A stretch of DNA of 64,000 bases from Egicoccus halophilus (lineage in GTDB: Bacteria > Actinomycetota > Nitriliruptoria > Nitriliruptorales > Nitriliruptoraceae). The notes under the pieces are model-generated. The model worked only from the letters and a program-made list of their open reading frames with translations, did not search any database and was not told where the DNA came from. Location: contig NZ_CP036250.1 in the NCBI RefSeq assembly GCF_004300825.1, positions 2,474,001 to 2,538,000 on the forward strand. Direction: 5' to 3'. A program made the translations under genes and the position numbers. Shown in pieces: positions 1-64,000 of this stretch. Position 1 is the first letter of the stretch. Each line of letters begins with the position of its first letter.

Positions 1-141
1 CCGCACGGGCGCGTCGTCCACGTTCGACGCCGCGACGGCGCACACGGCCCGTCGACGGCACCCTCACGCTAGCAACCTCCTCCCGCGCCGCTCCGGACCC
101 GACGTCCACCGGGCGCGCGGGACCCGGCCGGTCCGCCAGCG
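1..141. other. Left edge, no firm gene
   Basis: No convincing gene is visible here. On the minus strand a TAGCGT -10-like box (66-71) lies 4 nt before a GTG at 61-59 whose frame stays open to the window edge (about 20 codons). It could be the first codons of a leaderless gene running leftward, but too little is present to judge. On the plus strand the frame of the next gene is closed by a TAG at 70-72. Confidence 0.25.
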
Positions 142-870
142 GTGCCCGACACCCGTCGTCCACAGCCGGCTCGCCACCGCACGACGACGGTTCCCCGCCG
201 AGCTGGCACGGTGGCCACCTGCCGTCGTCGCCGGAGCCGCCCGTTGCTCGCCGCCCTCCCGCCCGTGCCGTGGTCCTCGGCCACCGCCGTGCTGCTCGAC
301 CTGGCCCGGAGGGACCTCACGGCCGGGTCGCTGCCCCGCCCCCGACTCACCGCCCACGCCGGTGGGGACGGCCTCGGCCTCGCCGAGCTGCGACCGCACG
401 CCGCCGACGTCGTCCCGCCACTGCTCGAACTGCTGGCGTTGTTCCTGCCCCTGGGCGCCGACCGGCTCACGCTCGCCGTGGTCGGACGGGCCTGGTCGCT
501 CGACGACCCCGTCGTCCCCGTCTGCCGGACCGGTGACCTGCGTCAACGGGTCCTGGTCGTGCTGCGTGCCGACGCGCACCGAGGACGGTGCCGGCTGTCG
601 GGCGTCCTGTACCCGATCGAATCCGTTCCCGGCGCGAGCGCCGAGGGCCCCTGGCGACTCGGCGCCGCCGTCCGGACCACGGACGAGCCCGAGGGTCGGA
701 CCGGCGCCGCGCTGCAGGCACTGCTCGACGGCCGGGCACGGCTGCTCGGCACCCGCCGCCCGCACCAACTCGCCACCCAGTACGCGCGCGTGCTGCTGCT
801 CGGACACCGGGTCTCGGTGACCGACGGTCGGGTCGAGCAACTGCTGGCCGACACCGTCGCCCTACCCTGA
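142..870 (+). CDS. Hypothetical protein
   Basis: I do not recognise this protein. The reading frame is 242 codons from the ATG at 142. The Arg-rich first 30 residues look non-coding, and GTG 211 or TTG 244 are equally possible starts. From about residue 35 the protein reads as a soluble alpha/beta domain with aliphatic helices ([20 protein letters not shown]) and regular strands. No signal peptide, membrane segment or metal motif is evident. It lies 26 nt upstream of msrB on the same strand and could be co-transcribed with it. The competing minus-strand frame over the same DNA is low-complexity and was rejected. Confidence 0.5.
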
Positions 871-896
871 GCCGTCAGCCCGAACGACGAGGTGGC

Positions 897-1298
897 ATGG
901 CGGAACAACGGCAACTCACCGACGCCGAGTGGCGGGAACGCCTGAGTCCGGCGCAGTACCAGGTCCTGCGCCGACAGGGCACCGAACGTCCCTTCACCGG
1001 GGCCTACTGGGACGAGCACGGCGAGGGCACCTACCGCTGCGCCGGGTGCGGTACGGCGCTGTTCGCCTCGACCACCAAGTTCGATGCCCACTGTGGCTGG
1101 CCGAGCTTCTACGAGCCCCTCGACGCGTCGGCCGTGGAGGAGCACGAGGACCGCAGCCACGGCATGCGCCGCATCGAGGTCACCTGCGCCACCTGTGGCG
1201 GGCACCTCGGCCACGTCTTCGACGACGCGCCTGACCAGCCCACCGGCCTGCGCTACTGCATCAACTCGGTCAGCCTCGACCTCGAACGCGCCGACTGA
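897..1298 (+). CDS. msrB: Peptide-methionine (R)-S-oxide reductase MsrB
   Basis: It reduces the R epimer of methionine sulfoxide in oxidised proteins, using thioredoxin-type reductants in the cytoplasm. The 133-residue length is normal for a single-domain MsrB. Two CxxC pairs that bind structural zinc are present (C48/C51 and C97/C100, the second in [12 protein letters not shown]). The catalytic cysteine is C121 in RYCINS. C66 in CGWPSF is the likely partner position. The ATG at 897 follows a GAGG ribosome site. No MsrA domain is fused. Confidence 0.97.
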
Positions 1299-1325
1299 GG
1301 GGCGGACCGGGCCACGCGCAGCGGT

Positions 1326-2171
1326 TCAGCCGATCGCCCGCCCCGAGCCGCGCCGGTCCGCGTCCGTGGTCTCGGGGAGCGACAGCGTCTCGTCCCCCGT
1401 CAGCTCGACGGGGTCGTGCGCCGGCCCCCGGGTCGCGACGTCGGCTTCCGCCGCGCGCGTCGGGGACGCGCCGGGCTCGACCGTCAGGTCGACCGCGCCG
1501 GACTTCACCTTCGAGGCGTACTCGTCGACGTACTCCTGGCCGCTGAGCAGCATGATCTCGTACATGAGCTCGTCGGTCGCCGAGCGCAGCACGAACGGGT
1601 CGTCGCGCTGCTCGCGATAGCGCGACAGGTCCAGGGGCGGGGCGTAGCGAACGGTGACCGGCTCGCGCCTGGGCACGTAGGTCCCCGTCGGCATGGCCCG
1701 GTCGGTCCCCACGACCGCGCAGGGCACGATCGGCACACCGGCCTCCAGCGCCATGCGCACCGGCCCGGTCTTGCCGCGGTAGAGCCGACCGTCGGGGCTG
1801 CGTGTGCCCTCGGGATAGATGCCCAGCAGGTCGCCGCGCTGCAGGATGTCGACGCCCGTGCGCAGGCTGTCCTGCCCCTTCTCCCCGCCGCCCCGGTGGA
1901 CGGGCACCACGCCCGTGCTCGAGAAGAACCAACGGGTCCGCCACGAGTCCCAGTAGTCGGCCTTGCCGAGGAAGTACACCGGCCGGGTGACGTGCAGCGG
2001 CAGCATCAGCGAGTCCACGAAGGACAGGTGGTTGCTGGCCAGGATCGCCGGCGTCGTGGTCGGCACGTGCTCGAGCCCCTCGACGTGCAACCGCAGGTAA
2101 CGGTCGGCGACCGGTGGCAGTCCCTGCTTGATCATGCGGTACATCAGCGGTGCCTGTGCCATCCCGGCCAC
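1326..2171 (-). CDS. 1-acyl-sn-glycerol-3-phosphate acyltransferase family protein
   Basis: PlsC-family acyltransferase that transfers an acyl chain to a lysophospholipid such as lysophosphatidate at the inner membrane face. It carries the HX4D catalytic motif (H48-D53, NHLSFVDS) and the phosphate-binding EGTRS block (121-125). The acyltransferase domain spans about residues 25-210. The last 60 residues are polar and probably disordered. At 281 residues it is slightly longer than minimal PlsC proteins. It is convergent with msrB. The promoter region shared with the next plus-strand gene contains overlapping TAGCCT/TAGGCT boxes around 2262-2269. The exact lysophospholipid substrate cannot be told from sequence. 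Confidence 0.9.
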   Translation of the reverse strand: MAGMAQAPLMYRMIKQGLPPVADRYLRLHVEGLEHVPTTTPAILASNHLSFVDSLMLPLHVTRPVYFLGKADYWDSWRTRWFFSSTGVVPVHRGGGEKGQDSLRTGVDILQRGDLLGIYPEGTRSPDGRLYRGKTGPVRMALEAGVPIVPCAVVGTDRAMPTGTYVPRREPVTVRYAPPLDLSRYREQRDDPFVLRSATDELMYEIMLLSGQEYVDEYASKVKSGAVDLTVEPGASPTRAAEADVATRGPAHDPVELTGDETLSLPETTDADRRGSGRAIG

Positions 2172-2373
2172 TGCGCTCTCCTCGATGGGGGTGCCGGGGG
2201 CCGCCCGTCCCGGCGGACGCTGCGCGAGCCACCCGGGCGACCAGCGACACTCCCGACCCCGCTAGCCTACGGTCGCCCCCGGGAGGCGTCGAGCGTCCGA
2301 CGCACCTCCCTTCGCACCAGTGTGCGGGTGCCGGTGTCCGACGCCGGTCGACCACGACGACGAGGAGCTGGAG

Positions 2374-2826
2374 TTGGCGAGCGACCTCGGAGCCTGGCCG
2401 GCGGAGCAGGCCACCGTCCTGGTCGAGGTGCTGCAGCGCGACGGGTTGCAGCCCGAGGCCAAGCGCACACGTGAGGGCATCCTCGTCACGGTTCCCGACG
2501 AGCAGTCGGACCAGGCCCATCAGGTGCTGGCCGCGAACATGGACGTCATCGCCCAGGCCGCCCGCCCCCGTGGCCCGGGCGCACGTCGCCGCGGTCGCTC
2601 CACGGCACGGCCGTCGCCACAACCACGTCGCGAGCCGGACCGTGACACGGACGCCCGGCTCACCAGCGAGCGCCTGTTGCGCGCGGGTCCGGTGATCGTG
2701 CTGTTGCTGGTCGCGCTGCTCGTCGCCGGCCTCGTGCGCCAGCTGGCCTTCCCGATCATCCTGGGGGCCGTCATCGCCGGTGTCTGGCTGCTGGGCAAGC
2801 AGACCCAACGCGAGCAGGACGACTGA
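2374..2826 (+). CDS. Small membrane protein with N-terminal alpha/beta domain
   Basis: The TTG at 2374 is preferred because GAGGAG lies 6 nt upstream. An earlier ATG at 2320 has no ribosome site and adds an atypical Cys-rich start. The 150-residue product has an N-terminal domain of about 65 residues that resembles DUF2007-type putative signal-transducing modules. A basic linker follows (about 65-95), then a strongly hydrophobic C-terminal part that can form two membrane segments (about 105-140). Function is unknown. It is convergent with the S9 peptidase gene, with a 20-nt gap. Confidence 0.7.
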   Translation: MASDLGAWPAEQATVLVEVLQRDGLQPEAKRTREGILVTVPDEQSDQAHQVLAANMDVIAQAARPRGPGARRRGRSTARPSPQPRREPDRDTDARLTSERLLRAGPVIVLLLVALLVAGLVRQLAFPIILGAVIAGVWLLGKQTQREQDD

Positions 2827-2846
2827 CGCCGCGGCCCGGTCGCCGG

Positions 2847-4997
2847 TCAGGCCGGGCGCAACGCTCGGTGCAGGAAGTCGACCTGCAGCCGCAGCAACTG
2901 TTCGGCCACGACCTCCTGCGGGGTCATGTGCGTGACCCCCGACAGGGGCAGGAACCGGTGCGGCCGCCCATCGGCGAGCAGCGCGGCCGACAGTTGCAGG
3001 GTGTGCGCGGCCACGACGTTGTCGTCGGCCAGTCCGTGGACGAGCAGGAGCTCGGGCACCCGCTGGTCCCAGGGCGCGGCACCGAGCAGGTGACCGTCGG
3101 CGTCGACCAGGCTCGACACCTCGTAGGCGGCCGGGGAGGTCGCCGGATGCCCGAGGTAGCGCTCGGTGTAGTGGGTGTCGTACCGACGCCAGTCGGTCAC
3201 GGGTGCGCCGGCGATCGCGGCCGCGAAGACGTCCGGACGGCGCAGCACCGCCAGCGCGGCCAGATAGCCCCCGAACGACCATCCGCGGACGGCGACGCGC
3301 GAGAGGTCCAGCCGGGGCTCGTGCTCGACGGCGGCGTACAGCGCGTCGATCTGGTCCTCGAGCACCGGGGTCGCGAGGTCACCGGCGATCTCGCGCTCCC
3401 AGCGTGGCCCGCGTGCGGGTGACCCGCGCCCGTCGACGACCAGCACGGCGAAGCCCTGGTCGGCCAGCCATTGGGACGTGAGGTGGGCGGCACCGCTCTG
3501 CAACACCCGTTGGGCGTGTGGGCCGCCGTAGGGATCGAGCAGCACCGGGAGCCGCGCGTCGGCGGCCGCGTCGGTGGGCAGCAGCAGCGCCGCGCGCAAC
3601 TGCCGCGGCCCGAGTTCGAGCAGGCGAACGTGCGGCCGGACGTCGGGGTGTGCGGCGAGCACGTCGACCTCCGCGAGCTCCGCTCCCCCGGCGTCCACGA
3701 CGCGCACGCGCGGCGCCGTGGAGGTCAGCTCGCGGCTCGTCACGACGGCCCGACCGGCGGCGACCGCCCCGCACCCGTGCACGCCCGGGGTGGCCGGACT
3801 CCACCGGACGAGCTCCCCGTCGGCCGCCTGCCACGCCCACACGTGCACCTGGGTCGGGTCCCGGTCCGAGGCGGTGAAGACCACCACCTCGGCGTCGGCG
3901 GCGACCAGCGCCCGGACCTGGAGTCCGGGTGGGGTGACCGGTCGGCCGTCGACGACGAGCGCCCGGGAGCCGACGGGTCCGTGCTCGGACCGGTCCTCGA
4001 CGGTCACGAGCCGACCGTCCGACCAGGCCGGGGCGCCGTCGACCAACTCGACCCACGCGTCGTCGACGAGCTCGCGGACGAGCGTGGTGGTCCCCGTGTC
4101 GGGATCGGCGGTCAGCACCTGGGCGGTCCGCTGGTCGCGGGACTGGACGAGCAGCAGCAGACCGTGGTCGTCCCAGCCGACCCGTGCCAGGTAGGGCAGT
4201 CGCGCACGGTCCCACACCACGTCGACACGCCGACCCCCCTCCACGGCGAGCAGCGACAGCCGGACGTCGGCGTTGTCGGTCCCGGCCGCCGGGTACGCCA
4301 GCCGCTGGGGGCGGCGTTCGGGATGCGCGGGGTCGGCGATCCACCAGGTCGCGACCGGCGACTCGTCGACGCGGCAGACGGCGACACGTTCCCCGTCGGG
4401 CGACCACCAGGTGCCCCGTCCGCGCCCCATCTCCTCGGCGGCCACGAACTCCGCGCGTCCCCAGGCGATGCCGTCGTCGACCACCAGTGGACGGGTGACG
4501 CCCGGCTGCGTCGGCCCGCCGACCAGGTCGAGCAGGTGCAGGGCGTCACCGCTGACGTAGGCGACCCGCCGACCGTCGGGAGAGGGACGCGGATCGAAGA
4601 CGGCGCCGGCCGACGGGTGCTCGACGAGCGTCGCGGAGCCGCGGTCGAACGTGAACAGTCGACCGCCGAGCGCGAACGCGACCAGCTCGACGTCCCGGTC
4701 GGTCGCGAACGAGGTGATACCGCCGGCCATCTCCCGGGCGCGCTCGCGTCGGGCCCGTTCCTCGGGCGGGAGTTCGGCCGGGTCCTCGTCACCGAGCGTG
4801 ACCGGGTCGACCAGGCACCGCTCCTGCGTGCCACCGTCCTCGGACAGATCGAGTTCCCACAGGGCCGTCACGGGGTCCTCGCCACCGTGCGAGCGCAGGA
4901 ACAGCAGGTGCCGGCCGCTCGGGTCGAACCGGAACCCCCGTGGCACCCCGAGGGTGAAGCGTCGGGTCCGGGCGTGTTGGCGGGGGAAACTGCTCAC
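2847..4997 (-). CDS. S9 family prolyl oligopeptidase / dipeptidyl peptidase
   Basis: Serine peptidase of the prolyl oligopeptidase clan, 716 residues. An N-terminal beta-propeller (about 1-450; repeated WSPDG/PSPDG-type blades) precedes a C-terminal alpha/beta hydrolase domain. The catalytic triad is visible as S574 in GWSFGGY, D658 or D659 in GLADDN, and H690 in GVTHM. This layout matches DPP IV/acyl-aminoacyl peptidase enzymes, which cleave short peptides. No signal peptide is seen, so it probably acts in the cytoplasm. The frame stays open far upstream, but GTG 4997 is chosen because GGAG precedes it and it overlaps the upstream stop as GTGA, implying translational coupling. Confidence 0.93.
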   Translation of the reverse strand: MSSFPRQHARTRRFTLGVPRGFRFDPSGRHLLFLRSHGGEDPVTALWELDLSEDGGTQERCLVDPVTLGDEDPAELPPEERARRERAREMAGGITSFATDRDVELVAFALGGRLFTFDRGSATLVEHPSAGAVFDPRPSPDGRRVAYVSGDALHLLDLVGGPTQPGVTRPLVVDDGIAWGRAEFVAAEEMGRGRGTWWSPDGERVAVCRVDESPVATWWIADPAHPERRPQRLAYPAAGTDNADVRLSLLAVEGGRRVDVVWDRARLPYLARVGWDDHGLLLLVQSRDQRTAQVLTADPDTGTTTLVRELVDDAWVELVDGAPAWSDGRLVTVEDRSEHGPVGSRALVVDGRPVTPPGLQVRALVAADAEVVVFTASDRDPTQVHVWAWQAADGELVRWSPATPGVHGCGAVAAGRAVVTSRELTSTAPRVRVVDAGGAELAEVDVLAAHPDVRPHVRLLELGPRQLRAALLLPTDAAADARLPVLLDPYGGPHAQRVLQSGAAHLTSQWLADQGFAVLVVDGRGSPARGPRWEREIAGDLATPVLEDQIDALYAAVEHEPRLDLSRVAVRGWSFGGYLAALAVLRRPDVFAAAIAGAPVTDWRRYDTHYTERYLGHPATSPAAYEVSSLVDADGHLLGAAPWDQRVPELLLVHGLADDNVVAAHTLQLSAALLADGRPHRFLPLSGVTHMTPQEVVAEQLLRLQVDFLHRALRPA

Positions 4998-5779
4998 GCG
5001 GGTCTCCGTCGGGGCGCAGATGGCGGGTGGTGTCCGTCGCCGGTGTCGCGCGCGGCGTCGGCCCGTGCGACGGGCAGGCGCGTCGCGTCGTCGTCCCGGC
5101 CGGCGAGATCGGCGACGACCGGCAGACAGGAGCTGGCCAGTGGTGCCGGCACCGCGGTGGCGACGAACGCACCGAGCACGTCGAGCGAACGGTCGACGAG
5201 CACGAGGTCCTGCCGCGTGCGCGGGTCCGTGCTGGGACGGGTGGCGCCGGTACCCGTGCCGCCGACCAGGTGTGCGTCCTGGAAGCGTTCGGTCAGCACC
5301 GCGAGCACCCCGGAACCGACCGGCTCGTCGAGGGATGCGGCGACGATCCGGGCGGCGTCGACGCCGTCGAGGAAGGCCTCCAGTGCCGCGACACCCACGT
5401 TCCGGTCCTCGGCACGCCCCGGGAGCCGGGCCGCGGTGACCGACAGACGCAGCCCGCCGACCCGGCACACGACCGCGGCCGCCTCGTCCCCGGCCGACCC
5501 GTCCCTGCCTGCGCCGTCCGTCGATGCCCCGTCCCGGAGCGGCACCGACGCGGCCGTGTCCACGCGCACGTCCGGGTGCACCAGGACCGCGGTGGCGGCG
5601 TCGTGGCGTCCGCAGCGGGCGGCGACCTCCAGACCGGCGCTGGTCGCCAGTCGACGCAGTCGCACCGGGTCCGGCGCCGACGTCAGGCACACCAGTCGCG
5701 GCTCGACCTGGGTGAGCACGCGTCCAGCGGCGTCGAGGTCGAGTCCGACGCCGAGGTCGTAGGCGACGACGCGGATCAC
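4994..5779 (-). CDS. Degenerate endonuclease/exonuclease/phosphatase-fold protein
   Basis: A 261-residue protein whose layout follows the EEP fold: an opening strand like RVVAYDLGVG, then RLVCLTSAP where active enzymes have a CLQE-type block, then a late ASLDEPVGSG where active enzymes have GDFN. The metal-binding Glu and the Asp/Asn pair are replaced, so catalysis looks lost. The C-terminal 50 residues are polar. It is joined by 4-nt GTGA overlaps both to the upstream ROK kinase gene and to the downstream peptidase gene, so the three genes form one coupled operon. The family call is my reading of motif positions and needs a profile search. Confidence 0.5.
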   Translation of the reverse strand: MIRVVAYDLGVGLDLDAAGRVLTQVEPRLVCLTSAPDPVRLRRLATSAGLEVAARCGRHDAATAVLVHPDVRVDTAASVPLRDGASTDGAGRDGSAGDEAAAVVCRVGGLRLSVTAARLPGRAEDRNVGVAALEAFLDGVDAARIVAASLDEPVGSGVLAVLTERFQDAHLVGGTGTGATRPSTDPRTRQDLVLVDRSLDVLGAFVATAVPAPLASSCLPVVADLAGRDDDATRLPVARADAARDTGDGHHPPSAPRRRPA

Positions 5780-6741
5780 GCCAGGCTGCTCGGTCCGGTC
5801 ACCTCACCGGCCCGGTCGGCCGCCAGTTGGGCGGCGCCGACCATCCCGGCGTCGTCCCCGAGCGCCGCCAGCTCGATCGGGGGCGGCGTGCGCCACTCCC
5901 GGCCGATCATGCGGGCCTCGAGTGCCTCGCTGGCGGCCGGCACGATCCAGCGGGACGTGGCCAGTGCGGCCCCGCCCCCGAGGAGCACGACCTCGGGGTC
6001 GAGGAGGTTCACCAGGCTGGCCGCCGCCACTCCCAACCAGGTCCCGGCCTCCACCAGCACCTGGACGGCCAGCGCATCACCACCGAGCGCCGCCTGGCTG
6101 ACGTCGCGGCCGGTGGGCGCCTCGATGACCCGCAGGGGGCTGTCGCCGTCGCTGGCCACCAACCGTTCGGCGGCGATACGTCCGATCGAACTCCCGGAGG
6201 CGTAGGCCTCGATGCAGCCCCGGTTGCCGCAGGGGCAACGGCGGCCGCCTTCCTCGACGATCACGTGCCCGATCTCGGTCGCGAACCCGTGCGCGCCGAG
6301 CAGGAGCTTCCCGTCGACGACCACACCACCGCCGACGCCGGTGCCCAGCGTGAACATCACGACGTCACGGTGACCGCGGGCGGCCCCCGCGCGCTGCTCG
6401 CCGAGCGTCGCGGCCGACGCGTCGTTGACGACGGCGACCGGCCCCGAGGTGACCTCGCCCAACTCCTCGGCGATGGCCACGTCCCGCACGCCGATGTTCG
6501 GGCCGTAGCGGATCACGCCGTCCGGGCTGACGAGCCCGGCGATGCCGATGCCGACCGGCAGATCGGTCCGGTCACCGGACAGCTGGCGGATCGAGGTCCG
6601 CAGCGTGTCGAGCAACAGGGCGCTGTCGTGCGCGGGCGTCTCGCGGCGCTGACGGTCCAGGACACGACCGTCCGCCGCGACGGTGGCGGCGACCAGCTTC
6701 GTGCCACCGATGTCGATGCCGATGGCGACGGGGTCGGACAC
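5776..6741 (-). CDS. ROK family sugar kinase, probable glucokinase
   Basis: Phosphorylates a hexose, most likely glucose, at C6 in the cytoplasm, using ATP or polyphosphate. The nucleotide site DIGGTK (10-15), the catalytic aspartate D107 in VVND, the sugar-contact EIGH (156-159) and the ROK zinc motif CPCGNRGC (169-176) are all present. The length of 321 residues is normal. There is no N-terminal helix-turn-helix, so it is an enzyme rather than a ROK repressor. The GTG start follows AAAGG. It is first in the coupled run ROK - EEP-like - S9 peptidase. Confidence 0.92.
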   Translation of the reverse strand: MSDPVAIGIDIGGTKLVAATVAADGRVLDRQRRETPAHDSALLLDTLRTSIRQLSGDRTDLPVGIGIAGLVSPDGVIRYGPNIGVRDVAIAEELGEVTSGPVAVVNDASAATLGEQRAGAARGHRDVVMFTLGTGVGGGVVVDGKLLLGAHGFATEIGHVIVEEGGRRCPCGNRGCIEAYASGSSIGRIAAERLVASDGDSPLRVIEAPTGRDVSQAALGGDALAVQVLVEAGTWLGVAAASLVNLLDPEVVLLGGGAALATSRWIVPAASEALEARMIGREWRTPPPIELAALGDDAGMVGAAQLAADRAGEVTGPSSLA

Positions 6742-6768
6742 GGAGAGGGCCTTTCGGGGGTGGGCAGG

Positions 6769-7215
6769 TCAGTCGAGGTCGATGTGCTCGAACGGTTCGT
6801 CGTCCGGGTCGCCGGTCGTCGCGTCGTACGGTGATCGACCGGGCTCCGTGCGGTGCAGGTCGCCCGCGAGGGCGCGCACGGCGTCGGCGAGGTGACGGGC
6901 GGCCTCGGTCAGGTGCCCGACCACCTCGGGGTGTGTGGTGGCGAGCAGGCGCAGACCCACGCACCACGGACAGACCCCGCAGACGTCGGGATCGTGGCCG
7001 TCCGGGGCACCGGGGCGTGCGCCCGCAGCCGGGTCGTGATCACCCGGTTGCCCGCCCGCCGCACGGGGGTCCGGGCCGACACGCTCGTCGCCAGCGGCGC
7101 CGTCCACCGGGCCGGTGCCACGGCGGGCGGTGCGGTGGGCATCGACGGGATCGGCGTCGTCCAGCCCGTCCGTGCCCGGCGGCGAGGACCACCAGGGGTC
7201 GGACGCGGCACTCAC
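6769..7215 (-). CDS. Conserved hypothetical protein with Cys motif
   Basis: A 148-residue protein starting at a GTG that overlaps the ArsA-type ATPase stop codon (GTGA). The first 90 residues are Pro/Gly/Ala-rich and probably disordered. The folded part is C-terminal: a CGVCPWCVGLRLL motif with three cysteines at CxxCxxC spacing, then an amphipathic helix (HLTEAARHLADAVRALAG). An acidic tail follows. It may bind a metal through the cysteines. The arrangement next to an ArsA-like ATPase and a ROK kinase suggests a housekeeping role, but I cannot assign one. Confidence 0.65.
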   Translation of the reverse strand: MSAASDPWWSSPPGTDGLDDADPVDAHRTARRGTGPVDGAAGDERVGPDPRAAGGQPGDHDPAAGARPGAPDGHDPDVCGVCPWCVGLRLLATTHPEVVGHLTEAARHLADAVRALAGDLHRTEPGRSPYDATTGDPDDEPFEHIDLD

Positions 7216-8417
7216 GAGCCCACCTCCACACCGGCCGCCTGCGGACGGAACCGGACCTCGAGCCAGCCGTCGGCGAGGGCGGCGCCGGCCACCCGGTCGC
7301 GTCGCAGCGATCCCGGCAGGGCGACCGTCCGGCGGACACCGGCGACGCGCACGTGCAGGTCGCTGCCGCGCCGGTGCAGGTCGAGTTCCCCACGGGTCGC
7401 GAACGGCAGCGCGATCCGCAGCAGGTGCCCCTCGGCCGTGCGCTCGACGGTGACGGGTCGGACCGGTTCGCGCCACCCCGTCGCGTCCGCGTCGGCGTAG
7501 AGGGCGTCGGCGAGCCGGCGCAGCCCGTCGACACCGATGACCTCGTCGTCGAGCAGCGGGGCACGCAACACCGGGGTGGGCGCGAACGAGGTCCGCAACT
7601 CGGCCAGCTGGGCGGCGTGCCGGTCCTTCCAACGGGCCAGGTATGGGTCGGTGACCTCGTCGGGCAGCACGCGGTTGACCACCAGCGCGTCGACGCCGTA
7701 GCCGAACAGCGACAGGGACGTCGCCGTGCGCTCCGTCTCCGCGACCGAGAGCCGTTCGGGGGTGCACACGAGGCGGATCGCGGCCCGGGCCGGGTCCTGC
7801 AGCAGCGTGTGCACGCGGGCGAGCTGGTCCTGGATCCGCTCGACGGCGGCGAAGACCGGCTCGTCGGGCATCGGTAGCGCTCCCAGGCCGGCGCCACGGA
7901 CCAGCGGGCCCAGCGCGCGGGCCATCCGCCTTCCCGGTCCGGCGATGCGCTCGACGTACCAGCCCAGCGCGTCGGGCAGGGCCAGCAGCCGCAACGTCTC
8001 CGCGGTCGGTGCGCAGTCCACCACGACGAGGTCGTACTCCCCGCTGGCGACCTGCTGCTCGAGGTCGATCAGCGCGAACAGTTCGTCGATCCCCGGCAGC
8101 AGGATCAGCTCCTCGGCCGCGACCGCGCCCATCCCGCCCCACCCCAGCAGCGACACCAGGTAGTCGCGGACGTCGCTCCAGTGATGCTCGAGCCGCGCCT
8201 GCGCGTCGATCTGCAGTCCGGTGAGCCGACCGGGAGCGCCGGGGACGTCCACGGCCCGCGGGCGGTCGTCGAGCGGCTGCGCCAGGGCGTCGGCCAGCGA
8301 GTGCGCCGGGTCGGTGGAGGTGACCAGCACACGTGCCCCGGCGGCTGCGGCGTGGACCGCGGTCGCCGCGGCGACCGACGTCTTGCCGACGCCACCCTTG
8401 CCGGTGAACAGCAGCAC
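7212..8417 (-). CDS. ArsA/GET3-family anion-transporting ATPase
   Basis: Soluble P-loop ATPase of the ArsA/Get3 family, 401 residues. The deviant Walker A motif GKGGVGKT is at 6-13, followed by STDPAHSLAD and a VVVDCAPTAETLRLL block, the usual ArsA signatures. The last 90 residues form a beta-rich domain resembling the small chaperone-like domain fused to actinobacterial ArsA paralogues. No arsenic genes (arsB, arsC, arsR) are nearby, so arsenite efflux is unlikely. The role is probably membrane- or protein-targeting related but unproven. The GTG start is chosen at the family-typical position just before the first strand. The ribosome site is weak. Confidence 0.85.
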   Translation of the reverse strand: MLLFTGKGGVGKTSVAAATAVHAAAAGARVLVTSTDPAHSLADALAQPLDDRPRAVDVPGAPGRLTGLQIDAQARLEHHWSDVRDYLVSLLGWGGMGAVAAEELILLPGIDELFALIDLEQQVASGEYDLVVVDCAPTAETLRLLALPDALGWYVERIAGPGRRMARALGPLVRGAGLGALPMPDEPVFAAVERIQDQLARVHTLLQDPARAAIRLVCTPERLSVAETERTATSLSLFGYGVDALVVNRVLPDEVTDPYLARWKDRHAAQLAELRTSFAPTPVLRAPLLDDEVIGVDGLRRLADALYADADATGWREPVRPVTVERTAEGHLLRIALPFATRGELDLHRRGSDLHVRVAGVRRTVALPGSLRRDRVAGAALADGWLEVRFRPQAAGVEVGS

Positions 8418-8504
8418 GCGGGTCAGGATCGTCTCGATACGACGGTGGGTGACACGAACGGTCCGAGGCTAGCGAACCCTGCCGTGGGGCTCGTCCGCGG
8501 GACG

Positions 8505-8996
8505 TCAGGGGACCAGACCGGCCGAGGTCCGGGCCTCGAGGTGGAGGCGGTCCTTGAGTCCCCACAGGCCTTGGCGTACCGCCCGACGGTAGTCGCGCTG
8601 CAACCGCCGCGACGACGCGGACGGGACGGTTGCGGTCAGCAGGTGGTGCACGACGGTGCCGCCGCCGGTCGGCTCGAGCCAGAACTCCGCTCGACCGTTC
8701 ACCTCCCCGCGCAGTGCCAGGAGGAAGCCCTGCTCGTGGCGCCGGTCGTGCAGGCGCGCGGCGACCCGCAACCGCCGCAACGGTGCCGCCGGCAGCTCCA
8801 GTGCCCACACCTCCTGCGCGGGCCCGTCCGCCCCGGCGCCCGGGGCTCGTTCCGGCGGCATCGCGCGCACCCGGAGGCCCGGCCACCACGTCGGCCAGTC
8901 GTCGACGGCGCTCAACCGGCGGTGGACGAGCGCGACCGGGGCGCGGACGAAACCGTCGTCGTCGACGTGCAGCTCGAGCAGCGGCGACCCCTTCAA
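8505..8996 (-). CDS. SRPBCC (START-like) domain protein
   Basis: A 163-residue protein with the polyketide-cyclase/SRPBCC pattern: an opening strand, a pair of helices with LSAVDDWPTWWPGLR, a long antiparallel sheet ending in GGGTVVHHLL, and a long C-terminal helix. Such proteins bind small hydrophobic ligands or act in lipid handling. Nothing in the sequence fixes the ligand. The start is a TTG overlapping the stop of the upstream hydrolase gene (TTGA), so the two are translated together. Confidence 0.8.
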   Translation of the reverse strand: MKGSPLLELHVDDDGFVRAPVALVHRRLSAVDDWPTWWPGLRVRAMPPERAPGAGADGPAQEVWALELPAAPLRRLRVAARLHDRRHEQGFLLALRGEVNGRAEFWLEPTGGGTVVHHLLTATVPSASSRRLQRDYRRAVRQGLWGLKDRLHLEARTSAGLVP

Positions 8997-9778
8997 CCGA
9001 CGTGCTCCGCCACGAAGGCCAGCAGTGACGCCCGCAGCTTGTCGGCGTCGTAGTCGAGTTGCGGCACGTGGTACGAGCGCTCGCAGACGACCTCGGTGAC
9101 CTGTTCGCTGCCCACGAGGTCACGCAACGCGCGGGCGTTGGCGGCCGGGACGGTGTGGTCGTCCGGCGACCAAGCGACCAGCAGCGGCATGGTCAGCCGC
9201 TCGAGCTGTCGACGCAGGCGCGGCAGTTGGCCGATGAGCGACTGTGCCGCGCGCGTGGACACCAGGGGGTAGGCGCCCTCGGCCGTGCCCGGACGCGCGA
9301 TGTCGTCGGCGGGCAGCCCGGCGAGGTCACGTGGGACGTAGGGCACCACGTACTGCAGCACCGGGGCGAGCCGCGCCAGTGGCTGGACCGGGTCCGACAC
9401 CTGGGCGTTGAGCGCCGCCACGGCGGCGACGCGCCCGGGGTTCCGGCTGGCGAAGTCGAGCGAGAGCGTGCCACCCATCGAGTGACCGACCAGCACGATG
9501 CGCGAGCAGCCACCGGCGAGGTGGTCCACGGTGCGCTCGAGCGCGGCGTACCAGTCGGCGTACCGGGTCCGGCCCAGCTCGCGGACCGAGGTGCCGTGTC
9601 CCGGCAACAGGGGCACCTCGACGGCGTACTCCTCGGCCGCGAACCACAGGCCGATGGGCCGCGTCGCCCGCGGATTGCCGGTGAACCCGTGGGTCACGAC
9701 CACCCCGATGTCGGCGCGCTCCCCGCTCCCCAGCGAGCCCCAGGGCTCGGCACCCTCGATCGCCACCACCGCGTTCAC
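8993..9778 (-). CDS. Alpha/beta hydrolase, carboxylesterase-like
   Basis: A 261-residue serine hydrolase. THGFTGNP forms the oxyanion-hole HG loop, GHSMGG carries the nucleophile serine, WSPDDHTVP supplies the aspartate, and SYHVPQLD supplies the histidine. This pattern matches monoacylglycerol lipase/carboxylesterase Est30-type enzymes. The GTG at 9778 is chosen because GGAGGAG sits directly upstream; an ATG at 9808 would add ten charged residues. It is coupled to the downstream SRPBCC gene, and both may act on the same lipid-like substrate. Confidence 0.88.
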   Translation of the reverse strand: MNAVVAIEGAEPWGSLGSGERADIGVVVTHGFTGNPRATRPIGLWFAAEEYAVEVPLLPGHGTSVRELGRTRYADWYAALERTVDHLAGGCSRIVLVGHSMGGTLSLDFASRNPGRVAAVAALNAQVSDPVQPLARLAPVLQYVVPYVPRDLAGLPADDIARPGTAEGAYPLVSTRAAQSLIGQLPRLRRQLERLTMPLLVAWSPDDHTVPAANARALRDLVGSEQVTEVVCERSYHVPQLDYDADKLRASLLAFVAEHVG

Positions 9779-9845
9779 GACCCGCTCCTCCGCCTCGTCG
9801 CCCTCCATGCCCCCCGCGGCGCACGGTAGCGCGCCACGCGGCGTC

Positions 9846-10976
9846 TCAGGCCCCGACAACCTCGTCGAGCACCCGGGCGAAGCCGGCAGCGATCGCGTCC
9901 CAGGACCACTGCCGCTCGACCCACGCGCGGCCGGCCGTGCCGGCGCGGGCCCGTGCGGCCGGGTCCCCCAACCAGGAGTCCAGCGCGGCGAGCAACGCCT
10001 GTGGATCGCGGCCGTCGACCACCGTGCCCGTCTCCCCGTCGCGGACGGCCTCGGGCGCGCCACCGCTGCGCCCGGCGATCGCGGGCACGCCGCAGGCCTG
10101 CGCCTCGAGGTAGACGATGCCGAGCCCTTCGACGTCCGTCCCGGCCCGGCGGGTCCGGCACGGCATGGCGAACACGTCGAGCGCGGCGTAGCAGGCGGGC
10201 AACGCCTCCCAGCCGACGCGCCCGGCGAGCACGATGCCCGCGCGCCGGCCGCCCAGGGCCTCCGCGCGGCGTCGCAGGGAGGGCTCGAGCGGCCCCTCGC
10301 CCACCAGCACCAGCCAGGCGTCGGGGTGCCGCTCGCGCACGCGCGGCCACGTCGCGAGCAACTGGTCCTGCCCCTTGCGCGGGACGAGTCGGGAGATGCA
10401 GCCGACCAGGGGGGCGTCGGCGGGGACCTCCCAGGCACGACGCATCGCGCTGCCGTCGACGTCGGGCGTGAAACGGGCGACATCGACGCCCGGGGGGATC
10501 CGCACGACGCGTCCTGCGGCCACGTGCGGGACCAGGCGCTGTTCGGCCCAGTCGCTGATGGTCGTCAGCGCCGCGAGGTCGCGGGTGGCGCGACGCACGA
10601 GCCGTCCGAGCCCCACGCCGGGCAGTCCCGCCTCCAGTCCGTGCGACAGCGACACCACCGGCACGCCCAGCCCGTCGCGGAGTCCGGCGGCGAGCTCCCC
10701 CAGGGGCCACGACGCGCCGAGCACGACGACGTCGGGCCGGTGGACGCGCCCATGGGCGAGCACGCGACGCCGCGTGGGTGGGGTGGGAAGCACCGCACCG
10801 GGCAGGCGCACGGTGGCGTACGGCTGCCCGGCGTCGTGGGCGGCCGCCTCGGCGTCGCCGGCGGGGCCGACCACCAGGGTCTCGGCCGGATGCACCCGTT
10901 CGAGCAGGTTGCCGACGAACTGTTGGATGCCACCGGCACGGGGTGGCAGGTCGTTGGTGACCCACAGGACTCTCAC
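9846..10976 (-). CDS. GT4 family glycosyltransferase (PimB-like)
   Basis: Retaining GT-B fold glycosyltransferase, 376 residues. The N-terminal domain opens with VLWVTNDLPPRAGGIQQF, typical of mannosyl/glucosyl transferases such as PimB' and MgtA. The C-terminal nucleotide-sugar domain has SRLVPRKGQDQLL and the E-x7-E acid motif in EGLGIVYLEAQACGVP. It acts on a lipid or phosphoinositide acceptor on the cytoplasmic membrane face, if the actinobacterial homologues are a guide. The GTG start overlaps the stop of the upstream protease gene (GTGA). Confidence 0.88.
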   Translation of the reverse strand: MRVLWVTNDLPPRAGGIQQFVGNLLERVHPAETLVVGPAGDAEAAAHDAGQPYATVRLPGAVLPTPPTRRRVLAHGRVHRPDVVVLGASWPLGELAAGLRDGLGVPVVSLSHGLEAGLPGVGLGRLVRRATRDLAALTTISDWAEQRLVPHVAAGRVVRIPPGVDVARFTPDVDGSAMRRAWEVPADAPLVGCISRLVPRKGQDQLLATWPRVRERHPDAWLVLVGEGPLEPSLRRRAEALGGRRAGIVLAGRVGWEALPACYAALDVFAMPCRTRRAGTDVEGLGIVYLEAQACGVPAIAGRSGGAPEAVRDGETGTVVDGRDPQALLAALDSWLGDPAARARAGTAGRAWVERQWSWDAIAAGFARVLDEVVGA

Positions 10977-12355
10977 GGTCGGGCTCCTCCCGGCTCCCGC
11001 GGCGGCGCGTCGGACACGGCCGGGTGGTGCTGGTCCTCCTCGGCCCGCTCGAGCTCGGCCAGCGTCGGCAGCTCGATGCCCTCGCGCTCGGCCCACCCCT
11101 CGAGGTAGGTGATGCGTTCGGTGACCGTCGGGTGCGTGCCGTGCAGCAGACGGACCCAACGCGGCGGGGTCGGCGAGGCCAGGTCGCGCACGGTGAACAC
11201 GCGGGTGGTCGACAGCAGCAGCGCCGGGTCCCGGGTCAGCTCGACGGCGCGCGCGTCGGCCGCCGCCTCGGCACGACGGGACACGGCGTTGCCGATCGGG
11301 GTACCCACCAGCTCCAGGACCGCCGCGGCCAGCAGGACGACCGCGACCATGCGGCCGTCACCGGGAGCGTCCGCCCCGGCAGCACGCTGGAGGCGACGGC
11401 TGGACAGCACGAACCGCAACAGCACCAGCGCGGTCAGCAGCGCGGCACCCGACAGGGCGACCCCGCGGGTGAGGTCGGCGTGCTCCTGGTGCGCCAGCTC
11501 GTGGGCGAACACGGACGCGACCTGTGCGGGCGGCAGCTCGAGCAGGTTGTCGTACACGACCACCCGCTGGGTGGGGCCGAGTCCGGTCACCAGCGCGTTG
11601 ACCCGCGTGGTACGCCGGCTCGCCTCCCCCACCCGCACGTCCACCGGCGGGTCGCCGGCACGGTCAAGCACGTCGGCCATGGCGTCGGCCGCGGGCCCGG
11701 CGGCCAACGGCACGCTCGGCAACGTCCACGGCTGCACCACGACCGGGTGCAGCAACACCGCCCCGGCGACGAGCAGCGTGCCGCCGACGGTGGCGCGGAA
11801 GGGCCACGAGTCCGGCCATCGCCGGACCACCGCGAACAGCAGCACGACCAGGACGGCGATTCCCAGCCACCGACTGCCGGCACGGACGCCCCAGTCCAGC
11901 AACCAGCCCGGGACCGAGCGGGTGCGGAAGCCCCAGCGCCCCTCGTGGAGCACGCCGCTGTAGACCGCCAGGGGCAGGACCGCGAGGGAGCCGAGGATCG
12001 ACAGGCGCAGCGCCACCAGGCCCGCCCGCCAGGGGCCGGCGGCGTCACCGGCCCAGACCCGGACCCGTTCCCGCCCCCACCGCGTGGCGACGAAGCCGAG
12101 CGGCACGGCGATGCCGAGCACCGTCGCGATCGCCGAGACCACGTAGCGTGGTGCCCGGTAGGCAGCGACGGCCGTCAGCACGCCGTCACCGAACGTCGCC
12201 AGCTGCCCGGTGGTCGCCGGCACGGCCGGTGCGAGCGGTCGCCAGACGGACGCGGCCAGGCCGAGGGCCGCCAGCCCCACCGCGGCCAGCGCCCACACCC
12301 GCGTGTGCTCGCGCGGTCGGCTCGACCGCCCGGTACCCGTCGACGTGTTCCGCAT
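10973..12355 (-). CDS. M48 family integral membrane metalloprotease (Ste24-like)
   Basis: A 460-residue membrane protease. About five or six hydrophobic segments lie at roughly 22-40, 70-92, 112-135, 163-180, 190-205 and 300-350. The zinc site HELAH is at 285-289, with the third ligand Glu in the later EAAADARAVELT block. The topology follows Ste24/CAAX protease rather than HtpX, which is shorter. It likely degrades or trims membrane proteins. Translation is coupled to the downstream glycosyltransferase, and the start lies 3 nt past the stop of the NYN gene. Confidence 0.88.
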   Translation of the reverse strand: MRNTSTGTGRSSRPREHTRVWALAAVGLAALGLAASVWRPLAPAVPATTGQLATFGDGVLTAVAAYRAPRYVVSAIATVLGIAVPLGFVATRWGRERVRVWAGDAAGPWRAGLVALRLSILGSLAVLPLAVYSGVLHEGRWGFRTRSVPGWLLDWGVRAGSRWLGIAVLVVLLFAVVRRWPDSWPFRATVGGTLLVAGAVLLHPVVVQPWTLPSVPLAAGPAADAMADVLDRAGDPPVDVRVGEASRRTTRVNALVTGLGPTQRVVVYDNLLELPPAQVASVFAHELAHQEHADLTRGVALSGAALLTALVLLRFVLSSRRLQRAAGADAPGDGRMVAVVLLAAAVLELVGTPIGNAVSRRAEAAADARAVELTRDPALLLSTTRVFTVRDLASPTPPRWVRLLHGTHPTVTERITYLEGWAEREGIELPTLAELERAEEDQHHPAVSDAPPREPGGARP

Positions 12356-12358
12356 CGC

Positions 12359-13591
12359 TCAGCCGAGCGCCGACACGAAGGCGTCCGTGCCGGTCACGTC
12401 GGCCCCCGACGCCGACACGCGGGCCTGCAGCTCGCGGTCGTCGGTCACCACCAGCACGGGCTCGTCGGTGGCCTCGACCGCCAGCACCACCTCGTCGTCG
12501 GCGGTGATGCCGGCCGGCGTGAAGCGGACCTCGACCTCGCGGCTGGCGAGCGCAGGGCGGGCGACACTGGCGCGCTCGCCGTCGAACACCGCGACCGGGC
12601 GGATCCGTCGTTGCAGGGCGGCCGTCGCCAGCAGCCGGACCAGCCACGACCGCTGCGTCTCCAGGTCGAGGTGGTCGCGGTGCCGCCGGGTCAGGTTGTA
12701 GCCGTCGACCAGCACGAGCCGGCCGGCGTGCAACAGCATGCCCACCGCCTCGGCGGTACCCGGCACCACCCCTGACGGCAGGGTGCTCGGGCGCCCGGGC
12801 ACGACGCGGGGCGCACGCGCACGTCGGTTCCGACGCCGTTCCTCCTCGAGGCGTCGGGCCTCGGCCTGCTGCGCCTCGCGACGCTCGTCCGCCCGGCGAC
12901 GCTCGTTGCGGCGCTCGTCCTCGCGTCGGCGCAGCTCGGCCAGCTCCTCGCGCAGGCGGGTCTGTGCCGCCTCACCACGTCGGCGTTCCCGCGCGACGGC
13001 GCGTTCGCGCTCGACCTCCAGCTGCGCCAGACGGTCGCGAAGGCGCGCGACCTCCTCGTCGGCCGTCTGCCGGCCGCGGGCGAGCTCGACCGCGGCCGCG
13101 TCGCGGCGCTCGAGCTCCGCCTGCGCCGCGTCCAGCCGCCGGCGCAACGCGTCACGTTCCTCGCGGGTCGCGCGCAGCCGCTCGCGGGCGCGCTCGAGCT
13201 CCCGCCGGGTGGCCTGCAGCTGCGCGGTCACGGATCGCTCGTGGGAGGAAGGTTCCGCGGGGACGGAGCGCGCCTCGAGCGCCGAGGCCCAGGTGCGGGC
13301 GAGCTCGGCGTCCTGCAGCCGCTCGCGCAGGGCCTCCCAGAGCGGACCGCCCTCGGCGATCAGTGCGCAGACCTCCCGACGGACGCGCCCACCGGCGAGC
13401 CGGCCCGTCGGCGCGGCCCTCAACCGCCGCAGGGCCGGCGTGGCCACGGCGTCGTCGACGTCGTGCAGCGCGTGGCGGACCGTGGGCAGCAACGCCGCCC
13501 ACGCGTCGGCCGGCAGTTCGGTCAACGCCGCCGTCGACGGCGGCCCCGGTGGCGACGCCGACCGTGCCTCGGTCGAACCGTCGGCCGGCAC
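12359..13591 (-). CDS. Coiled-coil NYN (YacP-type) ribonuclease-like protein
   Basis: A 410-residue protein. The N-terminal 100 residues are an unassigned helical region. A long charged coiled coil runs from about 110 to 265 (heptads rich in E, R, L and A). The C-terminal domain (about 280-405) is a YacP/Rae1-like NYN PIN-fold domain with the expected acidic sites: VLVDGYNL, VVFDGE and VVTDDREL. YacP homologues cleave mRNA on ribosomes. The coiled-coil fusion is common in actinobacterial versions. The GTG start overlaps the previous gene's TAG by one base (TAGTG). Confidence 0.82.
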   Translation of the reverse strand: MPADGSTEARSASPPGPPSTAALTELPADAWAALLPTVRHALHDVDDAVATPALRRLRAAPTGRLAGGRVRREVCALIAEGGPLWEALRERLQDAELARTWASALEARSVPAEPSSHERSVTAQLQATRRELERARERLRATREERDALRRRLDAAQAELERRDAAAVELARGRQTADEEVARLRDRLAQLEVERERAVARERRRGEAAQTRLREELAELRRREDERRNERRRADERREAQQAEARRLEEERRRNRRARAPRVVPGRPSTLPSGVVPGTAEAVGMLLHAGRLVLVDGYNLTRRHRDHLDLETQRSWLVRLLATAALQRRIRPVAVFDGERASVARPALASREVEVRFTPAGITADDEVVLAVEATDEPVLVVTDDRELQARVSASGADVTGTDAFVSALG

Positions 13592-13836
13592 TAGGTACCG
13601 GCCGGCGACGTCTCCACCTGCACCGCGTCGGTCCGGCCACACCAGCGGCAGCTGACCGACTCGACGGTCTGCTCCAGGATCTCCTCCTCTTCGACCCGGC
13701 CATCCCCACCGAGGTCGAAGTGGTGGAAGCGGCGGGTGCGGGTCGTGGCCACGACGTCGAAGCGGGTCACGTTGCCGCAGCCGTCGCAGCGGAACCGGGC
13801 GCCGGACTCGAGGCCACGGGCGAGGGATTCGGACAC
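13591..13836 (-). CDS. Small zinc-ribbon-like hypothetical protein
   Basis: An 81-residue protein with two CxxC knuckles (RCDGCGN near residues 17-20 and SCRWCGR near 62-65), most simply read as a zinc ribbon, separated by a charged His/Phe/Asp stretch. Its function is unknown. It is encoded immediately upstream of the NYN nuclease gene with a one-base overlap, so it may work with that nuclease. Confidence 0.7.
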   Translation of the reverse strand: MSESLARGLESGARFRCDGCGNVTRFDVVATTRTRRFHHFDLGGDGRVEEEEILEQTVESVSCRWCGRTDAVQVETSPAGT

Positions 13837-13857
13837 GGTGGAGGAACTCCTGGGTCG

Positions 13858-14460
13858 TCAGGTGGTGCGACGCCGCGGGGCACGCGCGCGGCCCGCGGTG
13901 AGCCAGACCGGCTCGTCGGACAGGGGTGTCGGGAGCTCGGGCGGCCGCAGTGCCGAGGGGTCGGGCGTGAACCACGGCCCGCCGTCCATCGCGGGGAACT
14001 CGGGGAAGCCGATCTCGATCACGGCGTCCGCGTCCTGCAGCGCGGCGCGTGCGCCGGTGCAGGCGACCCGCAGCTGCTCGACGTCGATCCCGCGGTGGAC
14101 GTCGGGATAGCCGGCCAGGCGGTCGGCCGCACGTCCGAACAACGCCGTGGCACCCGCGAGGTTGCCACGCTGGAGATGGACTCCGGCCACGGCGACCTGG
14201 ATGACGCCCTGCCAGAACTCCCGATCGGCCTCCGGTGCGGCGTGCCAGACGTGCTCGAGGCACTCGTGCGCCTCGAAGAAGCGCTCGTCGTTCCACAGCG
14301 CGACGCCGAGCAGCAGCGCCTCCTCGACCGAGCGCGGCTCGTGCTCCTGCGCCAGGGGCACGTCGGTGGTGCCGTAGGGCAGCGGTCGTCCGGTGCGATC
14401 GCGCGGCCGAGCCTGTTCGGGCCGGCCGTCGTCGCGGCGGTCGCGCTCCTGCTGACTCAT
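13858..14460 (-). CDS. DUF309 domain protein
   Basis: A 200-residue helical protein. The DUF309 core (about 45-130) has the hallmark FFEAHECLEHVW and the companion helix FWQGVIQVAVAGVHLQRGN. The His/Glu residues look like a metal or hydrolase-type pocket, but no activity is established for the family. The C-terminal 60 residues are a Pro-rich extension. The ATG at 14460 is the first start in a frame that stays open over unrelated upstream DNA. It lies 21 nt upstream of the zinc-ribbon gene, in the same operon. Confidence 0.8.
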   Translation of the reverse strand: MSQQERDRRDDGRPEQARPRDRTGRPLPYGTTDVPLAQEHEPRSVEEALLLGVALWNDERFFEAHECLEHVWHAAPEADREFWQGVIQVAVAGVHLQRGNLAGATALFGRAADRLAGYPDVHRGIDVEQLRVACTGARAALQDADAVIEIGFPEFPAMDGGPWFTPDPSALRPPELPTPLSDEPVWLTAGRARAPRRRTT

Positions 14461-14601
14461 CCGCGCATCCTCGTCCGCTGCCGTCCGTGCACCGACCGCG
14501 AGCGTAACCGCCGCCTCCGACGGCCGACGGCCCGCCCGGCCGGCACCCCTTCGTCGTGGACGTCGGTCGCTCCGGCCTCGGGTACGGGCCGCAGCGCCGG
14601 G

Positions 14602-14607
14602 TACCGT
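14602..14607 (+). promoter_or_regulatory. -10 box of a leaderless promoter for mutM
   Basis: TACCGT ends 6 nt before the mutM ATG at 14614. No Shine-Dalgarno sequence precedes that ATG. A -10 box so close to the start implies that transcription begins at or next to the A of ATG, the usual form of actinobacterial leaderless genes. Confidence 0.55.
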
Positions 14608-14613
14608 CACGGC

Positions 14614-15447
14614 ATGCCAGAGCTGCCGGAGGTCGAGTCGGTGCGCCGGCAGCTCGCACCGGAGCTGTCGGGTCGGCGGGTCGTGGACGTGTGGTGGGAC
14701 GCGCACCCGCACGCGAGGTTGTCGGACCTCGACCTGCTCGTCGGTCGCCGCCTCGAGGCGGTGCGGCGACGGGGCAAGTTCCTGCTGTGTCCACTGGACC
14801 CGGGCCCGGACGGGGACGAGCTCGAACTCGTCCTGCACCTGGGCATGACGGGCTCTTTCCGGTTCGTGCCCGCGCCGACGGGCGACGGCGGGATCTCCCA
14901 CGTGCGGGTGCGAGCGGTCCTCGACGACGGCCGGGCGCTGCTGTTCCGGGACCCGCGCCGCTTCGGTCGCGCGTCGGTCGTGCCGGCCGGGGACTACGGC
15001 CGCGTCGTGCCGACGCTGGCGACGCTGGGTCCCGAACCGCTGTCCGAGGCGTTCGACGCGGAGACGTTCGCGGCCGCGCTGGCACGCAGCCGGGCCCCGG
15101 TGAAGGCACGCCTGCTGGACCAGCGACTGGTGGCCGGGGTCGGCAACATCTACGCCGACGAGGCGTTGTGGCTGGCGAGGATCCATCCGGCGTCGCGGCG
15201 GGTGGGACGGTCGCGGGCCCACGAACTGCACGCCGCGATCCGGACCGTGCTCACGGCAGCCATCGAGCGGGAGGGCACGACCTTCCGCGACTACCAGATG
15301 GTCAACGGCGAGTCCGGCCGCAACGCCGAGTTCCTCGAGGCCTACGGCCAGGCCGACCGGCCGTGCAGCCGGTGCGGGACGCCGTTGGTGCGCTCGATGG
15401 TGGCCCAGCGGGGGACGACGTCCTGCCCGCGCTGCCAGCGGCACTGA
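14614..15447 (+). CDS. mutM: Formamidopyrimidine-DNA glycosylase (Fpg/Nei family)
   Basis: Base-excision repair enzyme that removes oxidised purines such as 8-oxoguanine and nicks the abasic site. It starts with the invariant PE (P2, catalytic, and E3) and carries the catalytic lysine K55 in RRRGKFLL. The helix-two-turn-helix region includes VAGVGNIYADE. The C-terminal zinc finger is intact (C251, C254, C271, C274). The 277-residue length is normal. A zinc finger and PELPEVE start favour Fpg over Nei, though actinobacteria carry several paralogues. It is probably transcribed as a leaderless mRNA. Confidence 0.93.
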   Translation: MPELPEVESVRRQLAPELSGRRVVDVWWDAHPHARLSDLDLLVGRRLEAVRRRGKFLLCPLDPGPDGDELELVLHLGMTGSFRFVPAPTGDGGISHVRVRAVLDDGRALLFRDPRRFGRASVVPAGDYGRVVPTLATLGPEPLSEAFDAETFAAALARSRAPVKARLLDQRLVAGVGNIYADEALWLARIHPASRRVGRSRAHELHAAIRTVLTAAIEREGTTFRDYQMVNGESGRNAEFLEAYGQADRPCSRCGTPLVRSMVAQRGTTSCPRCQRH

Positions 15448-15502
15448 ACCGGCGCAACGGCTGAGGAGGGCCGGCGCGCCCGACCACCCGAGAGGGCGTC
15501 GG

Positions 15503-16141
15503 TCATCGGGCTCGGAAGCCACCGGCGACGAGCGCGTGGGCGAAGGCCCGGGCCTCGTCCTCGTCGTCGACGCGGACGTGCAGCGGCGGGATGCTGAAGT
15601 AGGACAGCATCAGCCGCATGATGACCTCGGCCCCGGCGGGAGGATCCACCCGCCGTAGCTCGCCGGACGCGACGCCGCACGCCAGCAGGTCGGTGAACAG
15701 CTCCAGGCCCCGCCCCACGAGCGGCCCGCCGTTGGCGGTGATGCGCGGCAGCAGGATGCCGGGTTCCTCGTCGCGACCGCGGGTCATGACCGGGTGGGTG
15801 ACGAAGAAGGTGACGCCGGCGACGAAGGCGGCCTCGATGCGTCCCGGGGCGTCGTCGTGGTCGTCGACGGCGGCACGCAGGCGCCGGTCGAGACGGTCGG
15901 CCTCGCGCTCGAGCAGCGCGTCGATCAGGGCGTCCTTGTTGGCGAAGTGGCGGTACAGGGTCGCCTTGCCCGCGCGTGCCTGCTGGGCGACGTCCTCCAT
16001 GGTGGTCCGGCGGATGCCGTTGGCGACGAAGCACCGCGCGGCGGCGGCGAGCAGGTCCTCACGACGGTCGCGGCGGCGTCGGGGGCCGTCGGACACCGCG
16101 TCGGCGGGCGGGACCGGGGACTCGTCGTGCGTGCTGGTCAC
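15503..16141 (-). CDS. TetR family transcriptional regulator
   Basis: A 212-residue repressor-type protein. The N-terminal TetR helix-turn-helix covers about 25-70 (RTTMEDVAQQARAGKATLYR, then HFANKDALID). The ligand-binding C-terminal domain is unassigned. GTG 16141 is used; GTG 16153 in the same frame is an alternative, and neither has a strong ribosome site. It is divergent from whiB and may control that promoter or its own. No transporter or enzyme target is adjacent. Confidence 0.85.
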   Translation of the reverse strand: MTSTHDESPVPPADAVSDGPRRRRDRREDLLAAAARCFVANGIRRTTMEDVAQQARAGKATLYRHFANKDALIDALLEREADRLDRRLRAAVDDHDDAPGRIEAAFVAGVTFFVTHPVMTRGRDEEPGILLPRITANGGPLVGRGLELFTDLLACGVASGELRRVDPPAGAEVIMRLMLSYFSIPPLHVRVDDEDEARAFAHALVAGGFRAR

Positions 16142-16331
16142 CCGTTCGTCCACCTCGTCGCCGTCTGCCCTGTCCGGGACCGTCCGGACGACGGTGCCGG
16201 CTCCGGGCCATCGACGACCACGCTGCGGACGCCCGGAACGGCACACCGTAGCGCCACCGCGGAAGGAGCATCCGCCCGCCGCAGCGCTGCCGCCACGGGT
16301 GCCCCCGTCCCCTCGACCCCACGGAGTTCCA

Positions 16332-16589
16332 GTGTCCTCGCCGCTTCCCTTGGTCGTCCCCGGCTCCTGGCACGAAGAGGCCAACTGCAAGGACGTCGAG
16401 GTCGACGTCTTCTTCTCCCTCGACGAAGAGGACCAGCGCGAAGCGTTGGCTCGCTGCAACGGCTGCCAGGTCCGCCCCCAGTGCCTCGAGTACGCGGTCG
16501 TCAACCGTGAGCAGTACGGCATCTGGGGCGGCACCCGCGAACAGGAGCGCCGCCGCCTGATGCGGGATCGTCGGCGGTACGCCGCATAG
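16332..16589 (+). CDS. WhiB-family iron-sulfur transcription factor
   Basis: An 85-residue Wbl protein. The four cluster-binding cysteines are C19, C42, C45 and C51 (C-x22-CxxC-x5-C), followed by the GIWGG turn (63-67) and a basic C-terminus for DNA contact. Wbl proteins bind sigma factor region 4 and sense redox or NO through a [4Fe-4S] cluster. The GTG start has GGAG upstream. Its last codons (RRYAA) are encoded by the first unit of a 22-bp tandem repeat that continues beyond the stop. The subclass (WhiB1, 2, 4 and so on) cannot be fixed here. Confidence 0.93.
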   Translation: MSSPLPLVVPGSWHEEANCKDVEVDVFFSLDEEDQREALARCNGCQVRPQCLEYAVVNREQYGIWGGTREQERRRLMRDRRRYAA

Positions 16590-16698
16590 CGACCGGCGGT
16601 ACGCCGCAGAGCGACCGGCGGTACGCCGCAGAGCGACCGGCGGTACGCCGCAGAGCGATCGGCGGTACGCCGCAGAGCGACCGGCGGCAGGCCGCGGA
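16567..16698 (+). repeat. 22-bp tandem repeat with palindromic core, about 6 units
   Basis: Six head-to-tail units of 22 bp. Units 2-5 (16589-16610, 16611-16632, 16633-16654, 16655-16676) are identical except for one C-to-T change in unit 5. Unit 1 (16567-16588) and unit 6 (16677-16698) are degenerate. Each clear unit holds the inverted repeat CGGCGGTACGCCG, a 5-bp stem with a 3-nt loop. The array begins inside the last codons of whiB and ends 45 nt before the first SOS box. Since 22 is not a multiple of 3, it is not a coding repeat. Confidence 0.9.
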
Positions 16699-16742
16699 CA
16701 TCGTCGGCGCACCGGAGGAGGTCCTGTCACGCCCAGCTGGTA

Positions 16743-16771
16743 GAACACGCGTTCACACGAACGGGTGTTCG
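16743..16771 (+). promoter_or_regulatory. Two adjacent LexA (SOS) boxes
   Basis: Box 1 (16743-16754) is GAAC-N4-GTTC. Box 2 (16758-16771) is CGAACGGGTGTTCG, flanked by A and A, matching the actinobacterial/Bacillus-type SOS consensus CGAAC-N4-GTTCG. The start codon of the DnaQ-UvrC fusion gene is 15 nt downstream of box 2, so LexA binding would cover its promoter or transcription start. The repair function of that gene supports the call. Confidence 0.8.
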
Positions 16772-16786
16772 ATCCGGAGATGGACA

Positions 16787-18544
16787 GTGACGGCGACCGC
16801 GACGCAGTTCGGCTTCGAGGAACTCGGTACGCCGCTGTTCGACGCCACGTTCGTGGTGCTCGACCTCGAGACGACCGGGCTGCAACCGGGCCATGACCGC
16901 ATCACCGAGGTCGGCGCCGTGAAGGTCCGCGGCGGCGAGGTCCTCGGCGAGCTGCGCACCTTCGTGCGGCCCGACCGGCCGATCCCCCCGGCGGTCACGG
17001 CCGTGACGGGGATCACCGACGCGATGGTCCGCGACGCGCCGTCCGTGGCGACGGTCGTGCCGGTGCTGCGCGAGTTCCTGGGCTCGGCGGTGTTCGTGGC
17101 CCACAACGCACGGTTCGACCTGTCGTTCCTCCGTGCGGCATGGGCAGTCACCGGTGCCGGCGAGCTCGACCCCGTGGTCGTCGACACGGCGCGACTGGCC
17201 CGACGCCTGCTCGCCGACGAGGTGCGCAACTGCCGGCTGGAGACGCTGGCCCGGCACCTGCGCGCCCGCACGCTGCCCGAGCACCGTGCGTTGGCGGACG
17301 CGCGCGCGACCGTCGACGTCCTGCACGGGCTGATCGAGCGCGCCGGGACCCTGGGTGCCACGACCCTGGAGGACCTGCGCGACCTGTCACGGTCGAGTTC
17401 CGACCGGGCATTCCGCCGCATCGATCTGGTCCGCGACGCCCCGTCGACCTGCGGCGTCTACCGGTTCCTCGATCCCCGGGGTGAGGTCCTCTACGTCGGC
17501 AAGGCCACCGACCTGCGGTCGCGGTTGCGCACCTACTTCGGCCAGGACCGGCGCCGCCGGGTGGCCGACCTGGTGCGCGAGTGCGGCTCGGTCACCTGGA
17601 CGCCGACCCCGACACTGCTCGAGGCCGAGGTCCGCGAGCTGCGGGAGATCCACCGCCACCGGCCCCGGTACAACCGGCGGTCGAACCGCCCGGAGGCGGC
17701 GGTCCACGTCGCGTTGACGCGCGAGGCCTTCCCGCGCCTGTCGGTCGTGCGCTCCCCCGGCCCCGGACACCGCAGCACACTCGGACCGATCCCGTCGCGG
17801 CAGTTGGCCCAGCACCTGGTCGAGGCGCTCCAGGACGCCTATCCACTGCGTACCTGCACACCCCGACTGCGGCGGGCACAGGACCATGCCGCGTGTGTGC
17901 TCAAGGAGCTCGGTCGCTGCGGCGCCCCGTGCGACGGCACGCAGACCGGTGACGACTACGACGCGGTCGTCGCGGCGGTCGAGACCGCCTGGGAGGACCC
18001 GACGGAGCTGCTCGAACGGCTGCGCACCCGCATGCGCCGGTTCGGGCAGGACGGGCGTTTCGAACGCGCGGGCGAGGCGCGCAGCCGGCTGCACACCGCG
18101 GCGAGGGCCGTCCACGGTGCGCGTCGTCGCGACGCCCTGGCCGGCGTGGACGAGCTGGTGGTGCGCCGCGAACTCGCCGACGCCTGCGAGGTCGCGGTCG
18201 TGCGCCGCGGTCGGCTCGCCGGAACCGCCCGGCTGGATCGCCGGGCCGGCGACGCCGAGGCGCTGGCGTGGCGGGCGCAGGCGACACTCGACGACTGCGC
18301 CGGTCCGTGGCAGCGCGACGACGCCGAGGAGATCGAGCTCGTGCTCGACTGGCTCGAGCGTCCCGACACCCGCGTCGTCGCCGTCGAGGGCGTCTGGGAC
18401 AGCCGGATCGCGGGCGGCGCGGCGCTGCACGCCGCCGTCGAGGAGGCGCGCCGGCTCGGTCGCCAGCTGCGCCGCGACCGGCAGGTGCTCAACGGCGCGA
18501 AGGTCGTGCGGCGGGCCGAGGCGCCGCTCGTCGCGTCCGGCTGA
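16787..18544 (+). CDS. DEDDh exonuclease - UvrC-like GIY-YIG fusion protein
   Basis: A 585-residue DNA repair nuclease. The DnaQ-type 3'-5' exonuclease domain (about 20-185) has Exo I D26/E28 (VVLDLETTG), Exo II around HNARFD, and Exo III H167/D171. A GIY-YIG domain (about 218-300; CGVYRF and LYVGKATDLRSRL) and a UvrC/Cho-like remainder follow. Actinobacteria commonly carry this DnaQ-Cho fusion beside uvrABC as a back-up incision enzyme. The GTG start follows GGAG. Two SOS boxes immediately upstream indicate induction by DNA damage. Confidence 0.92.
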   Translation: MTATATQFGFEELGTPLFDATFVVLDLETTGLQPGHDRITEVGAVKVRGGEVLGELRTFVRPDRPIPPAVTAVTGITDAMVRDAPSVATVVPVLREFLGSAVFVAHNARFDLSFLRAAWAVTGAGELDPVVVDTARLARRLLADEVRNCRLETLARHLRARTLPEHRALADARATVDVLHGLIERAGTLGATTLEDLRDLSRSSSDRAFRRIDLVRDAPSTCGVYRFLDPRGEVLYVGKATDLRSRLRTYFGQDRRRRVADLVRECGSVTWTPTPTLLEAEVRELREIHRHRPRYNRRSNRPEAAVHVALTREAFPRLSVVRSPGPGHRSTLGPIPSRQLAQHLVEALQDAYPLRTCTPRLRRAQDHAACVLKELGRCGAPCDGTQTGDDYDAVVAAVETAWEDPTELLERLRTRMRRFGQDGRFERAGEARSRLHTAARAVHGARRRDALAGVDELVVRRELADACEVAVVRRGRLAGTARLDRRAGDAEALAWRAQATLDDCAGPWQRDDAEEIELVLDWLERPDTRVVAVEGVWDSRIAGGAALHAAVEEARRLGRQLRRDRQVLNGAKVVRRAEAPLVASG

Positions 18545-18918
18545 GCGTGACCCAGCGACCCGTCGGGGACGCCCTCGCGGCGGCGGCCCGATCGACGTCA
18601 CCTCGACGAGCGAGGCCGGACCCTGGTGCGCGTGCGTTCGGCGGTCGTCGCCCGGGTGCCGCCGGCAGGGTCTCGCCGAGCGATCCGTGCGCCCGGATCC
18701 GCACCGCCCGACGTGCGGACGCACGGATCGCGCTCAGTGCCACCGCGTCCATCGATCCGTGCGTGCTCACCTGCACAGCGCCGGCTTCCGACGCACGTGC
18801 GTCGCACCGAACGTGCTGCTGGGTCGGGAGGCACGGATCGCGACCGCCGGGCCGGACCGTCGAGCGACGCCCGTTCCGCGCACCACTTGCGCCGGTCTCG
18901 GCAGAACCGCTGACGAAC
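18545..18918. repeat. Intergenic region with four alternating CGATCCGTGC motifs
   Basis: This 374-nt stretch between two gene ends has no convincing reading frame. It contains four copies of the 10-mer CGATCCGTGC in alternating orientation: plus at 18681-18690, minus at 18721-18730, plus at 18753-18762 and minus at 18831-18840. Copies 1/2 and 3/4 can pair as hairpins. Because both flanking genes end here (convergent), the repeats could act as a termination or mRNA-end structure, or as a protein-binding cluster. Confidence 0.7.
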
Positions 18919-19389
18919 TCAGGTGAGCGTGAACCAACGGCTGAAGGCGTCGGGTAGTCCGGCGCCGGAGTTCGGCTCGCGGCCGAGCCAGGTGACGCGA
19001 ACGCGGTAGCGTCCCGGCTCGGCACGCGGGCCCGGTGGCTGGTCGCTCCAGCCAGGCACGACCGCACCGGTGGTCTGGTTCCAGTAGGTCGGCACGACGA
19101 GCATCTGCCCCGGCAGCCACCGGTCGAGCGCCGGACCGTCGGCGCCGCGGTGCACGGTGTCGTCGGCGACGACCCGGTGGTACTCGTCGCGGACGCTGAG
19201 GACGTAGCGCTGCCAGCCCGGGTAGCGGTGCTCGACGAAGCGGTCGCCCGCGTTGGTCGCGGTGACCGTGATGCGCACGGTCTCGTCCGGCGCGTACGCC
19301 GGCCGCTCGACAAGTACCCCGACCTCGAAGTCGGCGAAGGGCTCGAGGTCGATGCGGAAGGGGACCTCCGGTGGCGGTGTCTCGCTCAT
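18919..19389 (-). CDS. BsuPI-related (intracellular proteinase inhibitor) domain protein
   Basis: A 156-residue all-beta protein. The core (about 20-150) matches the BsuPI immunoglobulin-like pattern: a Y-P-x-D/E-x-V-x-I-T-V-T-A-T-N-x-G strand pair, a WQRYVLSVRDE block and a final Y-R-V-R-V-T-W strand. Bacillus BsuPI inhibits intracellular serine protease, but most homologues are uncharacterised. No signal peptide. The ATG overlaps the stop of the upstream gene (ATGA). No obvious protease partner is adjacent. Confidence 0.75.
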   Translation of the reverse strand: MSETPPPEVPFRIDLEPFADFEVGVLVERPAYAPDETVRITVTATNAGDRFVEHRYPGWQRYVLSVRDEYHRVVADDTVHRGADGPALDRWLPGQMLVVPTYWNQTTGAVVPGWSDQPPGPRAEPGRYRVRVTWLGREPNSGAGLPDAFSRWFTLT

Positions 19390-19811
19390 CCGACCACCGA
19401 TCCGGGCGCCAGATCACCGTCGACCTCGAGCAGCCGCACCGTGCCGTCGGGTTCGAGGCCACCGAGGACGAGGAACTCACTGACGAACCCGGCGATCCGC
19501 TTGCGGCCGAGGTTGACCGCGCCGACGACCTGCCGGCCGAGCAGGTCCTCGGCCGGGTAGTTGGTGACCTTGGCGCTGGTGCGCAGCGTGCCGAGGTGCG
19601 GGCCGAAGTCGACCGTCAACTTCCAGGCCGGGTCACGCGCCTCGGGGAACGCCTCGACGTCCGTGACCCGGCCCACGCGCAGGTCGAGCGCGAAGAAGCC
19701 GGCGGCGCCGACCTCGTCCTTCGGCGGCAGCCGTGCCGGGTCGAACGGGCGGGAGGCGGCGTCGAGGTGGTGACGGTCGGGGTGTACCGCCGGGGAGCTC
19801 GGGTCAGCCAT
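19386..19811 (-). CDS. tRNA-binding OB-fold protein (CsaA-like)
   Basis: A 141-residue protein. The tRNA_bind OB fold occupies about 40-140: FFALDLRVGRVTDVEAFPEA, then LTVDFGP, TSAKVTNYPAEDLLGRQV and VNLGRKRIAGFVSEFLVLG, the last being the CsaA hallmark block. CsaA binds tRNA and has chaperone-like activity in Bacillus. The N-terminal 38 residues are an extension not seen in the minimal family. The start overlaps the trpD 3' end by 8 nt, and the stop is coupled to the BsuPI-like gene. Confidence 0.85.
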   Translation of the reverse strand: MADPSSPAVHPDRHHLDAASRPFDPARLPPKDEVGAAGFFALDLRVGRVTDVEAFPEARDPAWKLTVDFGPHLGTLRTSAKVTNYPAEDLLGRQVVGAVNLGRKRIAGFVSEFLVLGGLEPDGTVRLLEVDGDLAPGSVVG

Positions 19812-20868
19812 GCGCGCGTCCCTGGGTCGACAGTTCCTTGGTGCGCTGCACCCAGCGGTCGCGCAGCTCGCGGGCGGCCCCGGAGTCGATCGCCGTCCGG
19901 GCCGCCTCGACTCCCGCCGCGAGGTCCGCGACGGCGTCCGCGGCGTACAGGGCCGCGGCCGCGTTGAGCACGACGATGTCGCTGGGTGCCCCCGGTTCCC
20001 CGGCCAGCACCGCGTCGGCGATGGCGACGTTCTCCTCGACCGACCCGCCGCGCAGATCGGCCAGCGTCGCGGCGGCGAAGCCGAACGCGACCGGATCGAG
20101 CTCCCATTGCGCGACCCGGGCGTCGCGGACCTCCCAGACCGTGCTCGGTCCGGTCGTGGTCAGCTCGTCGAGGCCGTCGGCGCCGCGGAAGACCAGGACG
20201 TGCCGCTTGCCGAGTCTGACGAGCGCCTCGGCCATGACCGGCGCCAGCCGGGCATCGCTCACACCGACGACCTGGAAGGGCGCGCCGGCCGGGTTCGACA
20301 ACGGCCCGAGCACGTTGAACGCCGTCCGGATCCCGAGTTGGGCCCGGACCGGGGCGACGTGGCGCATCGCGGGGTGGAACGAGCGGGCGAACAGGAACCC
20401 GATGCCGAGCTCGGTGACGCAGCGCGACACCGCTGCGGGCGGGAGCTCGATGGCGACCCCCCATGCCTCGAGCAGATCGGCGCTGCCGCAGACGCCGGAG
20501 GCGGCCCGGTTGCCGTGCTTGGCGACCGGCTGGCCGGCGGCGGCGGTGACCACGGCGGCCACGGTCGAGATGTTGAACGTGTTGGCGCCGTCCCCCCCGG
20601 TGCCGCAGGTGTCCACGAGACGCTCGGCGACGCCGGGGTCGAGGTCGATCGGCTCGGCCTCGGCCAGCATGGCCCGGACGAATCCGGCGATCTCGGCCGG
20701 GGACTCGCCCTTGGCCCGCAGGGCCACCAGCAGGGCAGCCACCTGGGCCGGCTCCGCCTCGCCGCGCATCAGGGTGCCCATCACCTCGGCGGCGGTGGCC
20801 TCGTCGAGGTGCTCACCGTGCAGCAGGCGGCTGAACACCTCGGACCACCGGAAGGGCTCGTCGGTCAT
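19804..20868 (-). CDS. trpD: Anthranilate phosphoribosyltransferase
   Basis: Transfers the phosphoribosyl group from PRPP to anthranilate, the second step of tryptophan synthesis. The 354-residue length is normal. The PRPP-binding CGTGGDG loop is at 88-94, and the anthranilate-site KHGNRAASGVCGSAD block and the acidic DGLDE metal motif are present. No other trp genes are near, so trpD is separate from the rest of the pathway. It is the first gene of a minus-strand run with the tRNA-binding and BsuPI-like genes. A divergent response regulator gene starts about 210 nt away. Confidence 0.95.
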   Translation of the reverse strand: MTDEPFRWSEVFSRLLHGEHLDEATAAEVMGTLMRGEAEPAQVAALLVALRAKGESPAEIAGFVRAMLAEAEPIDLDPGVAERLVDTCGTGGDGANTFNISTVAAVVTAAAGQPVAKHGNRAASGVCGSADLLEAWGVAIELPPAAVSRCVTELGIGFLFARSFHPAMRHVAPVRAQLGIRTAFNVLGPLSNPAGAPFQVVGVSDARLAPVMAEALVRLGKRHVLVFRGADGLDELTTTGPSTVWEVRDARVAQWELDPVAFGFAAATLADLRGGSVEENVAIADAVLAGEPGAPSDIVVLNAAAALYAADAVADLAAGVEAARTAIDSGAARELRDRWVQRTKELSTQGRAHG

Positions 20869-21019
20869 GGCTCGGTCCTCTCGTCCGGGCGCGCGGCCTC
20901 GCGCCACGACGCGAACGGGCCGCAGACGGTAGCGCCGACGCCCGTCACCGGGCACGCCGGTGACCGTCGGCACCGACGGGCGGCCGACGGCGCCACGGGC
21001 CGGTACCGCACGCCGGTGC

Positions 21020-21025
21020 TAGCGT
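21020..21025 (+). promoter_or_regulatory. -10 box upstream of the response regulator gene
   Basis: TAGCGT predicts transcription starting near 21032, which is the A of an ATG in another frame. That leaderless frame encodes about 31 codons and overlaps the response regulator start region. The regulator itself has a good ribosome site before GTG 21079, so its mRNA would carry a leader of about 47 nt. Confidence 0.45.
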
Positions 21026-21078
21026 CGACCGATGTCGTGCCGACGACGCCGTACGACCGCGCCGACGGGAGGGATGTC

Positions 21079-21813
21079 GTGGAGGGGGCGCACCTGCTCG
21101 TCGTCGACGACGAGCGCGAACTGACCCAGCTCATCCGGCTCAACCTCCAGCAGGCCGGCTTCACCGTGCGAACCGCGGCGGACGGCCGGGAAGCGCTGGA
21201 CCTGCTCCGTGAGCAGCGCCCGGACCTGTTGCTGCTGGACGTGATGATGCCCTCGCTCGACGGTTGGGGCGTGCTCGCCGAACTGCAGTCGCACGAGGGC
21301 CTCGCCGACCTGCCCGTGGTGATGCTGACCGCCCTGTCCGGCGAACGGGACGTGATCCGTGCCCACCTCTCCGGGGCCGTGCGCTACCTGACCAAGCCGT
21401 TCGACCTCGAAGGTCTGCTGTCGACGATCAGCGAGGCACTGCAACCGGAGACCGACGAGCAGCGCGCGCAACGCCGTCGACAGCTGCGCGGCTTCGTGCA
21501 ACGGCTGGCCGAACTCGACGCCGGCCGGCACGCGGCCGGCCCGCGGGTCACGTTGTCGCGGTTGGAGTCGCCGCCCCGACCCACCTCCCCGCAGGAACGT
21601 GGCCGGGAGCTGCTCGCCTCGCTGACCGACCGTCAGCGCGAGATCGCGTTCCTGCTCGCCGACGGGGTCGAGGCACGGGCGATCGCCGACCGGCTGGGCA
21701 CCTCGCGCAGCAACGTCTACGCGGCACGCCAGCGCATCGCCCACCGACTCGGCGTGGAACCCGAGGAGGTCGCGGCGACGGCCAGGGAGCTGGGTCGCCG
21801 CGACGGGCCGTGA
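21079..21813 (+). CDS. Response regulator, receiver plus sigma-70 region 4-like/LuxR-type HTH
   Basis: A 244-residue two-component regulator. The receiver domain (about 4-125) has the acidic pocket D10/D11, the phosphoacceptor D54 (LLLLDVMMPS) and the lysine K106 (YLTKPFD). The C-terminal helix-turn-helix (about 180-230) reads LTDRQREIAFLLADGVEARA, then a recognition helix with SRSNVYAARQRI. No histidine kinase is adjacent. GTG 21079 is chosen for its GGGAGG site; GTG 21037 in frame would add a Pro/Thr-rich start. A divergent receiver protein is encoded convergently next to it and may share its kinase. Confidence 0.88.
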   Translation: MEGAHLLVVDDERELTQLIRLNLQQAGFTVRTAADGREALDLLREQRPDLLLLDVMMPSLDGWGVLAELQSHEGLADLPVVMLTALSGERDVIRAHLSGAVRYLTKPFDLEGLLSTISEALQPETDEQRAQRRRQLRGFVQRLAELDAGRHAAGPRVTLSRLESPPRPTSPQERGRELLASLTDRQREIAFLLADGVEARAIADRLGTSRSNVYAARQRIAHRLGVEPEEVAATARELGRRDGP

Positions 21814-21897
21814 CCACCTCCCGGCCTGCACCCGCGACCGACCGACACGGCCGGGGCACGCGACGACGAGCGAGGTGCGGCTTCGGCGGACCGGTGC

Positions 21898-22353
21898 TCA
21901 GCGCCCGCCGTCGCCGGTCTCGCCCAGCGCCGCAGCGACCTGCTGGGCGGTGCCGCCCGAGCCGCCGTACGGCGGCGCCGTCTGCCCGACGAGTTCCTTG
22001 ACCCGCTTCGACAGGCGGAACGAGTCGACGGGCTTGAGCATCGTGTCGTTGGCACCGGCCCAGTCCGCGAGCCACCGGTCCTGCTCACGAGAGATCAGGA
22101 CCAGCGACGGCAGCGGCGTCAGCTCCTGCAGCGTCGCCTGCTGGCGCAGGTCGTAGAGGATCGCGAAGCCTCCGCGCGGCTGCAGGTCACCGTCGACCAC
22201 CACGACGTCGTAGGCATCGTGCTCCGCCAGCAACTCCTGGCGCGCCTCCTCGCCGCTCGCTGCCTCGGTGACCACGGCATCCGCATGCAGCGCCAGGGCA
22301 CTGACGGCCCGCAGGCGCTCGGAGACGTTCTCGGCTACCACCAGGACACGCAC
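21898..22353 (-). CDS. Divergent receiver-domain protein
   Basis: A 151-residue single receiver domain. The fold order is clear: VRVLVVAEN strand, VVVVDGDLQPRGGF around the would-be phosphoacceptor Asp, SLVLISRE, then TMLKPVD with the conserved lysine. The N-terminal acidic pair is reduced to a single Glu (AEN), so Mg2+ binding and phosphorylation may be weak or absent. The C-terminal 25 residues are Gly/Ala-rich. It has no output domain. Start at GTG 22353 after GGAA. Convergent with the preceding response regulator gene. Confidence 0.7.
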   Translation of the reverse strand: MRVLVVAENVSERLRAVSALALHADAVVTEAASGEEARQELLAEHDAYDVVVVDGDLQPRGGFAILYDLRQQATLQELTPLPSLVLISREQDRWLADWAGANDTMLKPVDSFRLSKRVKELVGQTAPPYGGSGGTAQQVAAALGETGDGGR

Positions 22354-22455
22354 GCGGACTTCCGTTTCTTCGCTCGGCCGGACGGGACGGACTCGGACCG
22401 CAACCGTACCGCGCGGCGGGCCCGCGCCCGACACGGCGCACTCGTCCGCAGCGCC

Positions 22456-22461
22456 TACGGT
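22456..22461 (+). promoter_or_regulatory. -10 box of a leaderless promoter for the cysteine desulfurase-like gene
   Basis: TACGGT ends 7 nt before the ATG at 22469, and no ribosome site precedes that ATG. This is the same geometry as at mutM and at the YihY-family gene in this window. Confidence 0.5.
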
Positions 22462-22468
22462 GGGCGCC

Positions 22469-23626
22469 ATGAACCGGATCTATCTCGACCATGCCTCCGC
22501 CTGGCCCCTGCGTCCCGAGGCCCGTCAGGCGCTGGCGGATGCGGCCACCATGGCCTGGGCCGATCCCACGCGTGGCCACCAGGAGGGGCGGGCGGCCCGC
22601 GACCTGCTCGACCGCGCCTCGGCGACCGTGGCCTTCGCGCTCGGCGCGGACGAACGCGACCTGGTCTGGACCTCCGGCGGGACCGAAGCGGTGCACCTCG
22701 CCGTCCTCGGTTCGGCCCGCGCGGCCGAGCGGCGCGGCGAGCGGCGACGCCACGTCGTGTGCAGCGCCGTCGAGCACTCCTCGGTGCTGCGCGCCTGCGA
22801 ACGGCTACGGACCGAACACGGCTACGACCTCGACGTGGTCGGCGTGGACGCCTCCGGGGCGGTGGACCCCGACGCCGTCGCCGCGGTGGTGCGCGACGAC
22901 ACCCTGGCCGTCCACGTGCAGCACGCCAACCACGAGATCGGCACGCTGCAGCCCACCCACGAACTCGCGAACGCGTGCCACCGCGTCGGCGCACTGCTGC
23001 ACGTCGACGCCTGCCAGACGGTCGGCCAGCTCGGCGTCACGCTCGACCAGCTCGGCGCGGACCTGCTGTCGGCCTCGGGCGCCAAGTTCGGCGGTCCGCG
23101 AGGAGTGGGGCTGCTCGTGCTCGGCCCCCGCGGACGCATCGCCGCCCTGCAGGAGGGCGACGAGCGGCAACGTCGACGCCGGGCCGGGCTCGAGGACGTC
23201 GCCGGCATCGCTGCGACGGCCGTGGCCCTCGAAGTGGCCCGCGCCGAACTGCAGACCGCGTACTCCAGCCGGGAGGTGGTGCGACGCCGGCTGCGCGAGC
23301 GCCTTCCCGCGGCCGTCGAGGATCTGCAGGTCCACGGGCCGCTGGCCGACGCCCATCCCGGCATCGTCGCCGTCAGTGCCCTGTACGTCGACGGCGAGGC
23401 GCTGGTCGGCGAGCTCGACCGTGCCGGGTACGCCGTGCACTCCGGGTCGTCGTGTGCGTCGGACTCCGGACGGCCGTCCCACGTCCTGGTCGCCATGGGC
23501 GTGCTCACCCATGGTCACGTCCGGCTGTCGTTCGGCCCGTCGTTCGACCTCGCCCAGGCCGACGCGTTCGTCGCCACCTACGCCGACACGGTCCGGGCGC
23601 TGCGTCGACGCGGCGGGCTAGGCTGA
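22469..23626 (+). CDS. Cysteine desulfurase family protein (NifS/IscS-like)
   Basis: PLP-dependent class V aminotransferase-fold enzyme, 385 residues, that removes sulfur from cysteine as an enzyme-bound persulfide. PLP contacts include SGGTEAVHLA, HANHEIGT and HVDACQ, with the Schiff-base lysine K206 in SGAKFGGPRG. The catalytic cysteine C329 is in GSSCAS, on the flexible loop. In most IscS/NifS enzymes the lysine follows His (SGHK); here it is SGAK, a small divergence. The protein could supply sulfur for tRNA thiolation or Fe-S assembly. The gene ends 2 nt before the c-di-AMP aptamer. Confidence 0.88.
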   Translation: MNRIYLDHASAWPLRPEARQALADAATMAWADPTRGHQEGRAARDLLDRASATVAFALGADERDLVWTSGGTEAVHLAVLGSARAAERRGERRRHVVCSAVEHSSVLRACERLRTEHGYDLDVVGVDASGAVDPDAVAAVVRDDTLAVHVQHANHEIGTLQPTHELANACHRVGALLHVDACQTVGQLGVTLDQLGADLLSASGAKFGGPRGVGLLVLGPRGRIAALQEGDERQRRRRAGLEDVAGIAATAVALEVARAELQTAYSSREVVRRRLRERLPAAVEDLQVHGPLADAHPGIVAVSALYVDGEALVGELDRAGYAVHSGSSCASDSGRPSHVLVAMGVLTHGHVRLSFGPSFDLAQADAFVATYADTVRALRRRGGLG

Positions 23627-23628
23627 GG

Positions 23629-23746
23629 GCTGCGCCGAACCCGGCGATCGCCGGGGCGGGGGAACCACGCACGTGGGGCGAGTCCCGACACACCCGTCGG
23701 GTAGGGCTGCTCCGGCCCGAGCCCGTCAGCTAACCCCGCAGGCAGC
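23629..23746 (+). ncRNA. Cyclic di-AMP riboswitch (ydaO/yuaA type)
   Basis: The stretch matches the ydaO aptamer in order. It has a P1 stem GCTGC (23629-23633) with GCAGC (23742-23746), the conserved GCCGAACCC, a CCGGCG/CGCCGG hairpin (23641-23654) and the GCGGGGGAACCA internal segment. These are followed by a TAGGG segment and the hallmark CCGTCAGCTAACCCCG close to the 3' strand. The GAGGAGG ribosome site starts one nucleotide after P1 and the start codon is at 23759, so ligand binding could act on translation. It begins right after the cysteine desulfurase-like gene's stop, so transcription must start inside that gene or read through. Confidence 0.88.
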
Positions 23747-23758
23747 GAGGAGGCCGAC

Positions 23759-24871
23759 GTGCCCGCGCCCGCACGCTCCATCCTGGTGCCGATCGCCAAT
23801 CCCGCGTCGGTTCGACCACTGCTCGCCCTGGCCGCAGCCCTGGCCACCGACGGCGAGACGCTCGTGCCCCTGGTCGTGGTCCGCCCCTCGGCGTCCTCCG
23901 GCGAGCGGGCCGAGGCACTGGCGAGCGTGGCCGAAGCCGAGGAGGTCGGTGCCGAGCTCGCCCATCGGGTCGCGGGCCGGGTGCTGGAGGCCGACGACGT
24001 GGCCGAGGGGGTGCTGTCCGCGGTCGCGGCGGACGCCACCGCCCTGGTGCTGATGGGCTGGCGTGGGCAGAGCTCGACCACCAACGTCTTCGGGCGACTG
24101 CTCGACACCATCGTGGGCCGTTGTGCCGCTCCCCTGGCGGTCGTCCGCCTCGGCGTCGTGCCCTTCCGGCGCGTGCTGCTGCCCGTCAGCGCCGACCACC
24201 TGCTTCCGGGTGGCGACCGTGGCCTGGACCTCGCCGCGCGGCTCGCGGCGCGGCTCGACGCCACGACCCCGCAGCCCGCGACCGTGCTGCGGACCGGCGC
24301 CCGAGCGGTGCAGTTGCCACCCGAGCTCGAACGCCTCGGCGACCGGATCCATCACGACCCACGGCGGACCGACCAGGCCGTCGGGGCGTTCGCCCGCGCC
24401 GAGGACGTGATCGTGGCGCCGGTCGCCCCGACGGTGTCGGGCCTGCGCGCGGCGACCACCCATCTCGCCTGGGCGGCACCCGAGGCGACCCTGCTCGTCG
24501 CGATCGACGCCGGCCCGACGCGGGAGGAGGGGCTGGCCGAGGCGGTGGACGCTGCCGGCGTCCCGGCGCCGGTCCCATCGGGACCGCACGACCTGCGGGC
24601 CGTGCGCATCGTCGTCACCGCCCGCCTCCCGGGGGACGGCGTCCGCCCCGACGACCTCGGACGGGTACTGCGCGCGGCAGGAGCCACCGACCAGGTGATG
24701 GCGTGGTGGCCGGCAGGTGATCCCCATCCGCACGTGCGGGCGACCGTGACGGTCGAGGCGCCGAACGTGAACGCCGCCATCGCCTGCGTGATGGAGGCGG
24801 TGCACGACGCGCCGGCCTTCCGCGGCGCCGAGATCAGCTACGACGTGGAACCTGTCGTCGAACGCGGTTGA
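23759..24871 (+). CDS. Tandem universal stress protein-like protein under c-di-AMP riboswitch
   Basis: A 370-residue soluble protein. Domain 1 (about 5-125) opens like a Usp domain (SILVPIANPASVRPLLALAA) and has MGWRGQSSTTNVFG followed by CAAPLAVVRLG. Domain 2 (about 130-265) repeats the pattern from RRVLLPVSADHL. A third alpha/beta part (about 280-365) is unassigned. The Usp pair resembles the cytosolic C-terminal region of c-di-AMP-regulated amino-acid/K+ permeases, here without any membrane part. Regulation by the upstream riboswitch points to potassium or osmotic homeostasis. GTG 23759 follows GAGGAGG. Confidence 0.8.
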   Translation: MPAPARSILVPIANPASVRPLLALAAALATDGETLVPLVVVRPSASSGERAEALASVAEAEEVGAELAHRVAGRVLEADDVAEGVLSAVAADATALVLMGWRGQSSTTNVFGRLLDTIVGRCAAPLAVVRLGVVPFRRVLLPVSADHLLPGGDRGLDLAARLAARLDATTPQPATVLRTGARAVQLPPELERLGDRIHHDPRRTDQAVGAFARAEDVIVAPVAPTVSGLRAATTHLAWAAPEATLLVAIDAGPTREEGLAEAVDAAGVPAPVPSGPHDLRAVRIVVTARLPGDGVRPDDLGRVLRAAGATDQVMAWWPAGDPHPHVRATVTVEAPNVNAAIACVMEAVHDAPAFRGAEISYDVEPVVERG

Positions 24872-24888
24872 TCCCCCACCGTGCGCGC

Positions 24889-24895
24889 TCGGTAG
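24889..24895 (+). repeat. Candidate attL core TCGGTAG
   Basis: TCGGTAG lies 18 nt after the Usp-like gene stop and recurs at 32572-32578, just upstream of the integrase start. Beyond the 7-mer both copies continue with TG and GCC at the same offset (pattern TCGGTAG-N2-TG-N-GCC). Serine integrases need only a short shared core, so the length is acceptable, but such a short repeat could arise by chance. Confidence 0.4.
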
Positions 24896-25287
24896 CCTGC
24901 GCCTCGCGGGGAACGCCCCGTCGCGACCCGGTCGACACCGACCGGTGGCGCCTGCGCCGGGCCACATCAGGACCGGCGAGCAGCAGACCGGGCGACCATG
25001 AGGACGGGTGGCCCTATGCGTGGCAAGCACACCACTGTTGACGGGCGTCCGTCGCGCGCCGACGCGGCCGTCTCGGACGCTGAGCGGCCCGCAATAGGGC
25101 CGTGCGAGAAGTAATACGCCACATTGCGTGCCCCGACAGCGGGTGCTTCCATGGGGTAGTCGGTTCTGCCCCGACGCCCCGCCAAAAGCGGGGGAATCTC
25201 CCGAAACCCTACGGGGCGCGCAGAGGCTGGGACGCGCAGAGGGGTCGCTGAGACGAGGCTACGGCCTCGGACCGGGGACCATCTGCG
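24896..25287. other. Left end of the mobile element, non-coding
   Basis: A 392-nt stretch without a convincing gene. It holds a short hairpin (CGGCCC / GGGCCG around 25085-25102) and two direct copies of CGCGCAGAGG (25217-25226 and 25233-25242) just before the HTH gene. It is less GC-extreme than the flanks (for example GAAGTAATACGCCACATTG near 25110). It probably contains the promoter and operator of the element's early operon. Confidence 0.5.
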
Positions 25288-25512
25288 ATGAGTCTGTTGT
25301 CCCTTTCCCCCGCCGTCCGCGCCCTCCACGGGGCCGGTATCTCCGCCGCCGACCTCGCCCGCGACCTGGGCATCAGTGAGCGGACGGTCCAGCACTGGCT
25401 TCGAGGCGACACGCGCCCCCGCCCGGCCCTCTGGGACGCCATCGCGCAGCGTGGCGGCCCTGCCCTGGCGAAGCGAGTTCGGCGGCTGGTGCCCGGAGAG
25501 GCGGTCCGATGA
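25288..25512 (+). CDS. Small helix-turn-helix DNA-binding protein
   Basis: A 74-residue protein with a Cro/C1-type helix-turn-helix in the middle (ISAADLARDLGISERTVQHW, then LRGDTRPRPALWDAI). It may repress the element's early genes or act as a recombination directionality factor, since it lies at the opposite end from the integrase and would be next to it in the circle. The stop overlaps the start of the next small gene (ATGA). No ligand domain is present. Confidence 0.75.
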   Translation: MSLLSLSPAVRALHGAGISAADLARDLGISERTVQHWLRGDTRPRPALWDAIAQRGGPALAKRVRRLVPGEAVR

Positions 25513-25658
25513 CGGCCGCCGAGTTCGCTGCCGCCGAGCGGGCCACCCAAGGGCTGCCCGAGAAGGTGTCCGACCCGGCCACCCTCGCCCGCCTCGCCGC
25601 GCTGTTCCTCGCTGCTGACGCGACTGGCTACTTCGTGGAGGCCCGACGTGCCGCGTGA
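25509..25658 (+). CDS. Small hypothetical protein, 49 residues
   Basis: A short frame that is tightly packed between its neighbours: its ATG overlaps the HTH stop (ATGA) and its last codons overlap the GTG of the next gene by 11 nt. The product is helical (AAEFAAAERATQGL, then LARLAALFLAADATGYFVEA) and acidic. No family is recognised. The packing is the main evidence that it is real. Confidence 0.6.
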   Translation: MTAAEFAAAERATQGLPEKVSDPATLARLAALFLAADATGYFVEARRAA

Positions 25659-26748
25659 CCGGATCGCCGAGGTCGGACGCGCCACGCGGTACCTGATCGC
25701 ACAGGCTGGGTCTGCACGGCTGACCGTCGCTGACCATCGGGCGCTGCTCGGCGTGCTCGCTACGACAGCCTCCTGGTCGCGCCTGGCCGACGACGTCTCC
25801 CTCAGTCAGGTCGTCGCCGCGTGCGGTGCCGACAGAAGCGACGTCCGGCGAAGCCTGCGCCGCCTCACGGAACTCGGCCTGATCGAGCACGTGCCAGGCG
25901 TGGCGGCCACCAAGGGGCAGAAGGGACGGCCGGGGCGGCTCGCCCTCCTCCCCGCGCCGCACAACTGGGTCGACCCGCTCGATCCGGGATGGGCAGGGCG
26001 GGGGTCCCCGGACCCCCGTACGGCGGACCAGGGGTCCCCGGACCCCCAGGGTGGGGGTGGGGGGACCCCCAGGGTGGGGGTCCCGGGACCCCCCACCGAG
26101 GAGTTTCCCGAGGAGTTCTCCGAGAAGACCCCCCCCGCGCCCGCGCCTGCGGACACACCCACGCCTGCGTGCGAGCAGGCAAAGGCAGGGGGGGCTGACC
26201 AGTCAGAACTCAGCAACCGCTGGGATGCGATCCGGCCGTCCGGCGCCCTCGGTCGCCGAATGACCGCCGCCCTCGAAACGGACGGCAAGGCTCGAAGTCA
26301 GATGACCGAAGCCCTCACCGCTGCAACCCGAGCGGGACTGCGGGACAGCGAACTTCGACGGCTCCACGACAAGCCGACCCCGCTCGACGCCGAAGGAGTC
26401 CGCTTCCCGATCGCCGCATTCGCCAAGCGCATCTCCGCAGCCGCCAGTCAGGCCGCCGCCAAAGCAGCCGAGCGTGCCGAGCGCCAGGCCCAAGTCGCGC
26501 ACCTGCAGTTCGTCGACCCACCGGCTCGGGAACTCAGCGACCAAACCCGGTCTCGCGTCGCCCTCAGCCAACGCCTGAGACGCGAACTCGGCCTCGTCAA
26601 CGCCGCCCACCTGGCCCACGCCCTCACCTGGATCGAGCGCAACTTCTCGCCTCCCAACCCCTTCGCCGAAGCCGAACTGATCCTCGACCAGGACCCCGAC
26701 CAGCTGCGACGGCAACTCGCCGACGCCGTCCCAGGAGCAGGCCGATGA
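25648..26748 (+). CDS. Winged-helix replication initiator-like protein
   Basis: A 366-residue protein. The N-terminal part (about 5-95) is a winged helix: VSLSQVVAACGADRSDVRRS and LTELGLIEHVPG. A Gly/Pro-rich linker (about 112-165) is encoded by G-tract palindromes. A C-terminal helical domain (about 185-365) contains basic Ala-rich helices. The position as the largest early gene, after an HTH gene, suits a plasmid/element replication initiator, and such proteins often carry the origin inside their gene. No primase or rolling-circle motif is visible, so the role is inferred. Confidence 0.5.
   Translation: MPRDRIAEVGRATRYLIAQAGSARLTVADHRALLGVLATTASWSRLADDVSLSQVVAACGADRSDVRRSLRRLTELGLIEHVPGVAATKGQKGRPGRLALLPAPHNWVDPLDPGWAGRGSPDPRTADQGSPDPQGGGGGTPRVGVPGPPTEEFPEEFSEKTPPAPAPADTPTPACEQAKAGGADQSELSNRWDAIRPSGALGRRMTAALETDGKARSQMTEALTAATRAGLRDSELRRLHDKPTPLDAEGVRFPIAAFAKRISAAASQAAAKAAERAERQAQVAHLQFVDPPARELSDQTRSRVALSQRLRRELGLVNAAHLAHALTWIERNFSPPNPFAEAELILDQDPDQLRRQLADAVPGAGR
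26001..26096 (+). repeat. G-tract palindromes inside the replication-like gene
   Basis: Two copies of GGGGTCCCCGGACCCC (26001-26016 and 26031-26046) are followed by related runs of GGGGGG, ACCCCC and GTCCCGGGACCCCC up to 26096. Each copy can form a 7-bp stem with a 2-nt loop, and the runs could also form G-quadruplexes. They encode a Gly/Ser/Pro/Asp linker. An origin or iteron role is possible because they lie in the likely initiator gene. Confidence 0.7.
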
Positions 26749-26990
26749 CCACACCGCCCCTCCCCGACCTGCTGGAAATGCCAGCGGGCGAAGCCAGCGA
26801 CACCTTCGGCCCCTCCGACGCCGACGGCCGTCACGGCGACCGGCTCACCATCGCCCGCAAGCTCGCCCCCTTCGGCGGCTGCACCTGCACACCCGACGTC
26901 GACATCGCCTTCGTGCACGGCACCTGGGTCGTCAGCTACGGACACGAGCACCGCTGCCGCCGGCTCGCCAGCCTCCAACAGAGGAACTGA
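26745..26990 (+). CDS. Small Cys/His-containing hypothetical protein
   Basis: An 81-residue protein whose ATG overlaps the previous stop (ATGA). The C-terminal half has GGCTCTPDVDIAFVHGTWVV and then a SYGHEHRCRRL block, giving three cysteines and several histidines that could bind a metal. No known family is recognised. Its place in the packed early operon of the mobile element supports expression. Confidence 0.6.
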   Translation: MTTPPLPDLLEMPAGEASDTFGPSDADGRHGDRLTIARKLAPFGGCTCTPDVDIAFVHGTWVVSYGHEHRCRRLASLQQRN

Positions 26991-26993
26991 GCG

Positions 26994-27377
26994 ATGGCCA
27001 GCGGAAGCGAAACAGAGAGCGCCACAAAATCGCGCGTGCACGAGAACGCGGCGTACGAGCCGTCGGAGTCGGCCGCTGCGGCGACGTCGCGGCGGATGGC
27101 CCGGCAGCTGGTCCGGTCACGGGAACGTGGCTGCGCGTGCCCGCTCGACCTGACGTTTCGGGGCAGCGGACCTCGCTGGCGTCACCAGCCCGGCTGCCCG
27201 GCCGTGAAGTCGAAGCGCCGCCGCCGTGGTGTGCGGCCTCGAGTCGAAGGCCCCCACGTGTCGGAACGGCCCACCACCAGCCGGTGTGGCGCGGCGACCC
27301 GCGACGGGCGCCCGTGCCGCCAGAAGGTCGGCCCTGAGGCGCCCTGCAAGTACCACGGCCAGGGAGGGACAGCGTGA
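26994..27377 (+). CDS. Small protein with C-terminal Cys/His knuckle
   Basis: A 127-residue, basic protein. The last 32 residues have the phage/plasmid-type motif RCGAATRDGRPCRQKV, then APCKYHGQGG: three cysteines plus histidine, a small zinc knuckle common in actinophage and integrated-element proteins. A second CxC...C group occurs at CACPLDLTF and PGCPAVK. Function is unknown, possibly nucleic-acid binding. It is 3 nt after the preceding gene, and its stop overlaps the next start (GTGA). Confidence 0.6.
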   Translation: MASGSETESATKSRVHENAAYEPSESAAAATSRRMARQLVRSRERGCACPLDLTFRGSGPRWRHQPGCPAVKSKRRRRGVRPRVEGPHVSERPTTSRCGAATRDGRPCRQKVGPEAPCKYHGQGGTA

Positions 27378-27496
27378 GCCGCCTGACCTGCGCCTACTGC
27401 CAGTTCCCCGTCGACCTGAAGGCAGAACCGCCCCCTTGCACCGGCTGCGGCCGGACCCAACCGAGACCACGTAAGGAGACCCATCGTGAACACTGA
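27374..27496 (+). CDS. 40-residue zinc-ribbon miniprotein
   Basis: A short frame beginning with a GTG that overlaps the previous stop (GTGA) and overlapping the next start. The product has a classic CxxC...CxxC layout: TCAYCQFP then CTGCGR, separated by 12 residues. That fits a treble-clef or zinc-ribbon minidomain. Coupled translation on both sides and the motif make it plausible despite its size. No function is assigned. Confidence 0.6.
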   Translation: MSRLTCAYCQFPVDLKAEPPPCTGCGRTQPRPRKETHREH

Positions 27497-28232
27497 CACC
27501 CTCGTCCCGCACGACGCCGAGGCCGCACTGAAGGCCGAGCAGGACCGCTTCGACCGGATGTTCGACGACATCGACAGCAAGGTCGGCCAGGCCCTCGGCG
27601 CCTTCGAGACCGGCTCGCTGGCCGGCATGCCGCAGCCGGTGCAGGAGGCGTGGCGGGCAATGACCGGCGCGCTCAACGCCGCGCAGCTGAAGGCCAACGG
27701 CGCGCACAGCCGAATCCGCGACACGGCCAGCAACGATGCGCTGCCGAAGGAGCACCGCGAGCGGGTGGTCCGGGAAACCCGCGACCAGGGCGAGTCGGAG
27801 GTCAACGACGCCATCGAGCGGGCACGCACCCATCTGGCCGTCTTGGAGGCCAACCTCCGTGCCGCTGCCGTCGGCAGCCCGGACGCCAACCCGACGTCCC
27901 GGCAGCTGGCCCGCGACGAAATCCGGCTGACCCTCGACCAGCTCGACCCGACGCAGGTACCTGCCGCCGCAGTCGATCTCGCCGGCCGTAACGGCGACCT
28001 GGCGAGCGAGCTGCTCGGCCGCTGGGGCCGCGCCTACCTTCAGTCGCGCGGCTTCGACAACGTCCGCGACTTCGCCGACATCGAGACGGCTGCCATCGCC
28101 GGTCTGGCCACGCACGGCCAGGGGTCTCAGCGTCAGGCGGCCAGCGCCTGGGTCGGCCTCCGCCGTCACAAGATCGCCGGCCAGATCGACGCCCGCCTGG
28201 TGGCCTCGCGCTACCGGCTCGGTCTGAGCTAG
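27486..28232 (+). CDS. Helical hypothetical protein of the mobile element
   Basis: A 248-residue soluble protein, strongly alpha-helical and Ala-rich. Probable coiled-coil segments lie at about 10-35 (AALKAEQDRFDRMFDDIDSK) and 95-130. I recognise no family. GTG 27486 has GGAG upstream (AAGGAGACCCATC). It is the last gene of the rightward early operon: a strong hairpin terminator follows 50 nt after the stop. Confidence 0.6.
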   Translation: MNTDTLVPHDAEAALKAEQDRFDRMFDDIDSKVGQALGAFETGSLAGMPQPVQEAWRAMTGALNAAQLKANGAHSRIRDTASNDALPKEHRERVVRETRDQGESEVNDAIERARTHLAVLEANLRAAAVGSPDANPTSRQLARDEIRLTLDQLDPTQVPAAAVDLAGRNGDLASELLGRWGRAYLQSRGFDNVRDFADIETAAIAGLATHGQGSQRQAASAWVGLRRHKIAGQIDARLVASRYRLGLS

Positions 28233-28283
28233 CCGCAACTGACCTGCCGTCACCGCCTCGTCCTTCGGGCGGCTGACGGCGGC

Positions 28284-28320
28284 ACGCGCCCCGGCCCCTC
28301 CTGCTCCGGCCGGGGCGCGT
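28284..28320 (+). terminator. Hairpin terminator after the element's early operon
   Basis: A perfect 13-bp stem (28284-28296 with 28308-28320, GC-rich core GCGCCCCGGCC) and an 11-nt loop lie 51 nt after the previous stop codon. There is no U-run, as is usual for actinobacterial terminators. Confidence 0.7.
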
Positions 28321-28348
28321 CGCTGTCCTCGGCGGCTAGGGTTCGCGC

Positions 28349-28993
28349 ATGGCGACGCGACCTCATGACGATGGCTTAGGACGGATGTACGACCAAGTCC
28401 GTCTTTGGCCTGCCGACCTACGCGAGATCGAGTCGATATTGCAGTCGGCCAAATCGGACCGTGGGAAGCTGACGATCAAGACTGACAAGTTTGAAGGTGA
28501 CACTATTGATGAAATTGTCGATGCGGAAACGCGCTTCAAGGTCAAGTCGATCACGTTCTCACTTAGCGATAGACTCGAAAATGTATACCTCAGAGTGACG
28601 GGATTCGGCGGCCGGCTGAGCGTCACAGGCGGCAACAATGATGCTTTCGGCGCCGCCGCGTTCCGCATCCAGACCATAATGCAATCAAGCCAGCGGCCTG
28701 AGTGGGTGCGATCTCTGCTGAACCCTTACTTTCTTGGTTCGCTAGCTGCTCTCATAGCGCTTGCTGCGCAGGATTGGGGTGGCGCGGGCTTCTTCCCCAT
28801 CTTCGGTGTTACCTTCACAATCTTGATTTCGGTCTTCAATTACTTCACTTTGCGCGGATCTGCTGTGTACATGCAGGAGCGGCCGACGCGTCCTTCCTTC
28901 TGGAGAAGAAACAGCGACCGAATAGTCGTCGGCGCCATCATTGCAGTCGTTAGTTCACTGCTGACATTGCTCGTCAGCGGACTGACGACTTAA
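28349..28993 (+). CDS. Cargo membrane protein with cytosolic N-terminal domain
   Basis: A 214-residue protein of lower GC and different codon use (ATA, AAT, TTG, AGA) than its neighbours, so it was probably acquired separately. Residues 1-115 form a soluble alpha/beta domain beginning with a helix (PADLREIESILQSAK) and followed by strands. Three hydrophobic segments follow at about 127-144, 147-168 and 191-211. A sensor-plus-membrane layout is seen in some anti-phage effectors, but there is no family match I can name. It stands alone after a terminator. Confidence 0.65.
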   Translation: MATRPHDDGLGRMYDQVRLWPADLREIESILQSAKSDRGKLTIKTDKFEGDTIDEIVDAETRFKVKSITFSLSDRLENVYLRVTGFGGRLSVTGGNNDAFGAAAFRIQTIMQSSQRPEWVRSLLNPYFLGSLAALIALAAQDWGGAGFFPIFGVTFTILISVFNYFTLRGSAVYMQERPTRPSFWRRNSDRIVVGAIIAVVSSLLTLLVSGLTT

Positions 28994-29051
28994 GGGGTTG
29001 CTTTCCCTTGCGCTCGACCCCCCGGCCGGGGCGTACATAGCTGAGCGCCCG

Positions 29052-29088
29052 CTCCGACTCAAGGGAGGGCTATCCCGTTAAGTCGGAG
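29052..29088. other. Hairpin in the gap before the second cargo gene
   Basis: The 250-nt gap 28994-29243 holds an 8-bp stem CTCCGACT (29052-29059) with AGTCGGAG (29081-29088), with an inner GGGA/TCCC pair. It could terminate the upstream cargo gene or act in the leader of the next. A ribosome site GAGGAG (29228-29233) precedes the next gene. Confidence 0.5.
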
Positions 29089-29243
29089 ACATATGTCCGG
29101 GCGGGGCGGCCGCGCCGCCGGCCCGCCGGGCGCCGTCAGCGCGCCCGTCGGTGGTGTGTACGCCGCCCGAAGGCACCCCTGCAGCGACGTGGCACACCGC
29201 ACGCGCTATCGTGCTCCTCGGGCAGGCGAGGAGCGTGGGGGCC

Positions 29244-30305
29244 GTGCAGGTACGTGAAGAGAAGCAACGGAATGAGGTCGCCGAGCCGGTGACGGCTCTC
29301 ACAGCAGTGGCCCGACCGATCATCGCCTCCGTACTGCACTCGATCTCGGCTGAGCGCCTTCAAGGTGTCGAATCGCGGGAGGACATCCCACTCCGAATGC
29401 TAGGAGTTCTCCGTAACGAAGGTGACGGGGATGTCGGGGTAGCTTTCGAGTACGCCGTACACGATGCCATGGCGAACGGCAACGAGGCGATCCTCGACCG
29501 GGTGAGTGACGCGCTTTCCTTGTGTCGAATCAAGACTGACCGGCCGTCATCGATTTTCTTCGCGATGGAGAAGGCAGGATCGCAACGGCTCATCAACACG
29601 CAGCTCGATCTCATCACGGATGACTCGCGCGTCCTTTCGGGGAATCGGGGTCAGCCGGTCAAGCTGAAGAACTATCTAAACCAACTGGCTGCAGCCTTCA
29701 GACGGCCGAGCACACGCCCAAATCTGCCGCAGAGCATCCGCGGGCTGTGGAAAGCGGACCTTTTCCTAGGCGCACCCGAGCGTGAGCATTGGGTTGGCAC
29801 CAGCGTCCGGATCAACCCACGCAAGCTGGAAGGGGCCCACGGACTGCGGGTAGCGATCGTTCCGGCCCAGTACGGCAGGTCTGACGCACTCAGGAAGGAT
29901 GAATCACGAAATTTGATCGTCTGCCCGGTGCCGTATGACCCGACGTTCATGTTGATCTTTTGGGAAGGCTGGAGGATCGTACAGTCCCTCATGGAGTCCG
30001 ACTTTCGACTACCAGCGGACCGAGATCTCCCTGCCCCCGAGCATCGTCAAGTCGCACAGATCTTTGCTGAGCGGCGGGACCTCAGCGTAAAGGACGCTAT
30101 CGAGTCAACCGCCAAGTTCGCTCAACCGCACCTCCTCGAAACCGACGCGCGCGATCTCTCCGCGCTGCCCTACTCGGCCGAGGCCCCGGCGGGGACCGGA
30201 ACGCTGGTCGCACCGATCGCGTACGGCTTCGAGGGTGACACAGCGACGCCCCCGCCAGCGTCGGTGGGAGTGCCCGCATCACGGCCGGTCAGACCTTCGG
30301 GATGA
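29244..30305 (+). CDS. Cargo protein of unknown function, possible PD-(D/E)xK-like nuclease
   Basis: A 353-residue soluble protein of lower GC than the chromosome. The frame is open from ATG 29151, but GTG 29244 with GAGGAG 10 nt upstream fits better. Possible nuclease-fold landmarks are FEYAVHDAM (early Glu), GLWKADLFLG (Asp) and HWVGTSVRIN (a T-x-R where many enzymes have E-x-K). The expected lysine is not there, so catalysis is uncertain. A low-complexity Pro-rich tail follows residue 310. Its position beside a lone membrane protein within a mobile element makes a defence role conceivable but unproven. Confidence 0.55.
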   Translation: MQVREEKQRNEVAEPVTALTAVARPIIASVLHSISAERLQGVESREDIPLRMLGVLRNEGDGDVGVAFEYAVHDAMANGNEAILDRVSDALSLCRIKTDRPSSIFFAMEKAGSQRLINTQLDLITDDSRVLSGNRGQPVKLKNYLNQLAAAFRRPSTRPNLPQSIRGLWKADLFLGAPEREHWVGTSVRINPRKLEGAHGLRVAIVPAQYGRSDALRKDESRNLIVCPVPYDPTFMLIFWEGWRIVQSLMESDFRLPADRDLPAPEHRQVAQIFAERRDLSVKDAIESTAKFAQPHLLETDARDLSALPYSAEAPAGTGTLVAPIAYGFEGDTATPPPASVGVPASRPVRPSG

Positions 30306-30510
30306 AGTGCGACCAGCCAAGCGCCTCGAACTTCGCCGCGACCCTCTTCCGCTGAGCCGCCGTGGTGGCTTCCCGGTAGTCCCGGATCAGGTGCCCCTTC
30401 AGCCGGCCGTCGTGGCCAGGGCGGAAGCGTCCCCCCTTCGTCTGCTCGCCGCAGCTGCACTCGCAGTCGCGCGGGGTCCGGGCCGTCTTCTTTTCGGTCT
30501 TCTCAGTCAC
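30289..30510 (-). CDS. Small Cys-containing phage/plasmid-type protein
   Basis: A 73-residue basic protein with the motif CECSCGEQTKGGRFRPGHDG, a pattern I associate with small proteins of actinophages and integrative elements, followed by a helical part (YREATTAAQRKRVAAKFEAL). Function is unknown. GTG 30510 has AAAGG upstream. It is convergent with the preceding cargo gene and overlaps its end by 17 nt. Confidence 0.65.
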   Translation of the reverse strand: MTEKTEKKTARTPRDCECSCGEQTKGGRFRPGHDGRLKGHLIRDYREATTAAQRKRVAAKFEALGWSHFIPKV

Positions 30511-30646
30511 CGGGGTGCCTTTCGTCGTATATCCCCTTACGTCGGACGAAAACACGCCGACTGATCGCGACACAAGGCTGCGCGCGTCGGACGGATGTCG
30601 GCTGGCGTCGCACACAAGACGTCTGTGTCGAGTCGAGGTTCCGCAG

Positions 30647-30934
30647 TTGAGCGCGTCCGAGATCGCGAAGGGAGTTGCTGAGATTTTCAGCATCTTGGTC
30701 GCGGTTGCAGCGGCAATAACCTTCTTAGACAGCCTTTCCGGTTGGCCGCAAGTCGTATGCCTTCTGGCCCTTCTCCACTTCGGGGGGACATTCGTCCTCC
30801 CGAGATGTGTCCAGTGCGGATCCACCACCATCTCCGGTGGAGGACTTATCGACCAAGGCGTGAAGTTCTGCAGCCTTTGGTGCGCCGACCAGCATCGCAA
30901 GCGTTTTTCGCCCCATATCGGAACAGACCGCTGA
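30647..30934 (+). CDS. Small membrane protein with C-terminal zinc-binding motif
   Basis: About 95 residues from TTG 30647. The true start is uncertain, since the frame is open from 30515. Two hydrophobic stretches occur (IFSILVAVAAAITFL and VVCLLALLHFGGTFVL). A Cys cluster CVQCGS, then CSLWCADQH follows, a probable zinc knuckle. GC is lower than the chromosome. No family is recognised. It ends 46 nt before the repaired end of the integrase gene (convergent). Confidence 0.5.
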   Translation: MSASEIAKGVAEIFSILVAVAAAITFLDSLSGWPQVVCLLALLHFGGTFVLPRCVQCGSTTISGGGLIDQGVKFCSLWCADQHRKRFSPHIGTDR

Positions 30935-30980
30935 TGTGCGATGCCGACGCCAGGGGACCCTTACGCCCGCCGCACACCAG

Positions 30981-32556
30981 TCAGACACGCCAGGTGACCG
31001 CGATCCGTTGCGCTTCCACGGCTGGCCCTTCTTCTCGGCCTTCCGGATCGTGATCTGCTCGCACATCGCAACCACGACCGCACGACGCCAAGCGACCCGG
31101 GCACGCTGCCGTTTCGCCGCCTGCTCGTCGTCCAGGCCGTCCGGGTCCGGACCGATGCCGCCCTCGTTCCAGGCCCGGCGCAGCCCCTCCGCGTCCGACG
31201 GCAGCCCGACCAGCGCCGACGTGTGGTCGTCCGCTGACAGTTCCCGCCTGGCCTCGGCGATCCGCCCGTCCAACTTGGCCTTCGCCGCCAGGAAGGCTGC
31301 CTTCCCGATAGCGCGCTCGACGTAGTGGTCGTTAGTCAGCTCGACCAGCGCCGCCTCGTCCGCCACCAGCCGGTCTGCCAGCCGCTGTTTCCACTCCGAG
31401 TAGCGGACGCCGCCGCCATCGCCGCCGTCAGCCCGTCCCCCTCTAGCACCGACAAAAGGCGGTCTCGGATTTCGTCGTCCGTCTGCGGGCCGACGATCGA
31501 CACGCCGCCGCAGCCGCGCCAGTTCTCCCGCACCGTCTGGTCCCCCTCAGGCGGGCACCGGTAGATCGGCACACGGCGGGCGTTGTAGCTGCCGACCAGG
31601 CGAGCACCACAGATGCCGCATACCGCGATGCCGGTCAGGAGACGGCTGCGCGCGGGACGACTCCGCTTCGCCGGGGCGAACCTTACCTTCAGCTGCTCGT
31701 GGGCGGCACGGTCGAGGATTGGCTCCCACGGCGCGTCACCGATCACTTCGCCCTTGTAAACCAATTGCCCGGACAGGCGCGGATTCGTGATCGTCCGTTT
31801 CAGACCGTCGGTGGACCAGCGGCTGCCCGACGTCGTCCGGAAGCCCTGCTCGTTGAGCCAGCGGGACGTCGCGAACAGGGAACTGCCGGCCAGGAGCAGA
31901 CGGGCGGCTTCACGGATCGCGGCGGCCTCCTCCGGGACGACGTCGAAGGCGCGGCAGCCTCCACCAGCGCACCCGCAGGGCTCGTGTGTCGCCGAGCGGC
32001 GCGGACCGTGCACCCGCGCGTCCGGCTTCGTGCAGTCGGGGCCTGGGCAGCACAGGCCGGTGTGGTAACCGAACAATCGCGAACCGCCCGTGTACTTCCC
32101 GGCCTTCGTCAGCTCCAGCATCTTCCGCGACACACGCTCCGCGTGCCGCTCCGACTCGTGGCGAGCGACGCTTCCCAACATGCGCGCTAGGAGGCGCCCT
32201 GCAGACGTCGAGAGGTCGAGGTCTCCTGCGGTTACCGTGCGAACGGCCGCACCTGACGCTTCGATCGCCTCGATGAAGTCCTCGAGTTCCCTTGGCTGGC
32301 GGTGCAAACGGTCGGCATGCCACGCGACTACGGCCTGGATACGCCCGCGAGCCAGGTCATCCATCATCCGCTGGTATTGCTCCCGAGGCTTCTTTCCCGA
32401 CGCCGACGTGTCATTCTCGACGTAGACCTCGCCGACCTCCCAGCCCTCCCGCTGGACCAGACGTGCGCAGTCCTCCCGCTGCCGTTCGACGCCGAGCTGG
32501 GTGCCGTCTCGGTCCTGGCTGATCCGGACGTAGATTCCTGCTCTGATGCTGGCCAC
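30981..32556 (-). pseudogene. Large serine integrase, broken by two single-base deletions
   Basis: The resolvase domain starts with AGIYVRISQDRDG (catalytic serine S13), followed by the recombinase domain and a CGICGARLVG...YRCP zinc ribbon. The original frame runs from GTG 32556 (AGGAGG upstream) to about 31415. The coiled coil and C-terminus (RYSEWKQRLADRL... AVVVAMCEQITIRKAEKKG) lie one frame over, and the end (RIAVTWRV, stop 30981-30983) in the third frame. Restoring one base in the GCC run (31407-31418) and one in the CCC run (31025-31029) gives exactly 526 codons (525 aa), a normal size. A Cys-rich insert (CCPGPDC... CGCAGGGC) lies before the recombinase domain. Confidence 0.85.
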
Positions 32557-32571
32557 GGGCGCCTCCTGCGA

Positions 32572-32578
32572 TCGGTAG
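32572..32578 (+). repeat. Candidate attR core TCGGTAG
   Basis: Second copy of the 7-mer at 24889-24895, 16 nt upstream of the integrase start codon, where attP normally lies. Joining the flanks at this 7-mer would give TAGTGT as a -10 box ahead of tusA, so insertion may have altered that promoter. Confidence 0.4.
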
Positions 32579-32619
32579 TGTGCCACAGTCGATCACGGGT
32601 GACCGCAGGAGACGACGCC

Positions 32620-32871
32620 ATGACCGACGCCCCGACCGGACGCGAGGTCGCCGTCGAGGTCGACGCGAGCGGGATGAGCTGCCCCATGCCGGTGATCGAG
32701 CTCGCCAAGGCGGTCGAGGGTGTCGCGGTCGGGCAGATCGTGCGGTTGCTCGCGACCGACCCGGCCGCGAAGGTCGACGTCCCGGTGTGGTGCCGGATGC
32801 AGCGCCAGGAGCTGACCGGGCAGGTCGAGCGGGACCGCGTGTGGCACTTCGAGGTCCGTCGGGCTCATTGA
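32620..32871 (+). CDS. TusA family sulfurtransferase
   Basis: An 83-residue sulfur-carrier protein with the hallmark CPMP motif (C21) and the family beta-alpha-beta order. TusA proteins accept persulfide sulfur from a cysteine desulfurase and pass it on for tRNA thiolation or sulfur metabolism. The cysteine desulfurase-like gene at 22469 lies on the other side of the mobile element, only about 1.3 kb away in the ancestral arrangement, so the two may have been neighbours. ATG after GCAGGAG. Confidence 0.88.
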   Translation: MTDAPTGREVAVEVDASGMSCPMPVIELAKAVEGVAVGQIVRLLATDPAAKVDVPVWCRMQRQELTGQVERDRVWHFEVRRAH

Positions 32872-33404
32872 CGTCGGCACGCTCCCCGCAGCAGCCCGGC
32901 CAGGATCCGGAGGTCGGTGTCGTCCGGGCTGGCGGCGACGTGTCCGGCCAGACCTTCGAGGTCGACCAGCAGCCGTCCGTGCAACCACAACGGGTCGGGC
33001 GGCTCGCACGAGATGTCGGCCCCGGCCGCCTCCGCGGCCGAGGGCGGCAGCGAGTGCAGCAGGCGTACCACGTCGGGCTCGCCGCCCAGCGGGACCCGGG
33101 CGAGCCGGCCTCCCCGGCCCCAGCGCACCCGCAGGCGCTCCCACACGTCCTCGTAGCACGCCCAGGCTGCCTGCGACCCGAGCTCGTCGAGGTCGGCACC
33201 GGTCTCGGCGCGGATCGCGCCGAGCACCCGACGGTGCAGCGACTCCACCCAGGCGTAGCGGGCGCCGTCGGGATCGCTGAGCGTGCGCACGAGCTCACCG
33301 TGGTGACCGACGCTGGCCCGTTCCACCCGCACCACCACCGCGTCACGCACACCGGCGTGCCACCCACCCACGAGCAGGTCGTTCCAGCCGCTGTCGTCGT
33401 CCAC
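32865..33404 (-). CDS. Hypothetical protein
   Basis: A 179-residue soluble protein not matching any family I know. It is rich in Trp, Leu and Arg, with a helical middle (GSQAAWACYEDVWERLRVRW) and a C-terminal helix pair. No signal peptide or membrane segment is present. GTG 33404 follows GAGGAC at a good distance. An ATG further upstream would add 19 basic residues. It is convergent with tusA, overlapping its end by 7 nt. Confidence 0.6.
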   Translation of the reverse strand: MDDDSGWNDLLVGGWHAGVRDAVVVRVERASVGHHGELVRTLSDPDGARYAWVESLHRRVLGAIRAETGADLDELGSQAAWACYEDVWERLRVRWGRGGRLARVPLGGEPDVVRLLHSLPPSAAEAAGADISCEPPDPLWLHGRLLVDLEGLAGHVAASPDDTDLRILAGLLRGACRRQ

Positions 33405-33618
33405 GCGCGTGTCCTCACGGTCGCACGGGCCGTCCGGCGTCGGCCGCCGCGGCCGCGCCACGCGGATTCCCGCACTCCCGAGCCGACCCTACCGATCGTG
33501 CGGTCAGCAGACCACTGTTCGTGGTCACCCGACCGGTCGGCCGATATCTTGCGCGATGGACGGGCGTCGAGACGGGGGGCCTGACCGGATCTGTCCGGCT
33601 GTTCGAAGGCCCGCCTCC

Positions 33619-33894
33619 ATGTCCCTGTCGCGTCCGCACGTTCCCGGCTCGGCCGAGCCTCGGGCAGCGCACGCGGATGCGCGGGACACGGCCGGCTGTG
33701 TGGCCTGTGGCGCGCCGCTCGAGACCCCGGGCTGCTGTTCCCTGGACTGTGTCCGTGCCGCTCGTCGGGAACTCGAGGACAACGTCGGACGGTTGCGGCG
33801 GCTGCAGTGGCGGGACGTGCCCTCGGAGACGCGGGCGCGGCTCACCGAACGTAACGGTCGACTGACCGCCGCCCTGCTGGGATGGCGCAACTGA
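33619..33894 (+). CDS. Small zinc-finger-like hypothetical protein
   Basis: A 91-residue protein with a four-to-five cysteine cluster (GCVACGAPLE, then CCSLDCVRAARRELE) and a helical tail. The cysteine pattern suggests one zinc knuckle at about 27-45. ATG 33619 is picked, with no strong ribosome site; the frame is open from 33409. It is convergent with the DUF305 gene. No function can be assigned. Confidence 0.5.
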   Translation: MSLSRPHVPGSAEPRAAHADARDTAGCVACGAPLETPGCCSLDCVRAARRELEDNVGRLRRLQWRDVPSETRARLTERNGRLTAALLGWRN

Positions 33895-33906
33895 CCGTGC
33901 CCGGAC

Positions 33907-34503
33907 TCAGTCGGTGGGGCACGAACGTTCGGCGGGTTCGCGGTAGGGCGGGAGCGGTCGTTGCGTGGCCTCGTCGGCGGTGGCCGCGATGCCATGGCGT
34001 TCGATGTCCTCGATCAACCAGTCCATCTCGAAGATCTCGCGTCGCTGCGCCTCGCTGATCTCGATCGCGAGCTCGCAGACACGGACGTCCTCGAGACCGG
34101 CCCGCTCGGACCGCGTGATGGCCATCGAGTGGTGCGGGATCATCGCGCTCAGGAACGCGGTGTCATCGACCGTGACCTGACTCCGGTCGAGGGTCACGCC
34201 GACCCCCAGCAACACCACGCTCGCGGTGACGATGGCCACGTTCGCCCTGGTGTTGCGGTACATGTCGAGCATCCAGGCGAACATGATCAGCCCCATCGTG
34301 CCGCCCATCGTCAGCACCATGAACACGCGGCTCTGACTGAACCGGACGTGGCTCAGCTCCCACGAGCTGACGAACATCACCCCGTACATCACCACCATGG
34401 CGGTTAGGATCATCGCGCCGAAGCGCAGGTACGTCCGGAGGTCGTGTCCGCCCCCGTGCCCGTGAGCGCGTCCCTCGCGATCCTCGTGCCCGTTCGTCGC
34501 CAT
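33907..34503 (-). CDS. DUF305 family membrane protein
   Basis: A 198-residue protein: a His-rich cytosolic start, two or three membrane helices (about 25-47, 58-76 and 86-103), then the DUF305 ferritin-like four-helix part with the motif MIPHHSMAI and a later EISEAQRREIFEMDWLI. DUF305 proteins are often linked to copper resistance. ATG 34503 or the adjacent 34506, both after AAGGAG. It is divergent from the copper ATPase, with which it shares a CsoR-like operator. Confidence 0.85.
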   Translation of the reverse strand: MATNGHEDREGRAHGHGGGHDLRTYLRFGAMILTAMVVMYGVMFVSSWELSHVRFSQSRVFMVLTMGGTMGLIMFAWMLDMYRNTRANVAIVTASVVLLGVGVTLDRSQVTVDDTAFLSAMIPHHSMAITRSERAGLEDVRVCELAIEISEAQRREIFEMDWLIEDIERHGIAATADEATQRPLPPYREPAERSCPTD

Positions 34504-34573
34504 CATCGTCTCCTTCCGCCGGCTGGTGCCGGCGCTCGTTCGCGTACGGGGAAGTGCCACGATCTTGACGGCA

Positions 34574-34588
34574 TACCCTACAGGGGTA
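34574..34588 (+). promoter_or_regulatory. CsoR-like copper operator between divergent genes
   Basis: TACCCTACAGGGGTA is an inverted repeat (TACCC / GGGTA) of the kind bound by the Cu(I)-sensing repressor CsoR. It overlaps a TAGTGT -10 box (34587-34592) for the ATPase gene and a TAGGGT box (34575-34580, minus strand) for the DUF305 gene, so one bound repressor could close both promoters. No csoR gene is in the window. Confidence 0.65.
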
Positions 34589-34615
34589 GTGTATGAGCGA
34601 TGACCGGAGGCGCGC

Positions 34616-36727
34616 ATGAGCACCCGAACCCCCCGCCACACGCCTGGGATCGCCGGCCACGACCACGACGCCGGTGTCGATGACGGGACGAGCCACGCGG
34701 ACACGACGCAACGCCAGCGGCCGGCCGGACCCGGTCGGGCACACGAACACCACGCTCACGGTGATCATGCCGCGATGTTCCGCGACCGGTTCTGGCTGAC
34801 GCTGTTGCTGTCGGTCCCGGTCGTGGTCTGGTCGCAGCCCGTCCAGCAGTGGGCCGGCTACACCGCGCCGAGCTTCCCCGGCTCGGAGCTGCTCGCTCCG
34901 GTGCTCGGCTCGGTGATCTTCTTCCACGGCGGGTGGCCGTTCCTGATCGGCGGATGGCAGGAGGCCCGCGACCGTCGGCCGGGCATGATGCTGCTGATCT
35001 CGATGGCGGTCACGGTCGCCTACACCGCGTCCCTGGCCACCTTCCTCGGCTGGTTCTCCCAGGAGGTCTGGTGGGAGCTCGCCCTGCTGATCGTGATCAT
35101 GCTGCTCGGCCACTGGCTCGAGATGCGGGCCATCGGTCAGGCCCAGGGCGCCCTGGCCGCGCTCGCCGAACTGCTGCCCGACGACGCCGAGCGGGTCGGG
35201 CCCGACGGCGAGGTCGAGACCGTCGGGGTCGCCGACCTGCGGCCCGGCGACATCGTCCTGGTCCGCCCCGGTGCCCGCGTCCCGGCGGACGGCACCGTCG
35301 TCGACGGCGCGGGAGACGTCGACGAGTCGATGCTGACGGGCGAGTCGAGTCCCGTCCCTCGCGGTTCCGGCGACCGGGTGGTCGCTGGCACCGTCTCCGC
35401 CGACGCGTCCCTGCGCGTCGCGGTCGACGCGATCGGCGACGACACCGCGCTCGCGGGCATCCAGCGACTCGTCACGCAGGCGCAGGCGTCCCGTTCCCGC
35501 ACCCAGGCGCTCGCGGACCGGGCCGCGGCACTGCTGTTCTACGTCGCGCTCGTCGCCGGGGCGATCACGGCCACCGTGTGGGTCGCGCTCGGCGAGCCCG
35601 CATTCGCCGTCGACCGCACCGTGACGGTGTTGATCATCGCCTGCCCGCACGCACTCGGCCTGGCGATCCCCCTCGTGACCTCCATCTCCACCGCGAAGTC
35701 CGCCCGCTCCGGGATCCTGGTGAAGGACCGCCTCGCGATCGAACGGATGCGCACCGTCGATGCGGTCCTGTTCGACAAGACCGGCACCCTGACGCGCGGG
35801 GAACACGTCGTGACCGACACCGCGACGATCGACGGGGTCGAGCCCGAGCAGGTGCTGCGGCTGGCGGGCGCGGTCGAGGCGGACTCGGAACACCCACTCG
35901 CCCGGGCCATCCATCGACACGCACGCACCGAGGTCGGCGACCTGCCCACCGCGACCGACTTCCGCTCCCGGACCGGCCGCGGCGTCGAGGCCGTGGTCGA
36001 CGGCGTCGGGGTCGCCGTCGGTGGCCCGGCGCTGCTGCGTGAACGCCAGCTCGTGGTCCCCGACGACCTGGCCGCGACGACCGACGGCTGGACCGGACGC
36101 GGCGCCGCGGTGCTGCACGTCGTGCGGGACGGCCGGGTCATCGGGGCATTGAGCCTCGAGGACGAGATCCGCGACGTCTCGCGCCAGGCGGTCGATCGAC
36201 TGCACGCCGCCGGGATCACCGTCGGGATGATCACCGGTGACGCCCGCCCGGTCGCCGAGGCGGTCGCCGCCGAGCTCGGCATCGACGAGGTGTTCGCCGA
36301 GGTCCTCCCGGAGGACAAGGACGCCGAGGTGGCGGGACTCCAGGCGCGGGGACTGACCGTCGCGATGGTCGGCGACGGCGTCAACGATGCTCCCGCGCTG
36401 GCACGCGCCGACGTCGGCATCGCCATCGGTGCCGGCACCGACGTCGCCATCGAGTCCGCCGGCATCGTGCTCGCATCCGACGACCCTCGCGGTGTCGTCG
36501 CGATCCGCACGTTGTCCGCCGCGACCTACCGCAAGATGGTGCAGAACCTGTGGTGGGCCGCCGGTTACAACCTCGTGGCCATCCCGCTCGCGGCCGGCGC
36601 GTTCGCCTGGGCCGGGCTCGTGCTCCCGATGGCCCTCGGTGCGGTGCTGATGAGCACCTCCACCATCGTCGTCGCCCTCAACGCCCAGCTGCTGCGCCGC
36701 GTGCGTCTGCACGAACTCGATGCCTGA
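34616..36727 (+). CDS. Copper-translocating P1B-type ATPase, CopB-like
   Basis: A 703-residue heavy-metal ATPase. The His-rich N-terminus (HDHD, HEHHAHGDH) replaces the usual CxxC metal-binding domain. The transmembrane metal site is CPH (343-345), typical of the CopB subgroup (P1B-3), which exports copper or silver. The actuator TGES is at 241-244, phosphorylation motif DKTGT at 387-391, then SEHPLA (HP motif) and GDGVNDAP hinge. Eight membrane helices are expected. ATG after GGAGG. Control by the upstream CsoR-like operator is likely. Confidence 0.93.
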   Translation: MSTRTPRHTPGIAGHDHDAGVDDGTSHADTTQRQRPAGPGRAHEHHAHGDHAAMFRDRFWLTLLLSVPVVVWSQPVQQWAGYTAPSFPGSELLAPVLGSVIFFHGGWPFLIGGWQEARDRRPGMMLLISMAVTVAYTASLATFLGWFSQEVWWELALLIVIMLLGHWLEMRAIGQAQGALAALAELLPDDAERVGPDGEVETVGVADLRPGDIVLVRPGARVPADGTVVDGAGDVDESMLTGESSPVPRGSGDRVVAGTVSADASLRVAVDAIGDDTALAGIQRLVTQAQASRSRTQALADRAAALLFYVALVAGAITATVWVALGEPAFAVDRTVTVLIIACPHALGLAIPLVTSISTAKSARSGILVKDRLAIERMRTVDAVLFDKTGTLTRGEHVVTDTATIDGVEPEQVLRLAGAVEADSEHPLARAIHRHARTEVGDLPTATDFRSRTGRGVEAVVDGVGVAVGGPALLRERQLVVPDDLAATTDGWTGRGAAVLHVVRDGRVIGALSLEDEIRDVSRQAVDRLHAAGITVGMITGDARPVAEAVAAELGIDEVFAEVLPEDKDAEVAGLQARGLTVAMVGDGVNDAPALARADVGIAIGAGTDVAIESAGIVLASDDPRGVVAIRTLSAATYRKMVQNLWWAAGYNLVAIPLAAGAFAWAGLVLPMALGAVLMSTSTIVVALNAQLLRRVRLHELDA

Positions 36728-36767
36728 GCGGCCCGGGCCCACGCCGCTCGAGAGGGCCGGGTTCGAC

Positions 36768-36804
36768 GGCGGCGCGGCTCCCTGTCGACGGGAGCCGCGC
36801 CGCC
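36768..36804. terminator. Bidirectional terminator hairpin
   Basis: A perfect 15-bp stem (36768-36782 with 36790-36804) and a 7-nt loop in the 83-nt gap between the convergent ATPase and erpA-type genes. Its position lets it serve both. Confidence 0.85.
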
Positions 36805-36810
36805 GCGCGA

Positions 36811-37161
36811 TCAGAAGGTGGCGCTGTCGCCGCAGGCACAGGAGCCGGAGGCGTTGGGGTTCTCGATCGAGAACCCGGAGGCCTCGAGCGACTCCTTCCA
36901 GTCGATGACCGCCCCGGCGAGGTACGGGGTCGACATCTTGTCCATGCGGATGCGGATGCCGTGCTGCTGCTCCTCGACGTCACCGTCGAGCTGACGGTCG
37001 TCGAAGAACAGGGCGTAGCGGAAGCCCGCACAGCCGCCCGCCTGCACCGCGACGCGCAGCGCCACGTCGTCGACGTCCGGCTGGTCGGCGAGGAAGCTGC
37101 GCACCTTCTCCGCGGCCGTCTCGGTGAGGACGATCGAGCTCTCGACGGTGTCGGCGCTCAT
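36811..37161 (-). CDS. erpA: Iron-sulfur cluster insertion protein, HesB/IscA/ErpA family
   Basis: A-type carrier that delivers Fe-S clusters to target enzymes. The 116-residue protein has the three conserved cysteines C44 (GGCAGF), C108 and C110 (SCACGDSATF). Clients encoded nearby include lipoyl synthase and quinolinate synthase, both Fe-S enzymes. Single A-type proteins in actinobacteria are usually ErpA. It is monocistronic, ending at a strong bidirectional terminator. Confidence 0.9.
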   Translation of the reverse strand: MSADTVESSIVLTETAAEKVRSFLADQPDVDDVALRVAVQAGGCAGFRYALFFDDRQLDGDVEEQQHGIRIRMDKMSTPYLAGAVIDWKESLEASGFSIENPNASGSCACGDSATF

Positions 37162-37326
37162 CGGCGTTACTCCTGTTGCTCGAAGGCATGGGACCTGCCG
37201 GCCAGTTCGACGGCGGGCAGCACGGCGTCGAGTGTATCGACGGTGGACGCGGTCCCGCCGGGCCGGCCGCAGAGGCTCACGCGGGGGCGGTGCGTCTGCG
37301 GCCTGCGGCACCAGCCGCTGGCGGCG

Positions 37327-38364
37327 TCAGTCCGCCACGCTCTCGGCGACGGTCGTTCCCGACGCGTCCAGTGCCGCTCCGACGGCCGCGAGCAACTCCC
37401 GGGCGTCGGCCGCCGGCGGCGACTGCGGCGGCGCGACGACCAGCGCCCGCCGTCCAGCGGCCGCGAGCCGGGCCCGGACCCCGCGGTCGCACCTGCTGCC
37501 CGCGACCGTGGCGAGCACGACCCGGTCCGCGCGGGCGAGCGCGGCGTCCCCGTCGATCGCCTCCCACACGACCTCGACGCCGTCGGCCAGACGGGCGCCG
37601 AGGCCAGCGGCCAGCCCGAAGGCCGTACCACCGCCCGCACCGGTGCCGGGCCGTCCGGCGAGACCGGGCCGCCCGAGGTCGCGTTCGGCCACCGCGGCCC
37701 AGTTCACCAGGTCGTCGGCGGTCGGGGGCGCCACCTCGGGAGCCGCGCCCGCCAGCGTCGCGTCCGTGTCGGTGAGGACCACGACCTCGAGGTCCTCGAC
37801 GTCCTCGGACCAGCCCCGCTCGATCGCGGCCACCCGGTGCAGGTCGTCGGCGCCGATCTTGAGACCGGAGCCGTCGGTGACCCGCAGCCGGAACCCGAGG
37901 CCGGTCAGGGCCCCGGTGCCGCCGTCCACGGCGGCCACACCGCCCACGCCCACCAGGATCCGCCGCGCGCCGGCGTCACGCGCGGCCCGCAGCAACTCCC
38001 CGACACCGTACGTGGTGGCCAGCGCGGTCCGGACCTGCTGCTCCGGCTCCGGCGCCAGCCCCGCGCCGGCCACCCGTGCGGCCTCCACGACCGCCGTCGC
38101 GTCCTCGCGCAGCAGCAACGGGGCCTCGAGCGGGTGCCCGTGCGGGCCGGCGACCTCCGTGACGAGCTCGGTGTCGCCGGGCCGGGCGAGCGACTCGATG
38201 AGCCCCGGTCCGCCGTCGGAGACGGCGAGGGTCGCCACGTCGTCGTCGGGGCGGCGTTCCCGCCAGGCCTCCGCCAGGGCGGCGGCAACGGCGGGTGCGG
38301 ACACCCCGGCGATCGACTCGGTCACGAACACCACCCGTGCACCGACCTGCGCACCGACCTTCAC
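37327..38364 (-). CDS. Glycerate kinase (GK-I/GlxK family)
   Basis: A 345-residue enzyme of the glycerate 2/3-kinase family I: VSDGGPGLIESL near the N-terminus, LVGVGGVAAVDGGTGALTGL in the middle and a GAGGGTAFGLAAGLGA glycine-rich block. It phosphorylates glycerate with ATP to make a phosphoglycerate, feeding glyoxylate or serine-derived carbon into glycolysis. GTG 38364 after GGAGGG. The family motif normally read as SDGGEG is SDGGPG here, a possible functional change. It is divergent from nadA. Confidence 0.85.
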   Translation of the reverse strand: MKVGAQVGARVVFVTESIAGVSAPAVAAALAEAWRERRPDDDVATLAVSDGGPGLIESLARPGDTELVTEVAGPHGHPLEAPLLLREDATAVVEAARVAGAGLAPEPEQQVRTALATTYGVGELLRAARDAGARRILVGVGGVAAVDGGTGALTGLGFRLRVTDGSGLKIGADDLHRVAAIERGWSEDVEDLEVVVLTDTDATLAGAAPEVAPPTADDLVNWAAVAERDLGRPGLAGRPGTGAGGGTAFGLAAGLGARLADGVEVVWEAIDGDAALARADRVVLATVAGSRCDRGVRARLAAAGRRALVVAPPQSPPAADARELLAAVGAALDASGTTVAESVAD

Positions 38365-38476
38365 GGACCCTCCACCGACGCCGACCGGCCCGGCCCCGAC
38401 GGGGCGGCACCGACCCGTCAGCCTACTCACGCGCCGCTTCTCGCCGATCGGCGACCTTCCGGTACCCTGCCGGTAA

Positions 38477-38491
38477 TGGTCAACTTGACCA
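38477..38491 (+). promoter_or_regulatory. Operator-like palindrome upstream of nadA
   Basis: TGGTCAACTTGACCA is a perfect 15-bp palindrome around a central C, 74 nt upstream of the nadA start and in the nadA-glycerate kinase divergent region. It overlaps a TAATGG element that could be a -10 box. An NAD-responsive or other repressor may bind here, but no regulator is identified. Confidence 0.5.
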
Positions 38492-38564
38492 CAACTGCGC
38501 GACCGCCCCCCAGCGCCTCCCTCGCTGCTGCCTGCGGCGTCTGCGCGCCACGAGAGGACCTGCC

Positions 38565-39824
38565 GTGACCGCTGCCCGCCCTGCCGCTGCGCCCGCGCGC
38601 AACACCACCTCCGTGCCCACGATCCCGATCGGCTCGCCACTGCTGCTGCTCGGCCGCGGCGCCGATCGAGGCGCCGAGCGCGGCGTCGTCTGCGCCGGTG
38701 ACCTGCCGGCGCCCGACGACCCGACGCTGGCGGCGCGGGCCCGGGACGCCAAGGCGGCACTCGGCGAGCGTGTCATGGTTCTCGGGCACCACTACCAGCG
38801 CGACCAGGTGATCGAGTTCGCCGACGCGCGGGGGGACTCCTTCGAGCTCTCCCGGCAGGCCGCCACGGCCGAAGCGCCCTACCTGGTGTTCTGCGGCGTG
38901 CACTTCATGGCCGAGTCGGCCTCCATCCTCGGTCGTGAGGACCAGACGGTGATCCTGCCGGACCTGGCCGCGGGCTGCTCGATGGCCGACATGGCGGAGG
39001 GCCGGCAGGTCGTCGACGCCTGGGCCCGGCTGGAGCGCGCCGGTGTCGCGGCGCAGACGGTGCCGCTCACCTACATGAACTCGACGGCGGCGATCAAGTC
39101 GTTCTGCGGCGAGCACGGTGGCGCGATCTGCACCTCGTCGAACGCCCCGGCGGCGATGCGCTGGGCCTTCGAACAGGCACCCGGTGGCGGGGACGACGGC
39201 AAGGTCCTGTTCCTGCCCGACCAGCACCTCGGGCGCAACACCGCCGTGCTCTCGCTCGGTCTGTCGCTCGACGACTGCGTGGTGTACGACCCGTGGCAGC
39301 CCGACGGTGGGCTCACCGACGAGCAGTTGCGCGAGGCCCGGGTGATCCTGTGGAAGGGACACTGCTCGGTCCACGCGCGGTTCCAGCCGAGCATGGTCGA
39401 GCGCATCCGCGCCGAGCGTCCGGGCGTCGAGGTGCTCGTCCACCCCGAGTGCCGCCACGAGGTGGTGCTCGAGGCGGACCGCGTCGGCTCGACCGGGCAG
39501 ATCATCCGTTGGGTCGAACAGGCCCCGGCCGGTGCGACCGTCGCGATCGCGACCGAGCTGAACCTCGTCAAGCGGCTCGCCGAGGAGCACCCGGACAAGG
39601 ACGTCGTCTTCCTCGACGACACCGTGTGCTTCTGCGCCACGATGAACCGCATCGACCTGCCCCACCTGGTGTGGGTGCTCGAAGCACTGGTCGCCGGCGA
39701 GGTCGTCAACGAGGTCCGGGTCGACGCGACCACCCGACGCTGGGCCCGTGTCGCCCTCGAGCGCATGCTGGCGTTGCCCGGCGACGGGGCGTCGCTGACG
39801 GCCGTCGTGGGCACCGCGTCCTGA
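38565..39824 (+). CDS. nadA: Quinolinate synthase
   Basis: [4Fe-4S] enzyme that condenses iminoaspartate with dihydroxyacetone phosphate to quinolinate, the second step of NAD synthesis from aspartate. The 419-residue length fits the longer actinobacterial form. Characteristic blocks are VLGHHYQRDQVIEFAD, MNSTAAIKSFCG, FLPDQHLGRNTA, HPECRHEV and DDTVCFCATMN. The cluster cysteines are the first in CGEHGG, the one in HPEC and one in CFCA. GTG 38565 follows GAGAGGA. nadB and nadC are not adjacent. Confidence 0.95.
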   Translation: MTAARPAAAPARNTTSVPTIPIGSPLLLLGRGADRGAERGVVCAGDLPAPDDPTLAARARDAKAALGERVMVLGHHYQRDQVIEFADARGDSFELSRQAATAEAPYLVFCGVHFMAESASILGREDQTVILPDLAAGCSMADMAEGRQVVDAWARLERAGVAAQTVPLTYMNSTAAIKSFCGEHGGAICTSSNAPAAMRWAFEQAPGGGDDGKVLFLPDQHLGRNTAVLSLGLSLDDCVVYDPWQPDGGLTDEQLREARVILWKGHCSVHARFQPSMVERIRAERPGVEVLVHPECRHEVVLEADRVGSTGQIIRWVEQAPAGATVAIATELNLVKRLAEEHPDKDVVFLDDTVCFCATMNRIDLPHLVWVLEALVAGEVVNEVRVDATTRRWARVALERMLALPGDGASLTAVVGTAS

Positions 39825-39866
39825 GCCCACCGGGACCGGACCGCCGCGCCCGCCGCGCTCGAGCGC

Positions 39867-40688
39867 TCACATCCCGAGCAGGGTCCGCAGTGCCCGATCG
39901 CGCAGCCGGTCGGGCAGCAGGTACCGGGTCGCCCGCATGAGGGCCACCTCCCGACCGACCCGGTAGCGGGTGCGCGGCCGCCGGGCGGTCAGGGCGTCCC
40001 CGATCGCCTCGGCCACCAGCGTCGGCGGGTGCATGCGCCCGTCGAGCGCACGCAGCAGGCGCAGCGCCCGCTCGTAGCCCTGCGGCCGGGCGCTGCCCCC
40101 GCGTCGTTCCATCAGGTCACGCTCGGCCTTGGACCAGATCTCCGAGTTGATGCCGCCAGGTTCGATCAGCACCACCTCGATGCCGTCACCCGCGACCTCG
40201 GCGCGCAGCGCGTCGCTCGCCGCCGACAACGCCTGCTTGCTGGCCTGGTACCAGCCGGTGCCCGCCGCCGCCAGGTGGACGATGCCGGAGCTGACGTTGA
40301 CGATCCGTCCCTGCCCCTGGGCACGCATCGCGGGCAGGACCACCTGCGCGAGGTGCAGGGGCGCGAGCACCATCGTCTCGAGCTGTCGCCGGGCGTCGCT
40401 GCGAGCGACGTCCTCGACCAGACCGGCGTTGAAGTAGCCGGCGTTGTTGACGAGTCCGAACCAGGGGCGACGGCCGGCGACCTCCTCGCAGGCCTCGGGG
40501 TCGGTCAACTCGAGCACGACCGGTTCGACGGCGACGCCCGCCGCTGCGGCCTGCGCCTGCAGCCCGTCGCCGTCCGCCGGGTCGCGGACGGCGCCGGTGA
40601 CCGTGAACCCGCGGCCGGCCAGGTGCAGCGCCGTGGCGCGACCGATCCCGGAACCCACACCGGTGATCAACACGTGAGGACCGGCCAT
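39867..40688 (-). CDS. Short-chain dehydrogenase/reductase
   Basis: A 273-residue NAD(P)-dependent oxidoreductase. The cofactor motif is TGVGSGIG near residue 9, NNAG is in LVNNAGYFN, the catalytic Ser in VNVSSGIVH and YxxxK in WYQASKQAL. The substrate is unknown. The C-terminal extension with ARRPRTRYRVG resembles classical SDRs related to hydroxysteroid/retinol-type enzymes. It is convergent with nadA, with a 42-nt gap and no clear hairpin. Confidence 0.88.
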   Translation of the reverse strand: MAGPHVLITGVGSGIGRATALHLAGRGFTVTGAVRDPADGDGLQAQAAAAGVAVEPVVLELTDPEACEEVAGRRPWFGLVNNAGYFNAGLVEDVARSDARRQLETMVLAPLHLAQVVLPAMRAQGQGRIVNVSSGIVHLAAAGTGWYQASKQALSAASDALRAEVAGDGIEVVLIEPGGINSEIWSKAERDLMERRGGSARPQGYERALRLLRALDGRMHPPTLVAEAIGDALTARRPRTRYRVGREVALMRATRYLLPDRLRDRALRTLLGM

Positions 40689-40838
40689 GGGGGCTCCTGG
40701 GCTTGGAGGTCGGACCCGAGGTCGGACCTGCGGTCGGATCTGCGTCGCGGACCGATCAGTGTCCCGAGTGACGGCCGACGGCGCCGACGGCCATGCCGTC
40801 CGGACGATGGGAGCCCGTCGATGCGCCCGCCCCTGGCC

Positions 40839-40844
40839 TAGCGT
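40839..40844 (+). promoter_or_regulatory. -10 box of a leaderless promoter for the YihY-family gene
   Basis: TAGCGT ends 6 nt before the ATG at 40851, and no ribosome site is present there. This supports the upstream ATG over the internal ATG at 40911. Confidence 0.5.
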
Positions 40845-40850
40845 GCGCCC

Positions 40851-41840
40851 ATGGCCGCCGCGAGCCCCGGGCGGTGGACACGACGTCGGGCGGCGGACAC
40901 GACGTCGACGATGGAGGGACGCGAGGCGACGGTGGGCGGACGGGAACACCGCAACGCGGACGACGACGCATCGGCGGGCGGCCCCGCCGGGACGGCGACC
41001 TCGCGGGCACGCTCGACCGTGTCCGGGCTGCTCGATCGCCTGCCGCGACGGGTGCGCAACCTCGTGCAGCGACTCGCCGACCGCGACCTGATCTCGCAGG
41101 CCAGCAGCCTCGCGTTCTTCGGCCTGGTGTCGGCCCTGCCCCTGCTGCTGCTCACCTTCGCCGCGGTGGAGGCGGTCGCGGGCGACGAGGCGCTCGACAC
41201 CTTCCTGGACCAGGCTGCCGAGTCGGGCCCCGAGGGCAGCGGCGAGTTCCTCGAGCAGTTGGCCGACAACGGCGGCTCGTTCACGATCGCCACCATCGTC
41301 TTCACGCTCTGGCCCGCCACGGCCTACGGCGCGGGACTCCGACGGGCGCTGCTGCGCGCCAGCGGTGAGGACGAGTCCGCCCCCGGCCTGCGCGGACGTC
41401 TGCGCGGACTGGCACTGGTGCTGCTGCTGCCGACGTTGATGCTGGCCGGCCTGCCGCTCGCCTTCGTCCTGAGCACCCTGTCCGGGGACGGGACGTTGGC
41501 GACGCTGCTCGGCTGGGTGCTGGCCCTGCTCGGGGCGACCGTGCTCGGTGGCGTGGTGACCGCGACGGTCTATCGCACCTTCGCCCCCGCGTCGTTGGGC
41601 TGGCGCGGGACCGCCGGCGGGGCGGTGCTCACCGCCGCGCTCACGGCGCTGTTCTCGGTGGGTTTCGTGGTCTACCTCAACGTCGCCGACACCGAGGAGC
41701 GCTTCGGTGGCGGCACCATCGCGATCGTGGTGCTGCTGGGGTTGTGGCTGTTCGTCGCCAACGCGCTGCTGCTCGCCGGCTACCAGGGGGTGCTGGCCCT
41801 CGACCCCGAGGCGGGCACCGGCGACGGCGACGGCGGCTGA
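40851..41840 (+). CDS. YihY/BrkB family membrane protein
   Basis: A 329-residue integral membrane protein. After a 55-residue polar start it shows the YihY pattern: an amphipathic helix, SQASSLAFFGLVSALPLLLL, then FTLWPATAYGAGLRRAL, and about six membrane helices ending near residue 320. The role of the family is unsettled (it was once misassigned as RNase BN). ATG 40851 is likely leaderless; ATG 40911 is an alternative without a ribosome site. The phospholipase D-type synthase follows 158 nt downstream. Confidence 0.85.
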   Translation: MAAASPGRWTRRRAADTTSTMEGREATVGGREHRNADDDASAGGPAGTATSRARSTVSGLLDRLPRRVRNLVQRLADRDLISQASSLAFFGLVSALPLLLLTFAAVEAVAGDEALDTFLDQAAESGPEGSGEFLEQLADNGGSFTIATIVFTLWPATAYGAGLRRALLRASGEDESAPGLRGRLRGLALVLLLPTLMLAGLPLAFVLSTLSGDGTLATLLGWVLALLGATVLGGVVTATVYRTFAPASLGWRGTAGGAVLTAALTALFSVGFVVYLNVADTEERFGGGTIAIVVLLGLWLFVANALLLAGYQGVLALDPEAGTGDGDGG

Positions 41841-41998
41841 GCAGCGTGGCGCCGATGGCCCAGCCGAGCTGCGGACCGGTGCGGCCAGCGTCCGTGGGTC
41901 GGCCCGTTCTCGCGGCCGGCTCCGGTGCCGGCCCCGGCCGCAGTAGCGTGCGCCGGTCGTGAGCACCGCCGCCCGGCGCGTGGCGACGAGGACGAGGC

Positions 41999-43144
41999 GT
42001 GGAGTCGCTGGAGCGGTACCGCCGGGCCCTCGAGGGCCTGCTCGGGGTACCCGCCACCGAGGGCAACGTCGTCGAGCTGCTGCGCGACGGCGTCGAGATC
42101 TTCCCGGCCATGCTCGAGGCGATCGACACCGCGCAGCGCACGGTCGACCTGCTGACCTTCGTGTACTGGAAGGGGCAGATCGCCGAGCACTTCGCCGAGT
42201 CGTTGTGCCGCCGGGCAAGGGCCGGTGTGCGCTGCCGGGTGATCCTCGACTCGCTCGGCGCCCGGCACGTCGAGAAGGACGTCATCGCCTCCATGGAGGA
42301 CGCCGGCGTGCTGCTGCACTGGTTCCGTCCCCTGGTTCCCGGCAACGACCCCGGGCACCGCACGCACCGCAAGGTGCTGATCTGCGACGAACAGGTCGCG
42401 TTCACCGGCGGCGTCGGGATCGCCGACGAGTGGGACGGCTCCTCGGACGAGGGCACGGGCTGGCGGGAGACCCAGGTCCGCCTGCAGGGACCGGTCGTGG
42501 ACGGACTGCGGGCCGCGTTCGTCGACGACTGGATGGACGCCGAGCACGTGCTGTTCGACGACGCCGACCGCTTCCCCGAGCAACCGCAGGACGGCGACAC
42601 GACCGCGATGGTGATACGGGGCGAGTCCGAGCACGGCTGGTCCGACGGTGCGCTGCTGCGACGCGCGCTGCTCGACCTCGCGCAGGAACGGGTCCGCATC
42701 ACCACGGCCTACCTCGCCCCCGATCCGGCCATGATCGAGGCGCTGACGCGGGCGGTCGCCCGCGGCGTGCAGGTGCAGATTTTGCACCCCGGCCCGCAGA
42801 CCGACAAGGAGATCGCCCGGCTCGCCGCCGAGAGCGTCTACGACGACCTGCTGGCGGGCGGGGTGGAGCTGTGGGAGTTCCAGCCCACGATGTTGCACGC
42901 CAAGGTGCTCACCGTCGACCGACAGCTGAGCGTGGTCGGCTCGTCGAACCTCAACACCCGCTCGTTGTCCCACGACGAGGAGGTCGACGTGGTCCTGTTC
43001 GACGCCGCGCTGACGGCCGAACTCGACCGGCACACCGACCAGGACCTCACCCGGGCCGAACGCGTCGACGAGACCTGGAACCAACGCAGCCCGGCCCGCT
43101 GGGCGCCGCAGAAGCTCGTGACACTCATCGACCACTGGACCTGA
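41999..43144 (+). CDS. Phospholipase D family protein, probable cardiolipin synthase
   Basis: A 381-residue protein with two HKD motifs. The first is H123-x-K125-x4-D130 (HRKVLICD) and the second is in LHAKVLTVDRQL near residue 300, each followed by the usual GG/GSSN turn. This is the bacterial cardiolipin synthase layout, but there are no N-terminal membrane helices as in ClsA, so it is nearer to ClsB/ClsC types. GTG 41999 fits the frame. A TAGCGT box (41944-41949) gives a leader of about 45 nt. Confidence 0.87.
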   Translation: MESLERYRRALEGLLGVPATEGNVVELLRDGVEIFPAMLEAIDTAQRTVDLLTFVYWKGQIAEHFAESLCRRARAGVRCRVILDSLGARHVEKDVIASMEDAGVLLHWFRPLVPGNDPGHRTHRKVLICDEQVAFTGGVGIADEWDGSSDEGTGWRETQVRLQGPVVDGLRAAFVDDWMDAEHVLFDDADRFPEQPQDGDTTAMVIRGESEHGWSDGALLRRALLDLAQERVRITTAYLAPDPAMIEALTRAVARGVQVQILHPGPQTDKEIARLAAESVYDDLLAGGVELWEFQPTMLHAKVLTVDRQLSVVGSSNLNTRSLSHDEEVDVVLFDAALTAELDRHTDQDLTRAERVDETWNQRSPARWAPQKLVTLIDHWT

Positions 43145-43160
43145 CGCCCGCGCCGCCGGC

Positions 43161-44261
43161 TCAGCCCTTCGGGTCGCGCTCCACGAACGGGGGACGGACG
43201 ACCTCGAAGGGCACCGGGGTGCCGCGCACGTCGACCTCGACGCGGTCGCCCGGCGCCATCGACGCGTCGAGCAGCGCCAGCCCGACACCGATCCCGGCCG
43301 TGGGTGAGAACGACCCGGACGTGACCCGACCGACCTCACGGTCCCCGTCGAGCACCGACATGCCGGCACGGGGCGGGCGCCGGCCGGTCCCCCGCAGCCC
43401 CCACAGCCGCCGGGCCGGGCCGGCCTCCCTCGCCGCCACCAGCGCATCGCGACCGACGAAGTCGTCGCGGTCGAGCTCGACGGCCCAGCCCAGCCGCGCC
43501 TCGCCGGGCAGCACCTCGGTGGACAGGTCGTTGCCGTGCAACGGGTACCCCATCTCCAGGCGCAACGTGTCGCGGGCACCGAGACCGCAGGGCGTGGCAC
43601 CGGCCACGAGCAGCGCCTGCCACAGGCCGACGGCGGAGACCGCGGGCACCACCAGTTCGGCGCCGACCTCCCCGGTGTAGCCGGTCCGGCACACGTAGGC
43701 CTCGGCGTCGCCCACCGGCGTGCGCACGATGCCGAGGTGGGGTACGGCGGCGGGGTCGAGGTCACCACCGAGCGCGGTCAGGGCCTCGTGCAGCACGGAC
43801 AGCGATCGAGGGCCCTGGACGGCCAGGATCGCCCAGTCGGCGCTCTGGTCGAGGACCTCGACGTCCTCGCCGGCCCGGGAACGCAGCCGATCCGCGACCG
43901 CCGCCGTGTTGGCGGCGTTGGGCACGGCGAGCCACCGGTCGGCCGCGAGCCGGTAGACGATCAGGTCGTCGACGATCCCACCACGCTCGTCGCAGCACAG
44001 CGTGTACTGCGAGTCCCCGTCGCCCAACCGCGCCGGGTCGTTGGTGAAGCTGGCCGCGACGACGTCGCGGGCGCCGCTCCCGGTCACGAACACCGTGCCG
44101 AGGTGCGAGACGTCGAACACGCCCACGTCGACGCGGACGGCCTCGTGCTCGGCGACGGTGCCGGCGAACCGCATCGGCATCGACCAGCCGGCGAACGGAG
44201 CGAGCCTGGCCCCGGCCGCCTCGTGCAGCGGCGTCAGCGGCGTCGGACGCAGGTCGGTCAC
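43161..44261 (-). CDS. gcvT: Aminomethyltransferase (glycine cleavage T protein)
   Basis: Tetrahydrofolate-dependent enzyme that takes the aminomethyl group from lipoyl-GcvH, making methylene-THF and ammonia. 366 residues. LYDVSH-type start FAGWSMPMRF, GVFDVSHLG, the TCCDERGGIVDDLIVYRL region, LGARDTLRLEMGYPLHGND and the C-terminal beta-barrel are present. GTG 44261 follows GGAG. Other gcv genes are absent here. It is divergent from lpd, whose product reoxidises the same lipoyl system, so the pairing makes metabolic sense. Confidence 0.93.
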   Translation of the reverse strand: MTDLRPTPLTPLHEAAGARLAPFAGWSMPMRFAGTVAEHEAVRVDVGVFDVSHLGTVFVTGSGARDVVAASFTNDPARLGDGDSQYTLCCDERGGIVDDLIVYRLAADRWLAVPNAANTAAVADRLRSRAGEDVEVLDQSADWAILAVQGPRSLSVLHEALTALGGDLDPAAVPHLGIVRTPVGDAEAYVCRTGYTGEVGAELVVPAVSAVGLWQALLVAGATPCGLGARDTLRLEMGYPLHGNDLSTEVLPGEARLGWAVELDRDDFVGRDALVAAREAGPARRLWGLRGTGRRPPRAGMSVLDGDREVGRVTSGSFSPTAGIGVGLALLDASMAPGDRVEVDVRGTPVPFEVVRPPFVERDPKG

Positions 44262-44573
44262 GCAGGCTCCTGACGGGCGGGCGTCGGCGGACGACGACGG
44301 TAGTCCGTCGCGCGGCCACCCGGTCGTCTGCAGCCCCCCGGCCCCGTCGGCTAGGTTCCGGGCAGTCGCGCGGGTCCGCGCGCCACCCGGTCGCGGACCC
44401 CACGCTCGGGCGTCGGCCCACCGCGGTCCCACGAACGATCCCCGATCGGCGTGGTGCACCACGGACCGTGCCGAGGCCCGCAAGCTTCCCGCACGGGGGG
44501 AGCGCGCCGCTCCTCCTCCGTCCCGTCCCCCTGCGGCCACCAGCAGCGTCGCCGCGTACACGAGGAGCCCCAC
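44262..44573. other. Divergent promoter region gcvT/lpd
   Basis: A 312-nt gap without a convincing reading frame. A TAGGTT box near 44351 could be a -10 element for the rightward lipoyl operon. I see no riboswitch (no glycine aptamer) and no clear operator palindrome. Confidence 0.4.
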
Positions 44574-46436
44574 GTGGCCACCGAGGTCGAACTGCCCCAG
44601 CTGGGCGAGTCCGTCACCGAGGGCGTCATCACCGCCTGGCTGGTCGAGGTCGGCGACGAGATCGACGTCGACCAGCCGATCGTCGAGATCTCGACCGACA
44701 AGGTCGACACCGAGATCCCCTCGCCGGTCGCCGGCACCGTGCAGGAACTGCGCGCCGAGGTCGACGACACCATCGAGGTCGGTCAGGTCATCGCCGTCAT
44801 CGGTGAAGGCGCCGCCACCGGCGGCGACGGCGACGGTGGGGACACGGACACCACGGGCGAGGACCGTCAGGCACCCCAGGCCCAGCCGACCGACAGCGGC
44901 CAGGACGCTCCGGCCCAGGGCGCGCCGGCCTCGGGCGGCGCGGAGTACGTCGGCGGGGCCGAGGGCACGCCGTCGGGTCCGTCGGGTGGCGAGCAGCCCG
45001 CCGCCGAGCGGATCCGCAAGGGCGAGGACCACGACTTCGACGTCATCGTCCTCGGCGGCGGCACCGGCGGGTACTCGACCGCTCTGCGCGCCGCCCAGCT
45101 CGGCCTCGAGGTCGCGCTGATCGAGAAGGACAAGGTCGGCGGCACCTGCCTGCACTGGGGCTGCATCCCGACCAAGGCCGTCCTGCAGACCGCCGAGGTG
45201 GCGGAGTTCGCCCAGGAGGCGGCCGACTTCGGCGTCACGCTCGACTACCAGGGCATCGAGGTCAAGGCCCTCAACGCCCACAAGGACGCCGTGGTCGACA
45301 AGATGTGGAAGGGCCTGCAGGGCGCGCTCAAGGGCCGCAAGGTCGAGACGCTGCACGGCACCGGCAAGCTGACCGCGAAGGACACCGTCGAGGTCGAGCT
45401 CGAGGGCGGCGAGACCCGCACGATCAAGGCCCCGGCCGTGGTCGTCGCGACCGGCTCGGCACCGCGTGAGCTCCCCTTCGCGCCGTTCGACGGCAAGCGC
45501 ATCATCTCCTCCGACCACGCCCTGCACCTGACGAAGCTGCCGAAGAAGGCGATCGTGCTCGGGTCGGGGGCCGTGGGCATGGAGTTCGCCACCGCCTGGA
45601 ACGCCTTCGGTGTCGAGGTCACCATCGTCGAACTCGAGTCGCGCCTGTTGCCGCTCGAGGACCCCGACGCCTCCAAGGAGGTCGAGCGGGCCTTCCGCAA
45701 GCGCGGCATCACCGCGATGACCGGGGCGAAGCTCGCCGGCGTGGAGACGACCTCGCGTACCGTCAAGTGCGAGGTGGAGACCAAGAAGGGCACCGAGGAG
45801 CTCAAGGCGGACCTGCTGCTGGTCGCCGTCGGCCGCCGCACGGTCACCGAGGGTGCCGGCCTCGAGGACGTCGGCATCGAGCTCGACGACCGCGGCTTCG
45901 TCGCCGTCGACGAGTACTGCCGCACCTCGGTCGAGGGCGTCTACGCGGTCGGTGACGTGATCCCGACGCTCGGCCTCGCGCACGCGTCGTTCGCGGAGGG
46001 CTTCCTGGTCGCCGACCAGCTCGCCGGCCTCGAGGTGCTGCCCATCGACTACAAGGGCGTGCCGCGGGTGACCTACTCGCACCCGGAGGTCGCCTCGGTC
46101 GGCTACACCGAGGAGCAGGCCAAGGGCGCCGGCTTCGAGGTGGTGCTGGAGAAGTACCCGTTCCAGGCGCTCGGCCGCGCGGCGATGGCCAAGGCGACCG
46201 GCATGCTCAAGCTCGTCGCGGAGAAGGACGACGACGCCGAGGGCGGCGCCGGTCGGATCCTGGGCGTGCACATCGTCGGCCCCCGGGCCACCGACCTGAT
46301 CGGTGAGGGGCAGCTGATCTACAACTGGGAGGCGCTGCCCACCGACGTGGCGCACCTGATCCACGCCCACCCGTCGTTCAGCGAGGCGATCGGCGAGGCG
46401 CACCTGGCCCTGGCCGGACGCGCCCTGCACGGCTGA
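44574..46436 (+). CDS. lpdA: Dihydrolipoyl dehydrogenase with N-terminal lipoyl domain
   Basis: FAD flavoprotein (E3) that reoxidises dihydrolipoyl groups of 2-oxo-acid dehydrogenases and glycine cleavage. A complete lipoyl domain (1-80, lipoylated K43 in STDKVDTE) and a 70-residue Gly/Ala/Gln linker precede the usual E3 chain (from about 155). The FAD motif is GGGTGGYSTA, the redox disulfide is C192/C197 in GGTCLHWGCIP, and the dimerisation-domain His is in the HAHPSFSE block. The lipoyl-domain fusion occurs in some bacteria but is not the common form. GTG after GAGGAG. First gene of lpd-E2-lipB-lipA-VanZ-SDR. Confidence 0.95.
   Translation: MATEVELPQLGESVTEGVITAWLVEVGDEIDVDQPIVEISTDKVDTEIPSPVAGTVQELRAEVDDTIEVGQVIAVIGEGAATGGDGDGGDTDTTGEDRQAPQAQPTDSGQDAPAQGAPASGGAEYVGGAEGTPSGPSGGEQPAAERIRKGEDHDFDVIVLGGGTGGYSTALRAAQLGLEVALIEKDKVGGTCLHWGCIPTKAVLQTAEVAEFAQEAADFGVTLDYQGIEVKALNAHKDAVVDKMWKGLQGALKGRKVETLHGTGKLTAKDTVEVELEGGETRTIKAPAVVVATGSAPRELPFAPFDGKRIISSDHALHLTKLPKKAIVLGSGAVGMEFATAWNAFGVEVTIVELESRLLPLEDPDASKEVERAFRKRGITAMTGAKLAGVETTSRTVKCEVETKKGTEELKADLLLVAVGRRTVTEGAGLEDVGIELDDRGFVAVDEYCRTSVEGVYAVGDVIPTLGLAHASFAEGFLVADQLAGLEVLPIDYKGVPRVTYSHPEVASVGYTEEQAKGAGFEVVLEKYPFQALGRAAMAKATGMLKLVAEKDDDAEGGAGRILGVHIVGPRATDLIGEGQLIYNWEALPTDVAHLIHAHPSFSEAIGEAHLALAGRALHG
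44592..44826 (+). repeat. Lipoyl-domain DNA repeat, copy 1 (in lpd)
   Basis: These 235 nt are identical, synonymous positions included, to 46519-46753 in the downstream E2 gene, 1927 nt away. The identity starts 18 nt after the start codon and stops at the beginning of the linker. Confidence 0.95.
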
Positions 46437-46503
46437 GGCACCCCGACACAACGCTCCGCCGCCGGTCGTGGTGGCGGACACCCCAACGCACAGGAGAGCT
46501 TCC

Positions 46504-47985
46504 GTGGCCGAGGTGGAGCTGCCCCAGCTGGGCGAGTCCGTCACCGAGGGCGTCATCACCGCCTGGCTGGTCGAGGTCGGCGACGAGATCGACGTCGACC
46601 AGCCGATCGTCGAGATCTCGACCGACAAGGTCGACACCGAGATCCCCTCGCCGGTCGCCGGCACCGTGCAGGAACTGCGCGCCGAGGTCGACGACACCAT
46701 CGAGGTCGGTCAGGTCATCGCCGTCATCGGTGAAGGCGCCGCCACCGGCGGCGGCGACGGTGGCGAGGGCGGTCAGGACGAGGACACCGATGACACGTCC
46801 GGCCGGGACGAGGCCGTGCCCGCGTCGGACGCCGGCGCCGAGGACGCGTCCGGCGACGACGAGGCGTCGGCCCAGCCAGACGCCTCGTCGGCACCCGCGC
46901 CCCGATCGACCGACGGGTCGGGCGGCTCGGCCTCCGGCGGCGGGACCTCCGTCGAGGGCGAGAAGGCGCTGACCTCGCCGTTGGTGCGCAAGCTGCTGCG
47001 CGAGGCCGGCCTGTCGACCTCGCAGGTGCGGGGTTCCGGCCCGGGCGGACGCATCACCCGAGAGGACGCCGACCGTGCCATCGCCAGCGGCGGTGAGGGC
47101 GCGCCCCCGTCCGCAGCGAGCGGCGGGGACGGCGCCCGGGCTGGGCAGCCCGCCAGCGCGCCGCCGGCACCGGCGGCCGCACCGGTGCCGCCACCGCCGA
47201 TGCCAGCGGCGGCTCCGGGCCGTCAACGGCCCGAGGCCTCGCCGTTGCAGATCGACTTCAGCGGCCAGCGCGAGGTCACCCAGGACCTGACACGGGTCCG
47301 CAAGGCGACCGCCAACGCCATGACGACCGCCATGCAGACCACCGCGCAGCTCACCGCGGCGGTCGAGGTCGACGTCACCGCGATCATGAACCTGCGCGCG
47401 GCCTACAAGGACGCGTTCAAGGCCAAGGAGGGCGTCAGCCTCTCGCCGCTGCCGATCATCTCCCGCGCCGTGTGCATGGTGCTGCCACGCCATCCGGCAC
47501 TCAACAGCTCCATCGACATGGACTCGGGGACGGCGACGTTCCGCAACTTCATCAACCTCGGTATGGCCGTCGACACCGAGGCCGGCCTGCTCGTGCCCAA
47601 CATCAAGGACGCGCAGGACCTCACCATCCCGGGGTTGGCGCGCCGGATCGGCGACATCGCGGGTCGGGCACGCTCGAAGAAGCTTCAGCCCGACGACATC
47701 AGCGGGGCGACCTTCACGATCACCAACACCGGTTCGCGTGGCACCCTGTGGGACACGCCGATCTTCACCCCGCCGCAGGTCGCGATCCTGGCCACCTGCG
47801 CGATCGAGAAGCGGGCCGTGGTCGTCTCGGACAACTACGGCGACTCCATCGCCATCCGTTGGATGACCTACCTGTGCCTGAGCTACGACCACCGCATGGT
47901 GGACGGCGCGGACACGGCCCGGTTCCTCCAGGACCTCAAGTACACGCTCGAGACCCACGACTTCGCGTCGGAGCTCGGGCTCTAG
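46504..47985 (+). CDS. 2-oxo-acid dehydrogenase E2 (dihydrolipoyl acyltransferase), probably SucB
   Basis: A 493-residue acyltransferase core subunit. One lipoyl domain (1-80, K42) is followed by an acidic Asp/Ser-rich linker, the E3/E1-binding domain (about 155-192; SPLVRKLLREAGL, SGPGGRITREDADRA) and a Pro/Ala linker. The catalytic domain begins at about 245, with the active-site H463/D467 in DHRMVDGAD. Many actinobacterial SucB proteins have two or three lipoyl domains, so one is short. Whether it serves pyruvate, 2-oxoglutarate or branched-chain acids cannot be decided without the E1 gene. GTG 46504 after AGGAGAG. Confidence 0.9.
   Translation: MAEVELPQLGESVTEGVITAWLVEVGDEIDVDQPIVEISTDKVDTEIPSPVAGTVQELRAEVDDTIEVGQVIAVIGEGAATGGGDGGEGGQDEDTDDTSGRDEAVPASDAGAEDASGDDEASAQPDASSAPAPRSTDGSGGSASGGGTSVEGEKALTSPLVRKLLREAGLSTSQVRGSGPGGRITREDADRAIASGGEGAPPSAASGGDGARAGQPASAPPAPAAAPVPPPPMPAAAPGRQRPEASPLQIDFSGQREVTQDLTRVRKATANAMTTAMQTTAQLTAAVEVDVTAIMNLRAAYKDAFKAKEGVSLSPLPIISRAVCMVLPRHPALNSSIDMDSGTATFRNFINLGMAVDTEAGLLVPNIKDAQDLTIPGLARRIGDIAGRARSKKLQPDDISGATFTITNTGSRGTLWDTPIFTPPQVAILATCAIEKRAVVVSDNYGDSIAIRWMTYLCLSYDHRMVDGADTARFLQDLKYTLETHDFASELGL
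46519..46753 (+). repeat. Lipoyl-domain DNA repeat, copy 2 (in E2)
   Basis: Second copy of the 235-nt block identical to 44592-44826 in lpd. Outside the block the two genes differ at once (GTCGAA versus GTGGAG just upstream), which marks sharp recombination-like edges. Confidence 0.95.
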
Positions 47986-47993
47986 GAGCCCTC

Positions 47994-48743
47994 GTGACCG
48001 AGGTCCCCGGCCGGCGCGCGGCCGTCGACCCGCACTCGTTGCGGGCCGACGCCCGCGCGCCGCTGGCCGTCGTACGGCCGGGCACCGTCGCCTACGCCAC
48101 CGCGTGGGACTGGCAGCGGGCCCTCGCCGCCGCCCGCGCCGAGGGCACCCTGACGCAGGACGTCGTCGTCCTGCTCGAGCACCCGGCGGTCTACACGCTG
48201 GGCCGGCGGGCCGACCGGCGCAACGTGCTGTTCGACGACGCCACCCTCGCCGCCCGCGGCATCGAGGTGGTGCCGGTCGACCGCGGCGGGGACGTCACCT
48301 ACCACGGCCCGGGACAGCTCGTGGGCTACCCCATCCTGCAGCTGGTGGGCATGCGGGTGGTCGACTACGTCCGCTCGCTCGAAGACGTCCTGATCCGGGC
48401 GCTGGCGGACCTCGGGATCCGTGGCGAGCGCTCCGAGGGCTACACCGGCGTGTGGGTCGGTGACCAGAAGATCGCCGCCATCGGCGTGCGGGTCTCGGCC
48501 GGTCGGGTCACCACCCACGGCTTCGCGCTCAACGTCCGCCCCGACCTCGACGACTTCACCGGGATCGTGCCCTGCGGCATCGCCGACCGCGGCGTGTGCT
48601 CGCTGCAGACGCTCGGCGTCGACGCCGGCGTCGACGAGGTCGCCGACCGGGTGCAGGCGGCGATGGCCGAGGTGTACGGCGCTACCCTCGAACCGGCGTC
48701 CCTGGACGTCCTCCTCCCCTCGAACGTGAAGGTCGCCTCGTGA
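47994..48743 (+). CDS. lipB: Lipoyl(octanoyl) transferase
   Basis: Moves octanoate from acyl carrier protein onto the lipoyl-domain lysine. 249 residues, with the GGDVTYHGPGQLVGYPI substrate block (98-114), catalytic K159 (GDQKIAAIGVR) and C194 (VPCGIAD). The N-terminal 25 residues are an extension. GTG 47994 lies 8 nt after the E2 stop with GGAG upstream. The stop overlaps the lipA start (GTGA), so both lipoate enzymes are coupled in translation. Confidence 0.95.
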   Translation: MTEVPGRRAAVDPHSLRADARAPLAVVRPGTVAYATAWDWQRALAAARAEGTLTQDVVVLLEHPAVYTLGRRADRRNVLFDDATLAARGIEVVPVDRGGDVTYHGPGQLVGYPILQLVGMRVVDYVRSLEDVLIRALADLGIRGERSEGYTGVWVGDQKIAAIGVRVSAGRVTTHGFALNVRPDLDDFTGIVPCGIADRGVCSLQTLGVDAGVDEVADRVQAAMAEVYGATLEPASLDVLLPSNVKVAS

Positions 48744-49777
48744 CCGACCGCCCGATCGTCCCCGCCGGTGCGAAGACGCTCAACGTGGTGGGACGTGAAC
48801 AGATCCAGCGCGCCGGCGTGGTGCGCAAGACGATCGACACGTCTTTGCCGCAGGGCCGCAAGCCCGACTGGCTCAAGGTCAAGGCCAGCTTCGGTGACAA
48901 CTTCAAGGACGTCACCAAGCTGATGGAGGGGCTCGAGCTCAACACCGTCTGCGCGCAGGCGCGCTGCCCCAACATCTACGAGTGCTGGGAGACGCGCGAG
49001 GCGACGTTCCTGATCGGCGGCGAGGACTGCACCCGCCGCTGCGGGTTCTGCCAGATCAAGACCGGCAAGCCCAAGGGCTACGACGTCGACGAGCCGCGCC
49101 GTGTGGCCGAGGCCGTCGAGCACCTCGGCCTGCGCTTCGCCGTGGTCACCATGGTCGCCCGCGACGACCTCGACGACTCGGGTGCCTGGCTGGTGGCCGA
49201 GACGATCCGCCAGATCCGCACCCGCACCCCCGAGGTCGGGGTCGAGGTACTGCCGAGCGACTTCGGCTACGGCCACGACCCGATGAAGGGCGCGGCGGCG
49301 CTCGAGCAGGTGGTCGACGCCGAGCCCGACGTGTTCGCGTTCAACCTCGAGACCACCCGCCGGCTGTTCCCGGTGATCCGACCCTCGTTCGACTACGACC
49401 GGGGGCTCGCGTTCCTGGCGCTCGCGCGCGAACGGTTCCCGCAGACCACGGCGGTCAAGTCGAACCTGATCGCCGGCATGGGCGAGACCGACGACGAGAT
49501 CCTCGAGTGCATGCGTGATCTGCAGGCCGCCGGCGTGAACACGCTGACGATCGGGCAGTACCTGCAGCCCTCGGCCCAGCACCTGCACCTCGACCGCTAC
49601 GTGACGCCCGAGGCGTTCGCCCGCTTCCGCGAGTACGGCGAGGTCGAGCTCGGATTCGACCACGTCGAGTCCGGGCCGATGGTGCGCTCGAGCTACCACG
49701 CAGGTCAGCAGGCCATCGACGCCAAGGCCTGGGCGCCCTCCGCCGGGCAGCCCGGAGCACCGCTGCCGATCGTGTGA
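48740..49777 (+). CDS. lipA: Lipoyl synthase
   Basis: Radical SAM enzyme that inserts two sulfurs into the octanoyl chain on lipoyl domains. 345 residues. The auxiliary-cluster cysteines are C71, C76 and C82 (CAQARCPNIYEC), the radical-SAM cluster C97, C101 and C104 (CTRRCGFC), and the C-terminal serine RSSYHAG. It consumes an auxiliary Fe-S cluster, so it depends on carrier proteins such as the ErpA-type protein encoded here. The start overlaps lipB and the stop overlaps the VanZ-like gene. Confidence 0.97.
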   Translation: MTDRPIVPAGAKTLNVVGREQIQRAGVVRKTIDTSLPQGRKPDWLKVKASFGDNFKDVTKLMEGLELNTVCAQARCPNIYECWETREATFLIGGEDCTRRCGFCQIKTGKPKGYDVDEPRRVAEAVEHLGLRFAVVTMVARDDLDDSGAWLVAETIRQIRTRTPEVGVEVLPSDFGYGHDPMKGAAALEQVVDAEPDVFAFNLETTRRLFPVIRPSFDYDRGLAFLALARERFPQTTAVKSNLIAGMGETDDEILECMRDLQAAGVNTLTIGQYLQPSAQHLHLDRYVTPEAFARFREYGEVELGFDHVESGPMVRSSYHAGQQAIDAKAWAPSAGQPGAPLPIV

Positions 49778-50364
49778 CCGTCGCGCAGGTGACCCTCGGC
49801 GTCTTCGATCTCGCCGGGCTCGTCGCCGCGCTCGTGACCGCACTCGCGCTCGCCGGGGCGGTCGGGGCGGCCTCGTCGTGGTGGCGGCGCCGCCGGGACG
49901 GTGCTCCGCGGCGGGTCCGTCGACTCGCGGCGCTCGACGGCGGCCTGGTCGGGAGCGTGGCGCTGTTGGTACTCGCCACGTTCTCGCCGCTCGCCGCCCT
50001 GGGAGCCCCGGCGCCGGCGTGGGGGCCGATGGTCAATCTCGTCCCCGGACGGGAGCTGGTGGCGGGTGGGCTCGACGTGGCGGTCGTCAACGTCCTGTTG
50101 CTGGTGCCGCTGGCCGTGGTCGCGGCGTTGCGCTGGCCGTGGCTCCCGGTGCCTGTCCTGGCGCTGGCCGCGCTGGGCGTGTCGTTGGCCGTGGAGCTGG
50201 GTCAGCTGGCCCATCCCCTGCGGCTGACCAACGTCGATGACGTCCTGCTCAACACCTTCGGGGCGACGGTGGCCGCCGGGCTCGTGCGCCGGCGACCGGA
50301 CACCCGAAACCCGCCCTACGGTGCCGCGCACGAACGGGCAGACCGCGACGGGACGGACGACTGA
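49774..50364 (+). CDS. VanZ-like family membrane protein
   Basis: A 196-residue membrane protein with four or five hydrophobic helices (about 8-32, 55-75, 97-112, 115-137 and 150-165) and the VanZ-type ending LELGQL-like VELGQLAHPLRL, then NVDDVLLNTFGATV. The function of this family is poorly known; VanZ itself gives low-level teicoplanin resistance. GTG overlapping the lipA stop (GTGA) places it in the lipoate operon by position only. Its last base overlaps the next ATG. Confidence 0.8.
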   Translation: MTVAQVTLGVFDLAGLVAALVTALALAGAVGAASSWWRRRRDGAPRRVRRLAALDGGLVGSVALLVLATFSPLAALGAPAPAWGPMVNLVPGRELVAGGLDVAVVNVLLLVPLAVVAALRWPWLPVPVLALAALGVSLAVELGQLAHPLRLTNVDDVLLNTFGATVAAGLVRRRPDTRNPPYGAAHERADRDGTDD

Positions 50365-51131
50365 TGCGCATGCTGGTGACCGGCTCCACCCAGGGCATCG
50401 GGCTCGAGACGGCTCGGCAGCTGACGGCCGTCGGCCACGACGTCGTGCTGCACGCCCGCAACGCCAGCCGGGCCGACGACGTCCGCGGGCACCTGCCCGA
50501 CGCGCCGGTCGTCGTCGGCGACCTCGCCTCGCTGCGGCAGGTCCGCGACCTCGCCGACGCGGCGCGCGAGCACGGCCCCTACGACGTCGTCGTGCACAAC
50601 GCCGGTCTCGGTGGCGGCCGCGACCAACGGGTGGTCACCGAGGACGGCTTCGAGGAGCTGTTCCAGGTCAACACGCTGGCGCCCTACCTGCTGACCGCGC
50701 TGCTGCCGGCGCCGAGCCGGCTCGTCCACCTGACCTCGGGGCTGGAGGCGCAGGGCACCTGGCGCCCCGACGACCTGCAGTTCGAACGGCGCCCGTGGGA
50801 CGGCATGCAGGCCTACTGCGACACGAAGCTGCACGACGTCCTGCTGGCGTTCGCGGTCGCGCGGCGCTGGCCGGACACGCTGAGCAACGCGGTCGACCCG
50901 GGCTGGATCAAGACCCGCATGGGTGGTGCCGGGGCCACCGACGAACTGCCCGACGGGGCCGAGACCCAGGTGTGGCTGGCGGCCAGCCAGGACGATGCGG
51001 CGTTGCAGAGCGGTCGCTACCTCAAGCGCCGCGAGGTCCTGGAGCCGAACCCCGTCGCGCGGGACGTGACGGCCCAGGAGCAGCTGCTGGAGATCTGCGG
51101 CGAGCTGACCGGTGTCGCCTTCCCCGGCTGA
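50364..51131 (+). CDS. Short-chain dehydrogenase/reductase
   Basis: A 255-residue SDR. TGSTQGIG (6-13) binds the cofactor, NAG lies in VVHNAGLGG, S is in LTSGLEAQG and the catalytic pair is YxxxK in AYCDTKLHD. The pattern and the DPGWIKTRMGG block resemble retinol dehydrogenase-like SDRs. Substrate unknown. The stop and start share a base with the VanZ-like gene (TGATG), so it ends the operon lpd-E2-lipB-lipA-VanZ-SDR. Confidence 0.88.
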   Translation: MRMLVTGSTQGIGLETARQLTAVGHDVVLHARNASRADDVRGHLPDAPVVVGDLASLRQVRDLADAAREHGPYDVVVHNAGLGGGRDQRVVTEDGFEELFQVNTLAPYLLTALLPAPSRLVHLTSGLEAQGTWRPDDLQFERRPWDGMQAYCDTKLHDVLLAFAVARRWPDTLSNAVDPGWIKTRMGGAGATDELPDGAETQVWLAASQDDAALQSGRYLKRREVLEPNPVARDVTAQEQLLEICGELTGVAFPG

Positions 51132-51180
51132 CGTCGTCTCGCCCACCGCCGTACCCCGCGCCGCCGACGCGTCCCCGACG

Positions 51181-51804
51181 TCACAGCCAGCCGCGTTCCC
51201 GGGCCCGGCCGGCGGCCTCGACGCGGTTGCGCGCCTGGAGCTTGGCGATCGCGCTCGAGAGGTAGTTGCGCACCGTGCCGTCGGCGAGGTGCAGCGTCGC
51301 GGCGATCTCGCTGTTGGGACGCCCGTCGCCGGCCAGCCGCAGCACGTCGCGCTCCCGGTCGGTCAGCGGATCCACCGCGTCCCAGGCCGCGACGGCGAGC
51401 TGTGGGTCCACGACCCGCTCCCCCGCGGCGACCTTGCGCAGCGCCGCGACCAGGTCACCGATCGGCGCGTCCTTGAGCACGTAGCCGAGCACCCCTGCCT
51501 CCATGGCGCGGCGCAGGTAGCCCGAGCGGGCAAAGGTCGTGACGATCAGTACGCGGGTCGGACTGCCGCGGCGGTGCAGTTCCGCCGCGACGTCGAGGCC
51601 GCTGCGCCGTGGCATCTCGATGTCGGTGAGCAACACGTCGGGGCCATGCGCGTCCACGGCGGCCAGCGCGGCGTCCCCGTCCTCGACGCTGGCGACCACC
51701 TCGACGTCGGGCTCGAGCTCGAGCAGGGAGGCGAAGGCACCGCGGACCATGCCCTGGTCCTCGGCGAGCACGACCCGGAGGCGGACGGACATCGGTCCGC
51801 TCAT
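51181..51804 (-). CDS. NarL/FixJ family response regulator
   Basis: A 207-residue DNA-binding response regulator. Receiver domain: acidic pocket E15/D16, phosphoacceptor D61 (LLTDIEMP), lysine in YVLKDAP. The C-terminal LuxR helix-turn-helix (about 145-200) reads LTDRERDVLRLAGDGRPNSE, then TVRNYLSSAIAKL. The DesR-like form fits its DesK-like kinase partner. ATG overlaps the kinase stop (ATGA). Last gene of the ABC exporter operon, which it probably controls. Confidence 0.93.
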   Translation of the reverse strand: MSGPMSVRLRVVLAEDQGMVRGAFASLLELEPDVEVVASVEDGDAALAAVDAHGPDVLLTDIEMPRRSGLDVAAELHRRGSPTRVLIVTTFARSGYLRRAMEAGVLGYVLKDAPIGDLVAALRKVAAGERVVDPQLAVAAWDAVDPLTDRERDVLRLAGDGRPNSEIAATLHLADGTVRNYLSSAIAKLQARNRVEAAGRARERGWL

Positions 51805-52901
51805 CCAGCGACGTCCTGGGGCACCGTGACGACCAGCCGCGTGCCGGCCGAGGTGACCCGCTGGACCTGCCCGCCGAGCGCGGTCATGCGCTCCTGCATG
51901 CCGCGCAGCCCGTTGCCGGCCTGGGCGCTCGCCCCGATCCCGTCGTCGACGACCTCCAGGCGGACCTCGTCGCCCTGCTCGGACAGGCGGATCGTGCAGT
52001 GCCGGGCCTGGGCATGACGCACCACGTTGGTCACCGCCTCCCGCAGCGCCAGCCCCAACGCCTGTTCGACCGACGGCGCGAGCACGACGTCGCGGTCGAG
52101 CACGACGTGCAGGTCGACGCCGACCCGCTCGAGCGCCTGACGGGCGACCTCGACCTCGTCGTCGAGTGCCACCTGCCGCCAGCCCGCCAGGGTCTCACGG
52201 ATCTCGGTCAGCGCCGCGCGTGCGACCTGTTCGATCTCGACGGCCTCGGCGGCAGCCCGGGTGGGATCGGTCGGGGCGAGCCGCTGCACGAGCTGCGCGC
52301 GCACGACGATGCTGGTCAGCGAGTGGCCGGTCAGGTCGTGCAGGTCGCGGGCGATGCGTTCGCGTTCGGTGGCGGTGGCGAGGTGGGCGATGCGGGCGTT
52401 GTCGACCCGGAGCCGCGCGGCCTCGACGTCGCGTTCACGGTCCTCGATGCAGGCCATGCCCACGACCCAGAGAAACACCACCGTGGGCAGGAACGTGATC
52501 AGGCGGAACACCATGTCGACCGGGTGGACCAGTGCCAGCACGACCGCGAGCACGCTCAGCGCGGTCATCCACCGGATCGCCGGCTGTCGCGGCCGGGTCA
52601 TCGACGCGGCGGCCGCGGCGTAGATCAGGAACACCGAGGCACCGACGTTGACCGTCAGCAACGCGATGCCGAGCCCGGTCGCGATCCAGGGCAGCCACTC
52701 GCGGACCGCACCCCCGCGTTCCTCGGCGACCACGAACAGCACGGCGAACCCGAGGGCGGCACCGCCCGCCAGGGCCCAGTGCCACCAGCGCGCCGACGGG
52801 TCGAAGGCCGGCTGCCACACCAGCATCAGCAGGTACGCGAGGTACCAGTAGCCCGAGATGCGGCGAGGAGCACGGGCGACGGAGGCGCTGGAGGTGGTCA
52901 T
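51801..52901 (-). CDS. Sensor histidine kinase, DesK/HisKA_3 type
   Basis: A 366-residue membrane kinase with five or six membrane helices in the first 150 residues and little extracellular sequence, so it senses within the membrane. The HisKA_3 motif ERIARDLHDLTGHSLTS holds H188, and the ATPase domain has NVVRHAQARHC and VVDDGIGAS. It pairs with the downstream regulator and sits next to an ABC-2 exporter, a layout of LiaRS/DesKR-type cell-envelope stress or antibiotic-sensing modules. ATG 52901 overlaps the permease stop (ATGA). Confidence 0.92.
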   Translation of the reverse strand: MTTSSASVARAPRRISGYWYLAYLLMLVWQPAFDPSARWWHWALAGGAALGFAVLFVVAEERGGAVREWLPWIATGLGIALLTVNVGASVFLIYAAAAASMTRPRQPAIRWMTALSVLAVVLALVHPVDMVFRLITFLPTVVFLWVVGMACIEDRERDVEAARLRVDNARIAHLATATERERIARDLHDLTGHSLTSIVVRAQLVQRLAPTDPTRAAAEAVEIEQVARAALTEIRETLAGWRQVALDDEVEVARQALERVGVDLHVVLDRDVVLAPSVEQALGLALREAVTNVVRHAQARHCTIRLSEQGDEVRLEVVDDGIGASAQAGNGLRGMQERMTALGGQVQRVTSAGTRLVVTVPQDVAG

Positions 52902-53688
52902 GGCTTCGCAGAACGATACGCGAGCCCGGCGACGACCGCCGCCACCACGGCGAAGGCGGCGAGCGGCCACACGTGCCCGGCGATCGTCCCGACACCGATC
53001 TGGGCCAGGCCGAGCTGCGCGAGATGGTAGGTCGGCAACAGCGGTGCCAGACGCTCGCCGACGAGGTCGGGCAGGTTCTCGAGCGGCATCCACAGTCCCG
53101 AGGCGATCGACGCCGGGAGATAGAGCGCGTTGAGGACGGCCGTGGTCGCGTTGGGGGTGGCGAGGAACCCGACGGCGAGGGCGACCAGCGCGAACGGCAG
53201 CGCACCGACCACCAGCACGCTGGCCAGACGCAGCCACGTCGCCGCCTCGACGTCCAGCGTGCCCATCGCCGCGGCGATGCCCGTCATCGCCAACAGGACC
53301 CCGACCGAGTAGGGCACCGTGGCGAGCACCTTGGCGACCAGTGTCACCGGCAACGGGGTGGCGGTGACCCGCTTGGCACGCAACCAGCCTCGCTCCCGGT
53401 CGTCGGCGACCCCGATCCCGGGGTTGAGCAGGGTGACGCCGAGCACCCCGAACGTGCCGAACGTGGCCAGCATCCGGGTGCCGACGACGATGCCGCCGCC
53501 GTCCTCGGCGCCGTACAGCCCGGCGAACAGGGCGAAGAAGCCGACGGGCATCGCGACGGCGAAGAACAACCCGGTCGGTTCCCGCAGGATGCTCAGGAGT
53601 TCGTCGCGCAGCTCCACCCGCAGCAGGCGGGCCGTTCGCCGGGTCGCGTCGTCGAGGTCGCGGGTCGCGGTGGGCGCGGTCAGGGCGG

Positions 53689-53692
<4 letters not shown>
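52898..53692 (-). CDS. ABC-2 type transporter permease
   Basis: A 264-residue membrane protein with six hydrophobic segments from about residue 45 and the ABC-2 hallmark NPGIGVADDRERGWLRAKR between the second and third. It forms the channel for the ATPase encoded just upstream, like DrrB. The substrate is unknown; drugs or lipids are usual. Both ends are coupled (ATGA with the ATPase gene and ATGA with the kinase). Confidence 0.9.
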
Positions 53693-54669
<977 letters not shown>

Positions 54670-54913
54670 GCGCGTCTCCTGTCCGATCGTCGTTCCTTCA
54701 GCATCCCGGACCGTCGGCGGACGCGGCAGTCGACGTCGTCAGCACCCGACCGTGACAGCTGTCACGACGACCGGTGAGCCCTCGGGTCGGGAGGGTCGCC
54801 CGGCGTGCCCCACGGGTCCTTGTCCCCTGCCCGGAGCGCGTCACCGGGGAGACAGTGGAAGTGCGCCGGGATCGGCGGCGCCGCCGCCGGTACGGGTCCG
54901 GCGCAGGGCTGCC

Positions 54914-55333
54914 GAGGTCGAGACGCCGCGAGCGGCCCTGCTCGCCGGTGAGCTCGCTCCGCTGGCCGACTTCCTCTCCTTCGGTACCAACGACCTGACG
55001 CAGCTGACGTTCGGGTTCTCGCGCGACGACGTCGAGGCCCGACTGATGCCGCACTACCTCGCACACGACCTGCTGCCGGCCGACCCCTTCGCGACCCTCG
55101 ACGCGCCGGGCGTCGGCGAGCTGGCACGGCTGACGACCCGCGACGCCAAGGCCGCCTCCCCGGCGACCGAGGTCAGCGTGTGCGGCGAGCACGGGGGGGA
55201 CCCGGCCTCCATCGCCTGGTTCGACCGCTACGGGCTCGACGACGTGTCGTGCTCGCCGTCGCGGATCCTGGTCGCCCGGCTGGCCGCCGCCCAGGCCGCG
55301 CTCGGCGCACAGGACCCGGACCGGGACCGGTGA
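54914..55333 (+). pseudogene. C-terminal remnant of pyruvate phosphate dikinase (or PEP-utilising enzyme)
   Basis: About 140 codons match the end of PpdK: EVETPRAALLAGELA, FLSFGTNDLTQLTFGFSRDD, then VSVCGEHGGDPASI with the catalytic Cys and SCSPSRILVARLAAAQAAL. The remaining 700 residues of a normal PpdK are missing, and sequence before 54914 is not homologous. The frame has no stop within the remnant, so it may be a recent truncation. An ATG at 54752 gives an open frame of 193 codons with a nonsense-looking N-terminus. Confidence 0.75.
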
Positions 55334-55393
55334 GACAGGCACACCGCCCGGGGCGGCCGGCGCCCAGCGCCCGGCCGCCCCCAGGCCGTCGGC

Positions 55394-56650
55394 TCATCGG
55401 GCCTCGGGGTCCTCGCCACCCGACGAGCTCGCGGCGAGCTCGGCACCCATCGCCGGGCGGTCCCGCTCGTCGGTGGGCAGCAGGTCCGCCAACTCGTTGG
55501 GGGCGCCGGTGTCGCCCTGCTTGGAGGCGCGGACGGCCCGCTGCAACCGGGTCTCGGGTGGGACCGGCGAACGGAACGTCGCCGCCTGCTCGTCGCCGAG
55601 GGCGAGCGGCTGCTCCGTGCGCAGCCACACGGTCCGCTGCGGGAACGGGATCTCCATGTCGGCGACGTCGAAGGCGTTCTTGATCCGGCGCCGCAGTTCG
55701 CGACCGATCGCCCACTGCTCGCCGGGCCGGGTCTTGATCACCAGCCGCAGGTCCACGCTGTCGTTCCCCAGCGTCTGCACCCCCCACATCTCGGGTTCGT
55801 CGAGGAACAGCGCCTCGTAGTCGGGTTCGTGTGCCATCTCGCTGGCGACCCGACGGATCAGGTCGGCGGCCACGTCGACGTCGGCGCCGTAGGCGACGCT
55901 GACGTCGAGCAGTGCGCGTGCCCACTCCTGGCTCATGTTGCCCACCCGGCGGATCTCGCCGTTGGGGACGTGCCACAGGGTGCCCTCGACGTCACGGATG
56001 CGGGTGGTGCGCAGGGTGACACCCTCGACCACGCCGGTGGCCTCACCGACGTTGACCACGTCTCCCACGCCGTACTGGTCCTCGATGAGCATGAACACGC
56101 CCGAGAGGAAGTCCGAGACCAGGTCCTGGGCACCGAAGCCGACCGCGATGCCCACGATGCCCGCACCGGCGATCAGGGGCCCGAGGCTGATGCCGAACGT
56201 GCCGAGCACCATCGACAGCGCCACGGCCCAGATCACCACGCCGAGCACGCTGCTGGCCAACGCCCCGAGCGCGTCGGCCCGCTGGGCACGCCGCTCAGAG
56301 TACGACGCGCGCCCCTCCCCCGTCGCCGCCCGCTGTCGGCGGCGTCGGGGGCCGTCGTCGGGCTTCTTGACCTGCACGACGGCCCGACGCAGCGCCCGCC
56401 TCGACAGCCACAGCACCGACCAGGCGATGAGCACGATGAGCGCGACCTGGAACGCCGGCTCGACTGCGTTCTCGATCAGACCGATCGACCAGTCGGGCAG
56501 GTCGGTGTTCTGTTGCAGCCACTCCGCGAACGGCCGGTCGATGATCTCCGGATCGAACAGCGGCTCGTGGGGTACGGGCTCCTCGCCGGTGCCCTCGCCC
56601 GCGTCGTTCGGGGCGTCGAGCGCCAGCAGGAGCAGCGGTGACCGGGGCAT
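55394..56650 (-). CDS. Small-conductance mechanosensitive channel family protein (MscS)
   Basis: A 418-residue membrane channel. A putative signal or first helix (PLLLLALDAP) precedes two or three membrane helices (about 60-85, 135-160 and the pore helix LIAGAGIVGIAVGFGAQDLV near 155-178). The beta-domain VGDVVNVGEATGVVEGVTLR and a C-terminal alpha/beta domain of about 90 residues follow. A basic insert (about 92-118, RRRRQR) lies in the loop. It releases solutes on hypo-osmotic shock. ATG 56650 after GGAG. Confidence 0.92.
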   Translation of the reverse strand: MPRSPLLLLALDAPNDAGEGTGEEPVPHEPLFDPEIIDRPFAEWLQQNTDLPDWSIGLIENAVEPAFQVALIVLIAWSVLWLSRRALRRAVVQVKKPDDGPRRRRQRAATGEGRASYSERRAQRADALGALASSVLGVVIWAVALSMVLGTFGISLGPLIAGAGIVGIAVGFGAQDLVSDFLSGVFMLIEDQYGVGDVVNVGEATGVVEGVTLRTTRIRDVEGTLWHVPNGEIRRVGNMSQEWARALLDVSVAYGADVDVAADLIRRVASEMAHEPDYEALFLDEPEMWGVQTLGNDSVDLRLVIKTRPGEQWAIGRELRRRIKNAFDVADMEIPFPQRTVWLRTEQPLALGDEQAATFRSPVPPETRLQRAVRASKQGDTGAPNELADLLPTDERDRPAMGAELAASSSGGEDPEAR

Positions 56651-56780
56651 GGGACGCTCCGACGTCGGGCGGCGATGGCCCGCCGAGGCTACTGCGGCTC
56701 CCGACGCCGTCGCGGTGTGGCGTTCGGCAGCCATCCACGCGTTCGGGACGAGTGGTCGGGAGGCGGAGCACGCCGTCGGC

Positions 56781-56818
56781 GTAACAGACGCGTAACGTCG
56801 GGGACACGGCGGTGACGC
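56781..56818 (+). promoter_or_regulatory. GlnR-like operator upstream of glnA
   Basis: Four 5-bp half-sites spaced 11 bp apart: GTAAC (56781-56785), GTAAC (56792-56796), GACAC (56803-56807) and GACGC (56814-56818), each separated by 6 nt. This is the geometry of actinobacterial GlnR boxes (gTnAC-n6-GaAAC repeats). It ends 10 nt before a TAGCGT -10 box. The last two half-sites are weak. The rest of the 395-nt gap 56651-57045 holds the promoter and an approximately 200-nt leader. Confidence 0.6.
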
Positions 56819-56828
56819 AGCGGCTTCC

Positions 56829-56834
56829 TAGCGT
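56829..56834 (+). promoter_or_regulatory. Probable -10 box of glnA
   Basis: TAGCGT, 10 nt after the GlnR-like sites, predicts a start near 56841 and a leader of about 205 nt before glnA. No riboswitch-like structure was recognised in the leader. Confidence 0.45.
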
Positions 56835-57045
56835 CCGCTCCGGCAGGTCGCGGGCACGACTGCGAGGTCGTACCGCGGCGGGCGGGGCGCCTCCGCCGAG
56901 CCCAACCGCGGCCGATTCGCGTCGCGGACCGGCCGTGTCGGTCTGGGGGCGCCCCGCCTCCTGCCGCACGATCCGATCGCGAAGGGGACCCACCGCGCGA
57001 GTTCGCCGCCCCCGTCGTGAACCAACCGCAGCAAGGAGCGAGAAG

Positions 57046-58479
57046 TTGGGTAGCTCACCGCAGAACGCGCAGGACGTGCTGGACCTCCTCGAGAGCGAGG
57101 GGTTCGAGTTCGTCGATCTGCGTTTCATCGACCTGCCGGGCGTGACGCAGCACACCACGTTCCCCGTCACGAACATCGATGCGGACACGTTCGAGAACGG
57201 CATCTACTTCGACGGGTCGTCGGTCCGGGGGTTCCAGGGCATCCAGGAGTCGGACATGCTCCTGCTCCCCGACCCCGCCACGGCCTTCGAGGACCGGTTC
57301 CGGACCCGCAAGACCCTGGTGATGTACTGCCACATCCACGACCCGATCACCGGCGAGGCCTACTCGCGCGACCCGCGCAACGTCGCCCGCAAGGCCGAGG
57401 CGTTCCTCGCCTCGACCGGCATCGCCGACACCTCGTTCATGGGTCCCGAGGCCGAGTTCTTCATCTTCGACTCGGTCCGGTTCGACTCGCAGGGCCACAC
57501 GTCGTTCTACGAGGTGGACTCGATCGAGGGATCGTGGAACACCGGTCGCGAGGAGGCGGGCGGCAACAAGGGCTACAAGCCGCGCACCAAGGGGGGCTAC
57601 TTCCCGGTCCCGCCGATGGACCACTTCACCGACCTGCGCTCCGAGATGGTGCACAACCTCGAGGCCTTCGGGATCCAGACCCAACTGCACCACCACGAGG
57701 TCGGCTCGGGCGGTCAGGGCGAGATCGGGATCGAGTTCGACACGTTGGCGAAGATCGCCGACAAGTTGATGACCTTCAAGTACGTGGTGAAGAACACCGC
57801 GCACGCCGCCGGCAGGTCGGTCACCTTCATGCCCAAGCCGATCTTCGGTGACAACGGCTCGGGCATGCACACCCACCAGTCGCTGTGGAAGGACGGCGAG
57901 CCGCTGTTCTTCGACGAGGCCGGTTACGGGCAGCTCTCCGACACGGCCCGCTGGTACATCGGCGGCCTGCTCGCCCACGCCCACTCGGTGCTCGCGTTCA
58001 CCAACCCGACCACCAACTCCTACCGACGCCTGGTGCCCGGCTACGAGGCACCGGTCAACCTGGTGTACTCGGCCCGCAACCGCTCCGCGGCGGTGCGCAT
58101 CCCCGTCTCGGGTGACAGCCCGAAGGCCAAGCGCATCGAGTTCCGCGTCCCGGACCCGTCGTGCAACCCCTACCTGGCGTTCTCGGCCATGCTCATGGCC
58201 GGCCTCGACGGGGTCCGCAACAAGATCGAGCCGGCCGACCCGGTCGACAAGGACATCTACGACCTGCCGCCCGAGGAGCTGCGCAACCTGCCCTCGGTCC
58301 CGCGCTCGCTCGAGGAGGCGTTGGCCGGTCTGGAGTCCGACCACGAGTTCCTGCTCGAGGGCGGCGTCTTCACCGAGGACCTCATCGAGACGTGGATCGA
58401 GTACAAGCTCGACAGCGAGGTGGCCGCGGTCGCCCTGCGTCCCCACCCCCACGAGTTCGAGCTCTACTACGACATCTGA
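57046..58479 (+). CDS. glnA: Glutamine synthetase, type I
   Basis: Dodecameric enzyme that makes glutamine from glutamate, ammonia and ATP in the cytoplasm. 477 residues. It has the FDGSSVRGF loop, [29 protein letters not shown] and the adenylylation tyrosine Y405 in [10 protein letters not shown], so it is a GSI-beta type under GlnE control. The TTG start at 57046 with AAGGAG 7 nt upstream is preferred over the longer frame from 56812. GlnR-like boxes upstream suggest nitrogen regulation. A strong terminator follows. Confidence 0.97.
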
Positions 58480-58492
58480 GCGTCCGGCAACG

Positions 58493-58538
58493 AACGACGG
58501 ACGGGCGGTCGCCGTGTGGCGACCGCCCGTCCGTCGTT
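58493..58538. terminator. Bidirectional terminator after glnA
   Basis: A perfect 21-bp stem (58493-58513 with 58518-58538) and a 4-nt GTGT loop, 14 nt after the glnA stop and 15 nt from the end of the convergent CBM48 gene. On the plus strand it is followed by TTTCC, on the other by a G-rich run. It is one of the strongest hairpins in the window. Confidence 0.92.
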
Positions 58539-58552
58539 TCCGGTGACGTCGA

Positions 58553-58840
58553 TCAGACGGTGAGCAGTCCGTCGGGGGCGTCGACGTAGTGGCCGTCGAC
58601 GTGCTCGGCGTCGGGGTCGTTGTGCCACTCCCCGCCGTCGACCAGGTAGCGGAACTGCAGACGGGTGCCGGCCGGGACCTCCACGACCGCAGAGCGGGTG
58701 CCGTTGCTGCGCTTGCGCATCGGCGTGGCGTACGGGTCCCAGCCGTTGAAGTCCCCGACGACGGAGGTCGGGGGCGTGTCGGCGGGCAACGAGAAGGTGA
58801 TCTTCACCGTTCCGTCGCGCGTCGGGCGAGTCTTGAGCAT
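58553..58840 (-). CDS. Stand-alone CBM48 (isoamylase N-terminal-like) protein
   Basis: A 95-residue protein that is essentially a glycogen-binding domain: TVKITFSLPADTPPTSVVGD, FNGWDPYATPMRKR, then LQFRYLVDGGEWHNDPDAE. CBM48 domains bind alpha-glucans. No catalytic domain is attached, as in other stand-alone actinobacterial versions whose partners are unknown. ATG 58840 has GGAG 9 nt upstream. It is convergent with glnA. Confidence 0.85.
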   Translation of the reverse strand: MLKTRPTRDGTVKITFSLPADTPPTSVVGDFNGWDPYATPMRKRSNGTRSAVVEVPAGTRLQFRYLVDGGEWHNDPDAEHVDGHYVDAPDGLLTV

Positions 58841-59010
58841 GCGTCGAATCTCCGGGAGGACGGCTGCCGCGGCACACGGCGCGTGACCCGAGTTTCCCAC
58901 ACCCCGGCCGTTCGGCCGGTTTTCCGGTGCCCGATTCGCGTGGTGTGCCCGCTCCGCGCTCGCCTGTCCCGCTCGCGCCGGGACGGCCCGCACGTCGACG
59001 GGCGCGCTGC

Positions 59011-59529
59011 TCAGCCGGCGTCGCGGTCGCGCGTCGTCCACCGCAGGGTTCCCGCGCCGATCCCCACCGCCAGGGCCGCCGCCCCGACCCCGACCCCGTT
59101 GACGAGGATGCCCAACGCGGCGTCGAGCGACCAACGGCCCGGCCCGGCCGTCGCCAGGGCGGCGGCGACCACGACGAGGTAGTAGTTCAACTCCCAGCCG
59201 TTGCGCACCGACCAGAAGCCCTTCGTGCCCGCGTTGACGTACGCGGCAACGGTCATCGTCCCGATCACCCCGGCGGCCGCCAGCGGCGTCAGCAACCCGA
59301 CGGCCAGTGCGAGCCCGCCGGCGGCCTCGGTGGTCCCCGCGAGCACCGCCGCGCCCCGTCCGTCACCGAACCCGAGCGAGCGGAACCAACCGGCGGTCCC
59401 GGCCAGACCACCGCCGGAGAACCAGCCGAACAGTTTCTGGAACCCATGGGCGGCGAACACGACGCCGACGAACACGCGCAGCACCAGCAGCCCGGCGTCG
59501 ACCCCCGCGGCGGTGGCGAGCTCGCTCAT
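59011..59529 (-). CDS. DoxX family membrane protein
   Basis: A 172-residue membrane protein with four or five hydrophobic helices and the DoxX pattern: VLRVFVGVVFAAHGFQKLFG, then LAGTTEAAGGLALAVGLLTP. DoxX proteins occur in thiosulfate oxidation and in membrane oxidoreductase (thioredoxin-like) complexes; the role here is not known. The ATG shares a base with the stop of the upstream 48-residue protein (TGATG). Confidence 0.87.
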   Translation of the reverse strand: MSELATAAGVDAGLLVLRVFVGVVFAAHGFQKLFGWFSGGGLAGTAGWFRSLGFGDGRGAAVLAGTTEAAGGLALAVGLLTPLAAAGVIGTMTVAAYVNAGTKGFWSVRNGWELNYYLVVVAAALATAGPGRWSLDAALGILVNGVGVGAAALAVGIGAGTLRWTTRDRDAG

Positions 59530-59675
59530 CAGCGCAGCAGGCCGACGAGCCAGGCGGCGATCAGCAGGGCGACCAGCACCACCGCGACGGTCGCGACCGG
59601 CCCGCCCTGCGCGATCCGGTTCATGAACCCGGAGGCGTGGTCGACGTCGCGGTCCTCGGCGTTCGGATCGGTCAC
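59529..59675 (-). CDS. Small single-pass membrane protein, 48 residues
   Basis: A short frame with a polar start (DPNAEDRDVDHASG) and one hydrophobic segment (VATVAVVLVALLIAAWLVGL). It is coupled at both ends: GTG overlaps the HAD stop (GTGA) and the stop overlaps the DoxX start. It may be a small partner of the DoxX protein. The sequence is too short for family assignment. Confidence 0.65.
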   Translation of the reverse strand: MTDPNAEDRDVDHASGFMNRIAQGGPVATVAVVLVALLIAAWLVGLLR

Positions 59676-60340
59676 GACGCCACCTCCTGGCGTTCGGGGA
59701 CCAGCGCGGCGACGGTGACCTCGTCGACGACGCGGTCGGCCTCCGCCAGCGTCGCACGCTCGATCCCCGGCCGCAGCACCGCCACGGTGAACATGCCGGC
59801 GGCGCGGCCGGCGGCGACACCGACCCCGGTGTCCTCGACCGCCGTGCAGCGCTCGGCCGGCAGCCCCAGGTCGCGCGCCGCGACCACGTACGGGGTCGGG
59901 TCGGGCTTGTGGTGCGGGACGTCGTCGGCGCCCACGACCACCGAGACCAGCTCGCGCAGATCCCCGCGCTCGAGCACGGCGAGCACGTGCCGGTGGCTCG
60001 ACGACGACGCCATGGCCAACGGGACGCCGGCCTCGGCCAGTGCCCGCATGGTGGCGACGGTGTCGGGATGCAGGTCGAGGTCCTCGTCGAACAACCGCTC
60101 GAAGCGGGTGCGCAGCCGCTCGACGAACGCCGCCTGCTCGCCGAGGTCGGCACGGCCGGCGAAGTAGTCCCAGCACCAGGGAAACGGCCGACCGATGACG
60201 GCGGCGAAGTCCGCCGGACTCGGTTCGTAGTCGTGTTCACGCAGGGTGAGCTGCCAGGCCTGCTCGGCCAGTCGCTCCGTGTCGGCGAGGGTGCCGTCGC
60301 AGTCGAACACGACGGCCGTGGGCAGTGCGGAAGTGGTCAT
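59672..60340 (-). CDS. HAD-family phosphatase (beta-phosphoglucomutase-like)
   Basis: A 222-residue HAD hydrolase. Motif I is FDCDGTLADT (D13 nucleophile, D15 acid/base), motif II S in MASSSS, motif III K in HHKPDPTPY and motif IV ED in VEDTGVGV. The all-helical cap between motifs I and II (about 25-85) fits the beta-phosphoglucomutase/phosphoglycolate phosphatase subgroup. The substrate is a small phosphorylated compound of unknown identity. A TAGACT box 6 nt upstream implies a leaderless start. First of a three-gene coupled operon with the small TM protein and DoxX. Confidence 0.88.
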   Translation of the reverse strand: MTTSALPTAVVFDCDGTLADTERLAEQAWQLTLREHDYEPSPADFAAVIGRPFPWCWDYFAGRADLGEQAAFVERLRTRFERLFDEDLDLHPDTVATMRALAEAGVPLAMASSSSHRHVLAVLERGDLRELVSVVVGADDVPHHKPDPTPYVVAARDLGLPAERCTAVEDTGVGVAAGRAAGMFTVAVLRPGIERATLAEADRVVDEVTVAALVPERQEVAS

Positions 60341-60346
60341 GACACG

Positions 60347-60352
60347 AGTCTA
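60347..60352 (-). promoter_or_regulatory. -10 box of a leaderless promoter for the HAD gene
   Basis: On the minus strand TAGACT ends 6 nt before the ATG at 60340, which has no ribosome site. This is the fourth leaderless arrangement in the window. Confidence 0.5.
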
Positions 60353-60422
60353 GGAACCCCGCGCGGTCGAACGGTCAGCCTGACGCCGTCCCACGCACCG
60401 GCGGTGGCACGCACGCCGGCGA

Positions 60423-60445
60423 CGGCACCCGTCGGTCGGGTGCCG
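60423..60445 (-). terminator. Terminator of the sugar ABC operon
   Basis: A perfect 9-bp stem CGGCACCCG (60423-60431) with CGGGTGCCG (60437-60445) and a 5-nt loop, 26 nt after the permease stop on the minus strand. No U-run. Confidence 0.65.
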
Positions 60446-60471
60446 CCGCGGCGTCGTGGTGGACGGACGCC

Positions 60472-61721
60472 TCAGGCGCCGGCGCGTCGCTTGTTGACGA
60501 TGTCGAACGCGACCGCTGCCAGCAGCACGAGGCCCTTGATGGCCATCTGCCAGGCCGGGTCGACGTTGAGGATGGACAGACCCATGTTGAGCACGCCCAT
60601 GATCAGGGCGCCGACGATGGCACCCGACACCTTGCCGATGCCGCCGGTCACGGCCGTACCGCCGATGAAGGCGGCCGCGATCGCGTCGAGCTCGAAGTTC
60701 TGTCCGGCCGCCGCGACCCCGGCGCCGGCCCGCGAGGTGGTGACCACCGCGGCGATGCCGGCGAGCAGCCCCATGTTGACGAAGATCAGGAAGTTGACCC
60801 GGCGGGTGTTGACGCCCGAGAGCACGGCCGCGTGCAGGTTGCCGCCCATGGCGTAGACGTGGCGGCCGAAGACCGTCCGCCCCATGACGAACGTGTAGAG
60901 CACGATCAGCACCCCCACGATGATGAGCACGATCGGCATCCCGCCGGCGCTCCGGGCGAGCTGGTAGGTCACGTAACCGATGAGCACGGCGAACAGCGCG
61001 AGCTTGCCCACGAACGCGCCGGACGGCTCGGTGGTCAGGTCCATCCGCTTCAGCGCCGACCGACTGCGCAGCTGGGTGACGACCAGGCCCGCGATCGCCA
61101 ACCCGCCGATCAGCAGGGTGATCACGTCGAGGTTGGCGACGTACCCGAGCGCATTGGTGACGTAGCCGTTGCTGATCCGGTTGAACTGCGGCGGCAGACC
61201 CGCCACGGTCGTGCCGACGATCACGATCGCCAGACCGCGGAAGATCAGCATGCCGGCCAGCGTGACGATGAAGGCCGGGATGCCGACGTAGGCGACCCAG
61301 AAGCCCTGCCACACCCCGACCAGGCCGCCCACCCCGATCGCGAGCACGGACGCGAGGAGCCAGTTGACGTCCCAGCTGGTCATCATCACGGCCGCCAGCC
61401 CACCGACGAACGCGACGACCGATCCGACCGACAGGTCGATGTGGCCGGCGACGATGACCATCACCATGCCGATCGTGAGGATCAGCACGTAGGCGTTCTG
61501 CTGGACCAGGCTGGCGATGTTGTTCGGGATCAGCAGCCGGCCGTCGCTCAGCCACTGGAACAGCAGGACGATGACGATCAACGCCGCCATCATGCCGTAC
61601 TCGCGCAGGTTGCGGCCCAGGTACTGACGGATGCCGCTGCCGCCCCGGTCGTCGCCGGCCGGGACGGACGGCTGCTTGGGGTCCTCGGGCTGGTCCTCGA
61701 CCGCCAGCGGTGCACGCTCGC

Positions 61722-61725
<4 letters not shown>
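60472..61725 (-). CDS. Sugar ABC transporter permease, MmsB/XylH type (CUT2)
   Basis: A 417-residue inner-membrane protein with about ten hydrophobic helices after a 40-residue polar start. Typical CUT2 landmarks are [25 protein letters not shown] and [20 protein letters not shown] followed by [12 protein letters not shown]. It imports a monosaccharide together with the double ATPase and binding protein encoded upstream. Sequence resembles the XylH/MmsB (multiple monosaccharide) group; xylose, galactose or glucose are possible. ATG overlaps the ATPase stop (ATGA). Confidence 0.92.
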
Positions 61726-63272
<1,547 letters not shown>

Positions 63273-63379
63273 GTCGACCCCGGTCTCGAAGGGATGCCAC
63301 GGAGGAGGCGCCGCGAGGGCGCCGCGGGGCTGCCACCGCGGGTGCCGCGGGGTGCCCGGGAGGATGCTGCAGTGGGCGG

Positions 63380-63421
63380 CCCGGCCGGGCCCCGCGACAC
63401 TCGCGCGGGGTCCCGGCCGGG
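63380..63421 (-). terminator. Attenuator-like hairpin between binding protein and ATPase genes
   Basis: A 17-bp stem with one bulged T (63380-63396 with 63404-63421; core CCCGGCCGGG) lies 17 nt after the binding-protein stop on the minus strand. It would stop part of the transcripts or protect the 3' end of the binding-protein mRNA, giving more binding protein than transporter. Confidence 0.75.
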
Positions 63422-63438
63422 ACGCGGGTGGTGCGCTC

Positions 63439-64000
63439 CTACAGGCCGAGCTGCTCGGCGGTGAAGAAGCCCGACTCGACCAGCGACGACTCGACGGTGT
63501 CCTTGGTGACCACCTGCGGGGGCAGCAGGTAGGACGGGACGACCTTGTTGCCGTTGTCGTAGGTCTCGGTGTCGTTGACCTCGACCTCCGCGCCCGTGAC
63601 GATCTCGTCGACCATCTTGGCGACCTGGTCACCGAGGGTGCGGGTGTCCTTCCACACGGTCATCGACTGCTTGTCGGCCAGCATGTTCTTGACGTTGGCC
63701 TCGTCGGCGTCCTGACCGGTCAGGAGCGGCCAGTCCTCACCCGGGGTGTAGCCGGCGGCCTCGAGGGCCTGGGCGATGCCCAGCGCCAACGAGTCGTTGG
63801 GCGACAGGACGACGTCGACCTGCTTGTCGCCGTAGAACGAGTTGAGACGGTTGTCCATCTCGGACTGCGCGGTGGCCGACGCCCAACCCTGGACACCGAT
63901 CGACTGCCAGTCGTCGTTGCTCGCCGGCGCCTTGCCCGAGGGGACCTCGAGCTGGCCCGACTCGACGTAGGGCAGCAGGACGTCCCAGGCACCCGAGAAG
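63439..64000 (-). CDS. Sugar ABC transporter substrate-binding protein, ChvE type (3' part)
   Basis: The gene continues beyond the right edge; only the last 187 codons or so are present. The visible part is the C-terminal half of a periplasmic-binding fold: [20 protein letters not shown], then [20 protein letters not shown] and [17 protein letters not shown], which match the multiple-monosaccharide (ChvE/XylF) family. Its signal peptide would be outside the window. It delivers a monosaccharide to the permease/ATPase pair encoded downstream. Confidence 0.92.

Follow-up and report, generated by a model that had tools for sequence, protein, structure and literature searches.

The window examined here, the whole 64-kb stretch of DNA that was analysed, contains a c-di-AMP (ydaO-type) riboswitch aptamer between a NifS-like gene and the gene for a soluble tandem universal stress (Usp) protein (usp). 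The features of the locus are as follows.

22469..23626, plus strand: upstream NifS/cysteine-desulfurase-like gene, an inconstant partner containing the putative promoter (Pfam Aminotran_5; NCBIfam below cut-off)
23619..23624, plus strand: -10-like hexamer TAGGCT, lying within the 3' end of the NifS-like coding sequence and likely serving as promoter for the riboswitch-usp mRNA (read from the sequence)
23631..23636, plus strand: 5' strand of P1, UGC GCC (sequence)
23634..23743, plus strand: c-di-AMP (ydaO-type) riboswitch aptamer, RF00379 (cmscan, with compensatory changes in relatives)
23741..23747, plus strand: 3' strand of P1, GGC, a bulged A and GCG, the last base being the first base of the Shine-Dalgarno sequence (sequence)
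23747..23753, plus strand: Shine-Dalgarno sequence GAGGAGG, 5 nt before the GTG start codon (sequence)
23759..24871, plus strand: usp, encoding a soluble protein of 370 residues with Usp-like domain 1 (about 6-130), Usp-like domain 2 (about 136-253) and ferredoxin-like domain 3 (about 278-364) (ORF call, Pfam, AF2 and fold matches)

Scanning of the window with cmscan gave RF00379 as the sole Rfam match above threshold, at 23634-23743 on the plus strand with 65.9 bits (gathering score 38) and an E value of 4.7e-13. A ydaO-type aptamer had been proposed here, with the RF00379 covariance model as its check, and the model bears the proposal out; the sequence motifs quoted for the aptamer are likewise present in the window. 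The same RNA precedes the orthologous gene in four other Nitriliruptoraceae genomes (G003, G004, G011 and G022; 49-74 bits), and across the eight leaders found in the class compensatory changes occur in 9 of 33 pairs around a nearly invariant aptamer core, so the riboswitch is not a chance match. Pairing of the outer part of P1 is possible in several leaders (UGC/GCG in the window, CGC/GCG in G003, CAC/GUG in G011), and the GCC of P1 begins eight bases past the NifS-like stop codon. Free minimum-energy folds of the whole leaders were set aside as uninformative, because they disrupt the known aptamer. The genome carries one diadenylate cyclase domain (PF02457). The riboswitch is thus an ordinary, well-supported member of RF00379 (the ydaO/yuaA leader), with the same core, pairing scheme and position before a gene and a score well over the cut-off. 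It differs from the family in its short outermost P1 and in its target, a soluble tandem-Usp protein rather than a K+ or amino-acid transporter or a cell-wall hydrolase.

A hexamer of the form TAnnnT is found just once within the 300 nt upstream in all eight class leaders, 14-17 nt before the aptamer core. In the window this is TAGGCT (23619-23624), which overlaps the last codons of the NifS-like gene. Transcription would likely start at about 23630-23632, 6-8 nt past TAGGCT, so that the RNA would begin at P1. No promoter of the E. coli sigma-70 type passed a consensus scan. The original prediction that the promoter lies within the cysteine desulfurase-like gene agrees with this site and with the spacing kept in the eight leaders, on sequence grounds. 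The gap from aptamer to start codon, given there as 13 nt, is 15 nt when counted between the last base of the match and the GTG that begins at 23759.

The neighbours of usp vary among relatives, with no conserved operon partner seen and no ion transporter adjoining usp in the loci whose neighbours were scanned, so the neighbourhood does not indicate a partner transporter. In the window an element of roughly 7.7 kb with a serine recombinase gene (31336-32586) occupies about 24850-32640 and separates usp from the conserved gene that comes next (32865-33461); in relatives, usp and the equivalent of the latter gene are adjacent. Genome G001 has no riboswitch and carries two copies of a caacgagagagcgaagcgagcgagacaggggacccggccg-like repeat between NifS and usp (L012:1360-1480). 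In G005 (L057:5528-8946) a RelA/SpoT gene immediately precedes the usp ortholog, both genes being on one strand.

Pfam recognised a Usp domain (PF00582) in the protein at residues 6-130 only (33.1 bits, gathering score 24), the second Usp half being recognised by fold. The AF2 model of the 370 residues (pLDDT 86, pTM 0.82) has two Usp-like folds followed by a beta-alpha-beta-beta-alpha-beta third domain. Neither a Pfam match to the PF00999 membrane domain nor a run of hydrophobic helices or a clear transmembrane stretch was found in the protein, and the predicted architecture of two Usp-like domains and a third domain lacking a membrane part therefore stands. For residues 4-253 the best fold match was 3g40, the cytosolic domain of a prokaryotic cation-chloride cotransporter (Z 16.9, 227 aligned residues, 3.4 A), tied with the tandem Usp 3ab7 (TTHA0350; Z 16.4) and followed by the tails of human KCC/NKCC transporters. 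The protein thus shares two fused Usp-like folds with 3g40 and 3ab7 (Z 16-17 over 227 residues), whereas identity is 12-15% and the third domain falls outside these matches. The Usp fold of 3hgm, which we take from its entry title to be TeaD, the Usp tied to the TeaABC transporter of the halophile Halomonas elongata and presumably its regulator, also matched (Z 11.7 over 118 residues); TeaD is a single Usp, unlike the tandem protein here.

The third domain alone was modelled with a pLDDT of 91 and has no Pfam family. Its ferredoxin-like matches of PII type (SbtB/PII, E 2e-3 to 1e-2) and ACT type (Z 7.5-9.7) were weak, too weak to name it PII-like or ACT. A PDB sequence search with the protein returned no relative, and NCBIfam has no family for it. 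The motif of ATP-type Usps is G-X2-G-X9-G-(S/T), and that of the c-di-AMP-binding USP domain of KdpD is (A/G/C)XSXSX2N(Y/F) (PMC8214093). The Walker-like motif of the protein, GWRGQSSTTNVFGRL, is degenerate (G-X2-G-X8-G-R), and the motif of ATP-binding Usps (USPFG) does not match. The KdpD-USP motif was also absent from the protein, as was a motif of the RCK_C type, (I/L)(I/L)X2DX1RX5N(I/L)(I/L), in a motif-level search in which the last residue was assumed and the start of the motif was as given in PMC10117811. The known motifs thus lend no support to a c-di-AMP receptor of KdpD-USP or RCK_C type, a result that for RCK_C bears on the motif and not on the fold.

The genome contains only one more RF00379 match, on the minus strand at C1:266921-267076. 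Downstream of it comes a Na_H_Exchanger gene whose product carries a Usp tail; a second antiporter gene of this kind is found immediately upstream, the two lying within C1:264830-269000. Searched against the genome at E<=0.001, the soluble protein matched only one other sequence, the tail of the antiporter after this second riboswitch (E 8e-16), which aligns with residues 8-250 at 32% identity over 255 columns (BLASTP 7e-17); none of the five stand-alone Usp genes of the genome matches at that threshold. The original reading missed this context: the antiporter under this riboswitch is of the CPA2 type and its tandem-Usp tail is homologous to the soluble protein, which is therefore no stranger to ion transport. 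A profile of the soluble family matched 23 antiporter-type tails of the class (1e-27 to 1e-55). In the tree the soluble proteins group in a single clade, separate from all 23 CPA2 tails, which rules out a recent truncation of an antiporter gene. Compared with CPA2 antiporters with a tandem-Usp tail (PF00999 plus PF00582), the soluble protein lacks the membrane part, has a ferredoxin-like domain and a degenerate Walker-like motif, and belongs to a separate clade. The idea of a soluble, c-di-AMP-linked regulator of K+/H+ antiporters is shared with KhtT/CpeA-type regulators of CPA2 antiporters (PMC10117811); those use RCK_C domains and share an operon with their transporter, neither of which was seen for the soluble protein. 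No KdpA was found in the genome. At L039:4833-6845 and about 7155-8990 (minus strand) two CPA2 antiporter genes with Usp tails stand in tandem with the c-di-AMP riboswitch between them, and G003 has a similar antiporter pair with a riboswitch.

RF00379 was detected in six of the 66 genomes of the class, in eight copies. All eight precede members of the same tandem-Usp family, five of them soluble and three forming the tails of CPA2 Na+(K+)/H+ antiporters. The related records are labelled Nitriliruptoraceae and are largely metagenome-assembled genomes, many named CSSed, which we take to mean an origin in soda-lake sediment. A sample of 86 further genes linked to the riboswitch in the phylum, for which the downstream gene was picked automatically and some picks are bound to be wrong, contained no Usp, whereas peptidase M23, NlpC/P60, transglycosylase, K+ transporter and radical SAM aminomutase genes were common, in line with the original view of a Usp-type effector as a less usual ydaO target. 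What stands out most is that the riboswitch is confined, throughout the class, to one tandem-Usp family; the target itself is unusual.

Other ydaO-type switches respond to c-di-AMP by shutting their genes off, Streptomyces rpfA being an example (PMC10117811). The Shine-Dalgarno sequence directly follows P1 in the window and abuts it in four of five usp leaders, and no terminator-like site was found at 23300-25300; P1 beside the ribosome site and the missing terminator favour translational control, and the aptamer is probably a translational OFF switch. The close packing from which such control was first proposed does fit it, though short gaps are common in the actinobacterial sample. The same riboswitch and target could instead work by premature termination of transcription, possibly Rho-dependent, as reported for rpfA, the characterised actinobacterial ydaO-type case (PMC10117811). 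The leaders of G004 (97 nt from aptamer to aligned coding region) and of the CPA2 genes (from tens of nt to about 100 nt) are longer, differently built platforms with alternative pairings, which speaks for this reading; the spacing of just 15 nt from aptamer to start codon in the window, together with the missing terminator, makes it improbable here. A leader that starts upstream of NifS, with the riboswitch inside a NifS-usp operon message, would suit the few bases between the NifS-like stop and the aptamer. However, G011 and G022 showed no NifS in the space from the receiver-like gene to usp, and in G004 the gene upstream is a reductase; since the -10-like site, aptamer and usp stay together while the upstream gene differs, aptamer and usp travel as a unit, and we regard an operon message as distinctly unlikely. 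That the RNA is a decaying relic, being lost from a gene normally free of c-di-AMP control, might be read from its distribution: it precedes the soluble gene in five genomes, was undetected before most orthologs, two congeners included, and requires at least three changes on the soluble-protein tree. Against this, the core is almost invariant in eight copies while the helices covary, and the spacing from promoter to aptamer is constant, which leaves a relic very unlikely. Past the aptamer of the G004 leader (L013:1405-1485), GGCUCCUCG has two possible pairing partners, CGAGGAGG on the P1 side and the real Shine-Dalgarno sequence, like a classic switching platform. An extension of P1 pairing with the Shine-Dalgarno sequence, as in G004 (CCUCCUCG/CGAGGAGG), was rejected for the other leaders because the predicted transcription start would exclude most of its 5' strand.

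As to function, the protein might be an ordinary ATP-type universal stress protein that came under the riboswitch by happenstance and has nothing particular to do with ion transport. Its fold is fitted as well by tandem Usps such as 3ab7 as by transporter domains, and the soluble group is a clade of its own; yet its match within the genome at E<=0.001 is an antiporter tail and none of the stand-alone Usps, and its Walker-like motif departs from the ATP-type pattern, so that we hold this to be rather unlikely. Homology, fold and shared control suggest that the protein is likely a diffusible regulator of ion or osmolyte homeostasis. A more specific proposal, that the detectable c-di-AMP riboswitch regulon of the class consists of one tandem-Usp family only, whose soluble member regulates CPA2 antiporters diffusibly under c-di-AMP control at the RNA level and perhaps binds a nucleotide, is tentative and, taken whole, unlikely; if it held, the regulatory domain of a transporter would come in an attached and an unattached form, both governed by c-di-AMP.

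The best joint explanation, which we favour with modest confidence, is a translational OFF switch for c-di-AMP over a diffusible regulator of ion homeostasis. Transcription from a promoter within the last codons of the NifS-like gene would produce an mRNA with the aptamer as its first structured part. Binding of c-di-AMP would stabilise P1, whose 3' strand runs into the Shine-Dalgarno sequence, reducing ribosome access so that little protein is made; a drop in c-di-AMP, as on low K+ or a salt or osmotic change, would allow the soluble protein to be made. The protein would then be a free-standing version of the tandem-Usp regulatory tail of CPA2 antiporters with a ferredoxin-like domain added, acting in trans on ion or osmolyte homeostasis.

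A cytosolic Usp-type effector joins the genes under c-di-AMP riboswitches, and homology ties it to the regulatory domains of antiporters. These bacteria come from saline and apparently soda-lake settings, and the soluble protein is a concrete, testable candidate for how c-di-AMP helps actinobacteria survive salt. With a c-di-AMP riboswitch at the start of its message and the cytosolic tails of ion antiporters as its closest relatives, it is likely a new part of the link between c-di-AMP and ion balance in a group of salt-lake bacteria.
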